64,000 bases of DNA from Oscillospiraceae bacterium (GTDB lineage: Bacteria; Bacillota; Clostridia; Oscillospirales; Ruminococcaceae). The DNA lies in the NCBI GenBank assembly GCA_017550285.1, contig JAFZPP010000011.1:1-64000 (forward strand). The letters run 5' to 3'. Positions 1 through 64,000 of the stretch are shown piece after piece (position 1 is the stretch's first letter; the number at the start of each line of letters is the position of its first letter). The notes under the pieces are model-generated. The model ran no database searches. It was not told the DNA's origin and saw only the letters and a program-made list of their open reading frames with translations. Made by a program: the position numbers and the translations under genes.

Positions 1-1
1 G

Positions 2-262
2 AGAAGAGCGCCTGTCCGTCATACATATGGCAGATATCGGAATGTATACCTGTCTGATGAGGAGATGGGCACACTGCAAGCAGAGTTTCCGACTGACTGG
101 CAGCAAAGGATTGAAGCGGTCTCGGAGTATGTTGCATCAACAGGTAAACATTACAAGAACTTCCTCGCGGTGATCCGTTCCTGGGCAAAGAAAGATCAGA
201 AAACAGTGTCGCAAATCCCGACACAGGTTCAGCCAGTTTATAATCTGGAGGGGATTTTCTGA
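2..262 (+). CDS. Replication initiator/replisome-organiser-like protein, C-terminal fragment (start outside window)
   Basis: The reading frame is open from the window edge, so the gene begins upstream. The visible 86 residues contain the pattern TYGRYRNVYLSDEE, then EFPTDW, then YVASTGKHYKNF and IRSWAKKD. This is the usual C-terminal tail of the helix-turn-helix replication proteins found next to DnaC-like ATPases in Clostridia integrative elements. An internal ATG at 65 is not the real start because the conserved motif begins upstream of it. A helicase loader follows immediately, which supports a role in element replication. Family assignment is from pattern memory and is moderately sure. 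Confidence 0.6.
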   Translation, partial: RRAPVRHTYGRYRNVYLSDEEMGTLQAEFPTDWQQRIEAVSEYVASTGKHYKNFLAVIRSWAKKDQKTVSQIPTQVQPVYNLEGIF

Positions 263-315
263 TGCGGTCGGGACGTTAAATCACAATACCGGCAACTGTC
301 ATTCTCGTAATGGAG

Positions 316-330
316 CCGCGCACTGCGCGG
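316..330. repeat. Perfect 6-bp triloop hairpin just before a ribosome site
   Basis: CCGCGC, loop ACT, GCGCGG forms a perfect hairpin that ends 1 nt before the GGAAGGAGG ribosome site of the DnaC-like gene. It could modulate translation. It resembles other ACT/AGT/GCT triloop hairpins at 13265-13408 and 40184-40232. Confidence 0.55.
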
Positions 331-346
331 TGGAAGGAGGGTTTAC

Positions 347-1189
347 TTGAGGGTTGTCAGAAATATGTTTGATGTTCTTGCGACAAAAGCGGAAGAAGCC
401 ATCCCGATTCGGGACTGTGACTACACCGACGAAGCAACCGGACTTCTCATGTGCGGCAAGTGTCATACGCCGAAGCAGTGCCGACCGTTCCCAAATTCAG
501 ATGAAGCCGTTTACTGCCTGTGTGCCTGCATGAAAGCCGATGATGATGCGATGCGTGAAAGACTTCGGCAGAACGAAATCGAACAGCGGCGGAACATCTG
601 CTTTCACGGTTCCGATCTGATTCGCGCAACCTTCGCTGATGATGACGGGAAAGCGGCATCCCTGACCGAGACCTGCAAAGCGTTTTCTGAAAGAGTGACC
701 GGAGACAGCAGCCGTGACTGGCTGCTGCTCTGGGGCGACTGCGGGACAGGCAAGTCATTCATGGCGGCGTGCATTGCGAATGCTGCGATTGATGCCGGCA
801 TGACGGCGCGGTTCATCACAGTCTCCAAAATCGAACAGCATCTCTGGAACAACCCGGACAAAGCAGCGGTCTATGATGAAATGAATCACACCGGGCTGCT
901 CGTGATTGACGACTTCGGCTGCGAGCGCCGGACAGATTACATGGACGAGATCAAATTCAATCTGATCGACGGACGGCTCCGAAGCGGAAAGCCCTGCGTC
1001 ATCACAACCAATCTCACGCTCAATGATTTTGCAGCGCCCGCCGACCTCACACAGAAACGAATCGTCAGCAGAATGTTTGAGCGAGCGACGACGTTTCATG
1101 TGCAGGGGGAGGACAGACGCTTCACCGCGCTCAAAGAAAGAGCCGCCCGATCATCATCATCAAGCCAAGCAACAACGGAAGAGGAGTGA
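347..1189 (+). CDS. DnaC/IstB-like ATP-binding protein (replicative helicase loader)
   Basis: This 280-residue AAA+ ATPase resembles DnaC-family loaders, which deliver the replicative helicase to DNA during element replication. Walker A is GDCGTGKS at about residues 130-137, Walker B is LLVIDDFG at 184-191, and a sensor-like ITTNLT lies at about 220-225. The N-terminal region has cysteine clusters (CGKC at 36-39, CLCAC near 57-61) that may bind zinc, as in related element proteins. The start is TTG at 347, because an excellent GGAAGGAGG (332-340) sits 6 nt upstream; the in-frame ATG at 365 is too far away. The gene sits between the replication protein and the relaxase. Confidence 0.85.
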   Translation: MRVVRNMFDVLATKAEEAIPIRDCDYTDEATGLLMCGKCHTPKQCRPFPNSDEAVYCLCACMKADDDAMRERLRQNEIEQRRNICFHGSDLIRATFADDDGKAASLTETCKAFSERVTGDSSRDWLLLWGDCGTGKSFMAACIANAAIDAGMTARFITVSKIEQHLWNNPDKAAVYDEMNHTGLLVIDDFGCERRTDYMDEIKFNLIDGRLRSGKPCVITTNLTLNDFAAPADLTQKRIVSRMFERATTFHVQGEDRRFTALKERAARSSSSSQATTEEE

Positions 1190-1196
1190 TGCAGGA

Positions 1197-1556
1197 ATGG
1201 CCGGATTCAAAAACAAGCTCGGTCCGATCAAAGTTTGCCTTGAGAGAGATCAGGTCAACGCGCTGCTCTCGATGCTTGACACGATGGTGCTTGGCGGCAG
1301 TGAGTGCGCGTTCGGTGACATAGCAAAAGCACTCCGCGACAAAATCACGCGCTACGGAAAACCGATCCGGCGCGGTGAATTGGATGAGGTGCAGATCTAC
1401 TTCTTCGACAACGAAGCCGAGAAGATGATCTCGCTGATGAGCCTGTACCTTGCGCTGACCGCAAGAGATATACACGACTACTATCCGGAAATCGGGCATC
1501 GGTATTGCAAAGGGTTTGGGAATTCCCAAGCTGCGGAGCTGACAGAGACCACCTGA
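1197..1556 (+). CDS. Small hypothetical protein of the mobile element
   Basis: This 119-residue protein starts at ATG 1197, only 7 nt after the DnaC-like stop, with GAGGAG at 1181-1186 as ribosome site. The frame is open further upstream, but that would overlap the loader and lacks a ribosome site. The sequence is mostly soluble and mixed-charge, with no signal peptide, membrane helix or motif that I recognise. Its tight spacing after the helicase loader and position before the relaxase suggest an accessory role in element maintenance. The function is unknown. Confidence 0.6.
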   Translation: MAGFKNKLGPIKVCLERDQVNALLSMLDTMVLGGSECAFGDIAKALRDKITRYGKPIRRGELDEVQIYFFDNEAEKMISLMSLYLALTARDIHDYYPEIGHRYCKGFGNSQAAELTETT

Positions 1557-1567
1557 GAGCCCCTGAA

Positions 1568-1608
1568 ATCAGTAGTGCATGGACGGACACCCGTCATGCA
1601 TTACTGAT
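1568..1608. other. Candidate origin of transfer (long inverted repeat before the relaxase)
   Basis: Left arm 1568-1586 and right arm 1591-1608 form an inverted repeat of about 18 bp around the loop ACAC, with one mismatch and one bulged base. It lies in the 142-bp gap directly upstream of the MOBV relaxase, where such relaxases usually have their nick site, and has no T-tract that would make it a terminator. The oriT call is inference. Confidence 0.45.
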
Positions 1609-1698
1609 ATTGGGTAATCTATTGGTTAAGTTTGCAAAACGGTACAAAAAGCGTGATTTCAGCTGTTCTCCGGCTGAAAAAAGAGAGAAGGAGGACAA

Positions 1699-3606
1699 AT
1701 GGAACGATTCAGTATCAGCGTCACACTCGGCAAAGCAAGTAATCCCCACGGCGCAAACCTCGCACACAATAACCGTGACTTCATTGCAAGAAACATCCGC
1801 CGCGATCAGATGCAGAACAACATTTTCTTCAAGCAGCAGGATGTCCGGGAAGCATACTCGGAACTGTTCGGCGCAGCAATCGACGATTACAATGCAAAAC
1901 AGAAGCAGCCCTGCCGACGCATCAAAGACTACTACTCGCACATCAAATCCGGCAAAAGAGAGGAGCCGTTCTATGAAGTGATCGTGCAGCTCGGTGACTG
2001 CAAGGACACACCCTGCGGAAGTCCCCGCGCAGAAATCGCTCAGAAGATTCTCGCAGAGTATGCTGAGAAGTTTCAGGAGCGAAACAAAAACCTTCATGTG
2101 TTCAACAGCGTCATGCATCTCGACGAAGCATCACCGCATCTGCACATTGACTTCGTGCCGTTCTATACTGAGGGACGACAGCGCGGACTGAGCAAAGGCG
2201 TTTCGATGCGGGCTGCATTGAAAGAGATGGGAATCACTGCAAAGAACAGCGGCGTCAATCAGTTGGTGATCTGGGAGGAGCGTGAACGGCGTGAGTTGGA
2301 ACAACTGCTCCGGCAGCATGAATGTCAGCGCGAAGACAAGCAAGCACATCATCATCATCTCACAGTTGAGGAATACAAGAGCTGGCAGGACGCCAAACGG
2401 AACTCGGCAGTCTTTCGTGAGAAGCAGCGTGTTGAAGCAGAAGATATCCGGAACGCACTCCGGATGAAACAGCAGATTGAGCAGCTGACATCCATCAACG
2501 CTACGATGAAACAGCAGATGTATTCACGGTACAAGTCGTTCTTCTATGCGGATGATGACAAGCGATCGTTCGTGCAGGCGGCACTCGATCGGGAGAAGAT
2601 CCCGTACCGCGAAACAGAGAACGGCTTTGAGGCGCAGGAATGTTTTGTCGATGCGATCAGACGAATTGAAGCGCAGTACAAGAAACAGCCGACCTCCCGG
2701 CGTGACAAACTTCGCGATGACATTGATCGGATGCTGATGATGTCAAAAGATTTCGATCAGCTTTTGCAGCGGCTCTGCGATTCGCACTACGAGATCAGGC
2801 TCGGCAAATACATTGCAGTCAGACCGGCGGACGGCAAGAATTACATCCGGCTGAAATCGCTCGGCAGCGCTTACAGTGAGGATGTGCTGCGGAACCGGCT
2901 GGAGATCAAGGCATCCTATGAGAGAAATCTCGCACAGATGATTCAGGCGGCAAGAGATATGCACGCGCCAAACATCCGCGTTCTCGAAATGATGCAGCGC
3001 TACACGGTTTGTTTTTCAGACGGGTACCTCCCCGTCCGCAAGAAGAACCCGAAAGGCATTCTGTCGTGGCAGAATGATGCCGAGCTGGATAGACTGACCG
3101 CGTTGAATGCGAAGATCAATCAGGGCGCGACGCTCAATTCGCTGCGGCGGGATGCAGAGCAGAAGCAGCAGGAGGTCAACGAGTTGACAGAGCGTCTGGA
3201 AGAACTCGACAGCTATGTGCGGCATCATGAGGATTTGGTGGAATGTGCGCAGATTGTGTATTACGACAAGCAGTCCACCCGGTTCACGCCGGAAGAGGCA
3301 CGCGAAATGCTCAGGAAGGAGTCTTATCTTAACGCGGGCAACTGGCGGGAATCGGAGCAACGGATTGAAAAAGCCAAATCATACCGGCAGAATGTGACTG
3401 ACAATCTGCGGCAGGCAGAAGCGGAACTGCGCGAGGCGGTCGGTTATCTGACCACTGCAGAGCAGGTGCTCGGCGGCTCTTTCCTGCAAGTGCTGGAACG
3501 GCAGGAGGATCAGCGACGAAAAGCGGAGAGCGGTGCTGTCCCGAACGGTCATACCGATGCCGATGCGCCGCAGGAACCGCCGCGGATGTCTTCGCGGCGG
3601 AAATGA
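1699..3606 (+). CDS. MOBV (Mob/Pre) family relaxase
   Basis: This 635-residue protein nicks DNA at oriT to start conjugal transfer. The N-terminal domain shows the two family motifs: HNNR at about 23-26 with a following RN, and the metal-binding HLDEASPHLHIDFVP at about 140-154. The rest is long, charged and coiled-coil-like, with a His-rich run near residue 218, and ends in a low-complexity basic tail. AAGGAGG ends about 5 nt before the ATG. The length fits the larger members of the family carried by Clostridia integrative elements. A candidate oriT lies just upstream. No coupling protein or type IV secretion gene is visible, so it may be mobilised in trans. Confidence 0.88.
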   Translation: MERFSISVTLGKASNPHGANLAHNNRDFIARNIRRDQMQNNIFFKQQDVREAYSELFGAAIDDYNAKQKQPCRRIKDYYSHIKSGKREEPFYEVIVQLGDCKDTPCGSPRAEIAQKILAEYAEKFQERNKNLHVFNSVMHLDEASPHLHIDFVPFYTEGRQRGLSKGVSMRAALKEMGITAKNSGVNQLVIWEERERRELEQLLRQHECQREDKQAHHHHLTVEEYKSWQDAKRNSAVFREKQRVEAEDIRNALRMKQQIEQLTSINATMKQQMYSRYKSFFYADDDKRSFVQAALDREKIPYRETENGFEAQECFVDAIRRIEAQYKKQPTSRRDKLRDDIDRMLMMSKDFDQLLQRLCDSHYEIRLGKYIAVRPADGKNYIRLKSLGSAYSEDVLRNRLEIKASYERNLAQMIQAARDMHAPNIRVLEMMQRYTVCFSDGYLPVRKKNPKGILSWQNDAELDRLTALNAKINQGATLNSLRRDAEQKQQEVNELTERLEELDSYVRHHEDLVECAQIVYYDKQSTRFTPEEAREMLRKESYLNAGNWRESEQRIEKAKSYRQNVTDNLRQAEAELREAVGYLTTAEQVLGGSFLQVLERQEDQRRKAESGAVPNGHTDADAPQEPPRMSSRRK

Positions 3607-3632
3607 GCTCCAACAACAAAAGGGTATAACGA

Positions 3633-3666
3633 AACGGGAACCGGCTGTGTGTCGGTTCCCGTTCTT
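3633..3666. terminator. Bidirectional terminator between relaxase and dockerin gene
   Basis: A perfect 11-bp stem (3633-3643 with 3653-3663) and 9-nt loop lies between two convergent genes, with a T-rich stretch on the plus side. Confidence 0.75.
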
Positions 3667-3673
3667 CATCGTA

Positions 3674-5263
3674 TTACTTTTGTATCAGCATTCGTTTGAG
3701 AAGTGTCAGATCAATGGCATTCAGCTTACCGTCGTTGTTCATGTCACCGGCTCTCCAAATTGTCATTCCAACTGAATCATCGGTTGTCAGCCACTTCACC
3801 AGAAGTTCTGCATCCGCTGCGCTGATCTTTCCGTCTGCATTGATATCGCCTTGTACTGTCTCATCAAGCGAAACAAAAGTATACCCGTTTTCAGCGGCAT
3901 AAAACTGTGCTTCCGTATCAGAATACCCTTTGATGACGCAGTCTTCATCAGCAATCAGAATCTGCTCTGCGGTCAGCGGATCAATCAGCACACCTTTCTG
4001 GATATACGGATTATGTAGCACGCCCACGATTTCAGTGCTTTTCGGAATCGTCAGTTCTCTCAGGGCTGTACCGGAAAAAGCATCCTGCCCTAAATATTTC
4101 AGATTATCCGGCAGCGTCACTTCTTCCAGTTTGGACAGATCTTTAAATGCCCAGCAAGCAATTTCCTCTGCACTGGTGATTACAGCCGACTTTACTTCAG
4201 GACATCGCGGACATACACGTAACCCAATCTTCTTTACATGCAGACTGACGGATTCCAGTTTCGGACAGGACATAAAGAGTCCATCCGAGAGTTCCAGTTC
4301 CGGCGCATAGATTTCCGCTTCCTTTAGATACGGCATATTGACAAAAGTCTGAACATTGGTATAACATTCCGGAATCACCAGTTTCGTAATTCCGGTATCT
4401 GCGAGTCTTGCGGATATACCGGTCACAGTATATCCGTCCAGTTTATCCGGCAATATCACCGGTTCAGTAATCGGCTCCACATCGCTTCCATTCGGCAGCG
4501 TACATCCGATGATCTGCGCCGTTCCGGCGGCATCATCCGTTACGATGTATTCCCAGAACCCGGAAGTATGCACCTCCAAGTTGTGATTCTCAATCCATCG
4601 CTCAGCTTGGATGTCACCGGCATAGAGAATACCTCCGTCTGTTTGTTCTACCCAGTTTCCGAAACAAAAATCTGCAACACGATCCGCTTCTTCCGGATCC
4701 GGCATCTTATCAAATCTGATTTGATAAAATGGACCGCCTGCACCTGCCTGTGCGACCACACGCTCACGCCCGTTATCATCTAGCCAATATTCATCAATCT
4801 CGGATGGCTGACCAAATTCATATGCGGCGTATAAATCATAGTACGCAATATCAGGATAAAAAGGAATGGGGCTATATCCGGTCATATCAGCAAGCAGTTT
4901 CTGATTATCCAGTGAAATGCGTTCCGGCGCAACACCAGTTTTGATCGTCTGCCGCGCATACGGACACAGAAGCAGCTGCGGCGCGCTGCGCTCTGTAAGA
5001 AAGATCGTTCGGCACATAGCTAGCTGTTCCGAAGACAACGCATCCTTATCCGTTACACAAAGACTGTATTTGAGAAATCGATCAAACAGTTCATCATCTG
5101 TTGGCAGCACGGTCTGTTTCTTTGGCAGCTGGTTTTCCAAATAAAGGGAGCGCTGATATTGCATAGCCTCGTCATTCTCAGCATACGCAAATACTGCTTG
5201 CTGAGACATAAAAATGATTGATGCCAGAAGCGAGCTGATTATTGCTAACATTCTTTTTTTCAT
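3674..5263 (-). CDS. Secreted leucine-rich (BspA-like) protein with C-terminal type I dockerin
   Basis: This 529-residue protein has a signal peptide (MKKRMLAIIS, a hydrophobic core, cleavage probably after AYA). The middle part, roughly residues 240-445, carries BspA-like leucine-rich repeats (TVTGISARL, ITKLVIP, LEEVTLPDNLKYLG). The last 58 residues are a dockerin with two F-hand repeats, GDINADGKISAADAELL and GDMNNDGKLNAIDLTLL, which anchor proteins to cohesins on a cellulosome scaffold. The start is ATG 5263, because AAGGTG lies 6 nt upstream; in-frame ATGs at 5269 and 5290 are less well placed. It is convergent with the relaxase and may be cargo of the element or a host gene. Confidence 0.82.
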   Translation of the reverse strand: MKKRMLAIISSLLASIIFMSQQAVFAYAENDEAMQYQRSLYLENQLPKKQTVLPTDDELFDRFLKYSLCVTDKDALSSEQLAMCRTIFLTERSAPQLLLCPYARQTIKTGVAPERISLDNQKLLADMTGYSPIPFYPDIAYYDLYAAYEFGQPSEIDEYWLDDNGRERVVAQAGAGGPFYQIRFDKMPDPEEADRVADFCFGNWVEQTDGGILYAGDIQAERWIENHNLEVHTSGFWEYIVTDDAAGTAQIIGCTLPNGSDVEPITEPVILPDKLDGYTVTGISARLADTGITKLVIPECYTNVQTFVNMPYLKEAEIYAPELELSDGLFMSCPKLESVSLHVKKIGLRVCPRCPEVKSAVITSAEEIACWAFKDLSKLEEVTLPDNLKYLGQDAFSGTALRELTIPKSTEIVGVLHNPYIQKGVLIDPLTAEQILIADEDCVIKGYSDTEAQFYAAENGYTFVSLDETVQGDINADGKISAADAELLVKWLTTDDSVGMTIWRAGDMNNDGKLNAIDLTLLKRMLIQK

Positions 5264-5332
5264 ATCCATCACCTTCAAAGTATAAAGCATACATGAATGT
5301 ATTTCATGGGAACGGTTGAAAAAACATCTGTC

Positions 5333-5353
5333 ATACTAATTATACATTAGTAT
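5333..5353. promoter_or_regulatory. Operator-like palindrome over the -10 of the dockerin gene
   Basis: ATACTAAT, spacer TATAC, ATTAGTAT is a perfect 8-bp inverted repeat covering the -10 element of the minus-strand promoter. This geometry suits a dimeric repressor; the regulator is unknown. Confidence 0.45.
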
Positions 5354-5368
5354 AACGGCTGTTGTCAA
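5339..5368 (-). promoter_or_regulatory. Promoter of the dockerin/LRR gene
   Basis: Read on the minus strand, TTGACA (5363-5368) and TATAAT (5339-5344) are separated by 18 bp and lie about 75 nt upstream of the start codon. Confidence 0.65.
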
Positions 5369-5502
5369 CCCAATCCGCAATTGGCATCATGTACAAAAAG
5401 CGGACTCGAATTTCTCTGTTTTCAACAAACGCCATTTTCGCAAGAATTTCCTAAAATTCTCAAAAAACCGGCTCGTTGTTCGCTCAAAAAGCGCGCAGCT
5501 TG

Positions 5503-5541
5503 GTGTCCAAATTTCTCCGTAGTGTCCAAATAGTGTCCAAA
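5503..5541. repeat. Three direct copies of GTGTCCAAA near the tRNA-Lys 3' end
   Basis: Copies start at 5503, 5522 and 5533; the last two are an 11-bp tandem repeat. Short direct repeats beside a tRNA attachment site are often integrase arm or excisionase sites. Apart from the promoter, operator and terminator listed separately, I see nothing else in the gene-free stretch 5264-5611. Confidence 0.5.
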
Positions 5542-5556
5542 GCCCATTTTGCAATA

Positions 5557-5595
5557 AAATACGCTGTTCTCCCGATACAGGAAAACAGCGTATTT
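5557..5595 (-). terminator. Hairpin downstream of tRNA-Lys
   Basis: A perfect 12-bp stem (5557-5568 with 5584-5595) and 15-nt loop begins 17 nt after the tRNA 3' end on the minus strand. The T-tract is weak. Confidence 0.6.
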
Positions 5596-5611
5596 ACGAA
5601 ATATTCATGAG

Positions 5612-5684
5612 TGAGAAATGAGGGGCTCGAACCCTCGACCCTCTCCTTAAAAGGGAGATGCTCTGCCAACTGAGCTAATTTCTC
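5612..5684 (-). tRNA. tRNA-Lys (anticodon TTT)
   Basis: The minus strand folds into a full cloverleaf. The 7-bp acceptor stem pairs GAGAAAT with ATTTCTC, and the D arm is AGCTCAGTTGGCAGAGC. The anticodon stem TCTCC/GGAGA carries loop CTTTTAA, giving UUU for lysine, and the T arm is GAGGGTTCGAGCCCCTC. The discriminator base is A and CCA is not encoded. The 3' end points toward the mobile element. Confidence 0.95.
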
Positions 5685-5699
5685 ATCTGCAACTTAGAT

Positions 5700-5728
5700 A
5701 TTATAGCATAAAACGAGCGATTTGTCAA
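5700..5728 (-). promoter_or_regulatory. Promoter of tRNA-Lys
   Basis: On the minus strand TTGACA (5723-5728), a 17-bp spacer ending in TGC, and TATAAT (5700-5705) lie 15 nt upstream of the tRNA. Confidence 0.8.
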
Positions 5729-5755
5729 GTGGTTTCGGATAAATCACAACAGTCC

Positions 5756-5784
5756 GGAGAAAAACAGCGCTGCTGTTTTTCTCC
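5756..5784 (-). terminator. Terminator of the rpmG-rplA operon
   Basis: A perfect 13-bp stem with loop GCT (5769-5771) lies 18 bp past the rplA stop codon and before the tRNA promoter. Confidence 0.75.
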
Positions 5785-5802
5785 GCTGCGTGAAATCAGA
5801 AA

Positions 5803-6498
5803 TCAGACACCAAACTTCGTGGTGAGAACCGGAACACCGACGCCCATTGTAGAAGCAACGGTGACAGAGCGCAGGTAAGTACCCTTTGCTGCTGCCGGCT
5901 TTGCCTTAACGACTGCCTCGAGCAGGGTATTGAAGTTCTCCTCGAGCTTCTCAGCGCCGAAGGAAACCTTGCCGATCGGGCAGTGGATAATGTTGGACTT
6001 ATCGAGTCTGTACTCGATCTTACCGGCTTTTGCCTCCTGAACTGCCTTTGCGACATCCGGAGAAACGGTACCGGCCTTCGGGTTCGGCATCAAGCCGCGC
6101 GGACCGAGAACCTTACCGAGACGACCGACAACGCCCATCATGTCCGGAGAAGCGATGACAACATCGAAATCCATCCAGTTTTCCTTCTGGATCTTCTCAA
6201 CGAGGTCCAGACCGCCGACGAACTCTGCGCCTGCTGCCTTTGCAGCCTCATACTTATCCTCCTTGCAGAAGACAAGCACGCGAACGGACTTACCGGTACC
6301 GTTCGGCAGAACGACAGCGCCGCGGACCTGTTGGTCTGCGTGACGGGAATCAACGCCGAGGCGGATATGTGCCTCAACGGTCTCATCAAACTTTGCCTTT
6401 GCGAGCTGGCAAACAGTGCCAAGAGCCTCATTCGGCTCATAAAGCTTTGCCGCATCGAGTGCCTTTGCACTCTCGACATACTTCTTACCGTGTTTCAT
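5803..6498 (-). CDS. rplA: 50S ribosomal protein L1
   Basis: This 231-residue protein is the normal length for L1, which forms the mobile stalk at the ribosomal E site and can repress its own operon. The family motif [20 protein letters not shown] is present, as are the N-terminal MKHGKKY and the C-terminal [20 protein letters not shown] precedes the ATG. It is the last gene of the rpmG-secE-nusG-rplK-rplA operon and is followed by a strong hairpin, so the L10 and L7/L12 genes do not follow here as they do in many Firmicutes. Confidence 0.98.
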
Positions 6499-6603
6499 CT
6501 ATGAAATACTCCTTTATCATCATTCTGTGGTATACCGGAAGCAGGGATTTGCTTTCCGGCTTGGCGGAAAAATCCTCCCACAGGGCAGATGCCCTGAAGC
6601 GGA

Positions 6604-7029
6604 TCAGTCTGCAACAACGACGCCCATAGAGCGAGCGGTGCCTGCGATCATGCTCATTGCAGCTTCGAGGGAAGCAGCGTTCAGGTCGGGCATCTTCTTC
6701 TCAGCGATCTGCTTGATCTGCTCTTTGGTGATGGTTGCAACCTTATTCTTGTTCGGAACACCGGACGCCTTATCAATGCCGCAAGCCTTCTTGATGAGGA
6801 CAGCAGCAGGCGGAGTCTTGGTGATAAAGGTGAAGGAACGGTCTGCATAAACGGTAATAACAACCGGAATGATCATGCCTGCCTCATTCTTTGTACGCTC
6901 ATTGAACTCCTTGCAGAAGCCCATGATGTTCACGCCGTGCTGACCGAGCGCCGGACCGACAGGCGGAGCAGGAGTTGCCTTGCCTGCGGCGATCTGAAGC
7001 TTAATAAAGCCAACTACTTTTTGTGCCAT
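6604..7029 (-). CDS. rplK: 50S ribosomal protein L11
   Basis: This 141-residue protein matches L11 over its full length: [12 protein letters not shown] and the [17 protein letters not shown] proline hinge in the N-terminal domain, and the RNA-binding C-terminal domain with [10 protein letters not shown]11 is part of the GTPase-associated centre with 23S rRNA. GGAGGG lies just before the ATG. The 105-bp gap before rplA contains two short hairpins (about 6535-6559 and 6581-6596). Whether these are the L1-binding site cannot be told from sequence alone. Confidence 0.98.
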
Positions 7030-7154
7030 GGTATTTTACCCTCCAAATAATGTGGTGTATGGCGGGATATCCGCACATCCGGTGCTGAATATCTCTCCCA
7101 CGACAGCGGGATTTATAAGGGATGCGCTGTCTGCATCCGAAAGGACGGTTCTGA

Positions 7155-7691
7155 TTAGTTCTCGCGTGCGACTTCTGTCAGTGCGAGCTTGGTCGGTGTC
7201 TGCTGACCGAACATCGAAACGAGCACCTCGCAGGTACCCTCCTCGATATTGATGCTCTGCACCACACCGGTAAAGCCGTCCATTGCAGTACCGACGATCC
7301 GGACGGAATCTCCGATACTGAGATTGATCTCGACGGTTTCTCCGAGATCGACGCCCATTGCCGCGATTTCGCCGGCTGTCAGCGGAATCGGCTGATTGGG
7401 GTCTGCACCGAGGAAGCCCGTGACGCCGCGGATACTGCGGATCAGGTAGGCGACCTCATCATCGTGGATCATATGCACGAGCACATAGCCGGGGAAGATC
7501 TTTCTGGTGATCTCCTTTTCCTTGCCGTCGGTAATCTCGCGCACCTGTTCAGTCGGAATCTGCACCTCAAGGATTTTATCGGTGAGCTGCTGATTTTCCG
7601 CCTTTTTCACAATGCTCTGCGCAACCTTGTTCTCATAGCCGGAATAGGTATGAATTACATACCACTCTGGTTTCGGGGTTTTATCACTCAT
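7155..7691 (-). CDS. nusG: Transcription elongation/antitermination factor NusG
   Basis: This 178-residue NusG has an N-terminal NGN domain (PEWYVIHTYSGYENKVA, FPGYVLVHM) and a C-terminal KOW domain (GDSVRIVGTAMDGFTGVV). It binds RNA polymerase, and in many bacteria it couples to ribosomes or Rho. I take ATG 7691 (MSDKTPKPEW) as start because AGGGA lies 8-9 nt upstream. The longer frame from 7718 adds nine residues and has no ribosome site. It lies between secE and rplK, the standard order. Confidence 0.97.
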   Translation of the reverse strand: MSDKTPKPEWYVIHTYSGYENKVAQSIVKKAENQQLTDKILEVQIPTEQVREITDGKEKEITRKIFPGYVLVHMIHDDEVAYLIRSIRGVTGFLGADPNQPIPLTAGEIAAMGVDLGETVEINLSIGDSVRIVGTAMDGFTGVVQSINIEEGTCEVLVSMFGQQTPTKLALTEVAREN

Positions 7692-7759
7692 TACGAATTC
7701 CCTGCTTTCTTCGATCATTGCGCTTTCGCGTTGGATTGTGCTTCGCAGATCGCATCATC

Positions 7760-8026
7760 TTACGATTTGCCGCTGATTGCAAGCTGGAAGAGCCAAAGGA
7801 AACCTTTGTCCAGCAGGAATGTGAAAGCGGCGAATCCGAGCATGGCTGCGAACACAACGATGCTGTTGTTTACAACAGTTTTCTTGTCAGGCCAGACAAC
7901 CTTTTTCAGTTCAAGCTTGAGATCCTTGAACCACTTGGAAATTCCGCCCTGCTTCTTGGACTTGTCCTTTTTCTTGCTGTCTTTTTCCTTCTTTTCGGAA
8001 ACAGCAAGCTCCTTGTCCTTCGCCAT
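7760..8026 (-). CDS. secE: Preprotein translocase subunit SecE
   Basis: This 88-residue protein has a very lysine-rich N-terminal extension, then GISKWFKDLKLELKKVVWPDKK, the conserved amphipathic helix, and a single membrane helix at roughly residues 53-82. SecE stabilises SecY in the Sec channel. It sits directly before nusG, as in most bacteria. AAGGAAC precedes the ATG. Length and topology fit the short Firmicutes type. Confidence 0.96.
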   Translation of the reverse strand: MAKDKELAVSEKKEKDSKKKDKSKKQGGISKWFKDLKLELKKVVWPDKKTVVNNSIVVFAAMLGFAAFTFLLDKGFLWLFQLAISGKS

Positions 8027-8089
8027 GGTTTGTTCCTTTCTGCTGATACATCCGGATTGCCGGAATGCATCTATGCGGTTCCCGGATTC

Positions 8090-8239
8090 TTACTTTGTTT
8101 CCTTATGCAGCGTATGCTTATTGCAGTGTCTGCAGTGCTTCATCATTTCGATTCTGTCGGGGTCATTCTTCTTGTTCTTTTTAGAAACATAGTTTCTGTT
8201 CTTGCACTCTGTGCAAGCAAGTGTGATTTTCACGCGCAT
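8090..8239 (-). CDS. rpmG: 50S ribosomal protein L33
   Basis: This 49-residue protein begins [12 protein letters not shown] and carries two CxxC pairs (CTEC and CRHC), so it is the zinc-binding form of L33. GGAGGTG lies 6 nt before ATG 8239; the upstream in-frame extension to 8389 is spurious. It is the first gene of the secE-nusG-rplK-rplA operon, with a promoter at 8416-8444 and a leader of about 170 nt. Confidence 0.96.
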
Positions 8240-8415
8240 TGTCGGCACCTCCTGTATGAAATTTTCCGCATTGCATGCGCCGCAGGGCACAAGCTGCGGA
8301 AGAAAGTTTGCCTCCCTCTTTTTCGCAGAGAGCAGTTCAGACTGCTGCCGAAGCACAAAGGCAGCTGTGCAGACTGCAAGGCACAACAAAAGCGCCTCTG
8401 CAAAGAGGTAAAATA

Positions 8416-8444
8416 ATCATACCACAATTTGCGGCATTTGTCAA
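8416..8444 (-). promoter_or_regulatory. Promoter of the rpmG-secE-nusG-rplK-rplA operon
   Basis: On the minus strand TTGACA (8439-8444), 17 bp, TATGAT (8416-8421). Confidence 0.8.
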
Positions 8445-8605
8445 GCATTTTTCAAGCTGCAAAGCGGATTTCCGATGTTTTCGGGGATTTTGCCAATTTG
8501 CCGCCGGATTTCAGGCGTTCAGTCGGCAATCTGTCAGCGGTTTCCATAGATATAATCTTTATATATCAGCTTACCGTGCCCAATCAATCACATAAAACCA
8601 TAAGC

Positions 8606-8935
8606 GTCACTTTCCCCCACGGAACGGGGGTGACAACCAAAGGGGCAAGGGAGATCGCTCCCGTTGGTCGCTCATTCTCCCTTTCCCCTTAGGTTTTCGC
8701 CCCCGAACCCCCGCTTTCCTTACCCCTTTCCCTCTTGATGCGAACCCGCTTCATGAACAAACTATGCGGAAAATGTTTCTTTCGTCAAAATAAGGAACTT
8801 CGCCCTTAGAGGTAAGAGGATCAGGGAAGGGAGAGCTTTACACCGGCGTAACGGTGTGAGGGAAACCCTAAGGAGAGCGGGGAATGCGAGCAAAGCGAGT
8901 TTCCCTTCTCGCCTTGGGGTGTCTCTCTCGCATTC
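8606..8935. repeat. Palindrome-rich non-coding element
   Basis: This gene-free DNA (8445-9041) contains several inverted repeats. One is 8606-8634 (GTCA-CTTT-CCCCC with GGGGG-TGAC). A second pairs the 15-bp arms 8640-8654 and 8676-8690 with one mismatch. ACACCG/CGGTGT lies at 8840-8857, and GAATGCGAG (8882-8890) pairs with CTCGCATTC (8927-8935). Open frames here lack ribosome sites and protein-like composition. It may be a dispersed intergenic repeat or a structured RNA; I see no protein gene. Confidence 0.55.
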
Positions 8936-9041
8936 GCGCCCAGTTAAAATGAGCGTTGGACAAACGATAAAGAGAGAATGACTGAAATAAAGCGAGATCA
9001 AAATCATTCAAAAAACCAATCTGCGAAAACAACCGGACTGA

Positions 9042-9932
9042 TCAATCTCTCGGAACGCCGCCGGAGGACTTTCGATCACCGCCCGCCAGTGCATCGTTCA
9101 GGCGCAGGAGCGTCTCACGGTCAAGCTGCTCAAAGCGGACGGTCTCCTTCTGACCGCATTCTGCCAGTGCAGCCGTGACCTGCTCCTTCGGGAGCGACAG
9201 ACCGGCAGAGAGCGCATTGACTGCCGTCTTGCGGCGCTGCGCAAAGCCCGCCTTGACGACCCGCAGCACCCTGCTGAGCTGTTCCGGCGTACAGACCGGC
9301 GTCTCATAGGGCGTGATGCGGATGACAGCCGAATCGACCTTCGGCGACGGATAAAACGATTCGCGCGGCACTTCAAAGAGCTGTTCTGCCTCACCGCGCA
9401 GCTGTACTGCCGCAGTCACCGCGCCGGCGCTCCGGCTGCCGATCTCGGCACAGAGCCGTTCCGCAGCCTCCTTCTGCACCATGACCGTGATGCTTTTCAG
9501 CTTCACATCGGATTCGAGCAGATGCATCAGGATCGGGGATGTAATATAGTAGGGGAGATTCGCGCAGACGGCAACCTCCCGTTCTCCGAACTGCTCTCTG
9601 ATAAATTCGCGCAGATTGACCTTCATGATATCCTGCCAGACGATGCGGATATTTTTGAAATCCGCAAGCGTTTCGGCAAGGACGGGTTTCAGTCGGCGGT
9701 CGAGCTCGACGGCGACGACCTGCTCCGATTTCAGCGCAAGCTGCTGCGTCAGGACGCCGAAGCCCGTACCAATCTCCAGCACGCCGCATTCCGACGACGG
9801 GATGCCGTATTCTGCGATTGCGGGGCAGACCTCCGGATCAATCAGGAAGTTCTGTCCGAGCCCTTTGGAAAATGAAAAATCATGCCGCTTTGCCAGTGTA
9901 CGGATGATTTGCATATCAGTCAGTTCAAGCAT
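9042..9932 (-). CDS. rsmA: 16S rRNA (adenine-N6) dimethyltransferase RsmA/KsgA
   Basis: This 296-residue SAM-dependent enzyme dimethylates two adjacent adenines near the 3' end of 16S rRNA during 30S maturation. GLGQNFL is at about 24-30, the SAM-binding EIGTGFG at 53-59, and the catalytic NLPYYI at 125-130. FYPSPKVDSAVIR and the C-terminal FAQRRKT are also typical. The last 15 residues are extra and basic. AGGTG lies 7 nt before ATG 9932. It is transcribed away from the dCMP deaminase; no clear terminator is seen before the palindromic stretch downstream. Confidence 0.96.
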   Translation of the reverse strand: MLELTDMQIIRTLAKRHDFSFSKGLGQNFLIDPEVCPAIAEYGIPSSECGVLEIGTGFGVLTQQLALKSEQVVAVELDRRLKPVLAETLADFKNIRIVWQDIMKVNLREFIREQFGEREVAVCANLPYYITSPILMHLLESDVKLKSITVMVQKEAAERLCAEIGSRSAGAVTAAVQLRGEAEQLFEVPRESFYPSPKVDSAVIRITPYETPVCTPEQLSRVLRVVKAGFAQRRKTAVNALSAGLSLPKEQVTAALAECGQKETVRFEQLDRETLLRLNDALAGGDRKSSGGVPRD

Positions 9933-10024
9933 TGTTATACACCTGTTTATCTATAGATTCAAATAATCAGAAGCCGGATTCCGATTTGTCTCAGCAGCCC
10001 GAAATATAAAAAAATGCTTTCAGC

Positions 10025-10053
10025 TTGCTTTTTGGTTTGTAATATGCTATAAT
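10025..10053 (+). promoter_or_regulatory. Promoter of the dCMP deaminase gene
   Basis: TTGCTT (10025-10030), 17-bp spacer ending in TGC, TATAAT (10048-10053); the start codon is 32 nt further on. Confidence 0.8.
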
Positions 10054-10084
10054 AGCAATAATACAATGAAAAGGGGGATCCGGT

Positions 10085-10579
10085 ATGGATCGCAGGGATA
10101 AAACCAATTACTATCTGGATATTGCCGAGGCAGTCTCCGAGCGCAGTACATGTCTGCGGCGGAAATTCGGCGCAATCGTCGTCAAGAACGATGAGATCAT
10201 CTCAACCGGCTATAACGGTGCGCCGCGCGGCAGAAAAAATTGCAGCGACCTCGATTACTGCTACCGCGAGCGCTTGCAGGTTCCGCGCGGTCAGCGCTAT
10301 GAGCTCTGCCGCAGCGTCCATGCCGAGGCGAATGCGATCATCAGCGCAAGCAGAGCCGATCTGCTCGGCTCCGTGATTTATCTCGCCTGCCATGACGCGG
10401 CAACGAATCAGCTCGACGGAGCCGTCGAGCCGTGTTCCATGTGTAAGCGCCTGATCCTCAATGCCGGCATCGAAAAGGTCGTCATCCGGCAGGATCATGA
10501 CAAGCATTTTACAATTCATACCGCAGACTGGATTGAGAATGACGATTCGCTCCTCGAGGATCTCAGCAAAGGGTACTGA
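10085..10579 (+). CDS. comEB: dCMP/cytidylate deaminase (ComEB-type)
   Basis: This 164-residue zinc deaminase probably converts dCMP to dUMP for dTTP synthesis. Zinc site residues are visible in HAE at about 79-81 and PCSMC at 116-120, with Glu81 as the proton shuttle. STGYNGAPRG is the family substrate-binding loop. AAGGGGG lies 5-6 nt before the ATG. It ends 1 nt before the stop of the convergent gene on the minus strand, and its likely terminator (10677-10720) lies inside that gene. ComEB is the Bacillus name; no competence genes are seen nearby. Confidence 0.92.
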   Translation: MDRRDKTNYYLDIAEAVSERSTCLRRKFGAIVVKNDEIISTGYNGAPRGRKNCSDLDYCYRERLQVPRGQRYELCRSVHAEANAIISASRADLLGSVIYLACHDAATNQLDGAVEPCSMCKRLILNAGIEKVVIRQDHDKHFTIHTADWIENDDSLLEDLSKGY

Positions 10580-10580
10580 G

Positions 10581-11120
10581 CTATCCGTTCTCAGATACGC
10601 GGTTCACGGAGAGTGCATAGATAATCGCATGGACGGCGGCTTCATTTTCCGCCGTGATATGCCGGAATAACAGGAGAAAAACCGTTTCGCGCACCTGTGC
10701 AAGGTGCAGAACGGTTTTTTCTTTTTCCGGACCTGCCGCATCCCAGAAGGCAGTCAGCACCGGCGAATAGCGCATGTAGCCGCGCTTGATCACCGGAAGA
10801 CGGTCCGGCAGAGGAAGCTGCCCGAAGGCAAGCTGCAAATCCATTGCGGAAATGCTGTGAAGCTGCCGCCGGAACGGCAGGTGCATGACGGTCAGTTCCA
10901 GACCGGATTTGCTGCCTGCAAAATCAATGCGTCCCTTCTTCTGCTCCGCGGCGTAGAAATCAGCCGGAAGCGACAGCATCAGCCGCTTGCCGAAGCACCG
11001 CACGCGCTGCGGCAGCAGAATAACCTCGGATTGTTTGCCGAAAGGGGGGCATTTGCGCCGCAGCCATTCCTGCGCGCGCTGAAAGAAGCCCTCCTCACGC
11101 GGCGGTTCCTGTGCTGCCAT
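10581..11120 (-). CDS. Hypothetical protein downstream of the VanY-like gene
   Basis: This 179-residue soluble protein is arginine- and leucine-rich, without signal peptide or membrane helix. I do not recognise the family. The start is ATG 11120 with AAGGGGGG about 8 nt upstream; the open frame extends further but overlaps the preceding gene. It follows the VanY-like gene by 40 bp in the same direction, so the two are probably co-transcribed. Its 3' third contains a strong terminator-like hairpin (10677-10720), which is odd for coding DNA. Confidence 0.6.
   Translation of the reverse strand: MAAQEPPREEGFFQRAQEWLRRKCPPFGKQSEVILLPQRVRCFGKRLMLSLPADFYAAEQKKGRIDFAGSKSGLELTVMHLPFRRQLHSISAMDLQLAFGQLPLPDRLPVIKRGYMRYSPVLTAFWDAAGPEKEKTVLHLAQVRETVFLLLFRHITAENEAAVHAIIYALSVNRVSENG
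10677..10720. terminator. Terminator-like hairpin inside the coding region of the minus-strand gene
   Basis: The outer 10-bp stem (10677-10686 with 10710-10719) and inner 6-bp stem (10691-10696 with 10702-10707) are followed by a T-run on both strands. It sits about 100 nt past the dCMP deaminase stop and probably terminates that transcript. Confidence 0.65.
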
Positions 11121-11160
11121 GCAAACACCCCCCTTGTCATTGATTCGGTATGCAGATCTG

Positions 11161-12243
11161 TCAGCCGACAATCGCCGTGACGATAAAGCCGTCCACGTTG
11201 TTGCCGGAAATCTCATAGGTGCCGGTGCCGCTCGTCGGAACGGGAATCTTGAAATCGCCGTCCGGATCGGCAGGGACATAATAGATCAGATATTCCAGCT
11301 CGCTCGTGCTGTATTTCAGAACCGGTACGGAGCTGGTATAGAAATTATGACTGCCGCGGAGCATATCGAGATATTCCTCGAGGCAGAGATTGTTCTCCGC
11401 CATATACGCTGCATGCGGCACACCGACATAGCGGATCGCCGTATAGCCGCCGCGCTCATGGGTAATCTCTGCCTTGTCAGGCGGATACCGCAGCGTAAAG
11501 CCGTAGCTTGCCATATGGTCGAAGAGCCATGAATACGGCGTGACATTGGTTACGAAATCATATGTGCCGTTATCCCGTTTCAGATGAATCTGGACATCCA
11601 GTGCCGTTGCGGATTCCGGATTGCTTTTTTCCTTTCCGCTTTCGAGATAGCCGTAATTGAACATGATCTCGGTATTGTTCGTTGCGGAATAATATGCCTT
11701 CATCAGGCGGTTGAACTTTGCGAGCGCCGCGCTGTTGAGCGAGGTGTGACCGGGATAGGAAATCTCATAGGTGTCGGGCTTGTCCTTTGCGTAATAGACC
11801 TGCTCGAGATCCAGCTCATCTGCATTCAGGTGGCTCGGGTGAGACTGATCGACCAGAACGAGCGAGCCCTTATACAGTGCGCTCGGCTCGACACTGATCT
11901 CCTCATAACCGGCAGGCAGCGTATAGGCAGGCTCTGTCGCCGCGGAGCTGTCCGCAGCGGAAGTCGTCGTCGTGGTCAGATTCGCCGGATTATCGTCGGC
12001 ATCGGTAATGATCATCGGGACATTGGCGAGCGTCGCAGAGGCGCCGTTCGGCGCAGTCGTCTCCGTAACGGGTGCGCCGCTTTTCTGCTCCTCCGTCGGG
12101 AAGGAATCCTGCTGCAAGGTTGCCGGATCAGTATCCTGATCTGCGCAGTGCTGCAAACAGGAGCCAAGCAGGAAGATCATGATAACCAGAACAATCGCCG
12201 CGACCGAGATACGGTCCCAGCGGATTCTGCGTTTTGAAGCCAT
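11161..12243 (-). CDS. Membrane-anchored VanY-like (peptidase M15) protein lacking catalytic residues
   Basis: This 360-residue protein has one membrane helix at about 13-31, a Ser/Thr/Ala-rich extracellular linker to about 110, and a domain resembling D-Ala-D-Ala carboxypeptidases of the VanY type. The fold signature remains: LNSAALAKFNRLM, YGYLESG, SWLFDHMASYGFTLRYP, RYVG.PHA and LCLEEYL. The expected SxHxxGxAxD reads SNPESATALD (207-216), so the zinc His is Pro. The expected ExxHxR reads GYTAIR (266-271), so the catalytic Glu and second His are lost. It is therefore probably a non-enzymatic wall-binding or regulatory protein. AAAGGGAGG precedes ATG 12243. Confidence 0.7.
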   Translation of the reverse strand: MASKRRIRWDRISVAAIVLVIMIFLLGSCLQHCADQDTDPATLQQDSFPTEEQKSGAPVTETTAPNGASATLANVPMIITDADDNPANLTTTTTSAADSSAATEPAYTLPAGYEEISVEPSALYKGSLVLVDQSHPSHLNADELDLEQVYYAKDKPDTYEISYPGHTSLNSAALAKFNRLMKAYYSATNNTEIMFNYGYLESGKEKSNPESATALDVQIHLKRDNGTYDFVTNVTPYSWLFDHMASYGFTLRYPPDKAEITHERGGYTAIRYVGVPHAAYMAENNLCLEEYLDMLRGSHNFYTSSVPVLKYSTSELEYLIYYVPADPDGDFKIPVPTSGTGTYEISGNNVDGFIVTAIVG

Positions 12244-12285
12244 TGGGAAACCTCCCTTTGTCAGAATCACGGGTTTTCGGAAAAA

Positions 12286-12316
12286 GGCACAGCCTCACGG
12301 TATGTGAGACTGTGCC
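12286..12316 (-). terminator. Terminator of pspA
   Basis: On the minus strand a 13-bp stem with one mismatch and a 5-nt loop is followed by TTTTT (12281-12285), 26 bp after the pspA stop. Confidence 0.85.
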
Positions 12317-12341
12317 GCAAGTTTCAGATCAGGAATCCGGA

Positions 12342-13112
12342 TCAGACACCCGGTGCCTCCAGCGGAGCCTCAGCCGGTGCAGCCTCCAGCGCGCTGATTG
12401 CCGCTGCAAGCTCGTCGTTGACGGAAGTGGTATCCGCAGCAGGCGTCATACCCATTTCTGCCATCAGGCGCTCCAGCTCGGTATCAACCTTGGCATTGCG
12501 CTCAAGCTCCTCGAAGGTTGCAACCTCCTCGGGCTTGCCGTTGCCGAGAATCTCGCTGAATGCAGCAGCCTCTGCTTCCTTGCGCGTGATCTTCTCCTCC
12601 ATTTTGGAGAGCTTGTCAAACGAGCTGTTGGTATCAATACCGCTGAGGGACTGTGCGAGCTCCTTCGTGGTATCTGCCATCTGCGAACGTGCGATCAGCA
12701 TAGCCTCTCTGGACTTTGCCTCCTGCATCTTGGATTTCAGAACCTCGACCTGAGAGCGGATTGCCTCAGTCTGGTTGGAAATGGTCTCATACATTTCGCG
12801 GTAGTTCGTGACATCCTCATCCGCCTTGACCTTGCTTGCAAGCGCTTTCTTTGCGAGCTCTGCATCGCCTGCCTTCAGAGCAGCCTTCGCACGGGACTCC
12901 CAGCTTGCGGAGACGGCGCAGGCATTGCGGTACTGCTTTTCGACCATGCGCTCGCTGGCGACAGCCTTGCCGAGTGCCTGTGTCGATTTCGTCAGTTCCT
13001 TCTGCATATCGAGGATGATCTGCTTGACCAGCTTTTCCGGATCCTCTGCCTTATCGAGCATATCGTTAATGTTCGCCTTGAGAATATCACTGAGTCTGGA
13101 AAAAATACCCAT
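12342..13112 (-). CDS. pspA: PspA/IM30 family membrane-stress protein
   Basis: This 256-residue protein is predicted to be almost wholly helical coiled coil. It opens with MGIFSRLSDILKANINDMLD, the amphipathic helix that binds stressed membranes, followed by EDPEKLVKQIILDM, both typical of PspA, LiaH and Vipp1. Such proteins polymerise on damaged membranes as an ESCRT-III-like scaffold. The last 40 residues are Ala/Glu/Pro-rich. It has its own promoter and terminator, so it is probably monocistronic; the VanY-like envelope gene is next in the same direction. Confidence 0.93.
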   Translation of the reverse strand: MGIFSRLSDILKANINDMLDKAEDPEKLVKQIILDMQKELTKSTQALGKAVASERMVEKQYRNACAVSASWESRAKAALKAGDAELAKKALASKVKADEDVTNYREMYETISNQTEAIRSQVEVLKSKMQEAKSREAMLIARSQMADTTKELAQSLSGIDTNSSFDKLSKMEEKITRKEAEAAAFSEILGNGKPEEVATFEELERNAKVDTELERLMAEMGMTPAADTTSVNDELAAAISALEAAPAEAPLEAPGV

Positions 13113-13195
13113 TTTGAAGTAACCCTCCTGTTTCTGTTGAAGTATGATTCAAAATTTTGACTGTTACAATGCAGCGAATCGCTGCCGTTAGCCCT

Positions 13196-13224
13196 ATTAT
13201 ACCAAAGAATCGGCAGATTGTCAA
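13196..13224 (-). promoter_or_regulatory. Promoter of pspA
   Basis: On the minus strand TTGACA (13219-13224), 17 bp, TATAAT (13196-13201). Confidence 0.8.
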
Positions 13225-13264
13225 GTAAAATTCACATTAAGAATTACAGAATGTAATGCACAGG

Positions 13265-13516
13265 GCGGGCAGTGCCCGCTGCCGTCCAAAATGGCGCAGC
13301 CCTCTCCTGTATCACAACAGTATGCTTGACCACGTATCAAAGACGAGTATTGATTCATTATTTCATGGTGCACATTTCGGTGCAGAAATGGAAGCAGGCA
13401 CTGCCTGCCCGAAACGGCGAAGCCCTCTCCTGTATCACAATAGTATGCTTGACCACGTACCAAAGACGAGTATTGATTCATTACTTCATGGTGCACACTT
13501 CGGTGTAGAATCAAAA
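13265..13516. repeat. Two tandem copies of a 123-129 bp repeat with a conserved hairpin
   Basis: Copy 1 is about 13265-13393 and copy 2 about 13394-13516. The 87-bp core (13301-13387 versus 13424-13510) differs at only five places, all C/T transitions. Each copy starts with a triloop hairpin, GCGGGC-AGT-GCCCGC in copy 1 and GCAGGC-ACT-GCCTGC in copy 2, so a G-C pair has become A-T on both sides of the stem. The gene-free stretch 13113-13562 otherwise holds only the pspA promoter and the serS terminator. Confidence 0.75.
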
Positions 13517-13550
13517 AACAGCATCGGCGGATGAAACCGCTGATGCTGTT
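13517..13550 (-). terminator. Terminator of serS
   Basis: A 14-bp stem with one imperfect pair (13517-13530 with 13537-13550) is followed on the minus strand by T6, 12 bp after the serS stop. Confidence 0.85.
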
Positions 13551-13562
13551 TGGTTCCGGTGA

Positions 13563-14849
13563 TTATTTGTTCGGTGTGAGGACTGCCTTGCCGCCCATAT
13601 ACGGACGCAGAACCTCCGGAACGGTGACCGAGCCGTCTGCCTGATAGTGGTTTTCGAGCAGTGCGATCAGCATTCTCGGCGGCGCGACAACGGTATTGTT
13701 CAGCGTATGAACGAGGTAGGTGCCGTTTTCGCCCTTTGTGCGGATTTTCAGGCGGCGTGCCTGTGCATCGCCGAGATTCGAGCAGGAGCAGACTTCAAAA
13801 TATTTCTGCTGACGCGGGCTCCATGCCTCGATATCGCAGGACTTGACCTTGAGGTTTGCGAGGTCGCCCGAGCAGCATTCGAGCTGACGAACCGGAATGC
13901 CCATGCTGCGGAAGAGCTCGACCGAGAGCTTCCACATCTTATTGTACCAGTCCATGCTCTCCTCCGGCTTGCAGAGGACGATCATTTCCTGCTTCTCAAA
14001 CTGGTGGATACGGTAGACGCCGCGCTCCTCGAGACCGTGCGAGCCGATTTCCTTGCGGAAGCAAGGCGAATAGGAGGTCAGGGTCAGCGGCAGCGAGCTT
14101 TCGTCCACGATCTGACCGACGAATCTGCCGATCATCGTGTGCTCGGATGTACCGATCAGGTAGAGGTCCTCGCCCTCGATCTTGTACATCATCGCTTCCA
14201 TTTCCTCGAAGCTCATAACGCCCTCGACGATGCTCTTGTGCATCATGAACGGCGGAATCATATAGGTAAAGCCGTGGTCGATCATGAAGTCTCTTGCATA
14301 TGCAAGGACAGCCTCATGCAGGCGCGCGATATCGCCCATGAGATAATAGAAGCCCGTGCCGGCGACTCTGCCGGCGGAATCCTTGTCCAGACCGCAGAGG
14401 CTCGTCATGATTTCCGCATGATACGGAATCTCATAGTCCGGCACGACCGGCTCGCCGAAGCGCTCGACCTCGACATTCTCGCTGTCGTCCTTGCCGATCG
14501 GGACGGACGGGTCGATCATCTGCGGAATACGCTTCATGATATCGTCGAGCTTTGCGCTTGCCTCATCCATGAAGGCTTCCTTTTCCTTCATGATGCCCGC
14601 ATTTTCCTTGACCTGTGTGCGGATTGCCTCAGCCTCTTCCTTTTTGCCCTCTTTCATGAGCGCGGGAACCTGTGCCGAGAGCTTATTGCGCTGTGCGCGC
14701 AGGTCCTCGGTGAAGTGCTTTGCGTCCATGATCTGTGCATAGAGCGCCGCAGCCTCGTCTACGAGCGGAATTTTGTCGTCCTGGAACTTCTTTTTGATGT
14801 TCTCCTTGACGGCATCCTTGTTGTTGATCAGAAATTTAATATCAAGCAT
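13563..14849 (-). CDS. serS: Serine--tRNA ligase
   Basis: This 428-residue class II synthetase charges tRNA-Ser. The N-terminal residues 1-110 form the tRNA-binding coiled coil. Motif 2 is at about 259-275 (SYSPCFRKEIGSHG) and motif 3 near 389-400 (APPRMLIALLEN). GTSEHTMIGRF and EVCSCSNLGDAQARR are typical of bacterial SerRS. The start is ATG 14849 because GGAGGGG lies 7 nt upstream; the frame extends to 14960, but that part overlaps the promoter. No T-box leader is seen in the short upstream region. Confidence 0.97.
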   Translation of the reverse strand: MLDIKFLINNKDAVKENIKKKFQDDKIPLVDEAAALYAQIMDAKHFTEDLRAQRNKLSAQVPALMKEGKKEEAEAIRTQVKENAGIMKEKEAFMDEASAKLDDIMKRIPQMIDPSVPIGKDDSENVEVERFGEPVVPDYEIPYHAEIMTSLCGLDKDSAGRVAGTGFYYLMGDIARLHEAVLAYARDFMIDHGFTYMIPPFMMHKSIVEGVMSFEEMEAMMYKIEGEDLYLIGTSEHTMIGRFVGQIVDESSLPLTLTSYSPCFRKEIGSHGLEERGVYRIHQFEKQEMIVLCKPEESMDWYNKMWKLSVELFRSMGIPVRQLECCSGDLANLKVKSCDIEAWSPRQQKYFEVCSCSNLGDAQARRLKIRTKGENGTYLVHTLNNTVVAPPRMLIALLENHYQADGSVTVPEVLRPYMGGKAVLTPNK

Positions 14850-14886
14850 TTGAATCCCCTCCGGAATGTATGAAAAGTTCTGTATT

Positions 14887-14915
14887 ATTATAGCACAGTT
14901 TTGCCTTTCAGTCAA
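14887..14915 (-). promoter_or_regulatory. Promoter of serS
   Basis: On the minus strand TTGACT (14910-14915), 17-bp spacer ending in TGC, TATAAT (14887-14892), 38 nt before the start codon. Confidence 0.85.
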
Positions 14916-14941
14916 GAGCAGACGGAAGGCGCCTGCAAGAA

Positions 14942-14973
14942 GCGCCGCAAGCCGAATCACAGGCTCACGGCGC
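14942..14973 (-). terminator. Terminator-like hairpin after the aminotransferase
   Basis: GCGCCG pairs with CGGCGC, and an inner GAGCC/GGCTT stem continues the hairpin; it starts 22 bp past the stop. The T-tract is weak. Confidence 0.55.
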
Positions 14974-14994
14974 GTATTCTATTAAAATGTATCC

Positions 14995-16278
14995 TTATTT
15001 CACAAGCTGTTCGAGGGCTGCGAGCCTGACGCAGATGCAGAAAAGCTCCATTGCCTGCTTGAGCTCCTCGCAGACCGGATAGGTCGGTGCAATACGGATA
15101 TTGCTGTCATCCGGATCGTTCTTGTAGGGATAGGTCGCGCCTGCGCCGGTCAGCGTGACGCCGCCCTCCTTGCAGAGCTGGACGATGCGCTTTGCAGTCC
15201 CCTTCGGCGCATTGAACGAGACGAAATAGCCGCCCTCGGGCTTTGTCCACGAAGCGATGCCGAGCGGGGCGATCTCCTGCTCGAGCGTATTCAGAACGAT
15301 ATCGAACTTCGGCTTGAGGATTGCAGCGTGCTTTTTCATATATGCGCGCATGTTGTCCGCATTGCCGAAATAGCGCACATGGCGAAGCTGATTGAGCTTA
15401 TCGAAGCCGATTGTCTGGATGCCGAGGTTTTTGCAGAGTTCGTCGAGATTTGCCTTTGCAGTGTTCATTGCAGCAACGCCTGCGCCCGGGAAGGTGACCT
15501 TCGAGGTCGAGACGAACTGATAGAACATCCCCTCGCTGCCTGCTTCTGCACATGCCTGATTGATCGTCAGCGGCTGCTTCGGCGTATCGGTCAGGTGGTG
15601 GATGCAGTATGCATTATCCCAGAAGATACGGAAATCCTTTGCTGCGGGCTTGAGTGCTGCAAATGCGCGGACGGTCTCATCGCTGTAGACGATGCCGGAC
15701 GGGTTTGCATAGATCGGTACGCACCAGATGCCCTTGACGGTCTCGTCGTTTTCGACATACTTTTTGACCATTGCCATATCGGGACCGTTGTCATCGGTCG
15801 GAACCGGAATCATCTCCACGCCGAAATACTCGGTCAGCGCAAAGTGGCGGTCATAGCCCGGGACAGGGCAGAGGAATTTCACCTTGTCGAGTCTGCTCCA
15901 CGGTGTACATCCTGCGATGCCCTTGACATAGGCAATCTGGAGACATGCGAACATCAGCTCAAGGCTTGAATTTCCGCCGACGAAAACCTCTTCGGGCTTT
16001 GCACCGAGGATATCCGCAAAGAGCTTCTTCGCCTCGGAAATACCGGTCAGGACGCCGTAATTGCGGCAGTCATCGCCGGTCTCGGAGATCATTTCTGCAT
16101 CGGAGGGCAGGGCGTTCATCAGCGGCAGGGAGATTGCAAGCTGTTCCGGACCGGGCTTGCCGCGCGCCATATTCAGGCTGAGCTTTTTTGCCTGAAATGC
16201 ATCATATGCGCTTTTGGTTTTCTGAAGCAGATCGGCAAGCTCAGCCGCGGACTGCTCTTTCAACAGCTTCTTTTCCAT
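14995..16278 (-). CDS. Aminotransferase class I/II, probably an aspartate aminotransferase of the PF12897 type
   Basis: This 427-residue PLP enzyme has an Ala/Lys-rich N-terminal helix, then LNMARGKPGPEQL, GNSSLELM, CPVPGYDRHF and YANPSGIVYS. The probable PLP lysine is in STSKVTFPGAG. The GNSSLELM and CPVPGYDRHF patterns are those I associate with the divergent aspartate aminotransferase subgroup found in actinobacteria and Clostridia. The substrate is inferred, and a broader aminotransferase role is possible. It has its own promoter at 16386-16414 and lies upstream of serS with a hairpin between them. Confidence 0.85.
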   Translation of the reverse strand: MEKKLLKEQSAAELADLLQKTKSAYDAFQAKKLSLNMARGKPGPEQLAISLPLMNALPSDAEMISETGDDCRNYGVLTGISEAKKLFADILGAKPEEVFVGGNSSLELMFACLQIAYVKGIAGCTPWSRLDKVKFLCPVPGYDRHFALTEYFGVEMIPVPTDDNGPDMAMVKKYVENDETVKGIWCVPIYANPSGIVYSDETVRAFAALKPAAKDFRIFWDNAYCIHHLTDTPKQPLTINQACAEAGSEGMFYQFVSTSKVTFPGAGVAAMNTAKANLDELCKNLGIQTIGFDKLNQLRHVRYFGNADNMRAYMKKHAAILKPKFDIVLNTLEQEIAPLGIASWTKPEGGYFVSFNAPKGTAKRIVQLCKEGGVTLTGAGATYPYKNDPDDSNIRIAPTYPVCEELKQAMELFCICVRLAALEQLVK

Positions 16279-16385
16279 ATCGTGGAATCATCCTTTCAAA
16301 TATTGGCTCGCTGTTATGTAACCGCACAGCGGAATCGGTATACCGTGCGAATTGACATTTTTTTCACAATCGAGCGTTTGGATTT

Positions 16386-16414
16386 ATTATAGCATATCTT
16401 CCGTAAAAAAGCAA
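16386..16414 (-). promoter_or_regulatory. Promoter of the aminotransferase gene
   Basis: On the minus strand TTGCTT (16409-16414), 17-bp spacer ending in TGC, TATAAT (16386-16391). Confidence 0.8.
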
Positions 16415-16612
16415 GTGTTTTTTTGAGAAAGACAGTTTTCACAGAAAATGAGAAAACTGCCGTGCAAAATTTGAAATTCCGGCGTCTGTTTAGGCAGACG
16501 GATTTGCCGGTTCTGTGCCTGCTTTTCTGTCATGATCCGCAGTCAGAAGGCTGCCGGTATTTCCTGTTTCCGGTTTCTGATTTCGATTTTTGCAATTCTC
16601 AGCGGCTTCCTC
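16415..16612. other. Non-coding spacer between divergent promoters
   Basis: The gene-free stretch 16279-16684 holds two divergent promoters and two hairpins. One is CAGTTTTC/GAAAACTG at 16433-16459. The other is a nested stem at 16479-16510 (CCGGC-GTCTG with CAGAC...GCCGG). A plus-strand open frame at 16423-16821 overlaps the next gene, has no ribosome site and is not credible. Confidence 0.5.
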
Positions 16613-16641
16613 TTGAATTTTACGGGATTATATGGTATAAT
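16613..16641 (+). promoter_or_regulatory. Promoter of the DUF2953-ytfJ genes
   Basis: TTGAAT (16613-16618), 17 bp, TATAAT (16636-16641). Confidence 0.8.
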
Positions 16642-16684
16642 AAAACGGAATATTCGTTGACATGCGGAAGGAGGCGTACAGTCT

Positions 16685-17647
16685 TTGGTCGGAACCATAC
16701 TCCTTATTATATTGTTTATTCTGTGCATGCTCCTGCTGCTGCCGGTTCGCGCAAAGGCGTCCTACGGGGACGGAAAATGGTCTGTTGCCGTCTATTACGC
16801 CTTTATTCGCCTGTTCCATAAGGAATCGAAAGAAAAGCCGCAGCCGGATCTGCCGAAGAAGCCGGAGGATTTGCCCGAGGGCGAAGCACCGCCGGTACCG
16901 GAGACGGATGCCGCGCAGACTGCGGAAAAGCCGAAGCCGAAACCGCAGCCTGTCAGTGCACCGTCGGAACAGGAAACGGAAACACCGGAGCCGGAAGCAG
17001 AAGCGGATGATTTCTCGGAGCCGCTCGATCCGGAGCAGCTTGCCGATACCGTTGAGACACCGGACATCAAGCCGGAGAAGAAACGCAGAAAGCGGAAGGC
17101 GAAAAAGGAAGAATCCGCTGCGGAAGTCGCCGATCCGGATGACCTTCCGGATTTGGATGCAGAACCGGAGCCGGAGAAGAAACCGCGCGGCATCCGCGGC
17201 TTTATCGAGCGCCTCAAGCCGCATTCGGTCTCGGATGTGCTCGGGCTTGCGGAGGACGGCTTTGCGGCGCTGACCCCTGCCCTGCGATTCCTGACAAAGC
17301 ATATCCACTTCCGGCATATCAGGCTGTATCTTGCAATCGGCACGGATGATCCTGCAAATACGGCGACGCTTTACGGCAAAATCTGTGCCGCGGCATATAA
17401 TCTGCTCGGCGCGATGCAGTGCTGGTTTGATGTGGAGGCGGATGAATTCCGCATTCTCGCAGATTTTTACAATGACAAGATCACCTTCCGCGGCGCGGTT
17501 GAGGTGCGAATCTCGCCGATGGCAGCGATCATTCTGGTGCTGATTCTCGGCTGCAAATTCCTTTGGCGGACGGTTTGCAGATTCCGTCGGGAGGATAAAG
17601 AGGCGAAGCTGCGCGAAAAGGAATCGTCGCCGCTTCCGCAGGCATAA
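16685..17647 (+). CDS. DUF2953-like membrane protein
   Basis: This 320-residue protein has an N-terminal membrane helix (about 3-20), a long Pro/Glu/Lys-rich cytoplasmic linker (about 45-175), and a C-terminal domain (FLTKHIHFRHIRLYLAIGTDDPANTATLYG) resembling DUF2953, with a final helix at about 277-292. In sporulating Firmicutes DUF2953 proteins are commonly encoded next to ytfJ, exactly as here, and are linked to spore formation by context. The start is TTG 16685 with GGAAGGAGG upstream at about 10 nt spacing; no ATG is suitably placed. The acidic linker makes it longer than usual family members. Confidence 0.75.
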   Translation: MVGTILLIILFILCMLLLLPVRAKASYGDGKWSVAVYYAFIRLFHKESKEKPQPDLPKKPEDLPEGEAPPVPETDAAQTAEKPKPKPQPVSAPSEQETETPEPEAEADDFSEPLDPEQLADTVETPDIKPEKKRRKRKAKKEESAAEVADPDDLPDLDAEPEPEKKPRGIRGFIERLKPHSVSDVLGLAEDGFAALTPALRFLTKHIHFRHIRLYLAIGTDDPANTATLYGKICAAAYNLLGAMQCWFDVEADEFRILADFYNDKITFRGAVEVRISPMAAIILVLILGCKFLWRTVCRFRREDKEAKLREKESSPLPQA

Positions 17648-17726
17648 TATCAATGATACAGGATACAGTCAATCTTCCGAAACGGCTCCGGCTGTTCGGT
17701 AAATCATTTTTCAGGAGGATACTACA

Positions 17727-18143
17727 ATGAGCGAACGCAGCAAAGAGCATCCGGTGCAGGAAACCCTGCGCGTCACAATGGATGAAATCCGCGGTATGGT
17801 CGATGCCAATACCATTATCGGCAAGCCGATCAACTGCGACAACGGCACAACCGTCATCCCGATTTCCAAGGTCAGCTTCGGATTTGCCTCCGGCGGCTCC
17901 GATCTGCCGACCAAGGTTGCAAAGGATATGTTCGGCGGCGGCGGCGGCGCCGGTGTCACGATCACGCCGATTGCGTTTCTGGTAATCATGCCGAACGATG
18001 TCAAGCTCATGCAGCTTTCCGTCAATGCATCCACGCCGAATGCAATCATCAATATGGTGCCGGATGTTATGGACAAGGTGACAGGCTTCCTTGCAGGCAG
18101 ACAGGCAAAGCGTGAAGGAGAGACCGAGGTTGTCGGCGAATGA
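17727..18143 (+). CDS. ytfJ: GerW family sporulation protein YtfJ
   Basis: This 138-residue protein matches YtfJ/GerW: NTIIGKPI, DNGTTVIPISKVSFGFASGG, a Gly-rich stretch (GGGGGAGVTITPIAFLVI) and a C-terminal helix. YtfJ is a small forespore-associated protein; in Bacillus, GerW is needed for germination with particular germinants. It follows the DUF2953 gene by about 80 bp, and the pair probably shares a promoter. AGGAGG lies 7 nt before the ATG. Its presence suggests a spore-forming ancestry, although other sporulation genes are not visible in this window. Confidence 0.93.
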   Translation: MSERSKEHPVQETLRVTMDEIRGMVDANTIIGKPINCDNGTTVIPISKVSFGFASGGSDLPTKVAKDMFGGGGGAGVTITPIAFLVIMPNDVKLMQLSVNASTPNAIINMVPDVMDKVTGFLAGRQAKREGETEVVGE

Positions 18144-18214
18144 TGCTGCTGACTGCGCGGCGGTATGTTCCGCAGCGCCCGAAACGATCAGGCTGACCTT
18201 CAACGGAGAATAAT

Positions 18215-18943
18215 ATGGAAAAAATCAGAGTTCAGAAACTGCTCTCGGATGCCGGATACTGCTCGCGGCGAAAGGCGGAGGCGCTGATCGCAGCAGGCAA
18301 GGTCAAGTGCAACGGGCATCCGGTGACGCTGGGCGATAAGGCACTCCCGACCGATCTGATTACGGTCGCCGGAGAGCAGGTCTATATCCCGAAGAAAAAG
18401 GAATTCCGCTATATTATGATGAATAAGCCGCGCGGCTATGTCACAACCCTCTCCGATGAGCAGGGCAGACGCTGCGTGACCGATCTGCTGGAGGGCGTGG
18501 ATACGCGCGTCTATCCGATCGGGCGGCTTGACCGGAATTCCGAGGGGCTGCTGCTCTTTACGAATGACGGCGCCTTTGCAAACGGCATTATGCATCCCTC
18601 GCGCGAGGTTGCAAAGACTTACCGCGTGACGGTGCGCCCGCCGGTCTCGGAGGAGCAGCTCACGCAGATGTCCGCAGGCGTCACGCTCGATGACGGCTTC
18701 AAAACCGCACCGGCGAATATTGTTACGCAGGTCACGGAGCCGACCCGCGTCGTCCTGATGATTACGATTCACGAGGGCAAAAAGCGCGAAATCCGCCGGA
18801 TGTGCGATGCAGTCGGGCTGGAGGTCGCGCGCCTGCGCCGTGTTTCGATCGGACCGGTCAAGCTCGGCATGCTGAAACCGGGCGAATGGCGTGATCTGAC
18901 AACGGAGGAGCTGCGTGCCCTGCGCACCGCAATCGGAAAGTGA
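18215..18943 (+). CDS. rluB: rRNA pseudouridine synthase (RluB/RsuA family)
   Basis: This 242-residue enzyme isomerises a uridine in ribosomal RNA. An S4 RNA-binding domain occupies about residues 4-50 (RVQKLLSDAGYCSRRKAE). The catalytic motif is GRLDRNSEGLLLFTNDG with Asp at about 106, and the C-terminal EGKKREIRRM is conserved. The exact target (23S position 2605 for RluB, or a 16S site for RsuA) is inferred from overall similarity to Gram-positive RluB. CGGAG lies shortly before the ATG. A 72-residue gene follows after 4 nt. Confidence 0.92.
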   Translation: MEKIRVQKLLSDAGYCSRRKAEALIAAGKVKCNGHPVTLGDKALPTDLITVAGEQVYIPKKKEFRYIMMNKPRGYVTTLSDEQGRRCVTDLLEGVDTRVYPIGRLDRNSEGLLLFTNDGAFANGIMHPSREVAKTYRVTVRPPVSEEQLTQMSAGVTLDDGFKTAPANIVTQVTEPTRVVLMITIHEGKKREIRRMCDAVGLEVARLRRVSIGPVKLGMLKPGEWRDLTTEELRALRTAIGK

Positions 18944-18947
18944 AGCG

Positions 18948-19166
18948 ATGGGAGAATATCTACATTTTGAGGTGATGCCGGAGACTGTGCAGCGAAAGGA
19001 CAATATTCTGCACGGCATCTGCGGCTACTGGCAGGGAAAGCCGGTCGTATTCATGTATGATATGTCCTGTCAGGATATCATCATTCCGGAGAGCTTAGAA
19101 CCGGTGTATCCGGCGATTGAGGACGCAGTGATGCGCTTTCTGCGGCAGACCGGCATGATGCGGTGA
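18948..19166 (+). CDS. Small hypothetical protein downstream of rluB
   Basis: This 72-residue acidic protein begins MGEYLHFEVMP, 4 nt after the rluB stop. The tight spacing suggests co-transcription and translational coupling, because its own ribosome site is weak. It contains YWQGKPVVFMYDMSC and ends in a helical stretch. I do not recognise a family. The function is unknown; conservation next to rluB would be the best evidence that it is real. Confidence 0.55.
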   Translation: MGEYLHFEVMPETVQRKDNILHGICGYWQGKPVVFMYDMSCQDIIIPESLEPVYPAIEDAVMRFLRQTGMMR

Positions 19167-19187
19167 CATTTTTGAGGAGGACATACG

Positions 19188-19661
19188 ATGCAGCAGACAA
19201 ATTCGGTTCCTGTGAAAAAATCGGCACTATGGGGCATGCTTTCCGCACTGGCAGTCTGGCTGCCGGTGCTGCTGGCGGATGTCTTTGATGAATATGTGCT
19301 GCATGCAAGTCCGGCATTTTCGCTGCCGATCTTCTGCGCGGCGCCGGTTGTACTGACGGTGCTTTATGTGAAGCGGCGCAGGGCGGACGGTGCGCGCAGG
19401 CGGAATTTTGCGGTATGGCTGCTCTGCTATGCCGCCGTATTCACGCTTGTCTGGCTGCTGATCTGCACGGAAATCAATACGTATGATATTGCGGTCATTG
19501 TGCCGCAGCATCAGTTCGGGCGCGGGCTGGATTTCAACGGCATCGAATATGCGTGGTTCGGGATTCCTGCGCTGCTCCTGTTTCTGCTGAATATCGGCAT
19601 CTATCATTTCAGCCGCTTTATGAAGCGCGGGCTGGCGCGCGCCAAGGATGATTCTCTCTGA
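19188..19661 (+). CDS. Hypothetical four-helix membrane protein
   Basis: This 157-residue protein has four predicted membrane helices (about 11-31, 44-60, 75-93 and 122-140) and a basic C-terminus. GAGGAGG precedes the ATG. It lies 21 bp after the small protein and is the last gene of this plus-strand run, ending before a shared terminator. No family is recognised and no catalytic residues stand out. Confidence 0.65.
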   Translation: MQQTNSVPVKKSALWGMLSALAVWLPVLLADVFDEYVLHASPAFSLPIFCAAPVVLTVLYVKRRRADGARRRNFAVWLLCYAAVFTLVWLLICTEINTYDIAVIVPQHQFGRGLDFNGIEYAWFGIPALLLFLLNIGIYHFSRFMKRGLARAKDDSL

Positions 19662-19675
19662 AAGAAGGAAACAAA

Positions 19676-19702
19676 AAAGGGAAAGCTGTTCGCTTTCCCT
19701 TT
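19676..19702. terminator. Bidirectional terminator between convergent genes
   Basis: A perfect 11-bp stem (19676-19686 with 19692-19702) with 5-nt loop; T6 follows on the minus strand. Confidence 0.85.
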
Positions 19703-19711
19703 GAGTTGAGG

Positions 19712-20134
19712 TCACATACTGTGACTGTGCTGTTTGATCGCAGCGCGTGCCTTGTTGACAATGGTTTTGTCGTTCTCGTATGTGAGCATGCTTGTGGCGC
19801 GGGCAATATCCACCCAGCGGATTTCCGCGATCTCCTCCGCCTGCGGCACAAAGTCATAATTGCGTGCCAGCGCGAGAAAATAGACGACGATCTTCTGTGT
19901 ATCCCGCTTGGGCGAATAGGAGACAGTCTCCCGAAATGTCTGATCTAAGATGACATCCAGTCCGGTTTCCTCCTTGATTTCGCGTTTCGCGGTTTCGAGC
20001 TCCGTCTCATCACCCTCCACATGCCCTTTGGGAAACGACCAGTGACCGCTGTTGATATGCTTGATCAGCAGAATCTCGACATTGCCGTGAAACCGCCGGT
20101 ACACGATCGCGCCGCATGATTTTTCGTGCAGCAT
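19712..20134 (-). CDS. NUDIX hydrolase, Ap4A-hydrolase-like
   Basis: This 140-residue protein carries a complete Nudix box at about 37-59 (GHVEGDE, then REIKEETGL), the Mg-binding loop that hydrolyses nucleoside diphosphate derivatives. The N-terminus (MLHEKSCGAIVYRR) and WSFPKGHVE resemble bis(5'-nucleosyl)-tetraphosphatases, but the substrate is inferred. It is monocistronic, with its own promoter at 20182-20210 and a shared terminator downstream. Confidence 0.88.
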   Translation of the reverse strand: MLHEKSCGAIVYRRFHGNVEILLIKHINSGHWSFPKGHVEGDETELETAKREIKEETGLDVILDQTFRETVSYSPKRDTQKIVVYFLALARNYDFVPQAEEIAEIRWVDIARATSMLTYENDKTIVNKARAAIKQHSHSM

Positions 20135-20181
20135 TCCAAAGTTCCTTTCATTGGTTTTGCAACGGGTTGTTGTTACCTAAT

Positions 20182-20210
20182 ATTATAGCACAAACGGTTT
20201 GATTTGTAAA
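20182..20210 (-). promoter_or_regulatory. Promoter of the NUDIX gene
   Basis: On the minus strand TTTACA (20205-20210), 17-bp spacer ending in TGC, TATAAT (20182-20187). Confidence 0.75.
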
Positions 20211-20301
20211 CACCTTTTGGGCATGTTTTTTATAATTAGTAAAATATTGCGGTGAAAGGATGCCGCAGATACATATTTATTCACGAAAGGATTTGATTCT
20301 C

Positions 20302-21558
20302 ATGAACAAGAAAACAGCTTTCAGCGCAGCGGATATCCTGCTGCCGAACAAGCAGAATATGTCCGATGTATGGGCAGTCTGCGCCTGCGACCAGTATACC
20401 GGTGAGCCCGCTTACTGGGCGGAGACCGACCGCATTGCCGGTGAAAAGCCCTCTGCGCTGCGTCTGATTCTGCCGGAGGTCTATCTTGAGGATGCAGACG
20501 TCACCGACCGCATCGCAAAAATCCAGCAGACCATGAAGGACTATCTCTCCGCAGATATCTTCACCGAATACAAGAACGCAATGGTCTATATCGAGCGCAT
20601 CCAGAGCGACGGCAAAATGCGTGCCGGTCTGATCGGCAAGATCGACCTTGAGCAGTATGATTACAGCAAGGGCTCTGTTTCGCCGGTCCGCGCGACCGAG
20701 GCGACTGTTCCGGAGCGGATTCCGCCCCGTGTCCGCATCCGCCGCGGCGCAGCGCTGGAGCTGCCGCATATCATGATTCTGCTCGATGATACGAAGAAAA
20801 CCGTCATTGAGCCGCTTGCATCCGAGAAGGAAGGCATGGAGCTGCTCTATGATACAAAGCTGATGCAGGGCGGCGGCTCGATCAAGGGCTGGCTGGTTCC
20901 GCAGGCGGCACAGGAGCGCATCATTGCCGCACTGACCGCACTCGGCACCGAATCCGGCGAGGCGAATCCGCTGGTCTATGCGATGGGCGACGGCAACCAC
21001 TCCCTCGCAACTGCCAAGGCATTCTATGAGGAATGGAAGGCTGCAAATCCCGACGCAGATACCGAGAATGCCCCGATGCGCTATGCACTCGTCGAGCTGG
21101 TCAATCTGCACAGTCCGGCACTTGAGTTTGAGGCGATTCACCGTATTCTCAATCAGATCGACGCGGAAAAGCTGCTGCGCGACATGACCGCAGCGCTTGA
21201 TCTGCGCACCGATGAGATCGAAACACAGGGCTTTACGGTCGTCTGCGGCGGCAGAAAGCAGCTGTTCTATATCCACAAGCCGACCTCGAATCTGACCGTC
21301 GGCAGCGTACAGAGCTTCCTCGATGCATGGCTCCGCGAAAACGGCGGAAAGATCGACTATATCCACGGCGCGGATGTTGTCGAGAGCCTTGCCGCAGAGA
21401 AGAACAGCCTCGGCATCCTTCTGCCGGATATGCAGAAATCCGAGCTGTTCCCGACCGTCATCAAGGACGGCGCACTGCCGCGCAAGACCTTCTCCATGGG
21501 TCATGCAGCCGACAAGCGGTTCTATATGGAAGCACGCAGAATTGTGGCGAATATCTGA
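20302..21558 (+). CDS. DUF1015 family protein
   Basis: This 418-residue protein matches DUF1015: ADILLPNKQNMSDVWAV, ACDQYTGEP, RLILPEVYLED and the conserved AMGDGNHSLATA. The biochemical role is not established, although the conserved Asp-Gly-Asn-His suggests an enzyme. GAAAGGA lies about 10 nt before ATG 20302, which I prefer to the longer frame from 20260. A TATAAT at 20231-20236 may be its -10, but the -35 is poor. It appears monocistronic. Confidence 0.88.
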   Translation: MNKKTAFSAADILLPNKQNMSDVWAVCACDQYTGEPAYWAETDRIAGEKPSALRLILPEVYLEDADVTDRIAKIQQTMKDYLSADIFTEYKNAMVYIERIQSDGKMRAGLIGKIDLEQYDYSKGSVSPVRATEATVPERIPPRVRIRRGAALELPHIMILLDDTKKTVIEPLASEKEGMELLYDTKLMQGGGSIKGWLVPQAAQERIIAALTALGTESGEANPLVYAMGDGNHSLATAKAFYEEWKAANPDADTENAPMRYALVELVNLHSPALEFEAIHRILNQIDAEKLLRDMTAALDLRTDEIETQGFTVVCGGRKQLFYIHKPTSNLTVGSVQSFLDAWLRENGGKIDYIHGADVVESLAAEKNSLGILLPDMQKSELFPTVIKDGALPRKTFSMGHAADKRFYMEARRIVANI

Positions 21559-21594
21559 TAATTCGGTGAAAGCCGCGATTTGCATGCATTTTGC

Positions 21595-21623
21595 TTGCAA
21601 TTTGCAGAAAGATATGCTATAAT
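21595..21623 (+). promoter_or_regulatory. Promoter of the leucine-rich surface protein operon
   Basis: TTGCAA (21595-21600), 17-bp spacer ending in TGC, TATAAT (21618-21623); the leader is about 160 nt. Confidence 0.8.
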
Positions 21624-21662
21624 GGCATTGCAGTGTCCGCTGCCGCGGAGGAAACGGCTGCG

Positions 21663-21743
21663 AAAGAGGGCGCTGCACTGCCTGCCGCATATGCAGAACG
21701 GATATCCGGCAGGGCGGAAACAGCTTGCGTTTCTGCCCTCTTT
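21663..21743 (+). promoter_or_regulatory. Possible attenuator in the leader of the surface protein operon
   Basis: AGGGCGGAAAC (21711-21721) pairs with GTTTCTGCCCT (21729-21739) followed by CTTTT, a terminator-like hairpin upstream of the start codon. An earlier AAAGAGGGC (21663-21671) could instead pair with GCCCTCTTT (21735-21743), so two exclusive folds are possible. Confidence 0.4.
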
Positions 21744-21790
21744 TGCTGTGCAGGGGGAAAGATTCGATTTTGAGAGGGAGTTTTTCGGGT

Positions 21791-23104
21791 ATGAATTTTC
21801 ACGCATTTCTGCGCGGCGGTGCAGTCTGTACCGCAGCACTTGCCGCGCTGCTCTGTACGCCGCTGACCTGTTTTGCAGATGAGAGCAGCACAGCCGGTGA
21901 GATTGCCGCGGATTCGGACGAGGAGCCGGAGGCAAAAACCTATACCAGCGGCGACTATACCTATTCCGTTCTGGTGGATGCGGATGACGAAACGCACAGG
22001 GGTGCGCGCATCGAATCCTATTCCGGCAGTGAAACAGAAATTGAGATTCCGGCGGAGCTGGATGATCTGTCCGTGGTATCGCTCGGCGACTATGCCTTTG
22101 CCGGTGCTGCGGATGTGACGAAGTTTACGCTGCCGGAATCCGTGACGGAGATCGGCAAATACACCTTTGCGGCTTGTACCAGCCTGCTGGAATATGTCGT
22201 TGCGGAGGAGAATCCGTATTTTGAGGCGAAGGACGGCATTCTGTATGCAGACGAGGGCGAGAGCCTGATGCGCTATCCGATCGGACGGAAGCCGACGGAT
22301 TACACCGTTCCGGACGGCATTCTGCGTATCGGTCATGCGGCATTTGCAGATTGCAGCTCGCTGACCTCGATCACATTTCCGGATGGGCTGAATTTCATCG
22401 GTACTGCGGCATTTTCTGACTGCACCGGACTGACGGAGGTCGTGATTCCGGACGGCGTGGAGCTGATCTCTGATTTTACCTTCAACAGCTGTACGAATCT
22501 GCGCTCCGTGACATTGCCGGACGGGCTGCGCGAGATCGGCGCGGCGGCATTTTCTGCGACGGCACTGGAGTCGGTTACCCTGCCGGAATCACTGATTGTC
22601 ATCGGTGAGCAGGCGTTCATCGCAACTCCGATGACCGAGATTACCGTTCCGGGCAGTGTCAGCGATATCGGATACAGCGCCCTCGGCTGGGATGTCAAGC
22701 CGGACGGACAGCTCTACTGTAAGCCTGATTTCATTGTCCGCGGCTATGCAAATACTGCTGCGGAGGATTATGTCAAAGGCACCGAATATGAAAATATCTG
22801 CAAATTTGAGCCGCTGAATGAACCGGAACCGCAGAATGCGGACGGCGGCGATGCGGAAACCGAGCCGGAAAAGAAAAGCTCCGGCGTTGTCAAGGTGATC
22901 GGCATTTCTGCCTGCGGCGCGGCAATTCTCGGAATCATTGCAGCTGCGGCGCTTTCCGGCAGAAAGAAGAAGAAAACGCCTGCGCAGAAGGAAGAATTCG
23001 AAGAAACCGGTGCAGCGGAGCCGGATGATGCGTCCGGAGAAACGGATGCGCCGGAACAGGCTGCTGCGGCAGAAGAAGAGGAGACATCGGATGATGAAGC
23101 GTAA
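21791..23104 (+). CDS. BspA-like leucine-rich surface protein with C-terminal membrane anchor (first copy)
   Basis: This 437-residue protein has a signal peptide ending around CFA (residue 28), an acidic spacer, and about eight BspA-type leucine-rich repeats of the form LPESVTEIGKYTFAACTSL, roughly residues 90-310. A C-terminal membrane helix follows (VIGISACGAAILGIIAAAAL), then a KKKK stop-transfer and an acidic cytoplasmic tail. Such proteins are displayed on the cell surface and in other bacteria bind host or matrix components; the ligand here is unknown. GAGGGAG precedes ATG 21791. The next gene starts 14 bp inside its end, so the two are translationally coupled. Confidence 0.85.
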   Translation: MNFHAFLRGGAVCTAALAALLCTPLTCFADESSTAGEIAADSDEEPEAKTYTSGDYTYSVLVDADDETHRGARIESYSGSETEIEIPAELDDLSVVSLGDYAFAGAADVTKFTLPESVTEIGKYTFAACTSLLEYVVAEENPYFEAKDGILYADEGESLMRYPIGRKPTDYTVPDGILRIGHAAFADCSSLTSITFPDGLNFIGTAAFSDCTGLTEVVIPDGVELISDFTFNSCTNLRSVTLPDGLREIGAAAFSATALESVTLPESLIVIGEQAFIATPMTEITVPGSVSDIGYSALGWDVKPDGQLYCKPDFIVRGYANTAAEDYVKGTEYENICKFEPLNEPEPQNADGGDAETEPEKKSSGVVKVIGISACGAAILGIIAAAALSGRKKKKTPAQKEEFEETGAAEPDDASGETDAPEQAAAAEEEETSDDEA

Positions 23105-24830
23105 TCAGTTGAAGCGGCTGCTTGCATTCTGCGGCAGTCTGATGATGCTTTCCGCCGTGACGGCAGGTCTGCCTGCATTTGCAGAGACCGATCCTGCCGA
23201 AGAAACCGTGACCGAAGCTGAGGCGGAAACGCCGGAGGACAGTGCAGAGGATGCCGCGGAGGACAGTGAAGAAGCGGACGGTGATGCCGCTGATGATGAC
23301 GAAACGGATGCTGCCGAGGATGAAACGGACGCAGATGCTGCGGATGCAGACGTCATCACCGATGAGAATACCTTTATTGTCGGGAAGATCGGCTACCGGA
23401 AACTTGAATCCGGCAGGGAGGCTGCGGTCAGCTATGTCGATCAGAATGCGACGGAGGTCGAGATTCCCGCGGAAGCCGAGGGCTTTGCGGTGACGCGGAT
23501 TGACGAGGGCGCATTCAGTCAGTGCACGGTGCTGGAATCGGTGAAAATTCCCGATTCGGTGACTGTGATTGCTGCCGGTGCATTCTATTACTGCTTTGCA
23601 CTCAAATCTCTGGAGATTCCGGATTCCGTCACCGAGATCGGCAGCTATGCCTTTGCAAACTGCTATGCGCTGCACAGCATCAGGCTGCCTGCGAATCTGC
23701 GCACGATTCCGGAGTATGCGTTCTATTATGATATCGGGCTTGAAGATATCACGATTCCGCCGGCGACCGACAAGATCGGCACACAGAGCTTTGCTTACTG
23801 CTGCTCGCTGAGAAATCTGTCGATTCCGGCATCGGTTACAACGATTGACGATCTTGCGTTTGTCTCCTGCATGGGGATAGAGTCCTTTGCCGTGGATAAG
23901 GATAATCCGGCATATGCGTCGGATGAGAGCGGTATTCTGATGAATGCAAACCGGACGCGGCTTGTCGCCTATCCTTCCGGTTTGCAGAATGAATCCTATG
24001 AAGTACCGTCTACGGTCAAGTCGATTGCGCCGTATGCATTTTCCGGCGCGGTCAAGCTGAAAAACGTGTCGCTGCCGGAGAATCTGGAGGAGCTCGGAGA
24101 CGGCGTCTTCTCCGACTGTCAGAATCTCGAGAAGATCACGTTCCCCTGCCGCGTTTCTGCGATTCCTGCCTGCTTCTTTGCGGGCTGTGCAAGTCTGAAG
24201 CAGTTTTCGATTCCGAAGACGGTTACCTCGATTGCCGAAAGCGCCTTCTACGGCTGCGAAAGCCTGACGGAGATGCTGATTCCGGAGTCCGTGACCGAGA
24301 TTCGCGCATGGGCATTCTACGGCTGCACGGGCTTGCAGTCGCTCCGGATTCCGAACAGCGTTACGGAGATCGGCGACCATGCAATCGGCTTCTGCCCCGG
24401 TCCTGCGAAGGAGGACGGCACAACCGATACCGAAATCCACTCCGGCTTCCTGCTTGAGGGCGGCGCGGATTCCGCAGCGAAAACGTATGCTTCGGAGAAC
24501 GGCATTGCCTTCAAACAGGTCGGTCTGAGCAGCAATATGATTACCGGCATCATCATCGGCGGACTGGTTCTGCTGGCGGCTGTTGTGATGCTTCTGCTGC
24601 ATCAGCGGGCAAAAAAGACGGCTCCCGCCGGAGCGGAGGATGCGCCGGAAACCGTGCCGGAGCCGGCGAATGACCCGAATTATACCAGCATCCTCGAGGA
24701 GGATGAGGAGGACCCCTACGACAGAAGCTACGGCTTCCCGACAGAGGACCCTGAAGATACGGCAGACGAAGCGGCAGAGCCGGAGGCGGAGGACGCAGCC
24801 GGTGCAGCATCCGGAGAGGACGCAGAATAA
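23091..24830 (+). CDS. BspA-like leucine-rich surface protein with C-terminal membrane anchor (second copy)
   Basis: This 579-residue paralogue of the preceding protein has a signal peptide ending near PAFA (about 31), a long Asp/Glu/Ala segment (about 32-90), and ten or more BspA-like repeats (for example IPDSVTVIAAGAFYYCFAL) from about 120 to 450. A membrane helix at about 482-504 (ITGIIIGGLVLLAAVVMLLL) is followed by an acidic C-terminal tail. The start is ATG 23091 or 23094, with GAGGAG just upstream inside the first copy. The surface topology matches its neighbour, and the GT2 gene follows after 34 bp in the same operon. Confidence 0.85.
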   Translation: MMKRNQLKRLLAFCGSLMMLSAVTAGLPAFAETDPAEETVTEAEAETPEDSAEDAAEDSEEADGDAADDDETDAAEDETDADAADADVITDENTFIVGKIGYRKLESGREAAVSYVDQNATEVEIPAEAEGFAVTRIDEGAFSQCTVLESVKIPDSVTVIAAGAFYYCFALKSLEIPDSVTEIGSYAFANCYALHSIRLPANLRTIPEYAFYYDIGLEDITIPPATDKIGTQSFAYCCSLRNLSIPASVTTIDDLAFVSCMGIESFAVDKDNPAYASDESGILMNANRTRLVAYPSGLQNESYEVPSTVKSIAPYAFSGAVKLKNVSLPENLEELGDGVFSDCQNLEKITFPCRVSAIPACFFAGCASLKQFSIPKTVTSIAESAFYGCESLTEMLIPESVTEIRAWAFYGCTGLQSLRIPNSVTEIGDHAIGFCPGPAKEDGTTDTEIHSGFLLEGGADSAAKTYASENGIAFKQVGLSSNMITGIIIGGLVLLAAVVMLLLHQRAKKTAPAGAEDAPETVPEPANDPNYTSILEEDEEDPYDRSYGFPTEDPEDTADEAAEPEAEDAAGAASGEDAE

Positions 24831-24864
24831 ACCGTTCGTTCAGACGGAAAGGAGTCTTTGTATC

Positions 24865-25848
24865 ATGCAGACGGCGGAAACGCTGTATATGGTGATCCCC
24901 TGCTACAATGAGGAAGCGGTGCTGCACGAAACCGCCGCGCGCTTACAGGAAAAATATACGGCTCTGCGCGAAAAGGGAATGATCTCCGCAGAGAGTCGGA
25001 TTGTCTTTGTCAATGACGGCTCGAAGGATCAGACATGGCAGATCATCTCGGAGCTGCACGCATCCGCGCCGGATTTCTTCTCCGGCATCAATCTCGCGCA
25101 CAATGCAGGGCATCAGAATGCCGTGCTCGCCGGTCTGATGACCGTGAAGGAGCAGTGCGATATGGCGATCTCCATGGATGCCGATTTGCAGGATGATATC
25201 AATGCAATCGACGAAATGGTCGCAAAATACTACGAGGGCAATCAGGTCGTCTACGGCGTCCGCAGCGCGCGCGATACCGATACCTTTTTCAAGAAATTCA
25301 CCGCTGAGGGCTTCTATAAGTTCATGTCGGCAATGGGCGCGGATGTGGTCTACAATCATGCGGATTTCCGTCTGATGAGCCGCCGCGTTCTGCAAGAGCT
25401 CGGGAACTTCCGCGAGGTCAATCTCTTTCTGCGCGGCATGGTTCCGCTGATCGGCTTTCAGAGCTGCAATGTATATTATGAGCGTGCGGAGCGCTTTGCC
25501 GGAGAGAGCAAGTATCCGCTGAAAAAGATGCTTGCCTTTGCAATCAACGGCATTACGTCATTCAGCATCAAGCCGCTGCGCATGATTACGACAATCGGTC
25601 TGTTGATGTTTCTTCTGAGCACGGCGGCGTTCATCTGGGCGTTTATCGTCAAGCTGACGGGGCATTCCGAGCTCGGCTGGTCGAGTACGATGTGTTCGAT
25701 CTGGCTGATCGGCGGCTTGCAGCTGCTCGCACTCGGCATCATCGGCGAATATATCGGCAAAATCTATGCGGAGGTCAAGCAGCGCCCGCGCTATATCATC
25801 GCGGAGTATCTCAATACCGAAGCGGACGGCAAATCCGAAACCGAATAA
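24865..25848 (+). CDS. GT2 family membrane glycosyltransferase (polyprenyl-phosphate type)
   Basis: This 327-residue enzyme has a GT-A domain with VIPCYNEE at about 10-17, FVNDGSKD at 48-55 and the metal-binding DAD at 105-107, then two C-terminal membrane helices (about 240-262 and 275-297). This architecture is that of GtrB/DPM1-like transferases, which load a sugar onto undecaprenyl phosphate for delivery across the membrane. AAAGGAG precedes ATG 24865. As last gene of the operon with two surface proteins, it may decorate them or the cell wall; the sugar is unknown. Confidence 0.88.
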   Translation: MQTAETLYMVIPCYNEEAVLHETAARLQEKYTALREKGMISAESRIVFVNDGSKDQTWQIISELHASAPDFFSGINLAHNAGHQNAVLAGLMTVKEQCDMAISMDADLQDDINAIDEMVAKYYEGNQVVYGVRSARDTDTFFKKFTAEGFYKFMSAMGADVVYNHADFRLMSRRVLQELGNFREVNLFLRGMVPLIGFQSCNVYYERAERFAGESKYPLKKMLAFAINGITSFSIKPLRMITTIGLLMFLLSTAAFIWAFIVKLTGHSELGWSSTMCSIWLIGGLQLLALGIIGEYIGKIYAEVKQRPRYIIAEYLNTEADGKSETE

Positions 25849-25854
25849 ATGTTC

Positions 25855-25893
25855 AGCCGGACTGTATCCTGACGGATGCGGTCCGGCTTTTTC
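25855..25893 (+). terminator. Terminator of the surface protein/GT2 operon
   Basis: AGCCGGAC (25855-25862) pairs with GTCCGGCT (25881-25888), followed by a T-run. Confidence 0.85.
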
Positions 25894-26001
25894 CGCCGCA
25901 GGGGCGTCTCAGAGCGGCGGCGCGAAGGAATCTTCCGCAGATTGACGCAAATTATGCGGAATCCATGCGGTTTTTTCTGCATTTTATTTTTGATTTTTCC
26001 C

Positions 26002-26030
26002 TTGCTTTTTTTTGCTGTATAGGGTATAAT
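26002..26030 (+). promoter_or_regulatory. Promoter of the second GT2 gene
   Basis: TTGCTT (26002-26007), 17 bp, TATAAT (26025-26030). Confidence 0.75.
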
Positions 26031-26092
26031 ATATAGTGTATGATTATGCGAACTCGCGGCTGCTGCCGTGCTGTCCGGACAGGAGGATCAAC

Positions 26093-28213
26093 GTGGAAGA
26101 AAAAAAGCTCATCTCGATCATTGTACCTTGCTATAACGAGCAGGAAGTCCTGCCGATGTTCTATAAGGAAATCACCAAGGTCTCGGCATCCATGCAGGCG
26201 GACAATCCTGAACTCGAATTTGAATATCTGTTTATCGACGACGGCTCCAAGGACCGCACACTCCGTACCCTGCGGATTATGGCGAAATATGACAAGCGTG
26301 TCCGCTACATCTCCTTCTCGCGCAATTTCGGCAAGGAGGCGGGCATTTACGCGGGTCTCTCCAATGCAAAGGGCGATTACTGCGTGGTCATGGACGCCGA
26401 TTTGCAGCATCCGCCGAAATTCCTGCCGGAAATGTATGCCGCTGTTTCGAGCGGAGAATATGACTGCGCCACGACGCGCAGAGTCAGCCGCGAGGGCGAA
26501 TCCAAGGTTCGCTCGTGGTTTGCGAGACTGTTCTACAAGCTGATGAACCACATTTCGCAGACCGAGATCGTGGACGGCGCACAGGATTTCCGCTTTATGT
26601 CGCGGCAGATGGTCGATGCGGTGCTCTCCATGAGCGAATACAACCGCTTCTCCAAGGGCATTTTCTCCTGGGTCGGCTTCCGCGTCAAGTATCTGGAATA
26701 TGAAAATGTCGAGCGTGCGGCAGGCAAGAGCGCATGGAGCTTCTGGGGTCTGTTCGGCTATTCGCTCGAGGGCATTATCGGCTTCTCGACCGCGCCGCTG
26801 ACTGCAACGGCTGCAATCGGCTTTATCTCCTGTCTGATCGGTCTGATTCTGCTGATCTTCACGATCTGCAAGCGCCTGATCATCGGCGGCGACCCGCTCG
26901 GCTATCCGACAACGACCTGCTGCGTGGTATTCTTCGGCGGCTTGCAGGTGTTCTGCACCGGCATTCTGGGACTGTATCTCGGAAAGACCTATCTTGAGGT
27001 CAAGCACCGCCCGATCTATCTGGTGCGTGAGACCGAGGAGACTGCTGACAAGTTCCCTGAGCCGAAGGATGATGCGGCAGAGGATGCCGGTTCCGACGAG
27101 GACAGCGAAGCCGCAGAGGAGCGCTCCGCAGAGGCGGATGAAACCGCAAAGAAGCTCGAAAAGGCAAAGCGCATCAAGCAGGAGGCTGACGAGGAATTCA
27201 ACGCAATCGTCGATGCTGCGTTTGCAGATGATGCCAAAGCAGAGGATGCGAAGGATGATGCATCCGAAGCTGACGATGAAGAAGCAGACGACGCTGAGTA
27301 TGAAGATGATGACGCAGAAGACGATGATGAATACGAAGATGATGATGACGAATACGAAGATGACGACACAGAAGAAGACGATGATGAATACGAAGATGAT
27401 GATGACGAATACGAAGATGACGACGCAGAAGAAGACGATGACGAATACGAAGATGACGACGCAGAAGAAGACGATGATGAATATGAAGATGACGATGAAG
27501 AAGATGATGATGAATATGAAGATGACGATGAAGAAGATGATGACGAATATGAAGATGACGACGAAGACGAATATGAAGATGATACTGATGATGCGGACGA
27601 TGCATCTGAGAAAGACAGCGTAACCGCAGAACAGCCGAAGAAGGAAAAATTCGAGGTCAAGATCGACTATGACAGCATTGACTTCGATGATGAGGAGGAT
27701 GTTGCGCCTGCAAAGCGCAGGGCGAACGAAAAGACTGCCGAAGAGAAAAAGCCTGCGCCTGCCGAGCCGGATTCCGACGATGTATTCGAGGATATCCCTG
27801 ACGATGAAGCAGAGGCAGTGCCCGTAAAGGAAAAGCGCCGCAGCGATGCGGATGAGCTCGATGAGGATATGGCATTCTTTGAGGATACGCCGTCCTTTGC
27901 AGAGCGTGCCGGCGGGTTCTTCTCCTCGCTGAAGGAGAAGCTCGCGGACCTCAAGGATTCGATAGTGGGCAAGCTCCAGCATGATCCGCTTGAGGATGAG
28001 GAGTTCGCTGCACTGGCAGAGGAGCTCGACGACGACTTCGACGATGATTTCGACGATGACCCTGATGATCTGTATGACGATGCGGAGGATGATGCGGACG
28101 TTGCAGATACCCGCTACACCGCAAAGCATGCCGATGATGATGATTTTGATGAGACCGACGATGATTTCGATGAAGAAGAGGACGACAGCACCTACAAGGG
28201 CGCGCACTTCTGA
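26093..28213 (+). CDS. GT2 family membrane glycosyltransferase with giant acidic repeat tail
   Basis: This 706-residue protein has a GT-A domain (SIIVPCYNEQ at about 8-17, FIDDGSKDRT at 47-56, DADLQHPP at 101-108) and two membrane helices near 240-300, as in polyprenyl-phosphate glycosyltransferases. Residues from about 320 to the end are almost all Asp, Glu and Ala. A tandem run of units such as EDDDEYEDDD lies at about 401-500, and a shorter helical segment (residues 600-630) precedes another Asp-rich end. The catalytic part matches usual family length; the extra 390 residues are abnormal. The start is GTG 26093, with AGGAGG 6 nt upstream. It is a paralogue of the previous GT2. Confidence 0.85.
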   Translation: MEEKKLISIIVPCYNEQEVLPMFYKEITKVSASMQADNPELEFEYLFIDDGSKDRTLRTLRIMAKYDKRVRYISFSRNFGKEAGIYAGLSNAKGDYCVVMDADLQHPPKFLPEMYAAVSSGEYDCATTRRVSREGESKVRSWFARLFYKLMNHISQTEIVDGAQDFRFMSRQMVDAVLSMSEYNRFSKGIFSWVGFRVKYLEYENVERAAGKSAWSFWGLFGYSLEGIIGFSTAPLTATAAIGFISCLIGLILLIFTICKRLIIGGDPLGYPTTTCCVVFFGGLQVFCTGILGLYLGKTYLEVKHRPIYLVRETEETADKFPEPKDDAAEDAGSDEDSEAAEERSAEADETAKKLEKAKRIKQEADEEFNAIVDAAFADDAKAEDAKDDASEADDEEADDAEYEDDDAEDDDEYEDDDDEYEDDDTEEDDDEYEDDDDEYEDDDAEEDDDEYEDDDAEEDDDEYEDDDEEDDDEYEDDDEEDDDEYEDDDEDEYEDDTDDADDASEKDSVTAEQPKKEKFEVKIDYDSIDFDDEEDVAPAKRRANEKTAEEKKPAPAEPDSDDVFEDIPDDEAEAVPVKEKRRSDADELDEDMAFFEDTPSFAERAGGFFSSLKEKLADLKDSIVGKLQHDPLEDEEFAALAEELDDDFDDDFDDDPDDLYDDAEDDADVADTRYTAKHADDDDFDETDDDFDEEEDDSTYKGAHF
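27295..27590 (+). repeat. Tandem low-complexity repeat encoding Asp/Glu/Tyr units
   Basis: About 300 bp of near-repeats of GAAGATGACGA and GACGATGATGAATA type code for EDDDEYEDDD-like units in frame. Slippage could change tail length between strains. Confidence 0.85.
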
Positions 28214-28255
28214 TCCCGTCATACGGTCTGAACGCTGTGGAAAGGAACGCCGCCT

Positions 28256-29278
28256 ATGAACCGCCGCCTGAAGCTGCTGATTCTTGTGCTGATGTTTGCC
28301 GTGCTCATTCTGAGCGCCGCGATTCTCAGCTTCCGGCTGGCTTCTCCGGCAGGCGGAACGCCCGAACCGGAAGCGCAGCCCGCCGGCAACCGGAATTCCG
28401 TCACGCTGTTTGAAGGCGCGAGCGGTCTCTGGGGCGCTGCCAATGCAAACGGCAGAGTGCTGATCGAGCCGAACTGGCGCTATCTGCGCATCATGAGCGA
28501 TTCGGTTCTGATTGCACGCAAAAACGGCAGCAAATCCAATGCATACGGATTGATCCGGACGAACGGTGAGCCGCTGGTCGCGTTTATTTATCATTCAATC
28601 ACGCAGGCTGCCGCTGCAAATCCCGATCTCTGGATCGCAGCATTTGAGGAGAACGGCAGGCAGTATTATCATCTCTATCATGCGGACGGCACACGCTGGT
28701 CCGATACGGCATGGGATGCCTGCAATTATACCGGCGGAACGCTCACGCTGGAATCCGGCAGCAGCCGCAGGGAAGGCGTGCTGCATGACCGCTCAATCGA
28801 GTGGACGGACTGGCAGACGGAGTATCCCGTCGGGCTGCATGCGCTGACGGTCGGTTTTGACGAAGCGGCGCTCAAGCGTCTGCCGCCTGTGGAAACACTT
28901 GATGACATCGGCGAAGCATCTGCCGCGTATCTGCGCTATCTGTTCATTACGAAGCAGCCGGATGCGTCGATGATGCCGCAGGAAAACAGTGCCGGACTCC
29001 GCACCGATTACCGCTATATCTCCTGCCGCCTTGTCTCTGCGGAGATCAGCCGCGTCAAGGCGCTCGAAACCGAAGGTCTGCCCTCCTATTTTGTGCAGAT
29101 GCAGGTAAAATATCAGGTTCTGAACAGTACGGGCGGCATTGAGGATGTCATCCGGACGTCCATGCAGCTGACCCTCACGCGCAATGCATCGACCGGCGCG
29201 CTGACCTATACCGGTTTCAGCGATGCGCAGATGCGTGCGACCGGTGCCGTGACCGGAAGAAAAAACACGGCAGCATAA
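28256..29278 (+). CDS. Signal-anchored WG-repeat-like protein
   Basis: This 340-residue protein has an N-terminal signal anchor (about 6-27) and an extracellular domain. Residues 50-115 look like WG (KWG) repeats: LWGAANANGRVLIEPNWRYL followed by AYGLIRTNGEPLVAFIYHSI. The C-terminal half is not recognised. AAAGGA precedes the ATG. It follows the acidic-tail glycosyltransferase by 42 bp and is probably co-transcribed with it, which suggests an envelope role. Confidence 0.6.
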   Translation: MNRRLKLLILVLMFAVLILSAAILSFRLASPAGGTPEPEAQPAGNRNSVTLFEGASGLWGAANANGRVLIEPNWRYLRIMSDSVLIARKNGSKSNAYGLIRTNGEPLVAFIYHSITQAAAANPDLWIAAFEENGRQYYHLYHADGTRWSDTAWDACNYTGGTLTLESGSSRREGVLHDRSIEWTDWQTEYPVGLHALTVGFDEAALKRLPPVETLDDIGEASAAYLRYLFITKQPDASMMPQENSAGLRTDYRYISCRLVSAEISRVKALETEGLPSYFVQMQVKYQVLNSTGGIEDVIRTSMQLTLTRNASTGALTYTGFSDAQMRATGAVTGRKNTAA

Positions 29279-29367
29279 AACAGTCAGAGATTCGCAGATG
29301 TGCGCAAAGCGGCGCCGTCTGGAATATTGATACATATTCACCCCCCTTGAAAGGAGCTATCTCAATC

Positions 29368-29865
29368 ATGAAAAAGGTTGCAGTCATCATGGGAAGCGAC
29401 AGCGATTTTCCTGTCGTCAAGGGCGCTCTGACGGAGCTCAAGAGCTTCGGCGTCCCGTTTGAGGCGCATGTCATGAGTGCACACAGAACCCCTGCACTTG
29501 CTGCGGAATTCGCGCAGAATGCCGAGAAAAACGGCTTCGGCGTCATCATCTGTGCAGCAGGCATGGCGGCACATCTTGCCGGTGTCATTGCCGGTCATAC
29601 CACGCTGCCGGTCATCGGCATTCCCTGCAAGGGCGCACAGCTCGACGGGCTCGATGCACTTCTGGCAACGGTCATGATGCCCTCCGGCATTCCGGTCGCA
29701 ACGGTTGCCGTGGACGGCGCAAAGAATGCGGCAATCCTCGCGGTGCAGATGCTTGCGATCTCCGATGAAGGACTTGCAGCACAGCTCAAGGCACGCAAAT
29801 CCGAGATGATCGTCGGCGTGCGGAAGAAGGATGCAGCTTTGCAGGAGATGATCGCGGAGCTGTAA
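29368..29865 (+). CDS. purE: N5-carboxyaminoimidazole ribonucleotide mutase (PurE)
   Basis: This 165-residue enzyme makes CAIR in purine synthesis. [20 protein letters not shown] and the [17 protein letters not shown] loop are typical, and [14 protein letters not shown] supports a class I type that uses N5-CAIR made by PurK. No purK is seen in this window. The start is ATG 29368; GGAG lies about 11 nt upstream, and the frame start at 29347 coincides with that ribosome site. It is the first gene of the purine cluster, and I see no convincing promoter or riboswitch in the 89 bp upstream. Confidence 0.95.
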
Positions 29866-29878
29866 CAGGTGATGTGAT

Positions 29879-30658
29879 ATGGTCATATGTTCGCAGTGCG
29901 GAAAGAATATTGCGGTGTGCTTTCCGGCGTCCGCTGACGGCGGAGGAACACAGGGCGAAGGGCTTTGCCTGATCTGTGCAAAGGAACGGAATCTTCCGCT
30001 GCGCACAGAAACGCCCGTCCGTGAGAAAATGACGGAGAATGAGAGCGCACAGGCGCCCGCAGAAGCGCCGGCACCGCAGTCTGCACAGGAGGAAACCTGC
30101 TCCTTCTGCCGGAAGCGGCATCCTGTGATTTTCTCGCAGGCACATGCATACGGGCTGTGCCGCGAATGCGCGTGGCTGCTGTATCCGCAGATTGACATTC
30201 ACAGGGCTGAGACAGAACAGCTTTCTGTAGAAGCTGCGTGCGCAGATGCTGTTCCGCAGAATCCGTGCGGGATATGCGGCATACGCGATGCGCAGGTGCA
30301 TACGTTTGACGGTGAATTCTGTATCGTATGTGCCAAACGGAACAGTATGCCCGAGGCGGACAAATCTGCACGCAGAATGGGCATTGCCGCGGAAGACCTT
30401 GCGGCATTTGTGCAGACGGTCGATGCCGCAGAGCAGCAGGTGCATACCGGCAAAACGGATGCGCCGGCTCCGCAGCAGACAGATGCACCGAGATTCCGGC
30501 TGCTGGATACCTTTGCGGTCGGCGATCAGAACATCCTGATCGTTGCAGATCGGGAGACCGGTGTGCAGTATATGACGAACGTGCGGTTTTCCGGCTTTTC
30601 GCCGCTGCTCGGTCCGGACGGCAGACCGCTGCTGTATCAGAAAGAGGATACAGAATGA
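29879..30658 (+). CDS. Zinc-ribbon protein with C-terminal DUF6440-like domain
   Basis: This 259-residue protein has three cysteine modules. The first uses C4/C7 with C30/C33. The second begins with CSFC and ends with CREC, and the third runs from CGIC to CIVC. They resemble McsA-type zinc fingers (CxxC, about 22 residues, CxxC). The last 50 residues ([32 protein letters not shown]) look like DUF6440. It starts 13 bp after purE. The next gene overlaps its stop codon by ATGA, so the two are coupled. The role inside a purine cluster is unknown. Confidence 0.65.
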
Positions 30659-31089
30659 CGGAAATGATGCTGTGTGAACAGTGCGGCAAAGAAACCGCAT
30701 CGGTGTTTATATCGGTGCAGCAGGGCGAATCGAAGCGGGAACAGGCACTTTGTCTTCGGTGTGCCAAAAAGAGTCGGATTACGTCTGTTCGGGAATATAT
30801 CAAAGCGCAGAAGCATACAGATACCGCGCTCCGGATGTGTGAACAGTGCGGCGAATTGCCGGCAACAGTTTTTGCCGCTGTGACTGCGAACGGCAAAAAG
30901 CAGAAGCAGGAAGCGTTTTGTGCATTCTGTGCAAGGGAGAGGAATCTTCCGCAGGTCGCGGAAACAATGGCGAGCATGGAAATGTCGGACGAGGAACTCC
31001 GGCAGATTCATGCGGACATCCTGAATCAGGCACAGATGCAGAAGCCGAAGGGCATCCTGCAAAAGCTCAGGCAGATTTTCAAAAGCTGA
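30655..31089 (+). CDS. McsA-like double zinc-finger protein
   Basis: This 144-residue protein has two similar fingers, C7/C10/C33/C36 and C62/C65/C89/C92, each with the McsA-like pattern CEQCG...(A)TVF...; a short helical C-terminus replaces the UVR domain of true McsA. McsA activates the McsB arginine kinase in the stress response; that role is not implied here because mcsB, ctsR and clpC are absent from the window. The ATG overlaps the stop of the previous zinc-ribbon gene (ATGA), and purC follows 55 bp later. Confidence 0.65.
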   Translation: MTEMMLCEQCGKETASVFISVQQGESKREQALCLRCAKKSRITSVREYIKAQKHTDTALRMCEQCGELPATVFAAVTANGKKQKQEAFCAFCARERNLPQVAETMASMEMSDEELRQIHADILNQAQMQKPKGILQKLRQIFKS

Positions 31090-31143
31090 ACAATGCGGAT
31101 TTTCCGCAAATTCATATGTAATCTATTTTAGGAGGAACATAAA

Positions 31144-31863
31144 ATGGCAAATGTAACAAAAGGCGAGCAGCTCTATGAGGGCAAGGCAAAGAAGGTCTTT
31201 GCAACCAGCGATCCCGATCTCGTGATCGTCGATTACAAGGATGATGCAACCGCAGGTGACGGCGCGAAGAAGGGCACAATCAAGGGCAAGGGCGTCATCA
31301 ACAACCAGATGACGAACGTCATGTTCCAGATGCTCGAGAAGGAAGGCGTCCCGACCCACTTCGTCGAGGAGCTTTCCGAGCGCGAGACGCTGGTCAAGAA
31401 GGTTTCGATCGTTCCGCTGGAGGTCATTGTCCGCAATGTTGCAGCCGGCAGCTTTTCCAAGAGAATGGGCGTTGAGGAAGGCAGAAAGCTCCTGACTCCG
31501 ATCCTTGAATTCAGCTACAAGAACGATGAGCTGCACGATCCGTTCATCAACGATTACTATGCACTCGCACTCGGTCTGGCAACCAAGGAAGAGATCGACA
31601 CGATTGCAAAGTATGCATTCAAGGTCAATGAGTTTATGGTCGGCTTCTTCAAGAAAATGAACATCGACCTGATCGACTTCAAGATCGAGTTCGGCAGATT
31701 CCACGGTCAGATCGTCCTCGCAGATGAGATTTCTCCGGACACCTGCCGCTTCTGGGATTCCACCACGCACGAGAAGCTCGATAAGGACCGCTTCCGCAGA
31801 GACATGGGCGGCGTCGAAGAGGCATATCAGGAGATCATGAAGCGCCTGAAGGAAAACGCATAA
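31144..31863 (+). CDS. purC: Phosphoribosylaminoimidazole-succinocarboxamide synthase (SAICAR synthetase)
   Basis: This 239-residue enzyme joins aspartate to CAIR using [12 protein letters not shown] near the N-terminus, the [11 protein letters not shown] loop, the [15 protein letters not shown] motif and the C-terminal [14 protein letters not shown] are all present. GGAGG lies 8 nt before the ATG. Length is normal. It is followed after 62 bp by purF. Confidence 0.98.
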
Positions 31864-31925
31864 GCCGCTGCTTTGCGGTCACTCCCGCATAACGGGGAGC
31901 AATTTGTTGCAATCGGAGGAAGTTT

Positions 31926-33326
31926 ATGGGCGGTATTTTCGGCGCGGTGTCCAAAACGGACATTACGGCTGACCTGTTCTTCGGAACAGATTACCACACA
32001 CATCTCGGCGCACGCAGAGGCGGCATGGCGGTCTATGCCCCTGAAACCGGCTTTCAGCGCGCCATTCATAACATCGAAAACGCACCGTTCCGGACAAAGT
32101 TCGGGGACGATATGGATGCCATGCACGGCAATATGGGCATCGGCTGCATCAGCGATACCGATCCGCAGCCGGTCATGGTGCGGTCGCATCTGGGCAGCTA
32201 TGTACTGACAACCGTCGGCAGAATCAACAATGCCGAGGACCTCGTTGAGGATATCATCTCGCGCGGCGGTCATTTCAATGAGCAGAGCGGCGGTCAGCTC
32301 AATCCGACCGAGCTTGTCGCATCCCTGATCAACCAGTGCGATACGATCGCGGAGGGCATCCGCTACGCACAGAAGCAGATCGACGGCTCCATGACGCTGC
32401 TGCTCATGACCAAGGACGGGCTCTATGCTGCGCGTGATTATCACGGCAGAACCCCGCTGATCCTCGGTCACAAGGAGGGCGCCTACTGTGCGGCGTTTGA
32501 ATCCTTCTCCTATATGAATCTCGGCTACCGCTATGTGCGCGATTTAGGTCCCGGCGAGATTGTTTTCATGACGCCGGACTCCTGCGAGACGCTCAAGGAG
32601 CCGAATAAGAAAATGAAAATCTGCGCATTTCTGTGGATTTACTACGGCTATACGACCTCGTGCTATGAGGGCGTGAACGTCGAAGTCATGCGCAATAACT
32701 GCGGCGCGCTGCTCGCAAGACGCGACAAGGGCATTGATGTCGATTATGTTGCAGGCGTGCCGGAATCCGGCAACGGTCATGCAATCGGCTATGCAAATGA
32801 GAGCGGCATCAAGTTTGCGCGTCCGTTTATCAAATACACGCCGACTTGGGTCCGCAGCTTCACCCCTGCAAAGCAGTCGATCCGCGATCTGACTGCGCAT
32901 ATGAAGCTGATTCCGGTCGAGCAGCTCATTCGCGGCAAGAAGCTGCTGTTTCTGGATGATTCCGTCGTCCGCGGCACGCAGATGCGCAATACGGTGGAAT
33001 TCCTCTATAACAACGGCGCGAAAGAGGTGCATATCCGTTCGGCTTCTCCGCCTTCGATGTTCGGATGTAAATATCTGAACTTCTCGCCGGGCAAATCCGA
33101 TATGGATCTGATCGCGCGGCAGGTCGTCCGCGATTTCGACGGAGACGACCGTTACCTCAAGGATTACTGCACCGACAATACCGAGCGGTATCATGCAATG
33201 GTCGAGCAGATTGCACGCAGACTGAATTTCACCTCGCTGAAATATCATTTGCTGGCGGATGTCAAGACGGCGGTCGGCATTGATCCCGATTCGCTCTGCA
33301 CCTACTGCTTCACCGGCGAAGAATAA
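31926..33326 (+). CDS. purF: Amidophosphoribosyltransferase (PurF) homologue without the glutaminase active site
   Basis: This 466-residue protein should make phosphoribosylamine from PRPP, the first step of purine synthesis. The phosphoribosyltransferase half is intact: LFLDDSVVRGT at about 341-351 is the PRPP loop, and AKEVHIRSASPP follows. The N-terminal Ntn glutaminase domain is altered. The protein begins MGGIFG, so the nucleophile Cys2 is Gly, and the usual RYST and NGN motifs read GCISDTD and VGR. It should therefore use free ammonia or an unknown donor. A related group with a GG start is, to my recollection, found in Bacteroides. CGGAGG precedes ATG 31926. Confidence 0.88.
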   Translation: MGGIFGAVSKTDITADLFFGTDYHTHLGARRGGMAVYAPETGFQRAIHNIENAPFRTKFGDDMDAMHGNMGIGCISDTDPQPVMVRSHLGSYVLTTVGRINNAEDLVEDIISRGGHFNEQSGGQLNPTELVASLINQCDTIAEGIRYAQKQIDGSMTLLLMTKDGLYAARDYHGRTPLILGHKEGAYCAAFESFSYMNLGYRYVRDLGPGEIVFMTPDSCETLKEPNKKMKICAFLWIYYGYTTSCYEGVNVEVMRNNCGALLARRDKGIDVDYVAGVPESGNGHAIGYANESGIKFARPFIKYTPTWVRSFTPAKQSIRDLTAHMKLIPVEQLIRGKKLLFLDDSVVRGTQMRNTVEFLYNNGAKEVHIRSASPPSMFGCKYLNFSPGKSDMDLIARQVVRDFDGDDRYLKDYCTDNTERYHAMVEQIARRLNFTSLKYHLLADVKTAVGIDPDSLCTYCFTGEE

Positions 33327-33427
33327 TACACACGGCATGTGCAGTACCGGTACCGGCTGCGGTTCGGTACGCGGATGATAAACCGTAAAATGATGCGGGT
33401 ACAGCCCGCCGATAAGGAGATTATTGA

Positions 33428-34474
33428 ATGGCAAACGAAAAAAACAGTTTTTCTGAGAGCTATGCAAAGGCAGGCGTGGATGTTACAGCCGGATACAAGG
33501 CGGTTGAGCTGATGAAAAAGCATGTCGCCAGAACCGCGACTGCCGGTGCAATCGACGGCATCGGCGGCTTCGGCGGACTGTTCCTGCCCGATATCAAGGG
33601 CATGGAGGAGCCGGTGCTGGTTTCCGGCACGGACGGCGTCGGCACGAAGCTCAAGATCGCCATGCTGATGAACAAGCATAATACAATCGGCATCGACTGC
33701 GTCGCAATGTGCGTCAATGACGTCATCTGCTGCGGTGCAAAGCCGCTCTTTTTCCTCGATTATATTGCCTGCGGCAAGAACTATCCGGAAAAGATCGCAA
33801 CGATTGTCGAGGGTGTTGCAGAGGGCTGCGTGCAGGCAGGCTGTGCGCTGATCGGCGGCGAGACTGCCGAGCATCCCGGCATGATGCCCGATGATGACTA
33901 TGATCTCGCAGGCTTCACGGTCGGTATTGCTGACCGCAAGAAGCTCCTGAAACCCGATACGCAGAAGCCCGGCGACGTCCTGATTGCGATTGCTTCGAGC
34001 GGCGTGCATTCCAACGGTTTTTCGCTTGTGCGCAAGGTGTTCACGGTCAGCGAGCAGAATCTCGCGCGCCACTTTGCAGATCTCGGCTCGACGCTCGGCG
34101 AGTGCCTGCTGACCCCGACCAGAATCTATGTCAAGCCGGTGCTTTCGCTGCTGGAGCAGGTCAATGTCAAGGCGATTTCCCATATCACGGGCGGCGGCTT
34201 TTATGAGAATATTCCGCGCAGCCTGCCGGACGGCATCTCTGCACGGATTCCGCGCAGCAATGTGCAGATTCTCCCGATCTTCGATCTGATCGCACGCACC
34301 GGCAATATTCCGGAGCGCGATATGTTCAATACCTTTAATATGGGCGTCGGCATGATCGTTTCCGTTGCGCCGGAGGATGCAGACAAGGCAGTCGCTGTTC
34401 TGAATGCAGCCGGCGAGCATGCATATGTGCTCGGCGAACTGGTTGAGAGCGATGAAGGCGTTATCATCGAATAA
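33428..34474 (+). CDS. purM: Phosphoribosylformylglycinamidine cyclo-ligase (AIR synthetase)
   Basis: This 348-residue ATP-dependent enzyme closes the imidazole ring to form [66 protein letters not shown] and the C-terminal [13 protein letters not shown] are hallmarks of PurM. AAGGAG lies 9 nt before the ATG. The length is normal. A lipoprotein gene separates it from purN, which usually follows directly. Confidence 0.98.
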
Positions 34475-34513
34475 GAGAAGCAAAACGGGACAGCACGGAG
34501 GAGACATACTATT

Positions 34514-35464
34514 ATGAAAAGGAAACAGATTCGGCTTGCGGCGGTGCTGTCCTGTGCAGCACTGCTGCTGACAGGATGCCGCACCGATACCTATGCAGAT
34601 TATCCTGTTTCGCATAAGGAATATCTGGATTATTCGCTTGGTGAGGGATATCAGTTTTCAGAGCCGGAATATCATATGTATGCGGACGGCAGCCGCAGCT
34701 ATACCTGCAATATTACGTATCAGCAGCAGACGCTCGGGAAAAAGCGCAGATTCGGGCTGGAAAGTTTCAGAGCAGGAGAACATTACTATTTCGACAACGA
34801 ATATACAGAGAAGCTCGATTTTGATCACTGGCTGCTGGCTTCATTCTATCCCGAAGCGAATGCCGTGGCGATGCAGGAATTTGCCGATACCATACTGTCG
34901 AAATATTATCCCGCGAAGTACAATATACAGGCTTTTGCGGAGAATCTGGAAATGCACCCGAAAGCCAATGTCTGTTTTTCGGAGAAGACCTATTATCCGC
35001 TGCTTGAGCAGCATGTGAAAGCGGTCTCGCTGGCAGAGGATGCGGTGAAACCGGACACCGGTCTGAAACTGTGCACAGCGTCACTGAAAAGCATTGCGCA
35101 GGACAGTACCGTGATCCCGACCTTCCATTTTACGATTTCTGAGGAATCAGAAGTGCAGCCGATCTCCGGTGATCCTGCACCGTATCTGGAAGCTGTTGAA
35201 AAGATATATCAGGATTATCTGCATGAAACGGACAGCCCGCAGAATTACCGCTTTACCGTGATGCGTTCCTATAAAACGCATTCATTTTCAGAAGAATCCA
35301 GAAGAATCATCAAGGAGATTCTCTATGATAAGGCGGCGCTCACCGGCATCGGCGAATTCAGTGCTTCGGAGCGCTACGGTTTAGATGATATTCAGATTGC
35401 TGACCGGAAAATGTGTGAGGAGCTCGGCGAGATTCTTGCACAGCAGTCAAACGGAAATACATAA
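34514..35464 (+). CDS. Putative lipoprotein
   Basis: This 316-residue protein has a type II signal peptide with lipobox LLTGC (Cys22), so it should be lipid-anchored on the outer face of the membrane. The mature part is rich in Tyr, Glu and Ser, with no family that I recognise. GGAGG lies upstream of the ATG. It is inserted between purM and purN in the same orientation with short gaps, so it is probably transcribed with the purine genes, but a link to purine metabolism is not evident. Confidence 0.7.
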   Translation: MKRKQIRLAAVLSCAALLLTGCRTDTYADYPVSHKEYLDYSLGEGYQFSEPEYHMYADGSRSYTCNITYQQQTLGKKRRFGLESFRAGEHYYFDNEYTEKLDFDHWLLASFYPEANAVAMQEFADTILSKYYPAKYNIQAFAENLEMHPKANVCFSEKTYYPLLEQHVKAVSLAEDAVKPDTGLKLCTASLKSIAQDSTVIPTFHFTISEESEVQPISGDPAPYLEAVEKIYQDYLHETDSPQNYRFTVMRSYKTHSFSEESRRIIKEILYDKAALTGIGEFSASERYGLDDIQIADRKMCEELGEILAQQSNGNT

Positions 35465-35479
35465 CAACGGAGGTGCCGC

Positions 35480-36112
35480 ATGGCACAGAAAAATATCATT
35501 GTTCTGGTGTCCGGCGGCGGCACCAATTTGCAGGCGCTGATTGACGCACAGGCGCGCGGCGAGCTCGGCGGCGGAAAGATCACCTGCGTGATCAGCTCAA
35601 AGCCCGGTGTCTATGCGCTGGAGCGTGCCGAAAAAGCCGGCATTGCGACCCGCGTGATCGTGCGGAAGGATTATCCGGATACCGCCAGCTACAGCGCGGC
35701 GATGCTCGATGCATTCCGTGCGGAACAGGCTGACCTGATCGTGCAGGCGGGCTTCATGACAATCCTGGACGAGCGCATCTGCAAAGCCTATCCCAATCAG
35801 ATGATCAATGTGCATCCCGCACTGATTCCGAGCTTCTGCGGCAAGGGTTATTACGGTCTGCATGTCCATGAAGCGGCGCTGAAAAAGGGCGTCAAGGTGA
35901 CGGGCGCGACCGTGCATTTTGTCACGGAGGTCTGCGACGGCGGTCCGATTATCCTGCAAAAGGCGGTTGCCGTCGAGCAGGGCGATACGCCGGAAACGCT
36001 GCAAAAGCGCGTCATGGAGCAGGCAGAGTGGCATATTCTGCCGGAGGCAGTCAGACTGTTCTGCGAGGGAAAGCTCTCGGTGCAGGATGATATTGTCACG
36101 GTTGCGGAATGA
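35480..36112 (+). CDS. purN: Phosphoribosylglycinamide formyltransferase
   Basis: This 210-residue enzyme transfers a formyl group from 10-formyl-THF to GAR. VLVSGGGTNLQALID opens the phosphate-binding fold, and the active-site NVHPALIPSF carries the catalytic Asn and His; GATVHFVTEVCDGGPII supplies the Asp. CGGAGG lies about 8 nt before the ATG. The stop overlaps the start of the next gene (ATGA), so the alpha/beta hydrolase is translationally coupled. Confidence 0.97.
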   Translation: MAQKNIIVLVSGGGTNLQALIDAQARGELGGGKITCVISSKPGVYALERAEKAGIATRVIVRKDYPDTASYSAAMLDAFRAEQADLIVQAGFMTILDERICKAYPNQMINVHPALIPSFCGKGYYGLHVHEAALKKGVKVTGATVHFVTEVCDGGPIILQKAVAVEQGDTPETLQKRVMEQAEWHILPEAVRLFCEGKLSVQDDIVTVAE

Positions 36113-37158
36113 AAAAGAGCGTCAGAATCGCGCTCGGTCTGATCGTGTGTGCTGCCGTGCTGTTCAGCCTGATGCTGGATGCGACAGCGTGTATCATGGG
36201 CAGACAGTTCGGGCGCGGCGATTATCCGAAGGACCGCAGCTCGAAGCAGACCGCATTCGGCTGGTATCCGGCATATGAAGCAGACTATCCGCGCGAGGAG
36301 GTCGAATTCCCGTCCGGCAGGCTGATGCTGAAAGGCTGGATTTACGGCGCAGAGCATACCGACAGGCTGCTCGTTTTCGCGCACGGCATCGGTTCGGGAC
36401 ATGAGGCGTATGTCAATCAGCTCTGCTGGTTTGTCGATCAGGGCTGGTGTGTCTTCGCCTATGATGCGGCAGGCTCCGGTGACAGTCCCGGCGATTCGAC
36501 GGTCGGGCTTGTGCAGTCGGCGCTTGATCTCAACAGCGCACTCGGATTTATCGAGCAGGACGACCGGCTGAAAGATATGCCGAAGGTGCTGCTCGGGCAC
36601 AGCTGGGGCGGCTTTGCCGTCGGCGGCGTGCTGAATTTCGATCACGATATCAAAGCAGCAGCGTCACTTTCCGGCTATGCCTATCCGCTGGAAATGCTCG
36701 ATCAGGGGGCAGTCAATGTGCTCGGAAAAGGCGGCGCAGCGCTGTTCCGACCGTTTGCGCATTTATACAATCAAATCGTCTTCGGCAAGGATGCAAAGCT
36801 CAACGCCGTGGACGGCATCAACAGGACAGATATCCCGTTTCTGGCATTGCACGGCGAATCGGATGCATTCGTGCTTTACAGTCTCGGTATCATTTCGCAG
36901 CAGGATCAGATTACGAATCCGAATGCGGAATTTTATACAATCAGCGGCGATTTTGCGCATCATAACGATTATTTTCATTCCGATGCATGCAACCGGTATG
37001 TCGCTGCGCAATATCCCGATGAAGCCCGGACGCAGGAGGAGCTGCTCGGTATATTCAGCAGCGAACATGCTTCGGATGCGGACAAGGAACTGTTCCGCGC
37101 GGTCAATGAGCCGCTGCTTACACGCATAGAAGCCTTTTACGAAAAGGCACTATCATAA
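36109..37158 (+). CDS. Membrane-anchored alpha/beta hydrolase
   Basis: This 349-residue protein has an N-terminal signal anchor (about 5-27) and an alpha/beta-hydrolase fold. FAHGIGSG is the oxyanion-hole region, the nucleophile elbow is GHSWGG with Ser165, GESD supplies Asp252 and FAHHND carries His284 or His285. AYDAAGSGDSPG is also typical. The substrate is unknown; an esterase, lipase or peptidase role facing outside is possible. The start codon overlaps the purN stop. Confidence 0.8.
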   Translation: MKKSVRIALGLIVCAAVLFSLMLDATACIMGRQFGRGDYPKDRSSKQTAFGWYPAYEADYPREEVEFPSGRLMLKGWIYGAEHTDRLLVFAHGIGSGHEAYVNQLCWFVDQGWCVFAYDAAGSGDSPGDSTVGLVQSALDLNSALGFIEQDDRLKDMPKVLLGHSWGGFAVGGVLNFDHDIKAAASLSGYAYPLEMLDQGAVNVLGKGGAALFRPFAHLYNQIVFGKDAKLNAVDGINRTDIPFLALHGESDAFVLYSLGIISQQDQITNPNAEFYTISGDFAHHNDYFHSDACNRYVAAQYPDEARTQEELLGIFSSEHASDADKELFRAVNEPLLTRIEAFYEKALS

Positions 37159-37183
37159 AAATCGAACACAGGAGGAAATCATT

Positions 37184-37900
37184 ATGGCTATGATCTCACT
37201 GGCACAGGAGCTGCAATCGAACAGCTATCCCGGAAGAGGTATCATCCTCGGCCGTTCTGCGGACGGAAAGCACGCTGTTGCAGCATATTTCATCATGGGA
37301 AGAAGCGAAAACTCCCGTAACCGCATCTTCGTTCCGGACGGAGACGGACTCAAGACACAGGCATATGACGAATCCAAATGTACTGATCCTTCGCTGATTA
37401 TCTATTCTCCGGTGCGTGTGCTCGGCAATAAGACGATCGTGACAAACGGCGACCAGACCGATACGATCTATGAGGCACTCGATCATCAGTTCACCTTTGA
37501 GCAGGGACTCCGCGCACGCAAATTCGAGCCGGATGCACCGAACTATACGCCCAGAATCTCCGGCATCATCCGCTGCGAGAAGGGCAGCTTCAACTATGCA
37601 CTCTCGATTCTCAAGAGCGCAGAGGGCAATCCCGATTCCTGCCAGCGCTTCACCTATACCTATGAGAACCCGATTGCCGGTCAGGGTCATTTTATCCATA
37701 CCTATGTCGGCGACGGCAATCCGCTGCCGAGCTTTACCGGTGAGCCGAAGCTGGTCTCCATTCCGGATGACATCGAGGGCTTCACGCAGCTGCTCTGGAG
37801 CAATCTGAATCCGGACAACAAGATTTCGCTGTTTGTCCGCTATATCAATCCGGAGGATCAGAGCGCGGTCACAAAGATCGTCAACCGTTACTCCAAATAA
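37184..37900 (+). CDS. purO: IMP cyclohydrolase, archaeal PurO-like
   Basis: This 238-residue protein resembles PF07826 IMP cyclohydrolases: YPGRGIILGRSADGKHAVAAYFIMGRS, NRIFVPDGDGL and YSPVRVLG at the N-terminus, then TNGDQTDTI and YTPRISG. It should close FAICAR to IMP, the last step of the pathway. The usual bacterial enzyme for this is the N-terminal half of PurH, which is missing from the formyltransferase gene downstream, so the two together replace bifunctional PurH. GGAGG lies 8-9 nt before the ATG. Confidence 0.88.
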   Translation: MAMISLAQELQSNSYPGRGIILGRSADGKHAVAAYFIMGRSENSRNRIFVPDGDGLKTQAYDESKCTDPSLIIYSPVRVLGNKTIVTNGDQTDTIYEALDHQFTFEQGLRARKFEPDAPNYTPRISGIIRCEKGSFNYALSILKSAEGNPDSCQRFTYTYENPIAGQGHFIHTYVGDGNPLPSFTGEPKLVSIPDDIEGFTQLLWSNLNPDNKISLFVRYINPEDQSAVTKIVNRYSK

Positions 37901-37993
37901 TTCTGTCGTACTGACAGCCGGAACTACCAATCAGCCAATGTCATAAATCTGTTTTTCGTCACTGCTTTTTGTTTTCTGAAAGGAGTATGACCT

Positions 37994-38929
37994 ATGGGAT
38001 TGTTTGATAAACTGATCAAGGACGCAGTCAGCGGCGCGGTCGGGAATGCCGTCAGCGAGGCGATGAAGCAGGCGATTCAACCCAAGGCGGATGAACTTGC
38101 ACAGCAGGCTGTCAATCAGGCAGCCGGCGCGCTGAATCAGGCGCAGCAGGCATCCGCTGCAAATGCGGCGCCTGCGGAGAACCAGAATGCCGATGTACAG
38201 CCTGCCGGCGGAAATGCCGCGCAGATGCCCTCGAAAGAGGAAATGGAGGCTGCGCTCGGAACGCTCGGTTCCCTGTTCAGCGGGTTTGCGGCAAAGGCAG
38301 CCGAAAGCATGAAGCTCTGTCCGAAATGCGGCGAGCCCGCAGCGGCAGATAAGGCATTCTGTCAGAAATGCGGCGCAAAGCTGCCGGATATGACAATCGC
38401 AGAAGGGGCAAAATGTCCAAAGTGCGGCAGGCAGAATGATCCGGATACAAAATTCTGCGCCGGCTGCGGAGAAAAGCTCCCCGCTGCACTTGCCAAAGAG
38501 CAGGCAGCGGCGGAAGCGGATGCCGAAGTGCTTGCGCTCTGGAAGGAAAAACTGCCGGATTTCCCTGTCTGGAACTGCGGCGGCACAGAGCTTGCACTGG
38601 AGCAGATTCCGGATACGGATACCGAAACATGGCGTTTCAGCGTCCGTCTGGAATCGGATGCCGCAGCGCAGAATGCCGTCAGACAGTACCGTCAGCTTCT
38701 GATGCAGAACGGCTTTCAGAAGGAAGGACAGTACCCTTCGGACGAGCATCTCTACAAGCGCGTGAACGGCGTCAGTATGCACTGCGATACGGAGCATTGC
38801 TTTGAAGGCGATGCCGATTCGCCCGATTTCTATTTCAATCACAGTCAGCCATACGGCGGCTATGACTATAAAAAGCCGGAGTCCAAACCCAAGCAGTCCG
38901 GCGGTCTTCTCGGTGCGCTGTTCGGATAA
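37994..38929 (+). CDS. Double zinc-ribbon protein
   Basis: This 311-residue protein begins MGLFDKLIKDAVSGAVGNAV and has an Ala/Gln-rich helical region to about 95. Two zinc ribbons follow, CPKCG...CQKCG at about 108-127 and CPKCG...CAGCG at about 139-156, and then a C-terminal domain of about 120 residues and a Gly-rich end (GGLLGALFG). I do not recognise the C-terminal domain. It lies between purO and the AICAR formyltransferase gene; the stop TAA overlaps an ATG by one base, but that ATG is not the preferred start of the next gene. Confidence 0.65.
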   Translation: MGLFDKLIKDAVSGAVGNAVSEAMKQAIQPKADELAQQAVNQAAGALNQAQQASAANAAPAENQNADVQPAGGNAAQMPSKEEMEAALGTLGSLFSGFAAKAAESMKLCPKCGEPAAADKAFCQKCGAKLPDMTIAEGAKCPKCGRQNDPDTKFCAGCGEKLPAALAKEQAAAEADAEVLALWKEKLPDFPVWNCGGTELALEQIPDTDTETWRFSVRLESDAAAQNAVRQYRQLLMQNGFQKEGQYPSDEHLYKRVNGVSMHCDTEHCFEGDADSPDFYFNHSQPYGGYDYKKPESKPKQSGGLLGALFG

Positions 38930-38991
38930 TGCACCGCACTGAAATCAATTTTGCGCGCGGCAAAGCAGCCGCCGGAAAGGAAGTTTTTACT

Positions 38992-40176
38992 ATGGAAACC
39001 GAACGTCTTTTGAAATACGGATGCAATCCGAACCAGAAGCCTGCAAGAATCTATATGAACGACGGCAGCGCACTCCCGATCACCGTGCTTTCGGGCAATC
39101 CGGGCTATATCAATCTGCTCGATGCCTTCAACGGCTGGCAGCTTGTCCGTGAGCTCAAGGCTGCAACCGGTATGCCGGCAGCGACCTCGTTCAAGCATGT
39201 TTCTCCGGCAGGCGCTGCAATCGGCAGACCGCTTTCCGATACGCTGAAAAAGATTTATTTTGTCGATGATCTCGGCGAGCTTTCCCCGCTGGCATGCGCC
39301 TATGCAAGAGCCAGAGGCGCGGACAGAATGTCCAGCTTCGGCGACTGGATTTCGCTCTCCGATGAGTGCGATGCAATCACCGCAACGCTGATCGCACGCG
39401 AGGTCTCCGACGGCATCATTGCGCCGGGCTATTCCGAGGAGGCACTCGCAATCCTCAAGACCAAGCGCAAGGGCAATTATAATATCGTGCAGATCGACCC
39501 GAACTATGAGCCGCCGAAGGTTGAGCATAAGGAAGTATTCGGCGTGACCTTCGAGCAGGGCAGAAACGATCTCGCAATCAATGAGGAGACCATGCTCTCC
39601 AATATCGTCACCGAGAACAAGGATATCCCCGAGGACAAGAAGTTTGACCTCATCATCTCTTTGATTACGCTGAAATATACGCAGTCGAATTCCGTCTGCT
39701 ATGTCAAGGACGGTCAGGCAATCGGCATCGGCGCGGGTCAGCAGTCCAGAATCCACTGCACCAGACTCGCAGGCACCAAGGCGGATAACTGGTGGCTCCG
39801 TCAGGCACCGCAGGTTCTGAATCTGCCGTTCCGCGATGATATCAAGCGTCCCGACCGCGACAATGCAATCGACCTCTATATCGGCGAGGATTATATGGAT
39901 ATCCTTGCAGACGGCGAGTGGGAGCGCGTCTTTACCGAGAAGCCGCCGGTCTTTACGAAGGAGGAGCGTCAGGCATGGATCGCAAAGAATACCGATGTCT
40001 GCCTCGGCTCGGATGCATTCTTCCCGTTCCCGGATAATATCGACCGCGCGTATAAAAGCGGCGTCAAGTATATCGTTGAGCCGGGCGGCTCGATCCGCGA
40101 TGATATCGTCATCGAGCAGTGCAATAAGTACGGCATCGCTATGGCGTTCTGCGGCCTGAGACTGTTCCACCACTGA
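38992..40176 (+). CDS. purH: Stand-alone AICAR formyltransferase (PurH C-terminal half only)
   Basis: This 394-residue protein matches the AICARFT domain of PurH: LKYGCNPNQKPA, TSFKHVSPAGAA, PLACAYARARGADRMSSFGD and IGIGAGQQSRIHCTRLAG, with Lys and His of the KHVSPAGA motif catalytic in the family. The N-terminal MGS-like IMP cyclohydrolase domain of normal PurH (about 190 residues) is absent; purO, two genes upstream, supplies that step. The start is ATG 38992 with GGAAAGGA about 8 nt upstream; an in-frame ATG at 38929 is poorly placed. A hairpin array follows the gene. Confidence 0.92.
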   Translation: METERLLKYGCNPNQKPARIYMNDGSALPITVLSGNPGYINLLDAFNGWQLVRELKAATGMPAATSFKHVSPAGAAIGRPLSDTLKKIYFVDDLGELSPLACAYARARGADRMSSFGDWISLSDECDAITATLIAREVSDGIIAPGYSEEALAILKTKRKGNYNIVQIDPNYEPPKVEHKEVFGVTFEQGRNDLAINEETMLSNIVTENKDIPEDKKFDLIISLITLKYTQSNSVCYVKDGQAIGIGAGQQSRIHCTRLAGTKADNWWLRQAPQVLNLPFRDDIKRPDRDNAIDLYIGEDYMDILADGEWERVFTEKPPVFTKEERQAWIAKNTDVCLGSDAFFPFPDNIDRAYKSGVKYIVEPGGSIRDDIVIEQCNKYGIAMAFCGLRLFHH

Positions 40177-40183
40177 GTTTATA

Positions 40184-40365
40184 GTGGGGACGCTGTCCCC
40201 ACGGCCATGCCAAAGGGACACTGTCCCTTTGGAATCCCATTGCAAAATCCCCCTGCCCCTGAGGGGCAGGCGGATTTTGAAGCGGGAGGTCCGGAGGGAT
40301 AATATCCCTCCGGCGGGGTTTGGGGCGGAGCCCCATTATGAATCCACCGGAGGTACATTCTCCGG
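40184..40365. repeat. Array of six consecutive hairpins
   Basis: Five perfect or near-perfect triloop hairpins follow one another: 40184-40202 (loop GCT), 40210-40232 (ACT), 40243-40279 (TGA, 16 bp with one C-C mismatch), 40291-40313 (AAT) and 40322-40334 (GGA). A 6-bp hairpin at 40347-40365 follows. The gap between two genes consists almost entirely of these structures. It looks like a dispersed intergenic palindromic repeat or a processed RNA rather than one terminator. Confidence 0.8.
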
Positions 40366-40383
40366 ACGCAGGAGGACATAGCA

Positions 40384-40947
40384 ATGACCGTATACTTGAT
40401 GCGCCACGGTGAACCGACCTACCGCGACACGGCGGAGCTCGGGCTGCCGGGCATGGGTGCAGAGCTCGGGCAGCTCAAGCCGGAGGGCATACAGCAGGCG
40501 GAGGAAGCCGCAAAGGACGTCCGCATTCAGGATGTCGATCTGATCGTTGCATCGCCCTATCCGCGCGCGCTGCAAACAGCGGCGATAGTCTCGCGGCAGA
40601 TCGACCGTCCGATTGATGTTGCGGTCGGCATTTTCGAGTGGCTGCCGCGCATCGACTATTCCGCACCCTCTCATACCGAGATCAAGGAAGCGTGGAACGA
40701 ATACAAGGCAAACGGCGGCGTCCATAAGCCGGAGGACAAATATCCGCAGTGGGAGACCCATGCGCAGATGCGGAAACGTGCGCTGAAAGCAATCAGACCG
40801 TATCTGGAACGGGACGACATACAGAAGCTGCTGATCGTCTGTCACGGCGGCATCATGCGCGCACTGATGAATCAGCCCTCGCTCAAAAAGATTCACTTCT
40901 GCGAGATTCGGGAGCTGACACCGGAGATGCTGGAGGATACAGAATGA
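40384..40947 (+). CDS. Histidine phosphatase family protein
   Basis: This 187-residue protein has the phosphohistidine motif LMRHGEP at about 5-11, SPYPRALQTA with the conserved Arg at about 57-66, and a second catalytic His in VCHGGIMRAL near 158. It is a phosphatase or phosphoglycerate-mutase-like enzyme acting on small phosphorylated metabolites; the substrate is unknown. GGAGGAC lies 5-6 nt before the ATG. Its stop overlaps the next start (ATGA). Confidence 0.88.
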   Translation: MTVYLMRHGEPTYRDTAELGLPGMGAELGQLKPEGIQQAEEAAKDVRIQDVDLIVASPYPRALQTAAIVSRQIDRPIDVAVGIFEWLPRIDYSAPSHTEIKEAWNEYKANGGVHKPEDKYPQWETHAQMRKRALKAIRPYLERDDIQKLLIVCHGGIMRALMNQPSLKKIHFCEIRELTPEMLEDTE

Positions 40948-41342
40948 CGACCGATGAACTGTGTGCAAAGGCGATTGAAATGGCACATGATGTCTTTTCC
41001 GTCGAGCTGCAATATCAGACGGAAGACCTCGACGTACTGGAGACAAGAATCTTTCCGGTACTGGAAAAAATGATCTCCGAGGGCAAGATCAATGAAATTG
41101 CGGCGGATAATCTTTCGGCATTTTTCGGCGCCTATCTCGGCGAGCTGATTCTGCGCGGATTTGCAGCAGAGCTCGGTTATGCGTGGTTCCTTCGGGAGGA
41201 CGATGTGCCGATCATTGCCTGCGGCGCAAACAAATTCAATCCGCTTGCAAAGGTGCGCAAGCGTTTGACACAGGGCAAAGGCGATGACATCCGCCCGTTT
41301 TATAAGGTCTGTCAGGCAGTTGCGCAGGGAAATCTCAAATAA
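40944..41342 (+). CDS. Hypothetical protein coupled to the histidine phosphatase
   Basis: This 132-residue soluble helical protein begins MTTDELCAKAIEMAHDVF, at an ATG overlapping the stop of the upstream gene. The central FFGAYLGELILRGFAAELGYAWFLRED recalls DUF3806-like proteins, but I am not sure. No catalytic residues stand out. The function is unknown; it is probably co-transcribed with the phosphatase and perhaps with purD, which follows after 52 bp. Confidence 0.6.
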   Translation: MTTDELCAKAIEMAHDVFSVELQYQTEDLDVLETRIFPVLEKMISEGKINEIAADNLSAFFGAYLGELILRGFAAELGYAWFLREDDVPIIACGANKFNPLAKVRKRLTQGKGDDIRPFYKVCQAVAQGNLK

Positions 41343-41353
41343 GCGAATCCGAC

Positions 41354-41368
41354 ATCCGTCAGACGGAT
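41354..41368. promoter_or_regulatory. Tight palindrome upstream of purD
   Basis: ATCCGTC-A-GACGGAT is a perfect 7-bp inverted repeat around one base, 26 nt before the purD start. It could be an operator or a small mRNA hairpin. Confidence 0.3.
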
Positions 41369-41394
41369 ACCCATTTGAAAGGAATTGTAAAAGT

Positions 41395-42678
41395 ATGAAA
41401 GTATTAGTAGTCGGCGGCGGCGGCAGAGAGCACGCCATTATTATGAAGCTCAGCGAATCCCCGCTGGTCACCGGACTCTACTGTGCACCGGGCAACGGCG
41501 GCATTGCAAAATATGCCGAGTGTTTTCCGGTGAAGGCAACTGATCTGGACGGCATGCTTGCGCTTGCCAAAAAGCTCGCTGTTGATTGGGTTTTCGTTGC
41601 GCCGGATGATCCGCTCGTGCTCGGCATGGCTGATCTGATGCGCGAAAACGGCTTCAAGGTCTTCGGACCCTCGAAGGCTGCCGCAATCATCGAGGGCAGC
41701 AAGGTGTTCTCGAAGAATCTCATGAAGAAATACGGCATCCCGACCGCAAAATATGAGGTCTTTACCGATGCCGAATCCGCGATCCGTTATATTCAGGAGC
41801 AGGATACATATCCGACGGTCGTCAAGGCGGACGGTCTTGCACTCGGCAAGGGCGTCATCATTGCGCAGACCGAGCAGGAGGCAATCGACGCAATTCGCTC
41901 CATTATGGAGGATAAAATCTTCGGCGAGAGCGGCTCGAAGCTCGTCATTGAGGAATTCCTGACGGGTCCGGAGGTCTCCGTGCTGGCATTCACGGACGGC
42001 GAAAGCGTTGCACCGATGATCTCCTCTATGGACCATAAGCGTGCGCTCGACGGCGACCGCGGCAAGAATACCGGCGGCATGGGCACCGTCTCTCCGAATC
42101 CCTACTATACAAAGGAAATCGCAGAGCAGTGCATGCGCGAAATCTTCCTGCCGACCATGCACGCGATGAACGGCGAAAACAGAACCTTCCGCGGCTGCCT
42201 CTATTTCGGTCTGATGCTGACGGAGAACGGTCCGAAGGTCATTGAATACAACTGCCGCTTCGGCGATCCGGAAACACAGGTTGTCCTGCCGATGCTGAAG
42301 ACCGATCTGCTCGATATCATGGAGGCAGTGGAAAATCAGAAGCTCGACGATCTGCCGATTGAATGGAAGTCCGGCGCATGTGCATGCGTCATTCTCGCAA
42401 GCGGCGGATATCCCGAGAAATATGAGACCGGCAAGGTGATCTCCGGTCTGAACGAAAAGGGACAGCTTGCGGATGCTGCGGTTTATCACGCGGGCACCAA
42501 GCTCTCCGCGACCGGTGAATTCCTGACCGCAGGCGGCAGAGTGCTCGGCATTACGGCATCGGCGGAAAAGCTGCGCGATGCGCTTTCCGCTGCCTATGCA
42601 GCCGCGGAGCAGGTCACCTTTGAAAATGTCCACTACCGCAGAGATATCGGTCAGCGCGCACTTGCCGCGAAGAAATAA
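41395..42678 (+). CDS. purD: Phosphoribosylamine--glycine ligase (GAR synthetase)
   Basis: This 427-residue ATP-grasp enzyme makes GAR from phosphoribosylamine and glycine. VVGGGGREHAI is at the N-terminus, VVKADGLALGKGV at about 142-154, and GGMGTVSPNPYY and RFGDPETQVVLPML in the ATP-grasp core are diagnostic. AAAGGA lies 11 nt before ATG 41395; the longer open frame starts inside the upstream gene. It is the last purine gene in the window. purL, purQ/S, purB and purK are not seen here. Confidence 0.97.
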   Translation: MKVLVVGGGGREHAIIMKLSESPLVTGLYCAPGNGGIAKYAECFPVKATDLDGMLALAKKLAVDWVFVAPDDPLVLGMADLMRENGFKVFGPSKAAAIIEGSKVFSKNLMKKYGIPTAKYEVFTDAESAIRYIQEQDTYPTVVKADGLALGKGVIIAQTEQEAIDAIRSIMEDKIFGESGSKLVIEEFLTGPEVSVLAFTDGESVAPMISSMDHKRALDGDRGKNTGGMGTVSPNPYYTKEIAEQCMREIFLPTMHAMNGENRTFRGCLYFGLMLTENGPKVIEYNCRFGDPETQVVLPMLKTDLLDIMEAVENQKLDDLPIEWKSGACACVILASGGYPEKYETGKVISGLNEKGQLADAAVYHAGTKLSATGEFLTAGGRVLGITASAEKLRDALSAAYAAAEQVTFENVHYRRDIGQRALAAKK

Positions 42679-42716
42679 GACCGTACTGCTGCCGGAAACG
42701 ATAGGAGACAGCAATC

Positions 42717-43676
42717 ATGGCAAAGAAGCAAGCAGAAACGATGCAGAAGCCTGCCGGCAAGCAGAAAAAACGGCAGGCGCCTGCTGCGGAAAAGCCGCAG
42801 AAGCAGCGCCGTTCTCTGGAGGATATCCGTGAGGACAGAGGTCCGCGCAAGTATACGCTCGCGGACTGCATGCGGTTCGGCAGAATTGCAAATATCCTGT
42901 TCATCGTCTTTATCATCATCTGTCTGATTTACTACTATTCGATTGCGAATAAGGGCAATTACTCGATTCCGTTCGAGGTCATTGCCTACAGCGTCGAGAC
43001 GGCTGCATTTCTGCTGTTTTCGACCGGCGTGATCTGGCTCGACCGTCTGGTGCGTGCCAGAAAAATCATGAAGCTGCTGCTGTTTGCTTATATTGCCGTA
43101 GAGATATTCCTGATGCTGCTGGAATTCAGGCTGATTCCGATTAAAAGCTATAACGGACTGGACCTCTGGGTCATCGTTCTGCATGTGCTGTTTTCGGCGG
43201 GTGTATCCTTTTCACTGCTGCTGCTGGATTCCCAGAATAAGCATTTGCAGTGGATTGTCGGCATCACAACATGCATTATTCTCGGCGGTATGCTGTTCGC
43301 AATCGCAGGCTACCGTGTCTATGCAAGTATCCTGATCAACGCATTTGCGTATATTTTCTTCTTCACGGCAATGGAGCATCAGCTGCACCTCGAGGAGCTC
43401 GATATCGACTGCTACGGTGACAGCGCGAAGGTGAAGAACTTTGAATCGACGCTCTTTGCGGATACGCCGACCATGGTCGAGAAGCCGGTGCAGGAGAAAA
43501 AGACGCTCCGTGAGACCGCAAAGCGATTTGCGGAGAATCTGACAAGCGAGGAGCATCTTGTGCTGACGGATACGGACGAAAAGTTTGAATATGAATTCGG
43601 CGTCGATGAAGATGATGATGACGACGAATACGAAGAAGAAGCGGAGCACGATGCACCGGAGGATGAGGCGGAATGA
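42717..43676 (+). CDS. Hypothetical polytopic membrane protein
   Basis: This 319-residue protein has a basic Lys/Gln/Ala-rich cytoplasmic N-terminus (1-50), six predicted membrane helices between about 58 and 220, and a soluble C-terminal part that ends in an acidic Asp/Glu stretch. No family is recognised. AGGAGA precedes the ATG. The uvrC start overlaps its stop (ATGA), so the two are translationally coupled, although a functional link is not obvious. Confidence 0.65.
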   Translation: MAKKQAETMQKPAGKQKKRQAPAAEKPQKQRRSLEDIREDRGPRKYTLADCMRFGRIANILFIVFIIICLIYYYSIANKGNYSIPFEVIAYSVETAAFLLFSTGVIWLDRLVRARKIMKLLLFAYIAVEIFLMLLEFRLIPIKSYNGLDLWVIVLHVLFSAGVSFSLLLLDSQNKHLQWIVGITTCIILGGMLFAIAGYRVYASILINAFAYIFFFTAMEHQLHLEELDIDCYGDSAKVKNFESTLFADTPTMVEKPVQEKKTLRETAKRFAENLTSEEHLVLTDTDEKFEYEFGVDEDDDDDEYEEEAEHDAPEDEAE

Positions 43677-45535
43677 ATCCGAGACTCCCCTATTTGCAGC
43701 GGAAAACCGCCGTCCTGACGACCGAGCCCGGCGTCTATATCATGAAAAATGCGCAGGAGAAGATCATCTATATCGGCAAGGCGAAGAACCTGCGCAACCG
43801 CGTCACAAGCTATTTCCGCGATCATCCCGACCATACGGTCAAGACTGCGCAGATGGTCTCGCAGGTCTGGGATTACGATTTTATCGTCACTGCCTCGGAA
43901 TATGAGGCGCTTGTGCTCGAATGCTCGCTGATCAAGCAGCATAAGCCGCGCTATAATATTCTGCTGAAGGATGACAAGGGCTATCACTATATCAAGATCT
44001 CGCCGCCGCCCTATGCGCGCATTACTGCGGAGCTCCGTGCCGACGGTGAGGGCACCTATCTCGGACCGTATATGAGCGGCTTTACCGCAAGACAGACCGT
44101 CAATGCGGTCAACCGCATGTTTCAGCTTCCGACCTGCAACCGTCCGTTTCCCGAGAGCTTCCGCAAGGAGCGCCCCTGCCTCTATTATCATATCGGGCAG
44201 TGCATGGGCGTCTGCCGCGGGAATATCTCCGAGGCGGCATATGCCGAAGCGGTCAGTGATGCCGTGCGCTTTATCAAAAACGGCGGCGATCATACCGTGA
44301 CGGCGCTGGAGGAACGCATGCATGCCGCAGCGGAACGGCTTGATTTTGAAGAAGCCGCCCGTCTGCGGGACCGCATCGCGGCAATCCGCAAGGCAGGCGA
44401 AAAACAGGATATCATGGATGCCGTCACCGCCGATACCGATGTCATCGGCACCGCGGAATCCAATGACACAACGGTCATTGCCGTTCTGATCTACCGCGAC
44501 GGCAGACTATACGATCAGAATTCGTTTGTGATCTCCTCGGAGGCACTCTCTGAGCATCCGCTGGATGATTTTCTGCCGCAGTATTACAGCACGCGCTCCG
44601 GTAGCGATCTGCCGAAGACCGTTCTGGTCGAGCAGATGCCTGCGGAGACGGAGCTGCTTTCCGCGATGCTTGCGGAGCGTGCAGGGCATGCGGTCTGTAT
44701 TGAGCAGCCGGTGCGCGGCGCAAGACACCGTCTTGTGCTGAAAGCGAAGCAGAATGCCGGCGAAAAGCTCTCAATCAAAGCCGGACGAACGGGCAGAGAG
44801 CTGCTTGCACTCGAGGAGCTTGCCAGAGCACTCGGGCTGGAAAAGCCGCCTGTCCGCATCGAATCCTATGATATCTCAAATCTTTCCTCGGCGGCAATGG
44901 TCGCCGGAATGGTTGTCTTTGAAAACGGCAGACCGCTGAAAAATGCCTACCGCCGTTTTTCGATCAAAGAACAGACAGGGCAGAATGACTATGCTGCCAT
45001 GCAGGAGGTAATCCGGCGGCGCTTTGCGGAATACTTCAAGGCGCAGGCGGAGACCGATGAAACCGCGAAAGCAGTCAATGCATTCGGCGTTCTGCCGGAT
45101 CTGATTCTGCTGGACGGCGGCAGCACGCATGTCGGTGCGATTGCGCCGATCCTTGCAGAGCTGGGACTCAGCATCCCGCTCTTCGGCATGGTCAAGGATC
45201 AGAAGCACCGGACGCGTGCGATTGCGACAAACGGCGGCGAGATCGCCGTGCGTGAGAAGCAGGCGGCATTTGCGCTGCTGACACGCATTCAGGATGAAGT
45301 CCACCGGTACGCAATCACCTATATGAAAACAAAACATAAAAAATCCAGCTATGCGCTGACACTCACGCAGATTCCCGGAATCGGCGAGAAGAAGGCGCAG
45401 AAGCTCCTGCTGACATATAAAACCAGAGCGCAGCTGAAAGCGGCAACACCGGAGCAGCTTGCCAGAACCGCAGGCGTCCGGCAGGAGACCGCAGCGCAGC
45501 TCTATGCGCTGATTCAGGAGCTTCCGGACAGCTGA
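43673..45535 (+). CDS. uvrC: Excinuclease ABC subunit C
   Basis: This 620-residue nuclease makes both incisions in nucleotide-excision repair. The GIY-YIG domain is at about 18-100 (PGVYIMKN, IIYIGKAKNLRNRV), the UVR domain at about 205-240 (ERMHAAAERLDFEEAARLRD), and the RNase H-like endonuclease region includes ESYDISN and LILLDGG. Tandem helix-hairpin-helix motifs end the protein (IPGIGEKKAQKLL). Length is normal. The ATG overlaps the stop of the membrane protein gene upstream. Confidence 0.97.
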   Translation: MNPRLPYLQRKTAVLTTEPGVYIMKNAQEKIIYIGKAKNLRNRVTSYFRDHPDHTVKTAQMVSQVWDYDFIVTASEYEALVLECSLIKQHKPRYNILLKDDKGYHYIKISPPPYARITAELRADGEGTYLGPYMSGFTARQTVNAVNRMFQLPTCNRPFPESFRKERPCLYYHIGQCMGVCRGNISEAAYAEAVSDAVRFIKNGGDHTVTALEERMHAAAERLDFEEAARLRDRIAAIRKAGEKQDIMDAVTADTDVIGTAESNDTTVIAVLIYRDGRLYDQNSFVISSEALSEHPLDDFLPQYYSTRSGSDLPKTVLVEQMPAETELLSAMLAERAGHAVCIEQPVRGARHRLVLKAKQNAGEKLSIKAGRTGRELLALEELARALGLEKPPVRIESYDISNLSSAAMVAGMVVFENGRPLKNAYRRFSIKEQTGQNDYAAMQEVIRRRFAEYFKAQAETDETAKAVNAFGVLPDLILLDGGSTHVGAIAPILAELGLSIPLFGMVKDQKHRTRAIATNGGEIAVREKQAAFALLTRIQDEVHRYAITYMKTKHKKSSYALTLTQIPGIGEKKAQKLLLTYKTRAQLKAATPEQLARTAGVRQETAAQLYALIQELPDS

Positions 45536-45574
45536 CCGGAGATCAACAGCTCACGAACTGAGGGGAGGATTACC

Positions 45575-46555
45575 ATGGAGCCTTTGAAACTGAAGCCTGC
45601 ATTTCAGGACTATATCTGGGGCGGAACCCGCCTGCGCGATGAGTTCGGAAAGGAAAGCGATCTCGAACGGATTGCGGAGAGCTGGGAGCTTTCCTGTCAT
45701 CCGGCAGGTGCGTCAGTCATCATGAACAGTGTCAGCAAGGGTATGACGCTCAAGGATTATCTTGAGCAGGACTGGGCTGCGCGCGTGGGAGAAGGCGCGG
45801 CAAAGTTCTCGAATTTCCCCGTGCTGATCAAGCTGATCGACGCCTGTCAGGATCTGAGCGTACAGGTGCATCCGGATGACCGGTATGCACGCGAGCATGA
45901 GGGCGGCGAAAACGGCAAGACCGAATGCTGGTATATCGTGGACTGTGAAGAGGGCGCTGCGCTCGCCTACGGCTTCAACCGTGAGCTGACGAAGGAGGAA
46001 TTCCGCGCCAGTATCCAGAATGATACGCTGCTGGATGTCGTGCAGCTTGTGCCGGTCAATAAGGGGGATGTCTTCTTCATTGAGCCGGGCACACTTCATG
46101 CAATCGGCGCAGGCATCCTGATCGCCGAGATTCAGCAGAATTCCAATATCACCTACCGTGTGTATGATTATGACCGTGTCGGAACGGACGGGAAACCGCG
46201 TGAGCTGCATATTGACAAGGCGGTCGATGTGACAAAAACATGGGCGGCACCGCCGCGCAGACAGCGTCCGCCGGTGCAGTTTGACGGCTACAGCGCCGAT
46301 GTGATCGCGGACTGTCAGTTCTTCACGACAACCAAGCTGCATATCACCGAGGAGGCGGCATTCCCTGCCTCAAACGGTCTTTCCTATACGCATCTGCTCT
46401 GTACCGAGGGCGATGCGGCGCTGATCTATGACGACGGCGTTGTGATGCCGATTTCCAAGGGCGAATCGGTGTTTCTGTCGGCATCCTTCGGTGCATATTC
46501 CATCCGCAGCAAAAACTGCACGCTGCTCAGCACGCAGACCCTGCCGCGGAAATAA
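45575..46555 (+). CDS. manA: Mannose-6-phosphate isomerase, class I
   Basis: This 326-residue zinc enzyme interconverts mannose 6-phosphate and fructose 6-phosphate. QDYIWGGTRL opens the protein. Zinc ligands are visible in QVHPDD (about 95-100), the Glu of TECWYIVD and the His of EPGTLHAIGAGILIAEIQQ; SNITYRVYDYDR is the conserved substrate region. It is the short (about 320-residue) type common in Firmicutes. GGGGAGG precedes the ATG. The downstream gene starts 9 nt later. Confidence 0.95.
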   Translation: MEPLKLKPAFQDYIWGGTRLRDEFGKESDLERIAESWELSCHPAGASVIMNSVSKGMTLKDYLEQDWAARVGEGAAKFSNFPVLIKLIDACQDLSVQVHPDDRYAREHEGGENGKTECWYIVDCEEGAALAYGFNRELTKEEFRASIQNDTLLDVVQLVPVNKGDVFFIEPGTLHAIGAGILIAEIQQNSNITYRVYDYDRVGTDGKPRELHIDKAVDVTKTWAAPPRRQRPPVQFDGYSADVIADCQFFTTTKLHITEEAAFPASNGLSYTHLLCTEGDAALIYDDGVVMPISKGESVFLSASFGAYSIRSKNCTLLSTQTLPRK

Positions 46556-46564
46556 GGAGGCAAT

Positions 46565-47443
46565 ATGGATCTCAGCAAACTCATGGGCATGTTCGGCTTT
46601 GATGCGGAGGACGCGCAGAAGCTGACAGAGGACCCGCAGCTTCAGAATATGATGCAGAATCCCGAAATGCAGAACGCTGTGGAACAGGCAATGCAGAATC
46701 CTGCCGTCATGGATATGATGCAGACATTTGACGGCATGTTCGCGCAGGGCGGCGTGATGCCGGATGATGTGGACAGCATCATGGACCGCGTCAAGGGCAT
46801 GGAAATGGGCGAAATGTTTTCGCAGCTGGGCGATATGTTCGGCGGCATGGGCTTTGACGAAATCGACCTTGACGAAGAAGTCGAAGCGTATGAGCCCGAG
46901 GCAGTCGATGCCGGAGACCGTGCATTTGTCACCGAGCTGAAAGCATGGCTCAAGGATGCGCTGACCGATCTGCCGGCAGCGGATGTCTGTATGCTGCAAA
47001 TCGCGTATCATCTCGGATATTTTGAAGATGAGACACCCTGCGGCGATCTCTGGCTCAGCTACAATACGGCGCAGACCGATGCCGAAAACCGTGCAAAATC
47101 CGCCGAGCGCTGGCACTTTGCCAACTGGACGGACAATTATTTCCGTTCGATTGATGACGAGCCGCTGACGGAATGGCTCGAATCGCAGGGCTATGATCTC
47201 GAAGAGGATGACGAGGATCTGACACAGCGCATCTATGATCTTGCAGCGCTCGCTGTCATGGAGCTGCACCGGGAGAAATTCACCGAGCAGCGCTTCGGGC
47301 GCAAGATTCCGTTCATCATTGAGGATTATGAGTTTAACCAGAAAACCGCGATCCGTGCGGTGAAGGCAAACGGCGGCAAGGAACTGTTTGACAGCGACTT
47401 CTTTGCGGAATGCGGATTTGAGCCGGACGATCAAGAAGCATGA
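46565..47443 (+). CDS. Hypothetical protein with STI1-like NP repeats
   Basis: This 292-residue acidic protein has an N-terminal Met/Gln-rich segment (about 20-56) with DPQLQNMMQNPEMQ and QNPAVMDMMQ, resembling the NP-containing STI1 repeats of co-chaperones. Residues 100-280 form a Trp-rich globular domain (AWLKDALTDLP, WHFANWTDNYFRS) that I do not recognise. AAGGAGG lies 5-6 nt before the ATG. It is tightly linked to manA. The function is unknown; protein-protein interaction is suggested by the repeat. Confidence 0.6.
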   Translation: MDLSKLMGMFGFDAEDAQKLTEDPQLQNMMQNPEMQNAVEQAMQNPAVMDMMQTFDGMFAQGGVMPDDVDSIMDRVKGMEMGEMFSQLGDMFGGMGFDEIDLDEEVEAYEPEAVDAGDRAFVTELKAWLKDALTDLPAADVCMLQIAYHLGYFEDETPCGDLWLSYNTAQTDAENRAKSAERWHFANWTDNYFRSIDDEPLTEWLESQGYDLEEDDEDLTQRIYDLAALAVMELHREKFTEQRFGRKIPFIIEDYEFNQKTAIRAVKANGGKELFDSDFFAECGFEPDDQEA

Positions 47444-47527
47444 CGGAACTGTGCAGCATTTGCGCATTCTGCATATCAAAGCGGAGCGGCACTGTCCGTG
47501 CTGCTCAACGAAAGGGAATCTGACAGT

Positions 47528-47785
47528 ATGAATCATAATGCACCGATGGATCTTGACAGAGTTTTTATGATGGCCATTTGTATGCTGCTGGCGGGAATTT
47601 ACCTGACCTGCGGCCGGCCTTTCATTCTGCTAATCATTGCAGCGACAACGCCGGGATGGTACAGCATTCTCAAGCAGATGCTTATGGAGAAAGACACATT
47701 TTGGGAAGCAGTACAGGAATGCAAAATACAGATTGTCATTTCGATTTTGACCCTGGTTGCAGTGTGTATCTCATTCAGTGAATAA
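47528..47785 (+). CDS. Small two-helix membrane protein
   Basis: This 85-residue protein has two membrane helices (about 13-40 and 63-80) separated by a charged loop. GAAAGGGA lies about 8-10 nt before ATG 47528; the frame extends 30 nt upstream without a better start. No family is recognised. It lies between the STI1-like gene and the glucokinase in the same direction. Confidence 0.5.
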   Translation: MNHNAPMDLDRVFMMAICMLLAGIYLTCGRPFILLIIAATTPGWYSILKQMLMEKDTFWEAVQECKIQIVISILTLVAVCISFSE

Positions 47786-47820
47786 GCACCGATTCGGTGT
47801 GAAAATAATGGAGGAACCTT

Positions 47821-48774
47821 ATGAAATATTACATTGGCATTGACCTCGGCGGCACCAATATCGTCGCCGGACTTGTGGACGAGAAGTATCAGATTCTGAA
47901 AAAAGTCTCGCGCAAGACGAACCGTCCGCGTCCGGCAGAGGAGATTGCTGCCGATATGGCTGCCTGTGCGCTTGATGTGATCAAGGAAGCCGGTCTGACA
48001 AAGGATCAGGTCGAATGGATCGGCATCGGCACCCCCGGCATCGCAAATTCTGCGACCGGTATCATCGAATATTCCAATAACCTCGATTTCCACAATGTCC
48101 CGATGGTCAAGTGGATTTCCGAGGCGACCGGTCTGCCGGCATTCGTCGAGAATGACGCGAATGCGGCAGCATACGGCGAATATGTCGCAGGCGCGGCAAA
48201 GGGCGCAACGAATGCAGTCTGCATCACGCTCGGCACCGGCGTCGGCGGCGGTATCGTCATCGACGGCAAAATCTATGCCGGCTCGAATTTTGCAGGCGCA
48301 GAGATCGGTCATACCGTGCTGAATATGGACGGTCCGCAGTGCACCTGCGGCAGAAAGGGATGCTTTGAGGTCTATTCCTCTGCAACCGGTCTGATCCGCA
48401 TGACCAAGGAGGCGATTGAGGCGCATCCGGACTGCGAAATGGCGAAAACGGCTGCCGAAATGGGCAAGGTCTCCGCGCGTACCGCATTCGACTGCATGCG
48501 CAAGGGCGACAAGTATGCAAAGGAAGTTGTCGATTTCTACATCAAGGCACTCGCTGCCGGTATCACCAATACGATCAATATTTTCCAGCCGGATGTGCTC
48601 TGCATCGGCGGCGGCGTCTGCAACGAGGGCGACGCACTGCTCCTGCCGATGAAGGAGCTCGTCGCAAAGGAAATCTATACGAAGAATTCCGAGAAGAATA
48701 CCGAGATCGTCATTGCAAAGCTCGGCAATGATGCCGGTATCATCGGCGCGGCATTCCTCGGCAAGGCTGTCTGA
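47821..48774 (+). CDS. glcK: Glucokinase, ROK family
   Basis: This 317-residue sugar kinase has the phosphate-binding GIDLGGTNI at about 6-14, catalytic Asp in ENDANAAAYGE near 115, GTGVGGGIV, and the ROK zinc signature CTCGRKGC at 174-181 followed by FEVYSSA. It phosphorylates glucose with ATP at the entry of glycolysis; a broader hexose range is possible. GGAGG lies 7 nt before the ATG. It fits its neighbours manA and gpmI, both of central sugar metabolism. Confidence 0.94.
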   Translation: MKYYIGIDLGGTNIVAGLVDEKYQILKKVSRKTNRPRPAEEIAADMAACALDVIKEAGLTKDQVEWIGIGTPGIANSATGIIEYSNNLDFHNVPMVKWISEATGLPAFVENDANAAAYGEYVAGAAKGATNAVCITLGTGVGGGIVIDGKIYAGSNFAGAEIGHTVLNMDGPQCTCGRKGCFEVYSSATGLIRMTKEAIEAHPDCEMAKTAAEMGKVSARTAFDCMRKGDKYAKEVVDFYIKALAAGITNTINIFQPDVLCIGGGVCNEGDALLLPMKELVAKEIYTKNSEKNTEIVIAKLGNDAGIIGAAFLGKAV

Positions 48775-48777
48775 GCA

Positions 48778-49206
48778 ATGGATGACCTGCAAAATCAGCA
48801 TCAGGCACAGCCTGAGACGCCGGTCAAAGACCCGAACCGGTATATGACTGATGCAGAACGGCAGGCGTGGAGCGGCGTTTCGGAATGGCGCGATCCGCTG
48901 GAGAAGGAGCAGCCCGAACCGGCTGCCAATGACGGCAAGCTCTCTATGGCTTCGCTGCTGTGCGGCATTGCGTCGATTCTGACATCATGCACCGGTATTG
49001 CGAATGTACTGTTCGGCGCGGCTGCGATCCTCTGCGGCATTTTCGCAAAGAAGAAGCAGGAGAGCGCCCGCACGCTTTCGACAATCGGCATCATACTCGG
49101 AATCTGCGGCATCGGCGTGACGATTGCGCTGCTGCTTTTCCGTATATTTTTGGAAAACGGCAACGGCTTCGCGCATCAGTTCACTTCGATTTCATTTTTC
49201 CTGTGA
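48778..49206 (+). CDS. DUF4190-like small membrane protein
   Basis: This 142-residue protein starts 3 nt after the glucokinase stop. It has a polar Pro/Gln-rich N-terminus and two close membrane helices (about 60-80 and 98-122) of the kind MASLLCGIASILT...ILCGIFAKKKQ...LSTIGIILGICGIG, which resemble DUF4190. These are uncharacterised membrane proteins, often in stress or secretion contexts. No ribosome site of its own is clear, so coupling to glcK is likely. Confidence 0.65.
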   Translation: MDDLQNQHQAQPETPVKDPNRYMTDAERQAWSGVSEWRDPLEKEQPEPAANDGKLSMASLLCGIASILTSCTGIANVLFGAAAILCGIFAKKKQESARTLSTIGIILGICGIGVTIALLLFRIFLENGNGFAHQFTSISFFL

Positions 49207-49263
49207 GACAGATCTGCCAGAAACGGCAGACGGTATCTTATTTTCAAAAAGGAGTAATTATTC

Positions 49264-50787
49264 ATGAGCAAAGCACCTGTGGCACTGTTGATTATGGACG
49301 GCTTCGGCATCAATCCGAGCGAATACGGCAATGCAATCAAAGCCGCAAAAACCCCGAATCTCGACCGCTATTTTGCGGAGTATCCGAACAATATCATCGG
49401 CGCATCCGGTCTGGATGTCGGTCTGCCGGACGGTCAGATGGGCAACTCGGAGGTCGGTCATACGAATATCGGTGCCGGCAGAATCGTTTATCAGCAGCTT
49501 GTCAAGATCACAAAATCCATTCAGGACGGCGATTTCTTTGAGAATCCGGCGCTGACTGCCGCCATGCAGAATGCGAAGGACAAGGGCACCGCACTGCATC
49601 TGATGGGACTCCTTTCGCCGGGCGGCGTCCACAGCCACATGACCCATATGTACGGCCTTGTGGAAATGGCAAAGCGCTTCGGGCTGGAAAAGGTTTACAT
49701 TCACGCATTCCTCGACGGCAGAGACGTTCCGCCTTCCTCCGCTGCGGAGTACATGGAGGAAGCCGTCGCAGAGCTCAAGAAGATCGGACTCGGCAAGGTC
49801 GGCGTGATCTCCGGCAGATTCTACGCGATGGACAGAGACAATGCATGGGACCGCGTCGAGAAGGCATATGCAGCGCTCGTTTACGGTGAGGGCGTGCAGG
49901 AGGATGATCCGGTTCAGGCAATCAAGAATTCCTATGCAAACGGCGTCACCGATGAGTTCATGATTCCGGCGGTCGTCGCAAAGGATGCGAAGATTCAGGA
50001 GAATGACAGCGTTGTATTCTTCAACTTCCGCCCTGACCGTGCACGCCAGATCACCCGTGCATTTGTTGATCCGGAATTCAAGGGCTTTGAGCGCAGAAAC
50101 GGTTATTTTCCGGTACATTTCGTCTGCATGGCACAGTATGATGCAACCATGCCGAATGTATCGGTCGCATTTCCGCCGGAGGAGCTGACCATGACCTTCG
50201 GCGAGGTCGTCGCAAAGCAGGGCATGACCCAGCTCCGTATTGCCGAGACGCAGAAGTATGCGCATGTCACCTTCTTCTTCAACGGCGGCGAGGAAAAGAC
50301 CTTCGACGGCGAGGAGCGTATTCTCATCAAGTCGCCGGATGTTGAGAACTTTGATCTCAAGCCGGAGATGAGCGCCTATGAGGTCACCGAGGCGGTTCTC
50401 AAGGAAATCGCTGCGGATAAGTTTGATGCGATCATCCTCAACTATGCAAACTGCGATATGGTCGGTCACACCGGCATTTTCGATGCAGCGGTCAAGGCAG
50501 TCGAGGCGGTCGATGACTGCATCGGTCAGGTGACGGAGGCGATTCTTGCCAAGGGCGGCAAAGTTATCATCACCGCAGACCACGGCAATGCGGACAAGAT
50601 GATGGAGGATGACGGCTCGCCGTTCACGGCACATACCACGAATCCGGTTCCGGCAATCGTCATCGGCAGCGATGCAAAGAAGATTCGCTCCGGCGGCGTC
50701 CTTGCAGACCTCGCACCGACGATGCTTCAGCTCATGGGCATCGAGCAGCCGAAGGAAATGTCCGGCAAGTCGCTGATCGAGGCATAA
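49264..50787 (+). CDS. gpmI: 2,3-bisphosphoglycerate-independent phosphoglycerate mutase
   Basis: This 507-residue metalloenzyme interconverts 3- and 2-phosphoglycerate. Metal ligand Asp12 is in IMDGFGIN and the nucleophile Ser62 in MGNSEVGHTNIG. FNFRPDRARQ, NYANCDMVGHTG and ITADHGNADKM provide the other ligands of the alkaline-phosphatase-type site. AAGGAG lies 8-9 nt before the ATG. It is followed by a strong terminator and ends the sugar-metabolism group. Confidence 0.98.
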   Translation: MSKAPVALLIMDGFGINPSEYGNAIKAAKTPNLDRYFAEYPNNIIGASGLDVGLPDGQMGNSEVGHTNIGAGRIVYQQLVKITKSIQDGDFFENPALTAAMQNAKDKGTALHLMGLLSPGGVHSHMTHMYGLVEMAKRFGLEKVYIHAFLDGRDVPPSSAAEYMEEAVAELKKIGLGKVGVISGRFYAMDRDNAWDRVEKAYAALVYGEGVQEDDPVQAIKNSYANGVTDEFMIPAVVAKDAKIQENDSVVFFNFRPDRARQITRAFVDPEFKGFERRNGYFPVHFVCMAQYDATMPNVSVAFPPEELTMTFGEVVAKQGMTQLRIAETQKYAHVTFFFNGGEEKTFDGEERILIKSPDVENFDLKPEMSAYEVTEAVLKEIAADKFDAIILNYANCDMVGHTGIFDAAVKAVEAVDDCIGQVTEAILAKGGKVIITADHGNADKMMEDDGSPFTAHTTNPVPAIVIGSDAKKIRSGGVLADLAPTMLQLMGIEQPKEMSGKSLIEA

Positions 50788-50801
50788 GCGTTTTATTACA
50801 G

Positions 50802-50837
50802 AAGAGGCGGAGACCCGTGACGGTTTTCGCCTCTTTT
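50802..50837 (+). terminator. Terminator of gpmI
   Basis: AAGAGGCG (50802-50809) pairs with CGCCTCTT (50828-50835), with further pairing inside, followed by a T-rich tail. Confidence 0.85.
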
Positions 50838-50850
50838 CTTCTTTCAGAAT

Positions 50851-50876
50851 GTAACCGGAACCTCAAAAATCCCGTC
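50851..50876 (+). promoter_or_regulatory. Candidate ECF-type promoter of the sigma factor gene
   Basis: GTAACC (50851-50856), a 16-bp spacer and CGTC (50873-50876) match the general ECF pattern (AAC-containing -35, CGT-containing -10), 26 nt before the start codon, which suggests autoregulation. Confidence 0.55.
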
Positions 50877-50901
50877 CCAGTATATGAGGAGGTGAGATAC
50901 G

Positions 50902-51468
50902 TTGGAACAGCATAAGGATACTGCGGTCATCGCACTGCTGCAGAAGCGCGATGAATCTGCGCTGGAAATGATACGGCAGGCATACGGCAGGCTTTGCGGC
51001 AAGATCGCCCATGATATCCTCGGCAATACGGAGGATACAGAGGAATGCGTCAATGATATGCTGATGAAGGTATGGCAGTCGATCCCGCCGAATCATCCGG
51101 AATGCCTGCGTGCGTATCTCATTACCCTGATCCGGCATCTGGCGATTGAACGCTATCGCATGCAGACGGCGCAGAAACGCGGCGGCACGCAGTTCGATGA
51201 AGCGCTCGAGGAACTGCGTGATACGCTGACATCGGATGAAAATGTCAGCGATGCCGTTGAACGGCGCGAGCTGACATGCGCCATTGAGCGCTTTCTGGAT
51301 ACGCTCTCGCTGAAAGCACGCAGGGTGTTCATGCGGCGGTATTATATGGCGGATTCCGTCTCTGAGATTGCCGCGCAGTATCATATGAGCGAAAGTGCGG
51401 TCAAGATTTCGCTGATGCGGACGCGAAACAGGCTGAACGATTTTCTGAAGAAGGAGGGATTCCTTTGA
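50902..51468 (+). CDS. ECF-type RNA polymerase sigma factor
   Basis: This 188-residue sigma-70 family protein has region 2 at about 22-90 (YGRLCGKIAHDILGNTEDTEE, VWQSIPP) and region 4 at about 130-180 (LSLKARRVFMRRYYMADSVSEIA, SESAVKISLMRTR). The start is TTG 50902, with GAGGAGGTGA about 6 nt upstream. The next gene starts at a TTG overlapping its stop codon, as expected for a coupled anti-sigma factor. Its own ECF-type promoter suggests autoregulation. The target regulon is unknown. Confidence 0.9.
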   Translation: MEQHKDTAVIALLQKRDESALEMIRQAYGRLCGKIAHDILGNTEDTEECVNDMLMKVWQSIPPNHPECLRAYLITLIRHLAIERYRMQTAQKRGGTQFDEALEELRDTLTSDENVSDAVERRELTCAIERFLDTLSLKARRVFMRRYYMADSVSEIAAQYHMSESAVKISLMRTRNRLNDFLKKEGFL

Positions 51469-52700
51469 AACCGATTGATTTTATGGATGCACTCGGCGAT
51501 GTGCAGGAGAAATACGTCCGGCAGATGCTGGATGAGGATGAATCAGCGCACGAAAGCGGGAAGGTCGGCGGCGCCGTTCTGAATACGGCGTTCCCGATCG
51601 AAACAGTTTCCGGCTCGGAAAGCCGCATCCGGCGCTCCGAAACAGGCAGACCGTTCGGCGGAAAGCTGCGCTATGCGGTGCTGCTGGCAAGTACGGCAGC
51701 ATGTCTCGCAGCGGTTGTCGGCATCATGCATCTGCATCAGGACAGCAGTGAAAATATGATTGCCGAGTCGATGCTGCAAGAGCTGCAAATTGAAACCGGA
51801 ACAACAACAGCAACCGAATCTGCGGCAAAAAGTACAACCGCGCAGACGACCGCTTCGACTGCATCTGCGGCAGCAATCGCAGATGCGCAGACGGAAACTG
51901 TCACGACTGCCGGTACAGCGCAGACAGAGCGCAATGCTGCGGCAGAGACGGAAATGCAGACATCCGTCAGCGCGGAAAAGCAGGAGAATGTCAAATCCGG
52001 AACCACAACGACGGTCGTCACGACGACAACAGCAACTGCGGTGACAACGGTTCCGGCAACGACAACCGTATTCATGACAAGAGTCGCTGATCTCATGACA
52101 GATGAGGAGACCGGTATCACAAAATGTACTGTGATCTATGAGCAGCCCTATCTGCTCGGCGATGTGGATGCAGACGGCGCAATCACGCTGCTGGACTATT
52201 TTCTTGCAAGAAGGGCAAATTATCAGCTTGCGAATGAATCCGAGCAGCATATTCTGGATGCCGCAGCATATGACCGTGCCAATCTTTCCCGCACGCTGAT
52301 CAGTAACGATCCGGCTTTTTCCATTTGCTACAGTGAAATTAAGTATCTTGCGCTTTATCGCTCATATCTCGGTAAACCGGACCTGACTTATGCGGATTAC
52401 ATCAGAATGGCTTGCGAATATCCGGAGCTGGAGAATGATGATTATGAGTCAAGCGTCCAGAAGGATATGAAAAAGGTATTCAGGAATCATATGGAAGAGT
52501 ACGGTTCATGGACCGACGAAAATGAAATCGTATCGGAAGCGGTGCCGAAGCCGGTGCGGGATTTTTATAATGATGCACATTACGCTGAACCGTATGACAG
52601 CTCTGAGAACTGGGAATATCATCCGCTGAAACTGGAACAATGGTCAGACGAAGAATTCCGGCAGAAAATAGATGAGCTCCGCACGCTCCTTGCACAATAA
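51465..52700 (+). CDS. Membrane anti-sigma-like protein with extracellular dockerin-like motif
   Basis: This 411-residue protein is coupled to the ECF sigma gene (TTG start overlapping TGA; AAGGAGGG 7 nt upstream). Residues 1-68 should be cytoplasmic and bind the sigma factor, and a membrane helix spans about 69-90. A Thr/Ala/Glu-rich linker runs from about 108 to 205. A dockerin-like calcium-binding repeat (LGDVDADGAITLLDYFLARR, 231-250) follows, with a degenerate second half to about 300, and then a further domain of about 110 residues. There is no ZAS zinc motif. The layout recalls RsgI-type anti-sigma factors that sense polysaccharides outside the cell; the dockerin suggests docking to a scaffold. 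The anti-sigma function is inferred from context. Confidence 0.7.
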   Translation: MKPIDFMDALGDVQEKYVRQMLDEDESAHESGKVGGAVLNTAFPIETVSGSESRIRRSETGRPFGGKLRYAVLLASTAACLAAVVGIMHLHQDSSENMIAESMLQELQIETGTTTATESAAKSTTAQTTASTASAAAIADAQTETVTTAGTAQTERNAAAETEMQTSVSAEKQENVKSGTTTTVVTTTTATAVTTVPATTTVFMTRVADLMTDEETGITKCTVIYEQPYLLGDVDADGAITLLDYFLARRANYQLANESEQHILDAAAYDRANLSRTLISNDPAFSICYSEIKYLALYRSYLGKPDLTYADYIRMACEYPELENDDYESSVQKDMKKVFRNHMEEYGSWTDENEIVSEAVPKPVRDFYNDAHYAEPYDSSENWEYHPLKLEQWSDEEFRQKIDELRTLLAQ

Positions 52701-52719
52701 AAACAACATAATATGCCGA

Positions 52720-52755
52720 TCCGCTGCCTGCTTCATAACGGGCAGCGGATTTTTT
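52720..52755 (+). terminator. Terminator of the sigma/anti-sigma operon
   Basis: A perfect 10-bp stem (52720-52729 with 52741-52750) with 11-nt loop is followed by T5. Confidence 0.9.
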
Positions 52756-52757
52756 GC

Positions 52758-52786
52758 TTTACAAACCGCAGACAATGGTGTATAAT
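52758..52786 (+). promoter_or_regulatory. Promoter of the DUF6323/DUF6179-like pair
   Basis: TTTACA (52758-52763), 17 bp, TATAAT (52781-52786). Confidence 0.75.
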
Positions 52787-52822
52787 AAAAAGGATTCCAA
52801 CAATATGAAAAGGGGCATATGC

Positions 52823-53659
52823 ATGGATTTTTCACTGGCAATCGGCGGCTTTTCACTGCTGACGCCTGCTGCACAGAAATCGCAGATTCTTGCGACGAAC
52901 CGTGATGCGGAACGGTATTACGGTCTGCGGCTGACGGAAGCGGATGCGGAAATGCTCATGCAGACGGCGCAGAAGGCGGTGCGTTCGGCGGAGCTTGTGC
53001 AGTTCGGGGGCAGCATTACGCCGACGCTGATCCGCTGGTTCCTGCCGTCGGGATATTTCGGAAATGACTATGCGGCGCAGGCTGCGGAGCTGACCGAAGC
53101 CTTCTATCAGCTGAAAAGCGATTTGCAGGCGCTCTATGATGCAGGCGGCGATCCGGACTGTGTGCTCTCGGACAACGCGCTCCTCGATTATATGTACCGG
53201 TTCTATACGAGCCCGACCTGTGCAGGTGATGCGGGTGAAATGCTCGCGCAGGCGGAGCGTATCCTCATTCCGGCGATGCGGAGGCTGCTGGAGGTGCGTG
53301 CGGCGGAGCGTAAGCAGCATCAGGCAGAGCTCGGCGATCCGGAGCTGCGGATGCTCTATGCGGATAAGATTGCACAGGAGACCGCAGAGGATACATATGA
53401 AACCGAATATGAACAGGAACAGTATGATTACGCCTACCGCGAGGAAATGCACAAGGATATGTTCGGCAATTTCACGCGCGATTATGTGCAGGACCCGTCC
53501 GAGCAGCATACGCGCGGCACATTTGCCGAGGAGCTTGCCGAGGCGCTGTACCGGAATCCTGCGCTGCTGCTGCCGAGTGCGCAGCAGGAGGCGGAATGGG
53601 TACAGATGACCGAGGAATGGGAATCGCAGGCGCAGGAAGCCGGAAGGGAGGCGGAGTAA
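52823..53659 (+). CDS. Uncharacterised protein resembling DUF6323
   Basis: This 278-residue protein contains YYGLRLTEADAEML, then VQFGGSITPTLIRWFLPSGYF and a helical region ending near residue 170, a pattern I associate with DUF6323. The C-terminal 100 residues are acidic and low in complexity. AAAAGGGG lies 7 nt before ATG 52823. Its partner gene starts one nucleotide after its stop. No signal peptide or membrane helix is seen. The biochemical role is unknown; the conserved pairing with the next gene would suggest a common complex. Confidence 0.6.
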   Translation: MDFSLAIGGFSLLTPAAQKSQILATNRDAERYYGLRLTEADAEMLMQTAQKAVRSAELVQFGGSITPTLIRWFLPSGYFGNDYAAQAAELTEAFYQLKSDLQALYDAGGDPDCVLSDNALLDYMYRFYTSPTCAGDAGEMLAQAERILIPAMRRLLEVRAAERKQHQAELGDPELRMLYADKIAQETAEDTYETEYEQEQYDYAYREEMHKDMFGNFTRDYVQDPSEQHTRGTFAEELAEALYRNPALLLPSAQQEAEWVQMTEEWESQAQEAGREAE

Positions 53660-53660
53660 T

Positions 53661-54644
53661 ATGCCGGAACATATGCTGATGCGGCAGGAAAGCCTGCCGG
53701 ATACACCGCTCCCGCATCGGGATTATACGATGCATCTGCTGCAATCTGCTTCGGAGAACGGTCTGCTGCCGCTGGAGACGCTGAACGCGCTGCGGGACGG
53801 TCTGCACAAAGCCGCAGCAGAACGCGCTGCACAGTATACCGCGGGAAAAAGCACGACGGTGACGCGCAGACAGGCGGAGGCATTTTATGCGTCTGTGTTC
53901 ACGCAGCTGGACGCGGCTTTGCTCACGCTGGATTCCGATGCAGATGCGCTCGAAGCCCTGCACACGCAGCCGCTGACGGCACTGCTGGAACAGGGTGCCG
54001 TCCTGACAATTCGCGCATATGAATCGGCGAAGGAGCTGTTCCGCCGCGCATGGAAGCTGACAAAGCCGGTGCAGACATCCTTCTTTGCGGCGTTGCTCAA
54101 GGATTTTGAGCAGTTCTGCACACGGTATGATGCGCGCTTCAATGCAAAGGATACACATGTCGCATTTTCCTATCCGCTGCTTTGCGGCAGACAGATCACC
54201 GAAAACGGCGCAGTCGGCGTATGCGGCTATTATGCATCGCTCTGCCGTGAAGGCGAACTGCTGCATCTGTTTCCGGCGGAAGATATCTGCGGGATGATGC
54301 AGCGTTATGCCGCGCGCTTCCTGACAACACCTGATATGATTGCGGAGAATCTTGCGGAGCTCGTGCTGCGGCACTGGATGATCCGGCTGCTCTGCGGGCA
54401 AGCGGACTTTTCAGCGGAGGTCACGCCGGAGATGATTGCCGCGGTGCAGGCGGAATACGGCAGTCTGCCGCCGGAGATGATTGCAGACCGGCTCCGGCAG
54501 AGGATCGAGCCGCTGCTGTCCCCGTATTCTGCGGTGATGCAGTATCTTGCGGATGCACTGCCTGCGTTTTCTGCTGCGCTGCACAGCCGCATGGAACAGA
54601 ACCGGCTGGAGGGCTGGCTCGCGCCGGTTTCGACAAAAAACTGA
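53661..54644 (+). CDS. Uncharacterised protein resembling DUF6179
   Basis: This 327-residue soluble helical protein has PLPHRDYTMHLLQSASENGLL near the N-terminus, YDARFNAKDTHVAFSYPLL at about 153-171 and a long helical C-terminus, a pattern I associate with DUF6179. It follows the DUF6323-like gene by 1 nt, with GGAAGGGAGG just upstream, so the two are expressed together. No enzyme motif is recognisable. The function is unknown. Confidence 0.6.
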   Translation: MPEHMLMRQESLPDTPLPHRDYTMHLLQSASENGLLPLETLNALRDGLHKAAAERAAQYTAGKSTTVTRRQAEAFYASVFTQLDAALLTLDSDADALEALHTQPLTALLEQGAVLTIRAYESAKELFRRAWKLTKPVQTSFFAALLKDFEQFCTRYDARFNAKDTHVAFSYPLLCGRQITENGAVGVCGYYASLCREGELLHLFPAEDICGMMQRYAARFLTTPDMIAENLAELVLRHWMIRLLCGQADFSAEVTPEMIAAVQAEYGSLPPEMIADRLRQRIEPLLSPYSAVMQYLADALPAFSAALHSRMEQNRLEGWLAPVSTKN

Positions 54645-54672
54645 AAATCATATGAACATCTGATGAAAACAC

Positions 54673-54701
54673 TTGCAAAATCTTCCTTTTCGTAATATAA
54701 T
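54673..54701 (+). promoter_or_regulatory. Promoter of the DUF308-like gene
   Basis: TTGCAA (54673-54678), 17 bp, TATAAT (54696-54701). Confidence 0.8.
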
Positions 54702-54763
54702 AGAATCGAACAGAATTCTGCCGGTGAAAGAGAATGGAACATCAAACACAAGGGGGAATTCAC

Positions 54764-55279
54764 ATGATTCAGATTAAGGACGGAACGCCCGGTGCAGCCG
54801 TATTTCTGGCGGTGCTCGGGACGGTACTGATTCTGACGCCGGGCGCTGCGGTTTCAGCGCTTGTGCGCTGCTTCGGATTGGTACTGATTATGATCGGCAC
54901 GTTTCGGTTCGTGCCGCAGCTGCACAGCAGGCTGCATCATGCGGCAGGCAATGCAGCGCTTGTCAGCTCGGCGCTGACAGTCGGGGCAGGCTTTCTTGTG
55001 ATGCTCTGTCCGGAGAAGGCTGCATCGGTATTTCCGCTGTTTGCAGGCATTCTCATTCTGCTGATCGGCATGGTGCATCTGATGCATGCACTGGCAGCAA
55101 AGCGGTCCGGCGATCCTGCTGCACGCATGATGTTTGTATTCTCTGTGATTACGCTCATCTGCGGCGCAATGATCTGCCTGAACCCGTTTTCGGCGGTGAC
55201 AACGCTTGTCCGGATGATCGGCGTGATTCTCGTGTACAACGGCATCACGGGCTTCTGGATGGAGGCAAAGCACTGCTGA
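54764..55279 (+). CDS. DUF308 (HdeD-like) membrane protein
   Basis: This 171-residue protein has six predicted membrane helices arranged as three pairs, with short loops, as in DUF308/HdeD-like proteins (PGAAVSALVRCFGLVLIMIG; VFPLFAGILILLIGMVHLMHAL; TLVRMIGVILVYNGITGFW). The E. coli relative HdeD is linked to acid resistance, but no function can be assigned here. AAGGGGG lies 7 nt before ATG 54764, preferred over ATG 54734. A weak hairpin (55300-55333) follows. Confidence 0.75.
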   Translation: MIQIKDGTPGAAVFLAVLGTVLILTPGAAVSALVRCFGLVLIMIGTFRFVPQLHSRLHHAAGNAALVSSALTVGAGFLVMLCPEKAASVFPLFAGILILLIGMVHLMHALAAKRSGDPAARMMFVFSVITLICGAMICLNPFSAVTTLVRMIGVILVYNGITGFWMEAKHC

Positions 55280-55299
55280 GCAATCTTTTTTGTTTCATG

Positions 55300-55333
55300 A
55301 AGCGGCATGCTCCGGACAGGGAGGATGCCGCTT
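55300..55333 (+). terminator. Weak terminator-like hairpin after the DUF308 gene
   Basis: AAGCGGCAT pairs with ATGCCGCTT around a 16-nt loop; no T-run follows. Confidence 0.4.
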
Positions 55334-55393
55334 TGTGCTGTATGCGGGAGATTGCAATTTGGTATCAGATTCATGACAACCCGACGGAGACTC

Positions 55394-55422
55394 TTGCAAT
55401 CAAGGGATACTTGTGATATAAT
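55394..55422 (+). promoter_or_regulatory. Promoter of the DUF4230 genes
   Basis: TTGCAA (55394-55399), 17 bp, TATAAT (55417-55422). Confidence 0.8.
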
Positions 55423-55468
55423 GGGGACAGCGGCATCTGCCGGATGTAAAAAGGAGGATGTTGAAGGA

Positions 55469-56236
55469 ATGACAAAGAAAGTAAAATGCATCATTGCAGC
55501 CGTTGCAGCCGTGCTCCTGATCGGGATTGCCGGTGTCATTGCACTCAGCGTGAAACATAAAAACGAAATGGCTGCCATGACGGCGGAGCTGAATATGCAG
55601 CGCGAGAGCGAGCTCAATCTGCAAAAGACCATAGATGCGCTGCAAAGCGACAATCTCTCGCTGACAAGCGAAAAGGAAACGCTGCTCGATCAGATCGAGG
55701 AGCTGACGACCGAGGAGGTTGTTGTATTCAATGCCGGCGCGGTCATGGAGGATATCAAGGGCATCAGCGAGCTGGCGTCGGTCGAATACCGCTATACGAA
55801 TGTCGGCACGCTGGATTCCGCGCGTGTGTTCACGTTCATGAAGGAATGGAAGGTGCCGTTCTCGAAGAAGGCGGCGATTGTCACCATGGACGGCACGATT
55901 AAGGCGGGTATTGATCTCTCGCAGGTGAATATTGACAGCGATGAGAACAAAAAGACCATCACGGTCAGAATGCCGGAGTCAAAGATTCTCTCGAATGAGC
56001 TGGACGAAAACAGCTTCAAGGTCTATCAGGAGGATGAGTCGGTCTGGAATCAGATCACGCTGACAGACAGCAAGGCGCTGCGCGACCAGATCAAGAAGCA
56101 GGCGGAGAAAAACGCCATAGACAACAAGCTGCTCGATCAGGCATCCGAAAAGGCAGAACAGCTTGTGCAGAGCATCATTTTCGCAACGCCGGGCATCAAG
56201 GAGACCTATACGGTCAAATTTGAAGCTGCGAAGTAA
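55469..56236 (+). CDS. DUF4230 protein, signal-anchored (first copy)
   Basis: This 255-residue protein has a signal anchor (about 7-27), a coiled coil (about 30-80) and a DUF4230 domain (about 90-250) with VTMDGTIKAGIDLSQVNI and ITVRMPESKIL. DUF4230 proteins are extracytoplasmic, and their role is unknown. AAGGAGG and a closer GAAGGA precede ATG 55469. The next gene is a paralogue that starts 45 bp later and is probably in the same operon. Confidence 0.8.
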   Translation: MTKKVKCIIAAVAAVLLIGIAGVIALSVKHKNEMAAMTAELNMQRESELNLQKTIDALQSDNLSLTSEKETLLDQIEELTTEEVVVFNAGAVMEDIKGISELASVEYRYTNVGTLDSARVFTFMKEWKVPFSKKAAIVTMDGTIKAGIDLSQVNIDSDENKKTITVRMPESKILSNELDENSFKVYQEDESVWNQITLTDSKALRDQIKKQAEKNAIDNKLLDQASEKAEQLVQSIIFATPGIKETYTVKFEAAK

Positions 56237-56281
56237 AAAAGCATTCCGAACACCCCCATTGCTGAAACGGAGGATGTTGAA

Positions 56282-57055
56282 ATGAAAGATGCTGCAAAGA
56301 AAATCGGGATCATTGTCATAGCTGTGGTCATTGCCGCCGGTGCTGTTATGTTCTGGCATCGGAAGAAAACGGAATCGCTGCGGCAGGAGCTGAAAGCGGC
56401 ACAGGAAGCAGAGCTGGCGATGCAGGAAGCGATTGACGGTCTGGCGGAGGAATACGGCATTGAGATCAGGGAGAAAAGCGACATCGGCAAAGCGATCTCC
56501 GGCTTGAAGGATAAATTTGACAAGTGGTTTCAGCGGGATAACTATATCCTGGATGCCAGGGAGATTTCCTCGAAGATTGCAGAAATCAGTGAGCTTGCGA
56601 CGATTGAATATCAGTATAACAATGTCGGGCTGCATTTCTATAAGGGTGATAAGCTGCCGGGAACCGAGCTTGTGATTCCGTACACCGGAACGACGGTTGC
56701 AATATCCATGGACGGCACCGTGAAAGCCGGAATTGATCTGTCGGAGGTCAGGATCGAATGCGATCATGAGAAGAAATGTGTGACCGTCCGCATGCCGGAA
56801 GCGAAAATTCTTTCCAATGAGCTGAATGAAGAAAGCCTGAAGGTATGCATAGATGATCAGTCGATCTTCAACAGGCTTTCACAGGAGCAGCACAATGAGC
56901 TGCGCAGGCAGATCAAGGACAAGGGCGTCGAATCGGCGAAAAAGAGCGACATCCTGAAACTTTCCGGAGAGAGAGCAAAGCAGGTCATTCGGGAACTGAT
57001 CGACTCAATCCAGAAGGGCAAAGGTGACTATGAGGTCGTATTCAAGGCTGCCTGA
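56282..57055 (+). CDS. DUF4230 protein, signal-anchored (second copy)
   Basis: This 257-residue paralogue of the preceding protein has a signal anchor (about 8-25), a shorter coiled coil (30-60) and a DUF4230 domain with ISMDGTVKAGIDLSEVRI and VTVRMPEAKILSNEL, nearly the same motif as the first copy. GGAGG lies about 9 nt before the ATG. The duplicate differs mainly in the helical stalk, which suggests that the two may form a complex of different reach. A terminator follows. Confidence 0.8.
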   Translation: MKDAAKKIGIIVIAVVIAAGAVMFWHRKKTESLRQELKAAQEAELAMQEAIDGLAEEYGIEIREKSDIGKAISGLKDKFDKWFQRDNYILDAREISSKIAEISELATIEYQYNNVGLHFYKGDKLPGTELVIPYTGTTVAISMDGTVKAGIDLSEVRIECDHEKKCVTVRMPEAKILSNELNEESLKVCIDDQSIFNRLSQEQHNELRRQIKDKGVESAKKSDILKLSGERAKQVIRELIDSIQKGKGDYEVVFKAA

Positions 57056-57076
57056 GCAGCAGGAATCCATGAGAGA

Positions 57077-57107
57077 CCGCTCCGGTTCTGTATCAGAATC
57101 GGGGCGG
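57077..57107 (+). terminator. Terminator of the DUF4230 operon
   Basis: A 14-bp stem with two G-T pairs (57077-57090 with 57094-57107) and loop TAT. Confidence 0.7.
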
Positions 57108-57153
57108 ATTATATCTTCTGCACAGGATTTGCAAAATGTTCAGAATTTATTTC

Positions 57154-57182
57154 TTGACATTTTTTGCAGTCTGAGATAAAAT
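57154..57182 (+). promoter_or_regulatory. Promoter of the GGDEF gene
   Basis: TTGACA (57154-57159), 17 bp, TAAAAT (57177-57182). Confidence 0.75.
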
Positions 57183-57255
57183 ATATAATAAATACGACAA
57201 AAAGCCGGACTGTGATCCGGCTAGAAAGAATACATGGAGAAAGAGGGGGCTGTCG

Positions 57256-59223
57256 ATGAAGAACGGTGCTCCGCGCAGGCGCATTGCCCTGCTGATATCC
57301 GATCCGGGCGCAGATTATTCCCAGTCGGTGATTACCGGCATACGGGATCAGTGCGCGAAATACAATTATGATCTGCTCGTATTCAGTACCATGGTCAAGG
57401 TTTGTCATCCGGACAAGCCGTATCTTGACGGCGAGCGGAATATCTTTCGCCTGATCAATTATGATCTGGTGGATGCGGTACTGGTGGCGTCGCTTGTGCT
57501 GGTCGAGGATCAGGTGTATGAGGTGCTGGAGCAGCTGGAATCCGATCTGAAACAGCATTGCAGCAAGCCTGTGATTTCGCTGGATCTGCCGCTTGCGGAT
57601 TATCCGGTTGTATATACCGATGACCGGAAGGCGGTCCGGCAGGTCGTGCAGCATCTGGTGCAGGCGCATCAGTGCCGGAGGCTGTATATGCTCACCGGTC
57701 CGAAGGATTATTCGGTTTCTGAGGCGCGTGCGGAGGCATTCTGCGAGCAGATGCGCGCAGAGGGACTGGAAGCATCCGCGGCGCAGATTTTCTACGGCAA
57801 TTTCTGGTATACCGGCGGCGAGGATTTTGCAAACCGGCTGCTCTCGGGCGAAGTGCCCATGCCGGACGCCGTGGTCTGTGCGAATGACTATATGGCAATC
57901 GGACTGGCAAACAGCCTGATTGCGGGCGGCATCGGCGTGCCGGAGCAGGTGCGTGTCACCGGCTATGATGCGACCAAAGATGCAGCCTTCAATTCGGTCA
58001 GTATTACGACCTATAATCCTGATGTATACAGTATGGCTGCGCAGGCAGTCAATCTGGTGCATGCGCAGATTGAGCCGGAGCTGCCGGAAATCAAACCTGA
58101 GCAGCTGCCGCATTACGGCATACAGATCGGTGCGAGCTGCGGCTGTGCGCAGAATGCAGACGATTTGCGCCGGCTGCAAGGCTTCGGTCTCGATCCGAAC
58201 GAGCGCAAGCGCAATCCGGACGGCAGCCTGACGGTCAATGACATGCAGGGGCTTCACGAAAGCTATATGTTTGAGACGCTGTCTGTCATCCGCGACAAGG
58301 AGCAGATTTTGCAGACAATCACCGATGTTTCCTATCTGCTCCAGCCTTACCGGCGGTTTTATCTGGTGCTGCGGCGTGACTGGAGCGATCCGGAAAGCCG
58401 TTGCTTTTCCGGTTATCCGGAGCAGATGCGCTGTGTGATCCGCTGCATTCCGCAGAATGAAGCAGAGAGTGAAGCGGAGAGCCGGTATGCCGTCGATTCG
58501 GAGGAATACAGCTTCCCGACAAAGCAGATGCTCCCTGCGCTGGATGAACCGCGTGAGGAACCGGTTGTCTTCTATTTCCTGCCGTCGCATTTCAGTGACG
58601 ATACAATCGGATATGCCGTGCTGCAAACGTCGATGGATGCGAAGCGCTCTGCGGATGAGGTCTCGACGCTGTGGCTGCGGAATGTGAACAATTCGCTGCA
58701 CATGGTCAGAATCGTCAGCAAGCTGCTGGACTATTCAATCCGCGATTCCATGACCGGACTGCTGAACCGCCGCGGCATGGAGATTGTATATCAGCGCCGC
58801 AGTGAGCAGATGCAGCCGGATGACCGGTTTATCATCTGGATGATTGATATGGACGGACTCAAATATATCAACGATCACTTCGGTCATGAGCACGGCGATG
58901 TCGGACTGATGACGATTGCAGAAGTGATCCGGACAGTTGCCGGAAAGGATGATATTGCGGTGCGGCTCGGCGGCGATGAATTTGTGATGATTGCCGCCGG
59001 AAAGCTGACAGAGCAGGACGGAGAAAAACGGGTTCAGGCGTTTGAGCGGATTCTTGCGGAAAAGAATGCCGGTCAGACGGGCAGACCGTATGATATTTCG
59101 GCGAGCATCGGCTTTGTATGCTATCCGGCATCGGAGAAGGATACGCTTGAGGCGCAGCTGACCGAAGCAGACCGCCGGATGTATCTCTGTAAGATTGCAC
59201 ATAAGAAGCAGCGCAGCAGCTAG
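57256..59223 (+). CDS. LacI-type ligand-binding domain fused to a diguanylate cyclase
   Basis: This 655-residue protein has no signal peptide or membrane helix. Residues about 8-300 form a periplasmic-binding-protein-like domain of the LacI/GalR type (RRRIALLISDPGADYSQSVI, DAVVCANDYMAIGLANSL) without a DNA-binding head. Residues 330-490 are a linker, possibly a GAF-like region. Residues 490-650 are a GGDEF domain with the intact GGDEF site at 572-576 (RLGGDEFVM), so it should synthesise cyclic di-GMP when a small ligand, perhaps a sugar, binds. No EAL domain is present. It has its own promoter and a terminator downstream. Confidence 0.88.
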   Translation: MKNGAPRRRIALLISDPGADYSQSVITGIRDQCAKYNYDLLVFSTMVKVCHPDKPYLDGERNIFRLINYDLVDAVLVASLVLVEDQVYEVLEQLESDLKQHCSKPVISLDLPLADYPVVYTDDRKAVRQVVQHLVQAHQCRRLYMLTGPKDYSVSEARAEAFCEQMRAEGLEASAAQIFYGNFWYTGGEDFANRLLSGEVPMPDAVVCANDYMAIGLANSLIAGGIGVPEQVRVTGYDATKDAAFNSVSITTYNPDVYSMAAQAVNLVHAQIEPELPEIKPEQLPHYGIQIGASCGCAQNADDLRRLQGFGLDPNERKRNPDGSLTVNDMQGLHESYMFETLSVIRDKEQILQTITDVSYLLQPYRRFYLVLRRDWSDPESRCFSGYPEQMRCVIRCIPQNEAESEAESRYAVDSEEYSFPTKQMLPALDEPREEPVVFYFLPSHFSDDTIGYAVLQTSMDAKRSADEVSTLWLRNVNNSLHMVRIVSKLLDYSIRDSMTGLLNRRGMEIVYQRRSEQMQPDDRFIIWMIDMDGLKYINDHFGHEHGDVGLMTIAEVIRTVAGKDDIAVRLGGDEFVMIAAGKLTEQDGEKRVQAFERILAEKNAGQTGRPYDISASIGFVCYPASEKDTLEAQLTEADRRMYLCKIAHKKQRSS

Positions 59224-59268
59224 GCGCGGAACGAAGTGTTCACGGCTCCTGCATGCGCGATGCCAAAA

Positions 59269-59297
59269 GAGACCGCCTGTTTCCCGCAGGCGGTCTC
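59269..59297. terminator. Terminator between the GGDEF gene and the convergent two-component operon
   Basis: A perfect 11-bp stem (59269-59279 with 59287-59297) and 7-nt loop. Confidence 0.8.
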
Positions 59298-59410
59298 TGT
59301 GTTTCAGGGCAAAAAATCAGCCCGCATTCTCTGCTTGACAGAAAACACAGGCATATTACAATGACCGTATATATTATACAGCATCCGGCGCACCAAAGGC
59401 GCACCGGAAA

Positions 59411-60217
59411 TCATTCCGCTGCCGGAAGCTGCTGCCAGAGTGCGGCGCGGGTCTCCTCGGCAAAGGCATACTGCGTCATATATTCGCCGTGGAAGGCATG
59501 CAGTGCGAGCGGATCGCCGTTTAAGAAGCGGTAGTAATCGCAGTCGAGCCGGTTGACATCGACGCTGATGCCGCCCTGCATCCGGATGAGGACGGTCTCC
59601 GCATCTGCCTGCCGGAGCGTCTTCGCCAACTCGGTGATGATTGTCCGGACCATGCTTTTGCGAGTTTCGGTCGGGCTGTCATCCGGCCAGAGATTGCCGA
59701 TAATCATATCATTGCTGCAAACGGCGCCGTGCCGGTCAATCAGATAGGCAAAGAGCTCCTTGCATTTCTGCCGCGTGAATTTCAGCGGCTTGCCTGCATG
59801 AAAGACCTCAAAGCTGCCGAAGCACTGCACTTGCAAGCTGTGCTGCGCGGGCTGCGGCGCGGCATGATAGCGCAGATGACTCAGCGCGCGCACAACCGCC
59901 TGCTCGGTCACGGGCTTCATGATATAGTCGCTTGCATAGATCGAAAAGGCATCCGGCATATATTCCGTATGTCCGGTGATGAAGATAATATTGATCAGCG
60001 GCTGGAGCTGCTGGAGCTTTTTTGCGAGCGTGACGCCGTCTGTGCCGGGCATCTCGATATCCAAAAAAGCCGCGTCGATGCGCATATGTGCCGCATCCTG
60101 CAAGGCGTTGTCCGCCTCGGTATAGCCGGTGTGCGTGCCTGCCGGATCCACGCGCTTCAAAATCCGCTGAAGCATACTGACGACGGCACTTTTGTCGTCA
60201 ACGATAATTGTCTGCAA
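59411..60217 (-). CDS. Response regulator with SARP-type winged-helix output
   Basis: This 268-residue regulator has a receiver domain at about 1-115, with acidic residues DD at 7-8, the phospho-acceptor Asp53 in FLDIEMPGTDG and the conserved Lys in DYIMKPV. A C-terminal OmpR/SARP-like winged helix follows (LQVQCFGSFEVFHAGKP, KELFAYLIDRHGAVCSN, SMVRTIITELAKTLRQ). SARP domains activate transcription; LytTR outputs would be expected with a LytS-type kinase, so the pairing is unusual. It overlaps the kinase gene by 20 bp. Confidence 0.88.
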   Translation of the reverse strand: MQTIIVDDKSAVVSMLQRILKRVDPAGTHTGYTEADNALQDAAHMRIDAAFLDIEMPGTDGVTLAKKLQQLQPLINIIFITGHTEYMPDAFSIYASDYIMKPVTEQAVVRALSHLRYHAAPQPAQHSLQVQCFGSFEVFHAGKPLKFTRQKCKELFAYLIDRHGAVCSNDMIIGNLWPDDSPTETRKSMVRTIITELAKTLRQADAETVLIRMQGGISVDVNRLDCDYYRFLNGDPLALHAFHGEYMTQYAFAEETRAALWQQLPAAE

Positions 60218-61304
60218 GGGATGATGCCTCCTTTTCGGGTATCAGAATGACCGCCTTTGCGCCGTTTTCACTCAGCGAAACGGTCATCGAGCCGCCGCAC
60301 TGTACGGCGAGCCGGTTTTCAACATTGTTCAGACCGATGCTCTGATGCGATTTCTGCCGTTCGGTCAGATTGGCAGATCCGGTACCGTTGTCCGTGACGG
60401 TAATCCGGACGAATTGACCGATGCGTTCGGTTTTGAGGACTGCCTGACCGGAGCCGTCGCGGCGGCTGAGCGCACCGTGCTTGATTGCATTCTCGACAAT
60501 CGGCTGAACGGTCAGCGCCGGAATCTCGAAATCCGTGACATCAAGCTGATAATCGAGCGTGAAGGGCTGGTCGGTGCAGGCATGCTCAAGTGCCACATAC
60601 TGCCGGATATGCTCCAGCTCCGTTTCAAAGGGGATGAGGCTGTCCGCGGTCAGTGCGGTCATATTGCCGCGCAGATAGCCTGCAAACTGCGCGATGCAGT
60701 CCGCAGCAGCATCCGCATCCTGATAGCAGAGATTCTGAATGCTCATCAGGACATTGAAAATGAAATGCGGCTGAATCTGCTCGGTCAGCAGCTTTGCCTG
60801 CCGCAGCTCGAGCACCTCCTCCTTGTGAAGCATCTGCGTACTTGCTTCATAGCGCAGGCAGGTGCTTGCCAGAAAGACAGAGAGCGAAAAACCGTATTCG
60901 ATCAGATGTATCGTCGGAAAAAGCTGCTGTGCGGTACTTGCGAGCAGAACCGGCAGCACGGTGCAGGCGAGCATCGGGACGGGAATCGGCGTGGTGCGGT
61001 TCCGGAAGCGGATCTGCCCGTCCGGTTCGCAGAATACGGCAGCAAGCAGCATGACACCGCCGGAGAGTCCGATCAGAAACGAGAGCAGAAACAGCAGATT
61101 GCCGAGCGGCTGCGTTTCCGGTGCGGCGTCGGAGATATAGACGGAGACCGCATAGACCGTTGCAATGAGATGCAGCACCGCCGAGCCCGCAATCAGAAAA
61201 CGGCGGCGGTCATATTTTCTGTGCAGCAGCGGCAGCAGCGCCGGAAACAGCATCGGGATTCCGGCGAGCATCAGCGTCGCGCTGACAGCCTTCGTGGTGT
61301 GCAT
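60198..61304 (-). CDS. LytS-type sensor histidine kinase
   Basis: This 368-residue kinase has five or six membrane helices in residues 1-150, then a His_kinase domain with the phospho-acceptor His180 in EQIQPHFIFNVLMSIQNL, the N box in VQPIVENAIKHG and the G box in VTDNGTGSANL. It should phosphorylate the response regulator encoded by the overlapping downstream gene. AAGGAGG lies about 10 nt before the ATG. It lies 15 bp after a membrane protein gene in the same operon. The ligand is not evident. Confidence 0.9.
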   Translation of the reverse strand: MHTTKAVSATLMLAGIPMLFPALLPLLHRKYDRRRFLIAGSAVLHLIATVYAVSVYISDAAPETQPLGNLLFLLSFLIGLSGGVMLLAAVFCEPDGQIRFRNRTTPIPVPMLACTVLPVLLASTAQQLFPTIHLIEYGFSLSVFLASTCLRYEASTQMLHKEEVLELRQAKLLTEQIQPHFIFNVLMSIQNLCYQDADAAADCIAQFAGYLRGNMTALTADSLIPFETELEHIRQYVALEHACTDQPFTLDYQLDVTDFEIPALTVQPIVENAIKHGALSRRDGSGQAVLKTERIGQFVRITVTDNGTGSANLTERQKSHQSIGLNNVENRLAVQCGGSMTVSLSENGAKAVILIPEKEASSLADNYR

Positions 61305-61319
61305 ATACCGGTCGCCTCC

Positions 61320-61994
61320 TTATTCCGAGAGTTCTGTAAGCAGCAGCGCAGTTTTGTGTGCATGCCATGCGATGCGGAGCTGTACGAGCAGCACAAGTAT
61401 CGCAGTGCCTGTCAGGATCCATCCTGCCGGCTGTGCAGCAGGTTTCAGTGAGATCACGGCAATCAGCAGCGTGAACAGAATGCAGCTTATCACCAGCAGA
61501 ATATGCGTCTGACGGAACTGCCTGTTTTGTGCCGCATCGCCGCCGCATAGCTGCCAGACCTCGCCGAAGCCGCGCAGAAGATGCCGCTTTGCAAGATAGT
61601 TAAATAATTGCAGGATAAAAAGATATACCGGATAGAGGCTTGTCAGCAGCAGATTTGCGCGGCTGGCTTCCCCTTCGGTATTGTTCAGAACCGTCATGAT
61701 GATACTGAGCATCAGTGCGATTGCTTCCGTCACGCACTGCATCAAACACCAGTTTTTCGCGTGATAGAAATGCTGCGAGGCGGCTGCCGCTTCGGCAAGC
61801 TGATTTGCAAGCGTGATCATCAGCAGCATGCGCAGCGTGGTCGCCAGTGCGGCGCCGGGCAGCAGAAACACGGAGAACAGGCTGAACCGTGACCGTACAA
61901 CTGCCGCCGCGACGGGAAACGGCAGCATAACGACAAAGAGGATTGCTTCTGTCCGGGCAATTTTCCGGAAGACGGAAGCGCGCAGAATATTCAT
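61320..61994 (-). CDS. Hypothetical membrane protein of the two-component operon
   Basis: This 224-residue protein has about six membrane helices and a basic loop. It resembles no family that I know. AAGGAG lies 7 nt before ATG 61994. It is the first gene of the operon with the LytS-type kinase and SARP-type regulator, so it may be a sensor partner or transporter-like accessory protein. Confidence 0.65.
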   Translation of the reverse strand: MNILRASVFRKIARTEAILFVVMLPFPVAAAVVRSRFSLFSVFLLPGAALATTLRMLLMITLANQLAEAAAASQHFYHAKNWCLMQCVTEAIALMLSIIMTVLNNTEGEASRANLLLTSLYPVYLFILQLFNYLAKRHLLRGFGEVWQLCGGDAAQNRQFRQTHILLVISCILFTLLIAVISLKPAAQPAGWILTGTAILVLLVQLRIAWHAHKTALLLTELSE

Positions 61995-62044
61995 GCAGCA
62001 GCTCCTTTTTTGAGATTGCAGGGCGCGGCGCGCCGTACTTCTAA

Positions 62045-62073
62045 ATTATAGCACAGCGCCTGCGCTTTGTCAA
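62045..62073 (-). promoter_or_regulatory. Promoter of the two-component operon
   Basis: On the minus strand TTGACA (62068-62073), 17-bp spacer ending in TGC, TATAAT (62045-62050). Confidence 0.85.
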
Positions 62074-62091
62074 TGAAGCGCAGCCGTCCGG

Positions 62092-62120
62092 TTGATTTTC
62101 GGGTGAGATTATGCTATACT
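62092..62120 (+). promoter_or_regulatory. Promoter of the second ECF sigma operon
   Basis: TTGATT (62092-62097), 17-bp spacer ending in TGC, TATACT (62115-62120), divergent from the two-component operon. Confidence 0.7.
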
Positions 62121-62220
62121 TAGGGCTGAAAGAAAAGTTTGAAAAATCTTTGTGATATTTTCCGGATTCGCGCGTCTGATAAATGAACGGCGAAAAAATC
62201 AGCAGAAGGGAGGCAGCCGA

Positions 62221-62724
62221 ATGGAGGACATCGAAGCGGCATACCGGCAGCATTTCGACGATGTATACCGGTTCCTGCGCGGACTGACCGGCAGCGAATC
62301 GCTGGCGGAGGAGCTGACGCAGGAAACCTTTTTCTCCGCCATGAAGCATATCGGCGATTACCGCGGGGAATCAGAGCTTCGGGTCTGGCTGTGCTCCGTC
62401 GGGCGGAATCTGTACTATTCCTATCTGCGGAAACAGAAGCATATCTCTGCCGATGAGATTCCGGAGGATGCCTGCGCACAGGAAGCCGACCTGACCGAGC
62501 TGATTGCCGATAAAGAGCTCGCCATGCAGATTCACCGGATTCTCCATGAGCTGCATGATCCCTATAAGGAGGTTTTCTCGCTGCGGGTTTTCGGGGAGCT
62601 CTCCTTCCGCGAGATCGGCTCGCTGTTTGAGAAAAATGAACACTGGGCATGCGTGACGTTTCACCGTGCCAAGAAAATGATCCAGATGAAAATGAAAGGA
62701 GCGGATCCGGATGCTGGATTGTGA
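62221..62724 (+). CDS. ECF-type RNA polymerase sigma factor (second)
   Basis: This 167-residue sigma-70 family protein has region 2 at about 10-75 (YRQHFDDVYRFLRGL, EELTQETFFSAMKHI, VWLCSVGRNLYYSYLRKQ) and region 4 at about 108-160 (DPYKEVFSLRVFGELSFREIG). GGGAGG lies 6-7 nt before ATG 62221. The anti-sigma gene starts 14 bp before its end, so the two are coupled. Unlike the first ECF gene, its visible promoter is of the house-keeping type. Confidence 0.9.
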   Translation: MEDIEAAYRQHFDDVYRFLRGLTGSESLAEELTQETFFSAMKHIGDYRGESELRVWLCSVGRNLYYSYLRKQKHISADEIPEDACAQEADLTELIADKELAMQIHRILHELHDPYKEVFSLRVFGELSFREIGSLFEKNEHWACVTFHRAKKMIQMKMKGADPDAGL

Positions 62725-63667
62725 AGTTGTCAAAGACCTGCTGCCGCTGTATACGGAGCAGATGGTCAGCCCGCATACTGAGGCGCTTGTCAGTGCGCAT
62801 TTGCAGAGCTGTCCTGCATGTGCGGCGCTGCACCGTTCCATGACGGAACCGGAACCGGCGGTGCAGTTCAGCACGGACAGCGCACAGCAGTTTGCTGCCT
62901 ATGAGAAAAAGCAGAAGCGCAAAACCGGCTTGAAGGTCGGCACCGTGCTGACCTTCCTGTTCGGCGCTGTCACCGCAGCCGTCGTATGGTTCCTGCGGAA
63001 AGCACTTGTCACCGTTCTGGCGCTGTCCTTCTGCATCCCGCTGCTGATGCTGGATTCTGCACTGGCTCGCGTCAAGGTCGATACCGACCCTGCACATTAT
63101 TCCGATTATATGTTTGATACAGCAAAACCGGAATACCGGCACAAGATCAGCGAAACAGACGAATCCATTTTCCCTGCAAAGCTGACAGACAATATGGACA
63201 TCAGGGAATACAAAATGGTGTACTATAATCCGTGGGACCCGCAGTATCTGAGCTATCTGACGGTACACTATTCGCCGGAGGATTATGAAGCCGAAACGAA
63301 ACGTCTGGCAGAATACGGCTGCGACTTTTATCAGGGCTCCTACGGCGTCACCGGTTTTCCGGGCGGCGAACCGCTTGCCGTTCATGCCGATGCCTACTAC
63401 GGCTATGTCTACGCAATCAATACGCCGAATGCGGAAAGCAACACGATCACCTACTGTGAGATCATCTTCTGCAATTATTTCATGGATCTGAAATATGAAA
63501 AGTATATGCCTGCCGAATATTTCCCGCTGAATTTCAACGCAAAAAGTTCAAACAGAGCAAAGCAGGAGCAATACGGAAAAGCGCACCCCGAAATGGACAG
63601 TCTGGTTCAGAACAATATCGAGCTGGAGAAATGGACAAGGGAAAACTGTCCGGAGTATCTCGAATAA
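62711..63667 (+). CDS. Zinc-finger (ZAS) anti-sigma factor with large extracellular domain
   Basis: This 318-residue protein begins with an anti-sigma domain carrying Cys4 and the Hx3Cx2C zinc motif (His30, Cys34, Cys37; LLPLYTEQMVSPHTEALVSAHL). Two membrane helices lie at about 74-94 and 98-115, and a Tyr-rich domain of about 200 residues follows. This domain is not recognised and should be the sensing part if it faces outside; with two helices it would face the cytoplasm unless one helix is peripheral. The start overlaps the sigma gene. Confidence 0.85.
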   Translation: MLDCEVVKDLLPLYTEQMVSPHTEALVSAHLQSCPACAALHRSMTEPEPAVQFSTDSAQQFAAYEKKQKRKTGLKVGTVLTFLFGAVTAAVVWFLRKALVTVLALSFCIPLLMLDSALARVKVDTDPAHYSDYMFDTAKPEYRHKISETDESIFPAKLTDNMDIREYKMVYYNPWDPQYLSYLTVHYSPEDYEAETKRLAEYGCDFYQGSYGVTGFPGGEPLAVHADAYYGYVYAINTPNAESNTITYCEIIFCNYFMDLKYEKYMPAEYFPLNFNAKSSNRAKQEQYGKAHPEMDSLVQNNIELEKWTRENCPEYLE

Positions 63668-63678
63668 GCACAGCATAA

Positions 63679-63716
63679 AAGGAGAGAAGCCGCAATGGGT
63701 TTCTCTCCTTTTTTTG
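63679..63716 (+). terminator. Terminator of the second ECF operon
   Basis: AAGGAGAGAA (63679-63688) pairs with TTCTCTCCTT (63701-63710), followed by T6. Confidence 0.9.
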
Positions 63717-63764
63717 CCGAGTATCCGCTATTTGATTAAATTATTAGAAAATATCGTAAACCTC

Positions 63765-63793
63765 TTGACTTCTTATTCATTTTGTGTTATTAT
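63765..63793 (+). promoter_or_regulatory. Promoter of the last gene
   Basis: TTGACT (63765-63770), 17 bp, TATTAT (63788-63793). Confidence 0.75.
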
Positions 63794-63824
63794 CACTATA
63801 GAAATAACAGAGGAGGAAAACAGA

Positions 63825-64000
63825 ATGGATACCGAAAAAGAATTCCTGTCAAATTATCATATTGAGGATTATGAGCGCCCGTCCGTCACAGCAGACGTCG
63901 CTGCGTTTATGATCCGCACCGAGGATAAGACCAGCTACCGCAAAAATCCCGAAAACAAGCTGCTTCTGCTGCTGATCCGGCGCGGCGCACATCCCTTCAA
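63825..64000 (+). CDS. NUDIX hydrolase, N-terminal part (continues beyond window)
   Basis: The visible 58 residues begin MDTEKEFLSNYHIEDYERPS, then VTADVAAFMIRTEDKTSYR and LLLLLIRRGAHPF. The ERPSVTxD opening and the LLIRRGxHPF strand before a Nudix box are typical of NUDIX hydrolases of the ADP-ribose pyrophosphatase or NrtR type. The Nudix box itself lies past the end of the window. AGGAGG lies 8 nt before the ATG. Confidence 0.75.
   Translation, partial: MDTEKEFLSNYHIEDYERPSVTADVAAFMIRTEDKTSYRKNPENKLLLLLIRRGAHPF

Follow-up and report, generated by a model that had tools for sequence, protein, structure and literature searches.

The 64,000-nucleotide stretch of DNA analysed here (the window) is contig 17 of a 3.41-Mb draft genome of a fibre-degrading gut bacterium, and it carries an ECF sigma factor gene followed by the gene for a membrane protein with a single helix, the parts of which are listed in Table 1. 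Pfam recognised both region 2 (Sigma70_r2, 1.9e-9) and region 4 (Sigma70_r4_2, 1.7e-7) in the sigma factor, whose TGA stop overlaps the TTG start of the membrane protein by 4 nt at position 51465 (TTGA, gap −4). An ECF stop/TTG overlap, a 411-residue protein with one helix, a Thr-rich linker and an F-hand motif had been described in an earlier note on this DNA, and this layout was re-found in the sequence and is accurate. The part of the receptor before the helix comprises 70 residues, the motif LGDVDADGAITLLDYFLARR occupies residues 231–250, and about 170 further residues follow the calcium-binding loop at residues 232–244, in which the calcium ligands presumably act as they do in dockerins and EF-hands. 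The downstream neighbour of the pair is a DUF6323 gene, and no dockerin gene adjoins it. Elsewhere, the window encodes a second, ordinary ECF pair whose anti-sigma factor is of the zf-HC2 (ZAS) kind (62152–63667, + strand) and a protein that joins a LacI-type sugar-binding domain to GGDEF (57256–59223, + strand).

Table 1. Features of the sigma factor/receptor locus in the window.
Feature	Position	Strand	Basis
ECF-type promoter TGTAACC-N17-GTC, predicted autoregulatory, upstream of the sigma gene	50850..50876	+	Genome pattern scan
ECF sigma factor, 188 aa, TTG start	50902..51468	+	Pfam/NCBIfam; the genome has 29 paralogues (E ≤ 1e-30)
Membrane receptor with one helix (putative anti-sigma factor), 411 aa, TTG start	51465..52700	+	
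N-terminal cytoplasmic motif, residues 1–26, putative sigma-binding helix	51465..51542	+	Alignment; divergence tracks sigma
Transmembrane helix, residues 72–90	51678..51734	+	Hydropathy
Thr-rich extracellular linker, residues 93–205	51741..52079	+	29% Thr
Dockerin-like module, residues 223–322: one intact F-hand calcium loop, degenerate second half	52131..52430	+	
Calcium-binding loop G232–D244, GDVDADGAITLLD	52158..52196	+	Loop kept in 15/15 F-hand receptors
C-terminal extracellular segment, residues 323–411, partly helical in a low-confidence model (mean pLDDT 55.7)	52431..52697	+	

At a membership threshold of E ≤ 1e-30, the genome contains 30 sigma genes of this family. Each of them is followed by a one-helix protein (30/30), the two genes overlapping by 4 nt in 28 of the 30 pairs; two of the partners are cut by contig ends. 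The same kind of partner is present in all of 40 additional pairs from four other genomes (G016, G002, G006 and G019), which have the sigma factors nearest to that of the window among the matches listed for these genomes, out of 125 there, and are not a random sample. Members of the family share a motif in the first ~20 residues of the receptor that reads, by eye, approximately MKxxDLLDALGDIPEEYIEEA. This sigma/receptor family is genus-expanded: all 30 same-genus genomes, including that of the window, carry between 1 and 34 copies, and, outside the genus, 23 of 60 genomes of the same taxonomic family have at least one copy, with a maximum of seven. The earlier note had likened the pair to SigI/RsgI as an ECF/membrane-receptor system, and the 30 paralogous pairs with varied ectodomains bear out this analogy.

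No anti-sigma domain scored above cut-off in the window receptor (Pfam and NCBIfam) or in its 29 paralogues (Pfam). Among the 30 receptors, Pfam found PASTA domains in two and DUF4179 below threshold in three, besides five further sub-threshold matches that look chance-like (E up to 0.01). According to the accessible part of the source, ECF30 anti-sigma factors, of which RsiV is one, contain DUF4179 (PMC6066255), and its sub-threshold occurrence in 3/30 receptors suggests that the family may descend from the ECF30 group. The two PASTA receptors (L042:3526-4698 and L056:1946-4024) are possibly cell-wall-sensing branches of the family.

Divergence of the sigma factors and of the receptor parts was compared over 85 pairs, comprising the 30 of the window's genome, the 40 from the four other genomes and 15 from a search with the window protein; L081 was excluded because its sigma gene is cut by a contig end. 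Orthologues among the pairs make these comparisons non-independent. Divergence of the N-terminus followed that of the sigma factor (Spearman 0.45, permutation p 0.003), whereas that of the ectodomain hardly did (Spearman 0.06, p 0.03), and within the window's genome the coefficients were 0.39 and −0.09, respectively. Since its divergence tracks the sigma factor, the N-terminus is putatively the sigma-binding part, and the pattern fits sensors that would be evolving independently. From this co-variation and the coupling of the two genes, we infer a putative anti-sigma role for the window receptor.

A comparison of 13 pairs from G016 with 14 from G002, 11 of which had a partner at sigma identity ≥0.91, revealed that the sensing parts may differ even between orthologous pairs. 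The last 180 receptor residues were related in nine of these 11 (identity 0.43–0.99, partly over short alignments) and stood at the level of unrelated sequences in two, L135/L147 (0.20) and L137/L150 (0.23), where the sigma factors are 97% and 99% identical. The DNA flanking the replaced ectodomain of L135/L147 is 94.5% identical upstream and 94.5% downstream, that flanking the replaced part of L137/L150 is 98.7% and 97.5% identical, and at both loci the upstream identity runs up to the linker or the N-terminus. At L137/L150 the sigma factor, the N-terminus and the dockerin that ends the partner are retained and everything between is replaced; identity returns within that C-terminal dockerin, encoded by the next gene, so the ectodomain and the partner body were replaced together. 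At the level of sequence, ectodomains have been exchanged at some loci, with the sigma factor and the N-terminal motif staying together, although these calls rest on draft genomes and keep a residual chance of misassembly.

The motif layout upstream of the window's sigma gene is as expected for an autoregulated ECF gene, and the promoter would be used by the family's own sigma factors. The pattern TGT(A/G)ACC-N17-GTC recurs upstream of family sigma genes: TGTRAC-N15-19-GTC was found before 9/30 of them versus at most 1/30 in 200 shuffled sets, and a two-block promoter model scored 412 versus 317–351 in eight shuffled sets. A stricter pattern, T[GA][ATC]AAC-N14-18-CGT[CAT], occurred in only 2/30. 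The exact form of the motif is post hoc, because it was read off by eye and then tested against the shuffles, and a single hit proves little since the genome-wide scan gave 45 hits versus 24 for a reversed control, a noise level at which the scan yields examples of targets rather than a regulon. Inspection of nine regions with nine of the 45 hits yielded one clear new target candidate, the dockerin gene in L122 (849–2723, minus strand), which lies divergently beside the L038 pair with a family promoter 76 nt before the ORF as read. Among the other inspected hits, L125 is a known sigma gene, and the rest lie inside ORFs, are ambiguous or precede an ORF of no evident relevance. A family-like promoter also stands at G000:C45:43286-43312, upstream of a series of short dockerin ORFs (C45:44231-48146) that may form a regulon.

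The earlier note had called the extracellular motif dockerin-like and considered a dockerin on an anti-sigma factor. On a sub-sequence of the window receptor, the Pfam Dockerin_1 model scored 14.9 bits (E = 0.031), below the cut-off of 22.9, and the whole protein went unreported; the receptor is absent from the 149 Dockerin_1 (PF00404) matches listed for the genome, for which 150 of 296 candidates were scored, and whole-receptor Pfam and NCBIfam scans gave chance-like matches only. With a profile of 20 dockerins from the same genome, picked across the score range, the receptor gave E = 0.001, and the match was confined to F-hand 1; among 370 shuffled sequences (10 × 37 proteins) the best value was 0.11. 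Consistently, hhalign gave the window's orthologue group a probability of 89.6% and 86.1% against dockerins in two runs, compared with at most 1.1% for 20 column-permuted controls. As the shuffled controls are far weaker, the dockerin match of the window receptor is not due to chance. The segment after F-hand 1 matched dockerins at 0.1–2.2% (hhalign, four groups of F-hand receptors), and the second repeat is thus unrecognised.

A phmmer search of the receptor against PDB chains returned 11 matches at E up to 10. The best of them, 8zvk (E 8e-4), is matched at an end that appears, by eye from the alignment, to hold two F-hands; the remaining ten are weak (E 0.09–2.6) and comprise three dockerin chains, two of cellulosomal scaffoldin adaptor protein B, one of xylanase Y, which we take to be a dockerin, two of calmodulin and two of serine protease. 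AlphaFold models from three-row alignments reached a pLDDT of 55.7 for the ectodomain and 46.9 for the module, and Foldseek and VIA-align gave no real match. The possibility that the receptor is a canonical dockerin protein was rejected, with its score below the Pfam cut-off and only the first F-hand recognisable. Because the profile match covers F-hand 1 and nothing after it, the module is, judged by its sequence, dockerin-derived but non-canonical, with one intact calcium loop and lacking the canonical second repeat. What stands of the dockerin claim is a dockerin-type F-hand outside the cell; a full dockerin does not, as the second repeat is unrecognised in all four groups.

The search of related genomes for ECF/dockerin anti-sigma pairs that the earlier note had proposed turned up 15 F-hand receptors, the window's included, selected by a pattern of nine positions from the Gly with the final Asp outside it. 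Loop 1 and the final Asp are intact in all 15; loop 2, on visual inspection, is degenerate and in most cases contains insertions. The module is shared by orthologues in four other genomes of the genus (L074, a locus also numbered L090; L075; L076; and L077, also L091), and these four, which have the window-type ectodomain, retain the loop; the ectodomain of a fifth orthologue, L078, is unrelated. The expectation that homologues would keep the dockerin motif therefore holds for five of the six pairs with sigma identity ≥69% (the window's included) and fails for L078. The set is completed by L050 and L051 from the window's genome, L080, L082 and L083, and L127, L128, L130, L139 and L141; in total, F-hand receptors make up 3/30 pairs in the window's genome and 5/40 of those from the four other genomes. 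Relative to L074, the module (residues 224–312) is 76% identical at the amino-acid level, and the linker, at 56%, is the least conserved part of the receptor.

Compared with one another by hhalign, the four groups of F-hand receptors match at 95.9% (A–B), 93.3% (B–C), 93.1% (B–D), 71.2% (A–D), 68.2% (A–C) and 67.6% (C–D). Against dockerins, three of the groups reach 86–95% and group C reaches 38.8%; L051 is marginal against the dockerin profile (E = 0.35). After F-hand 1, groups A and B match one another at 84%, and neither matches dockerins there. The stretch after the loop varies by group (ITLLDY, ITFVDA, VDVGDV), and as these residues differ, no common cohesin-facing surface is evident. Sigma identity between the groups is only ~38–59% in the sets compared, with the exception of L128/L139 versus L130/L141 (73–75%), which places the F-hand module on several sigma lineages.

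Dockerin matches in the genome number at least 149, with 150 of 296 candidates scored, and 19 matches to cohesins were obtained, 16 of them over cut-off. In 38 of 82 complete pairs of the family an ORF was identified immediately downstream; 17 of these ORFs (17/82 pairs) matched the dockerin profile, and 15 of the 17 proteins have a signal-like N-terminus by hydropathy. Ten downstream partners were scored with Pfam: five pass the Dockerin_1 cut-off and five fall below it (18.0–21.8 bits). A dockerin lies within 2 kb on the same strand in 20 pairs versus 7 on the opposite strand; in the window's genome alone the figures are 4/28 and 3, a weak signal that makes enrichment unconvincing, and the background dockerin density is uncertain because only 150 of the 296 candidates were scored.

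Ectodomain type and partner body co-segregate. The set compared consisted of 19 operons, of which 15 have a whole dockerin-profile match in the partner, two (L050 and L080) a partial match and two (L127 and L083) no match over the part of the ORF that was read, the downstream ORF of L083 being cut by the locus end. In 171 non-independent comparisons, similarity was found for both ectodomain and partner body in 10, for the ectodomain only in 4, for the body only in 9 and for neither in 148; at sigma identity <0.75, the corresponding numbers were 7, 3, 9 and 144. The F-hand receptors L127, L139 and L083 have homologous partners (37–70% identity), that of L139 being an LRR protein of the BspA type whose C-terminal dockerin match, at 21.6 bits, falls just under the Pfam cut-off. 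The window also encodes a BspA-type LRR protein that ends in a dockerin (3674–5290, − strand), with the architecture of the L139 partner.

In five pairs (L137, L163, L088, L050 and L080), the downstream protein resembles the receptor ectodomain. Two of these receptors, L050 and L080, directly precede small proteins (151 and 136 aa) that share their type of F-hand, sub-threshold in Pfam, and begin with a signal-like N-terminus. The receptor L038 (L038:1536-2948) shares, in its ectodomain, 38% identity over 284 aa with the C-terminal module of dockerin protein L008, which we take, from sequence motifs read by eye, to be esterase-like and to accompany a GH5-like part, and the ectodomain of L079, in another genome, is 49% identical over 346 aa to dockerin protein L122. 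The ectodomain of L086 is also homologous to the esterase-like module of L008, and the Ser at the GFSxxG position is, by eye, kept by L038 and lost in L086. The ectodomains of L038 and L086 suggest an enzyme turned sensor; other ectodomains of the family are esterase-like, PASTA or unrecognised. Adjacency, co-segregation and homology support a putative tie between the family and the cellulosome.

The pair probably belongs to a Ruminococcus-type, genus-expanded family of transmembrane receptor switches that would work much as SigI/RsgI does, is built on ECF sigma factors and is tied to the cellulosome. The N-terminal motif of the receptor would tether its partner ECF sigma factor to the membrane, and the ectodomain, carried on its Thr-rich stalk, would recognise something extracellular. 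Ligand binding may then lead to proteolysis, presumably as in RsiV or RsgI, and to release of the sigma factor, which would transcribe its own gene from the TGTAACC-N17-GTC-type promoter (the motif is present, its use predicted) together with target genes. By their sequences, the sensing parts are modular and have been exchanged at some loci, the sigma factor and N-terminal motif staying paired, and the sensor of the window member is a one-calcium module derived from a dockerin. Cohesin or another part of the cellulosome is our leading specific guess for the ligand of this module, and cohesin binding by it is plausible.

A reading of the module to which we give slightly less than an even chance is that it has lost cohesin binding and become a domain, stabilised by calcium, that binds a ligand or acts as a spacer; a polysaccharide, a peptide or the secreted partner would then be the signal. 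The retention of loop 1 in all 15 receptors beside a degenerate loop 2 agrees with such a change of role, as do the match between groups A and B in a region where neither resembles dockerins and the diversity of ectodomains elsewhere in the family; a pure spacer, however, would not need the conservation observed for the module over the linker. Docking of the F-hand module into a cohesin, by which the receptor would report free or occupied scaffold as the earlier note proposed, seems doubtful. F-hand 1 looks dockerin-type rather than like a generic EF-hand, its PDB matches being mostly dockerin or cellulosomal and mostly weak, and the high profile probabilities in three of the four groups, the 19 cohesin matches and at least 149 dockerins of the genome and the small signal-like F-hand proteins directly after L050 and L080 would suit docking; but a second F-hand is recognised in no group (at most 2.2%), group C resembles dockerins poorly, and the differing post-loop residues offer no shared surface to a cohesin.

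A wider proposal, which we hold to be rather unlikely, is that the cellulosome senses itself, with one-calcium dockerin receptors reading cohesin availability or a co-expressed, dockerin-tagged partner protein, and that the sensing half of the receptor and the partner body swap between strains as a cassette. The adjacent dockerin partners and matched cassettes in the family lend circumstantial support to sensing of the cellulosome itself rather than of polysaccharide. It is quite improbable that the membrane protein is a sigma-controlled surface protein or an activator instead of an anti-sigma factor, since the lack of known anti-sigma domains above cut-off in it and its 29 paralogues, which would favour this, is set against strict coupling with a 4-nt overlap in nearly all pairs, an N-terminal motif that co-varies with the sigma factor and sub-threshold DUF4179 in three paralogues.

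As a family of ECF-built receptor switches, these pairs look like the missing sensors that tune the cellulose-degrading machinery, and they provide a concrete, testable candidate. If ectodomain and secreted partner do move as matched cassettes, they would constitute a natural set of interchangeable sensors for the study of ligand specificity and for engineering. In the accessible part of the open-access literature, neither the present family nor any anti-sigma factor of dockerin type was found to be described.

In the portions of the sources available, the SigI/RsgI systems of Acetivibrio (Clostridium) thermocellum and its relatives are paralogous pairs of cellulosome producers with varied, partly enzyme-derived ectodomains (PMC3413522, PMC6056542), occur in 7–14 copies per genome (PMC11557425) and have a sigma-I with region 2 plus sigma-I-C in place of region 4 (PMC6056542). 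The present family is similar in its many pairs, its cytoplasmic segment followed by a transmembrane helix, its varied and partly enzyme-derived ectodomains and its dockerin- and cohesin-rich genome. It differs in that the window's sigma factor is an ECF with regions 2 and 4 rather than a sigma-I, in its 30 copies in the window's genome versus the 7–14 given in that available text, in the exchange of ectodomains at some loci and in its dockerin-type module. The N-terminal anti-sigma domain of RsgI had no match in the window receptor (Pfam, NCBIfam) and, as the sigma factor has region 4 and this domain was not found, the pair is, on these two counts, not SigI/RsgI.

ECF30/DUF4179 (RsiV) systems, as far as the accessible part of the source describes them, are likewise Firmicute ECF factors with a membrane partner (PMC6066255), and sub-threshold DUF4179 in 3/30 family members is a further likeness; unlike them, the window receptor has no DUF4179, the expansion is genus-specific and the ectodomains are not recognised as RsiV-like. 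With ECF/ZAS (zf-HC2) pairs the family shares the co-encoded sigma factor and partner, but the window receptor is without the zinc-finger anti-sigma domain. The module resembles Dockerin type I (PF00404) in the first F-hand loop, GD.D.DG.I...D, and the stretch that follows, and differs from it in an unrecognisable second repeat with a degenerate loop 2, in its place on a membrane receptor and in a score below the Pfam cut-off. We therefore file the pair as a variant of ECF/anti-sigma signalling, apart from both SigI/RsgI and canonical dockerins.
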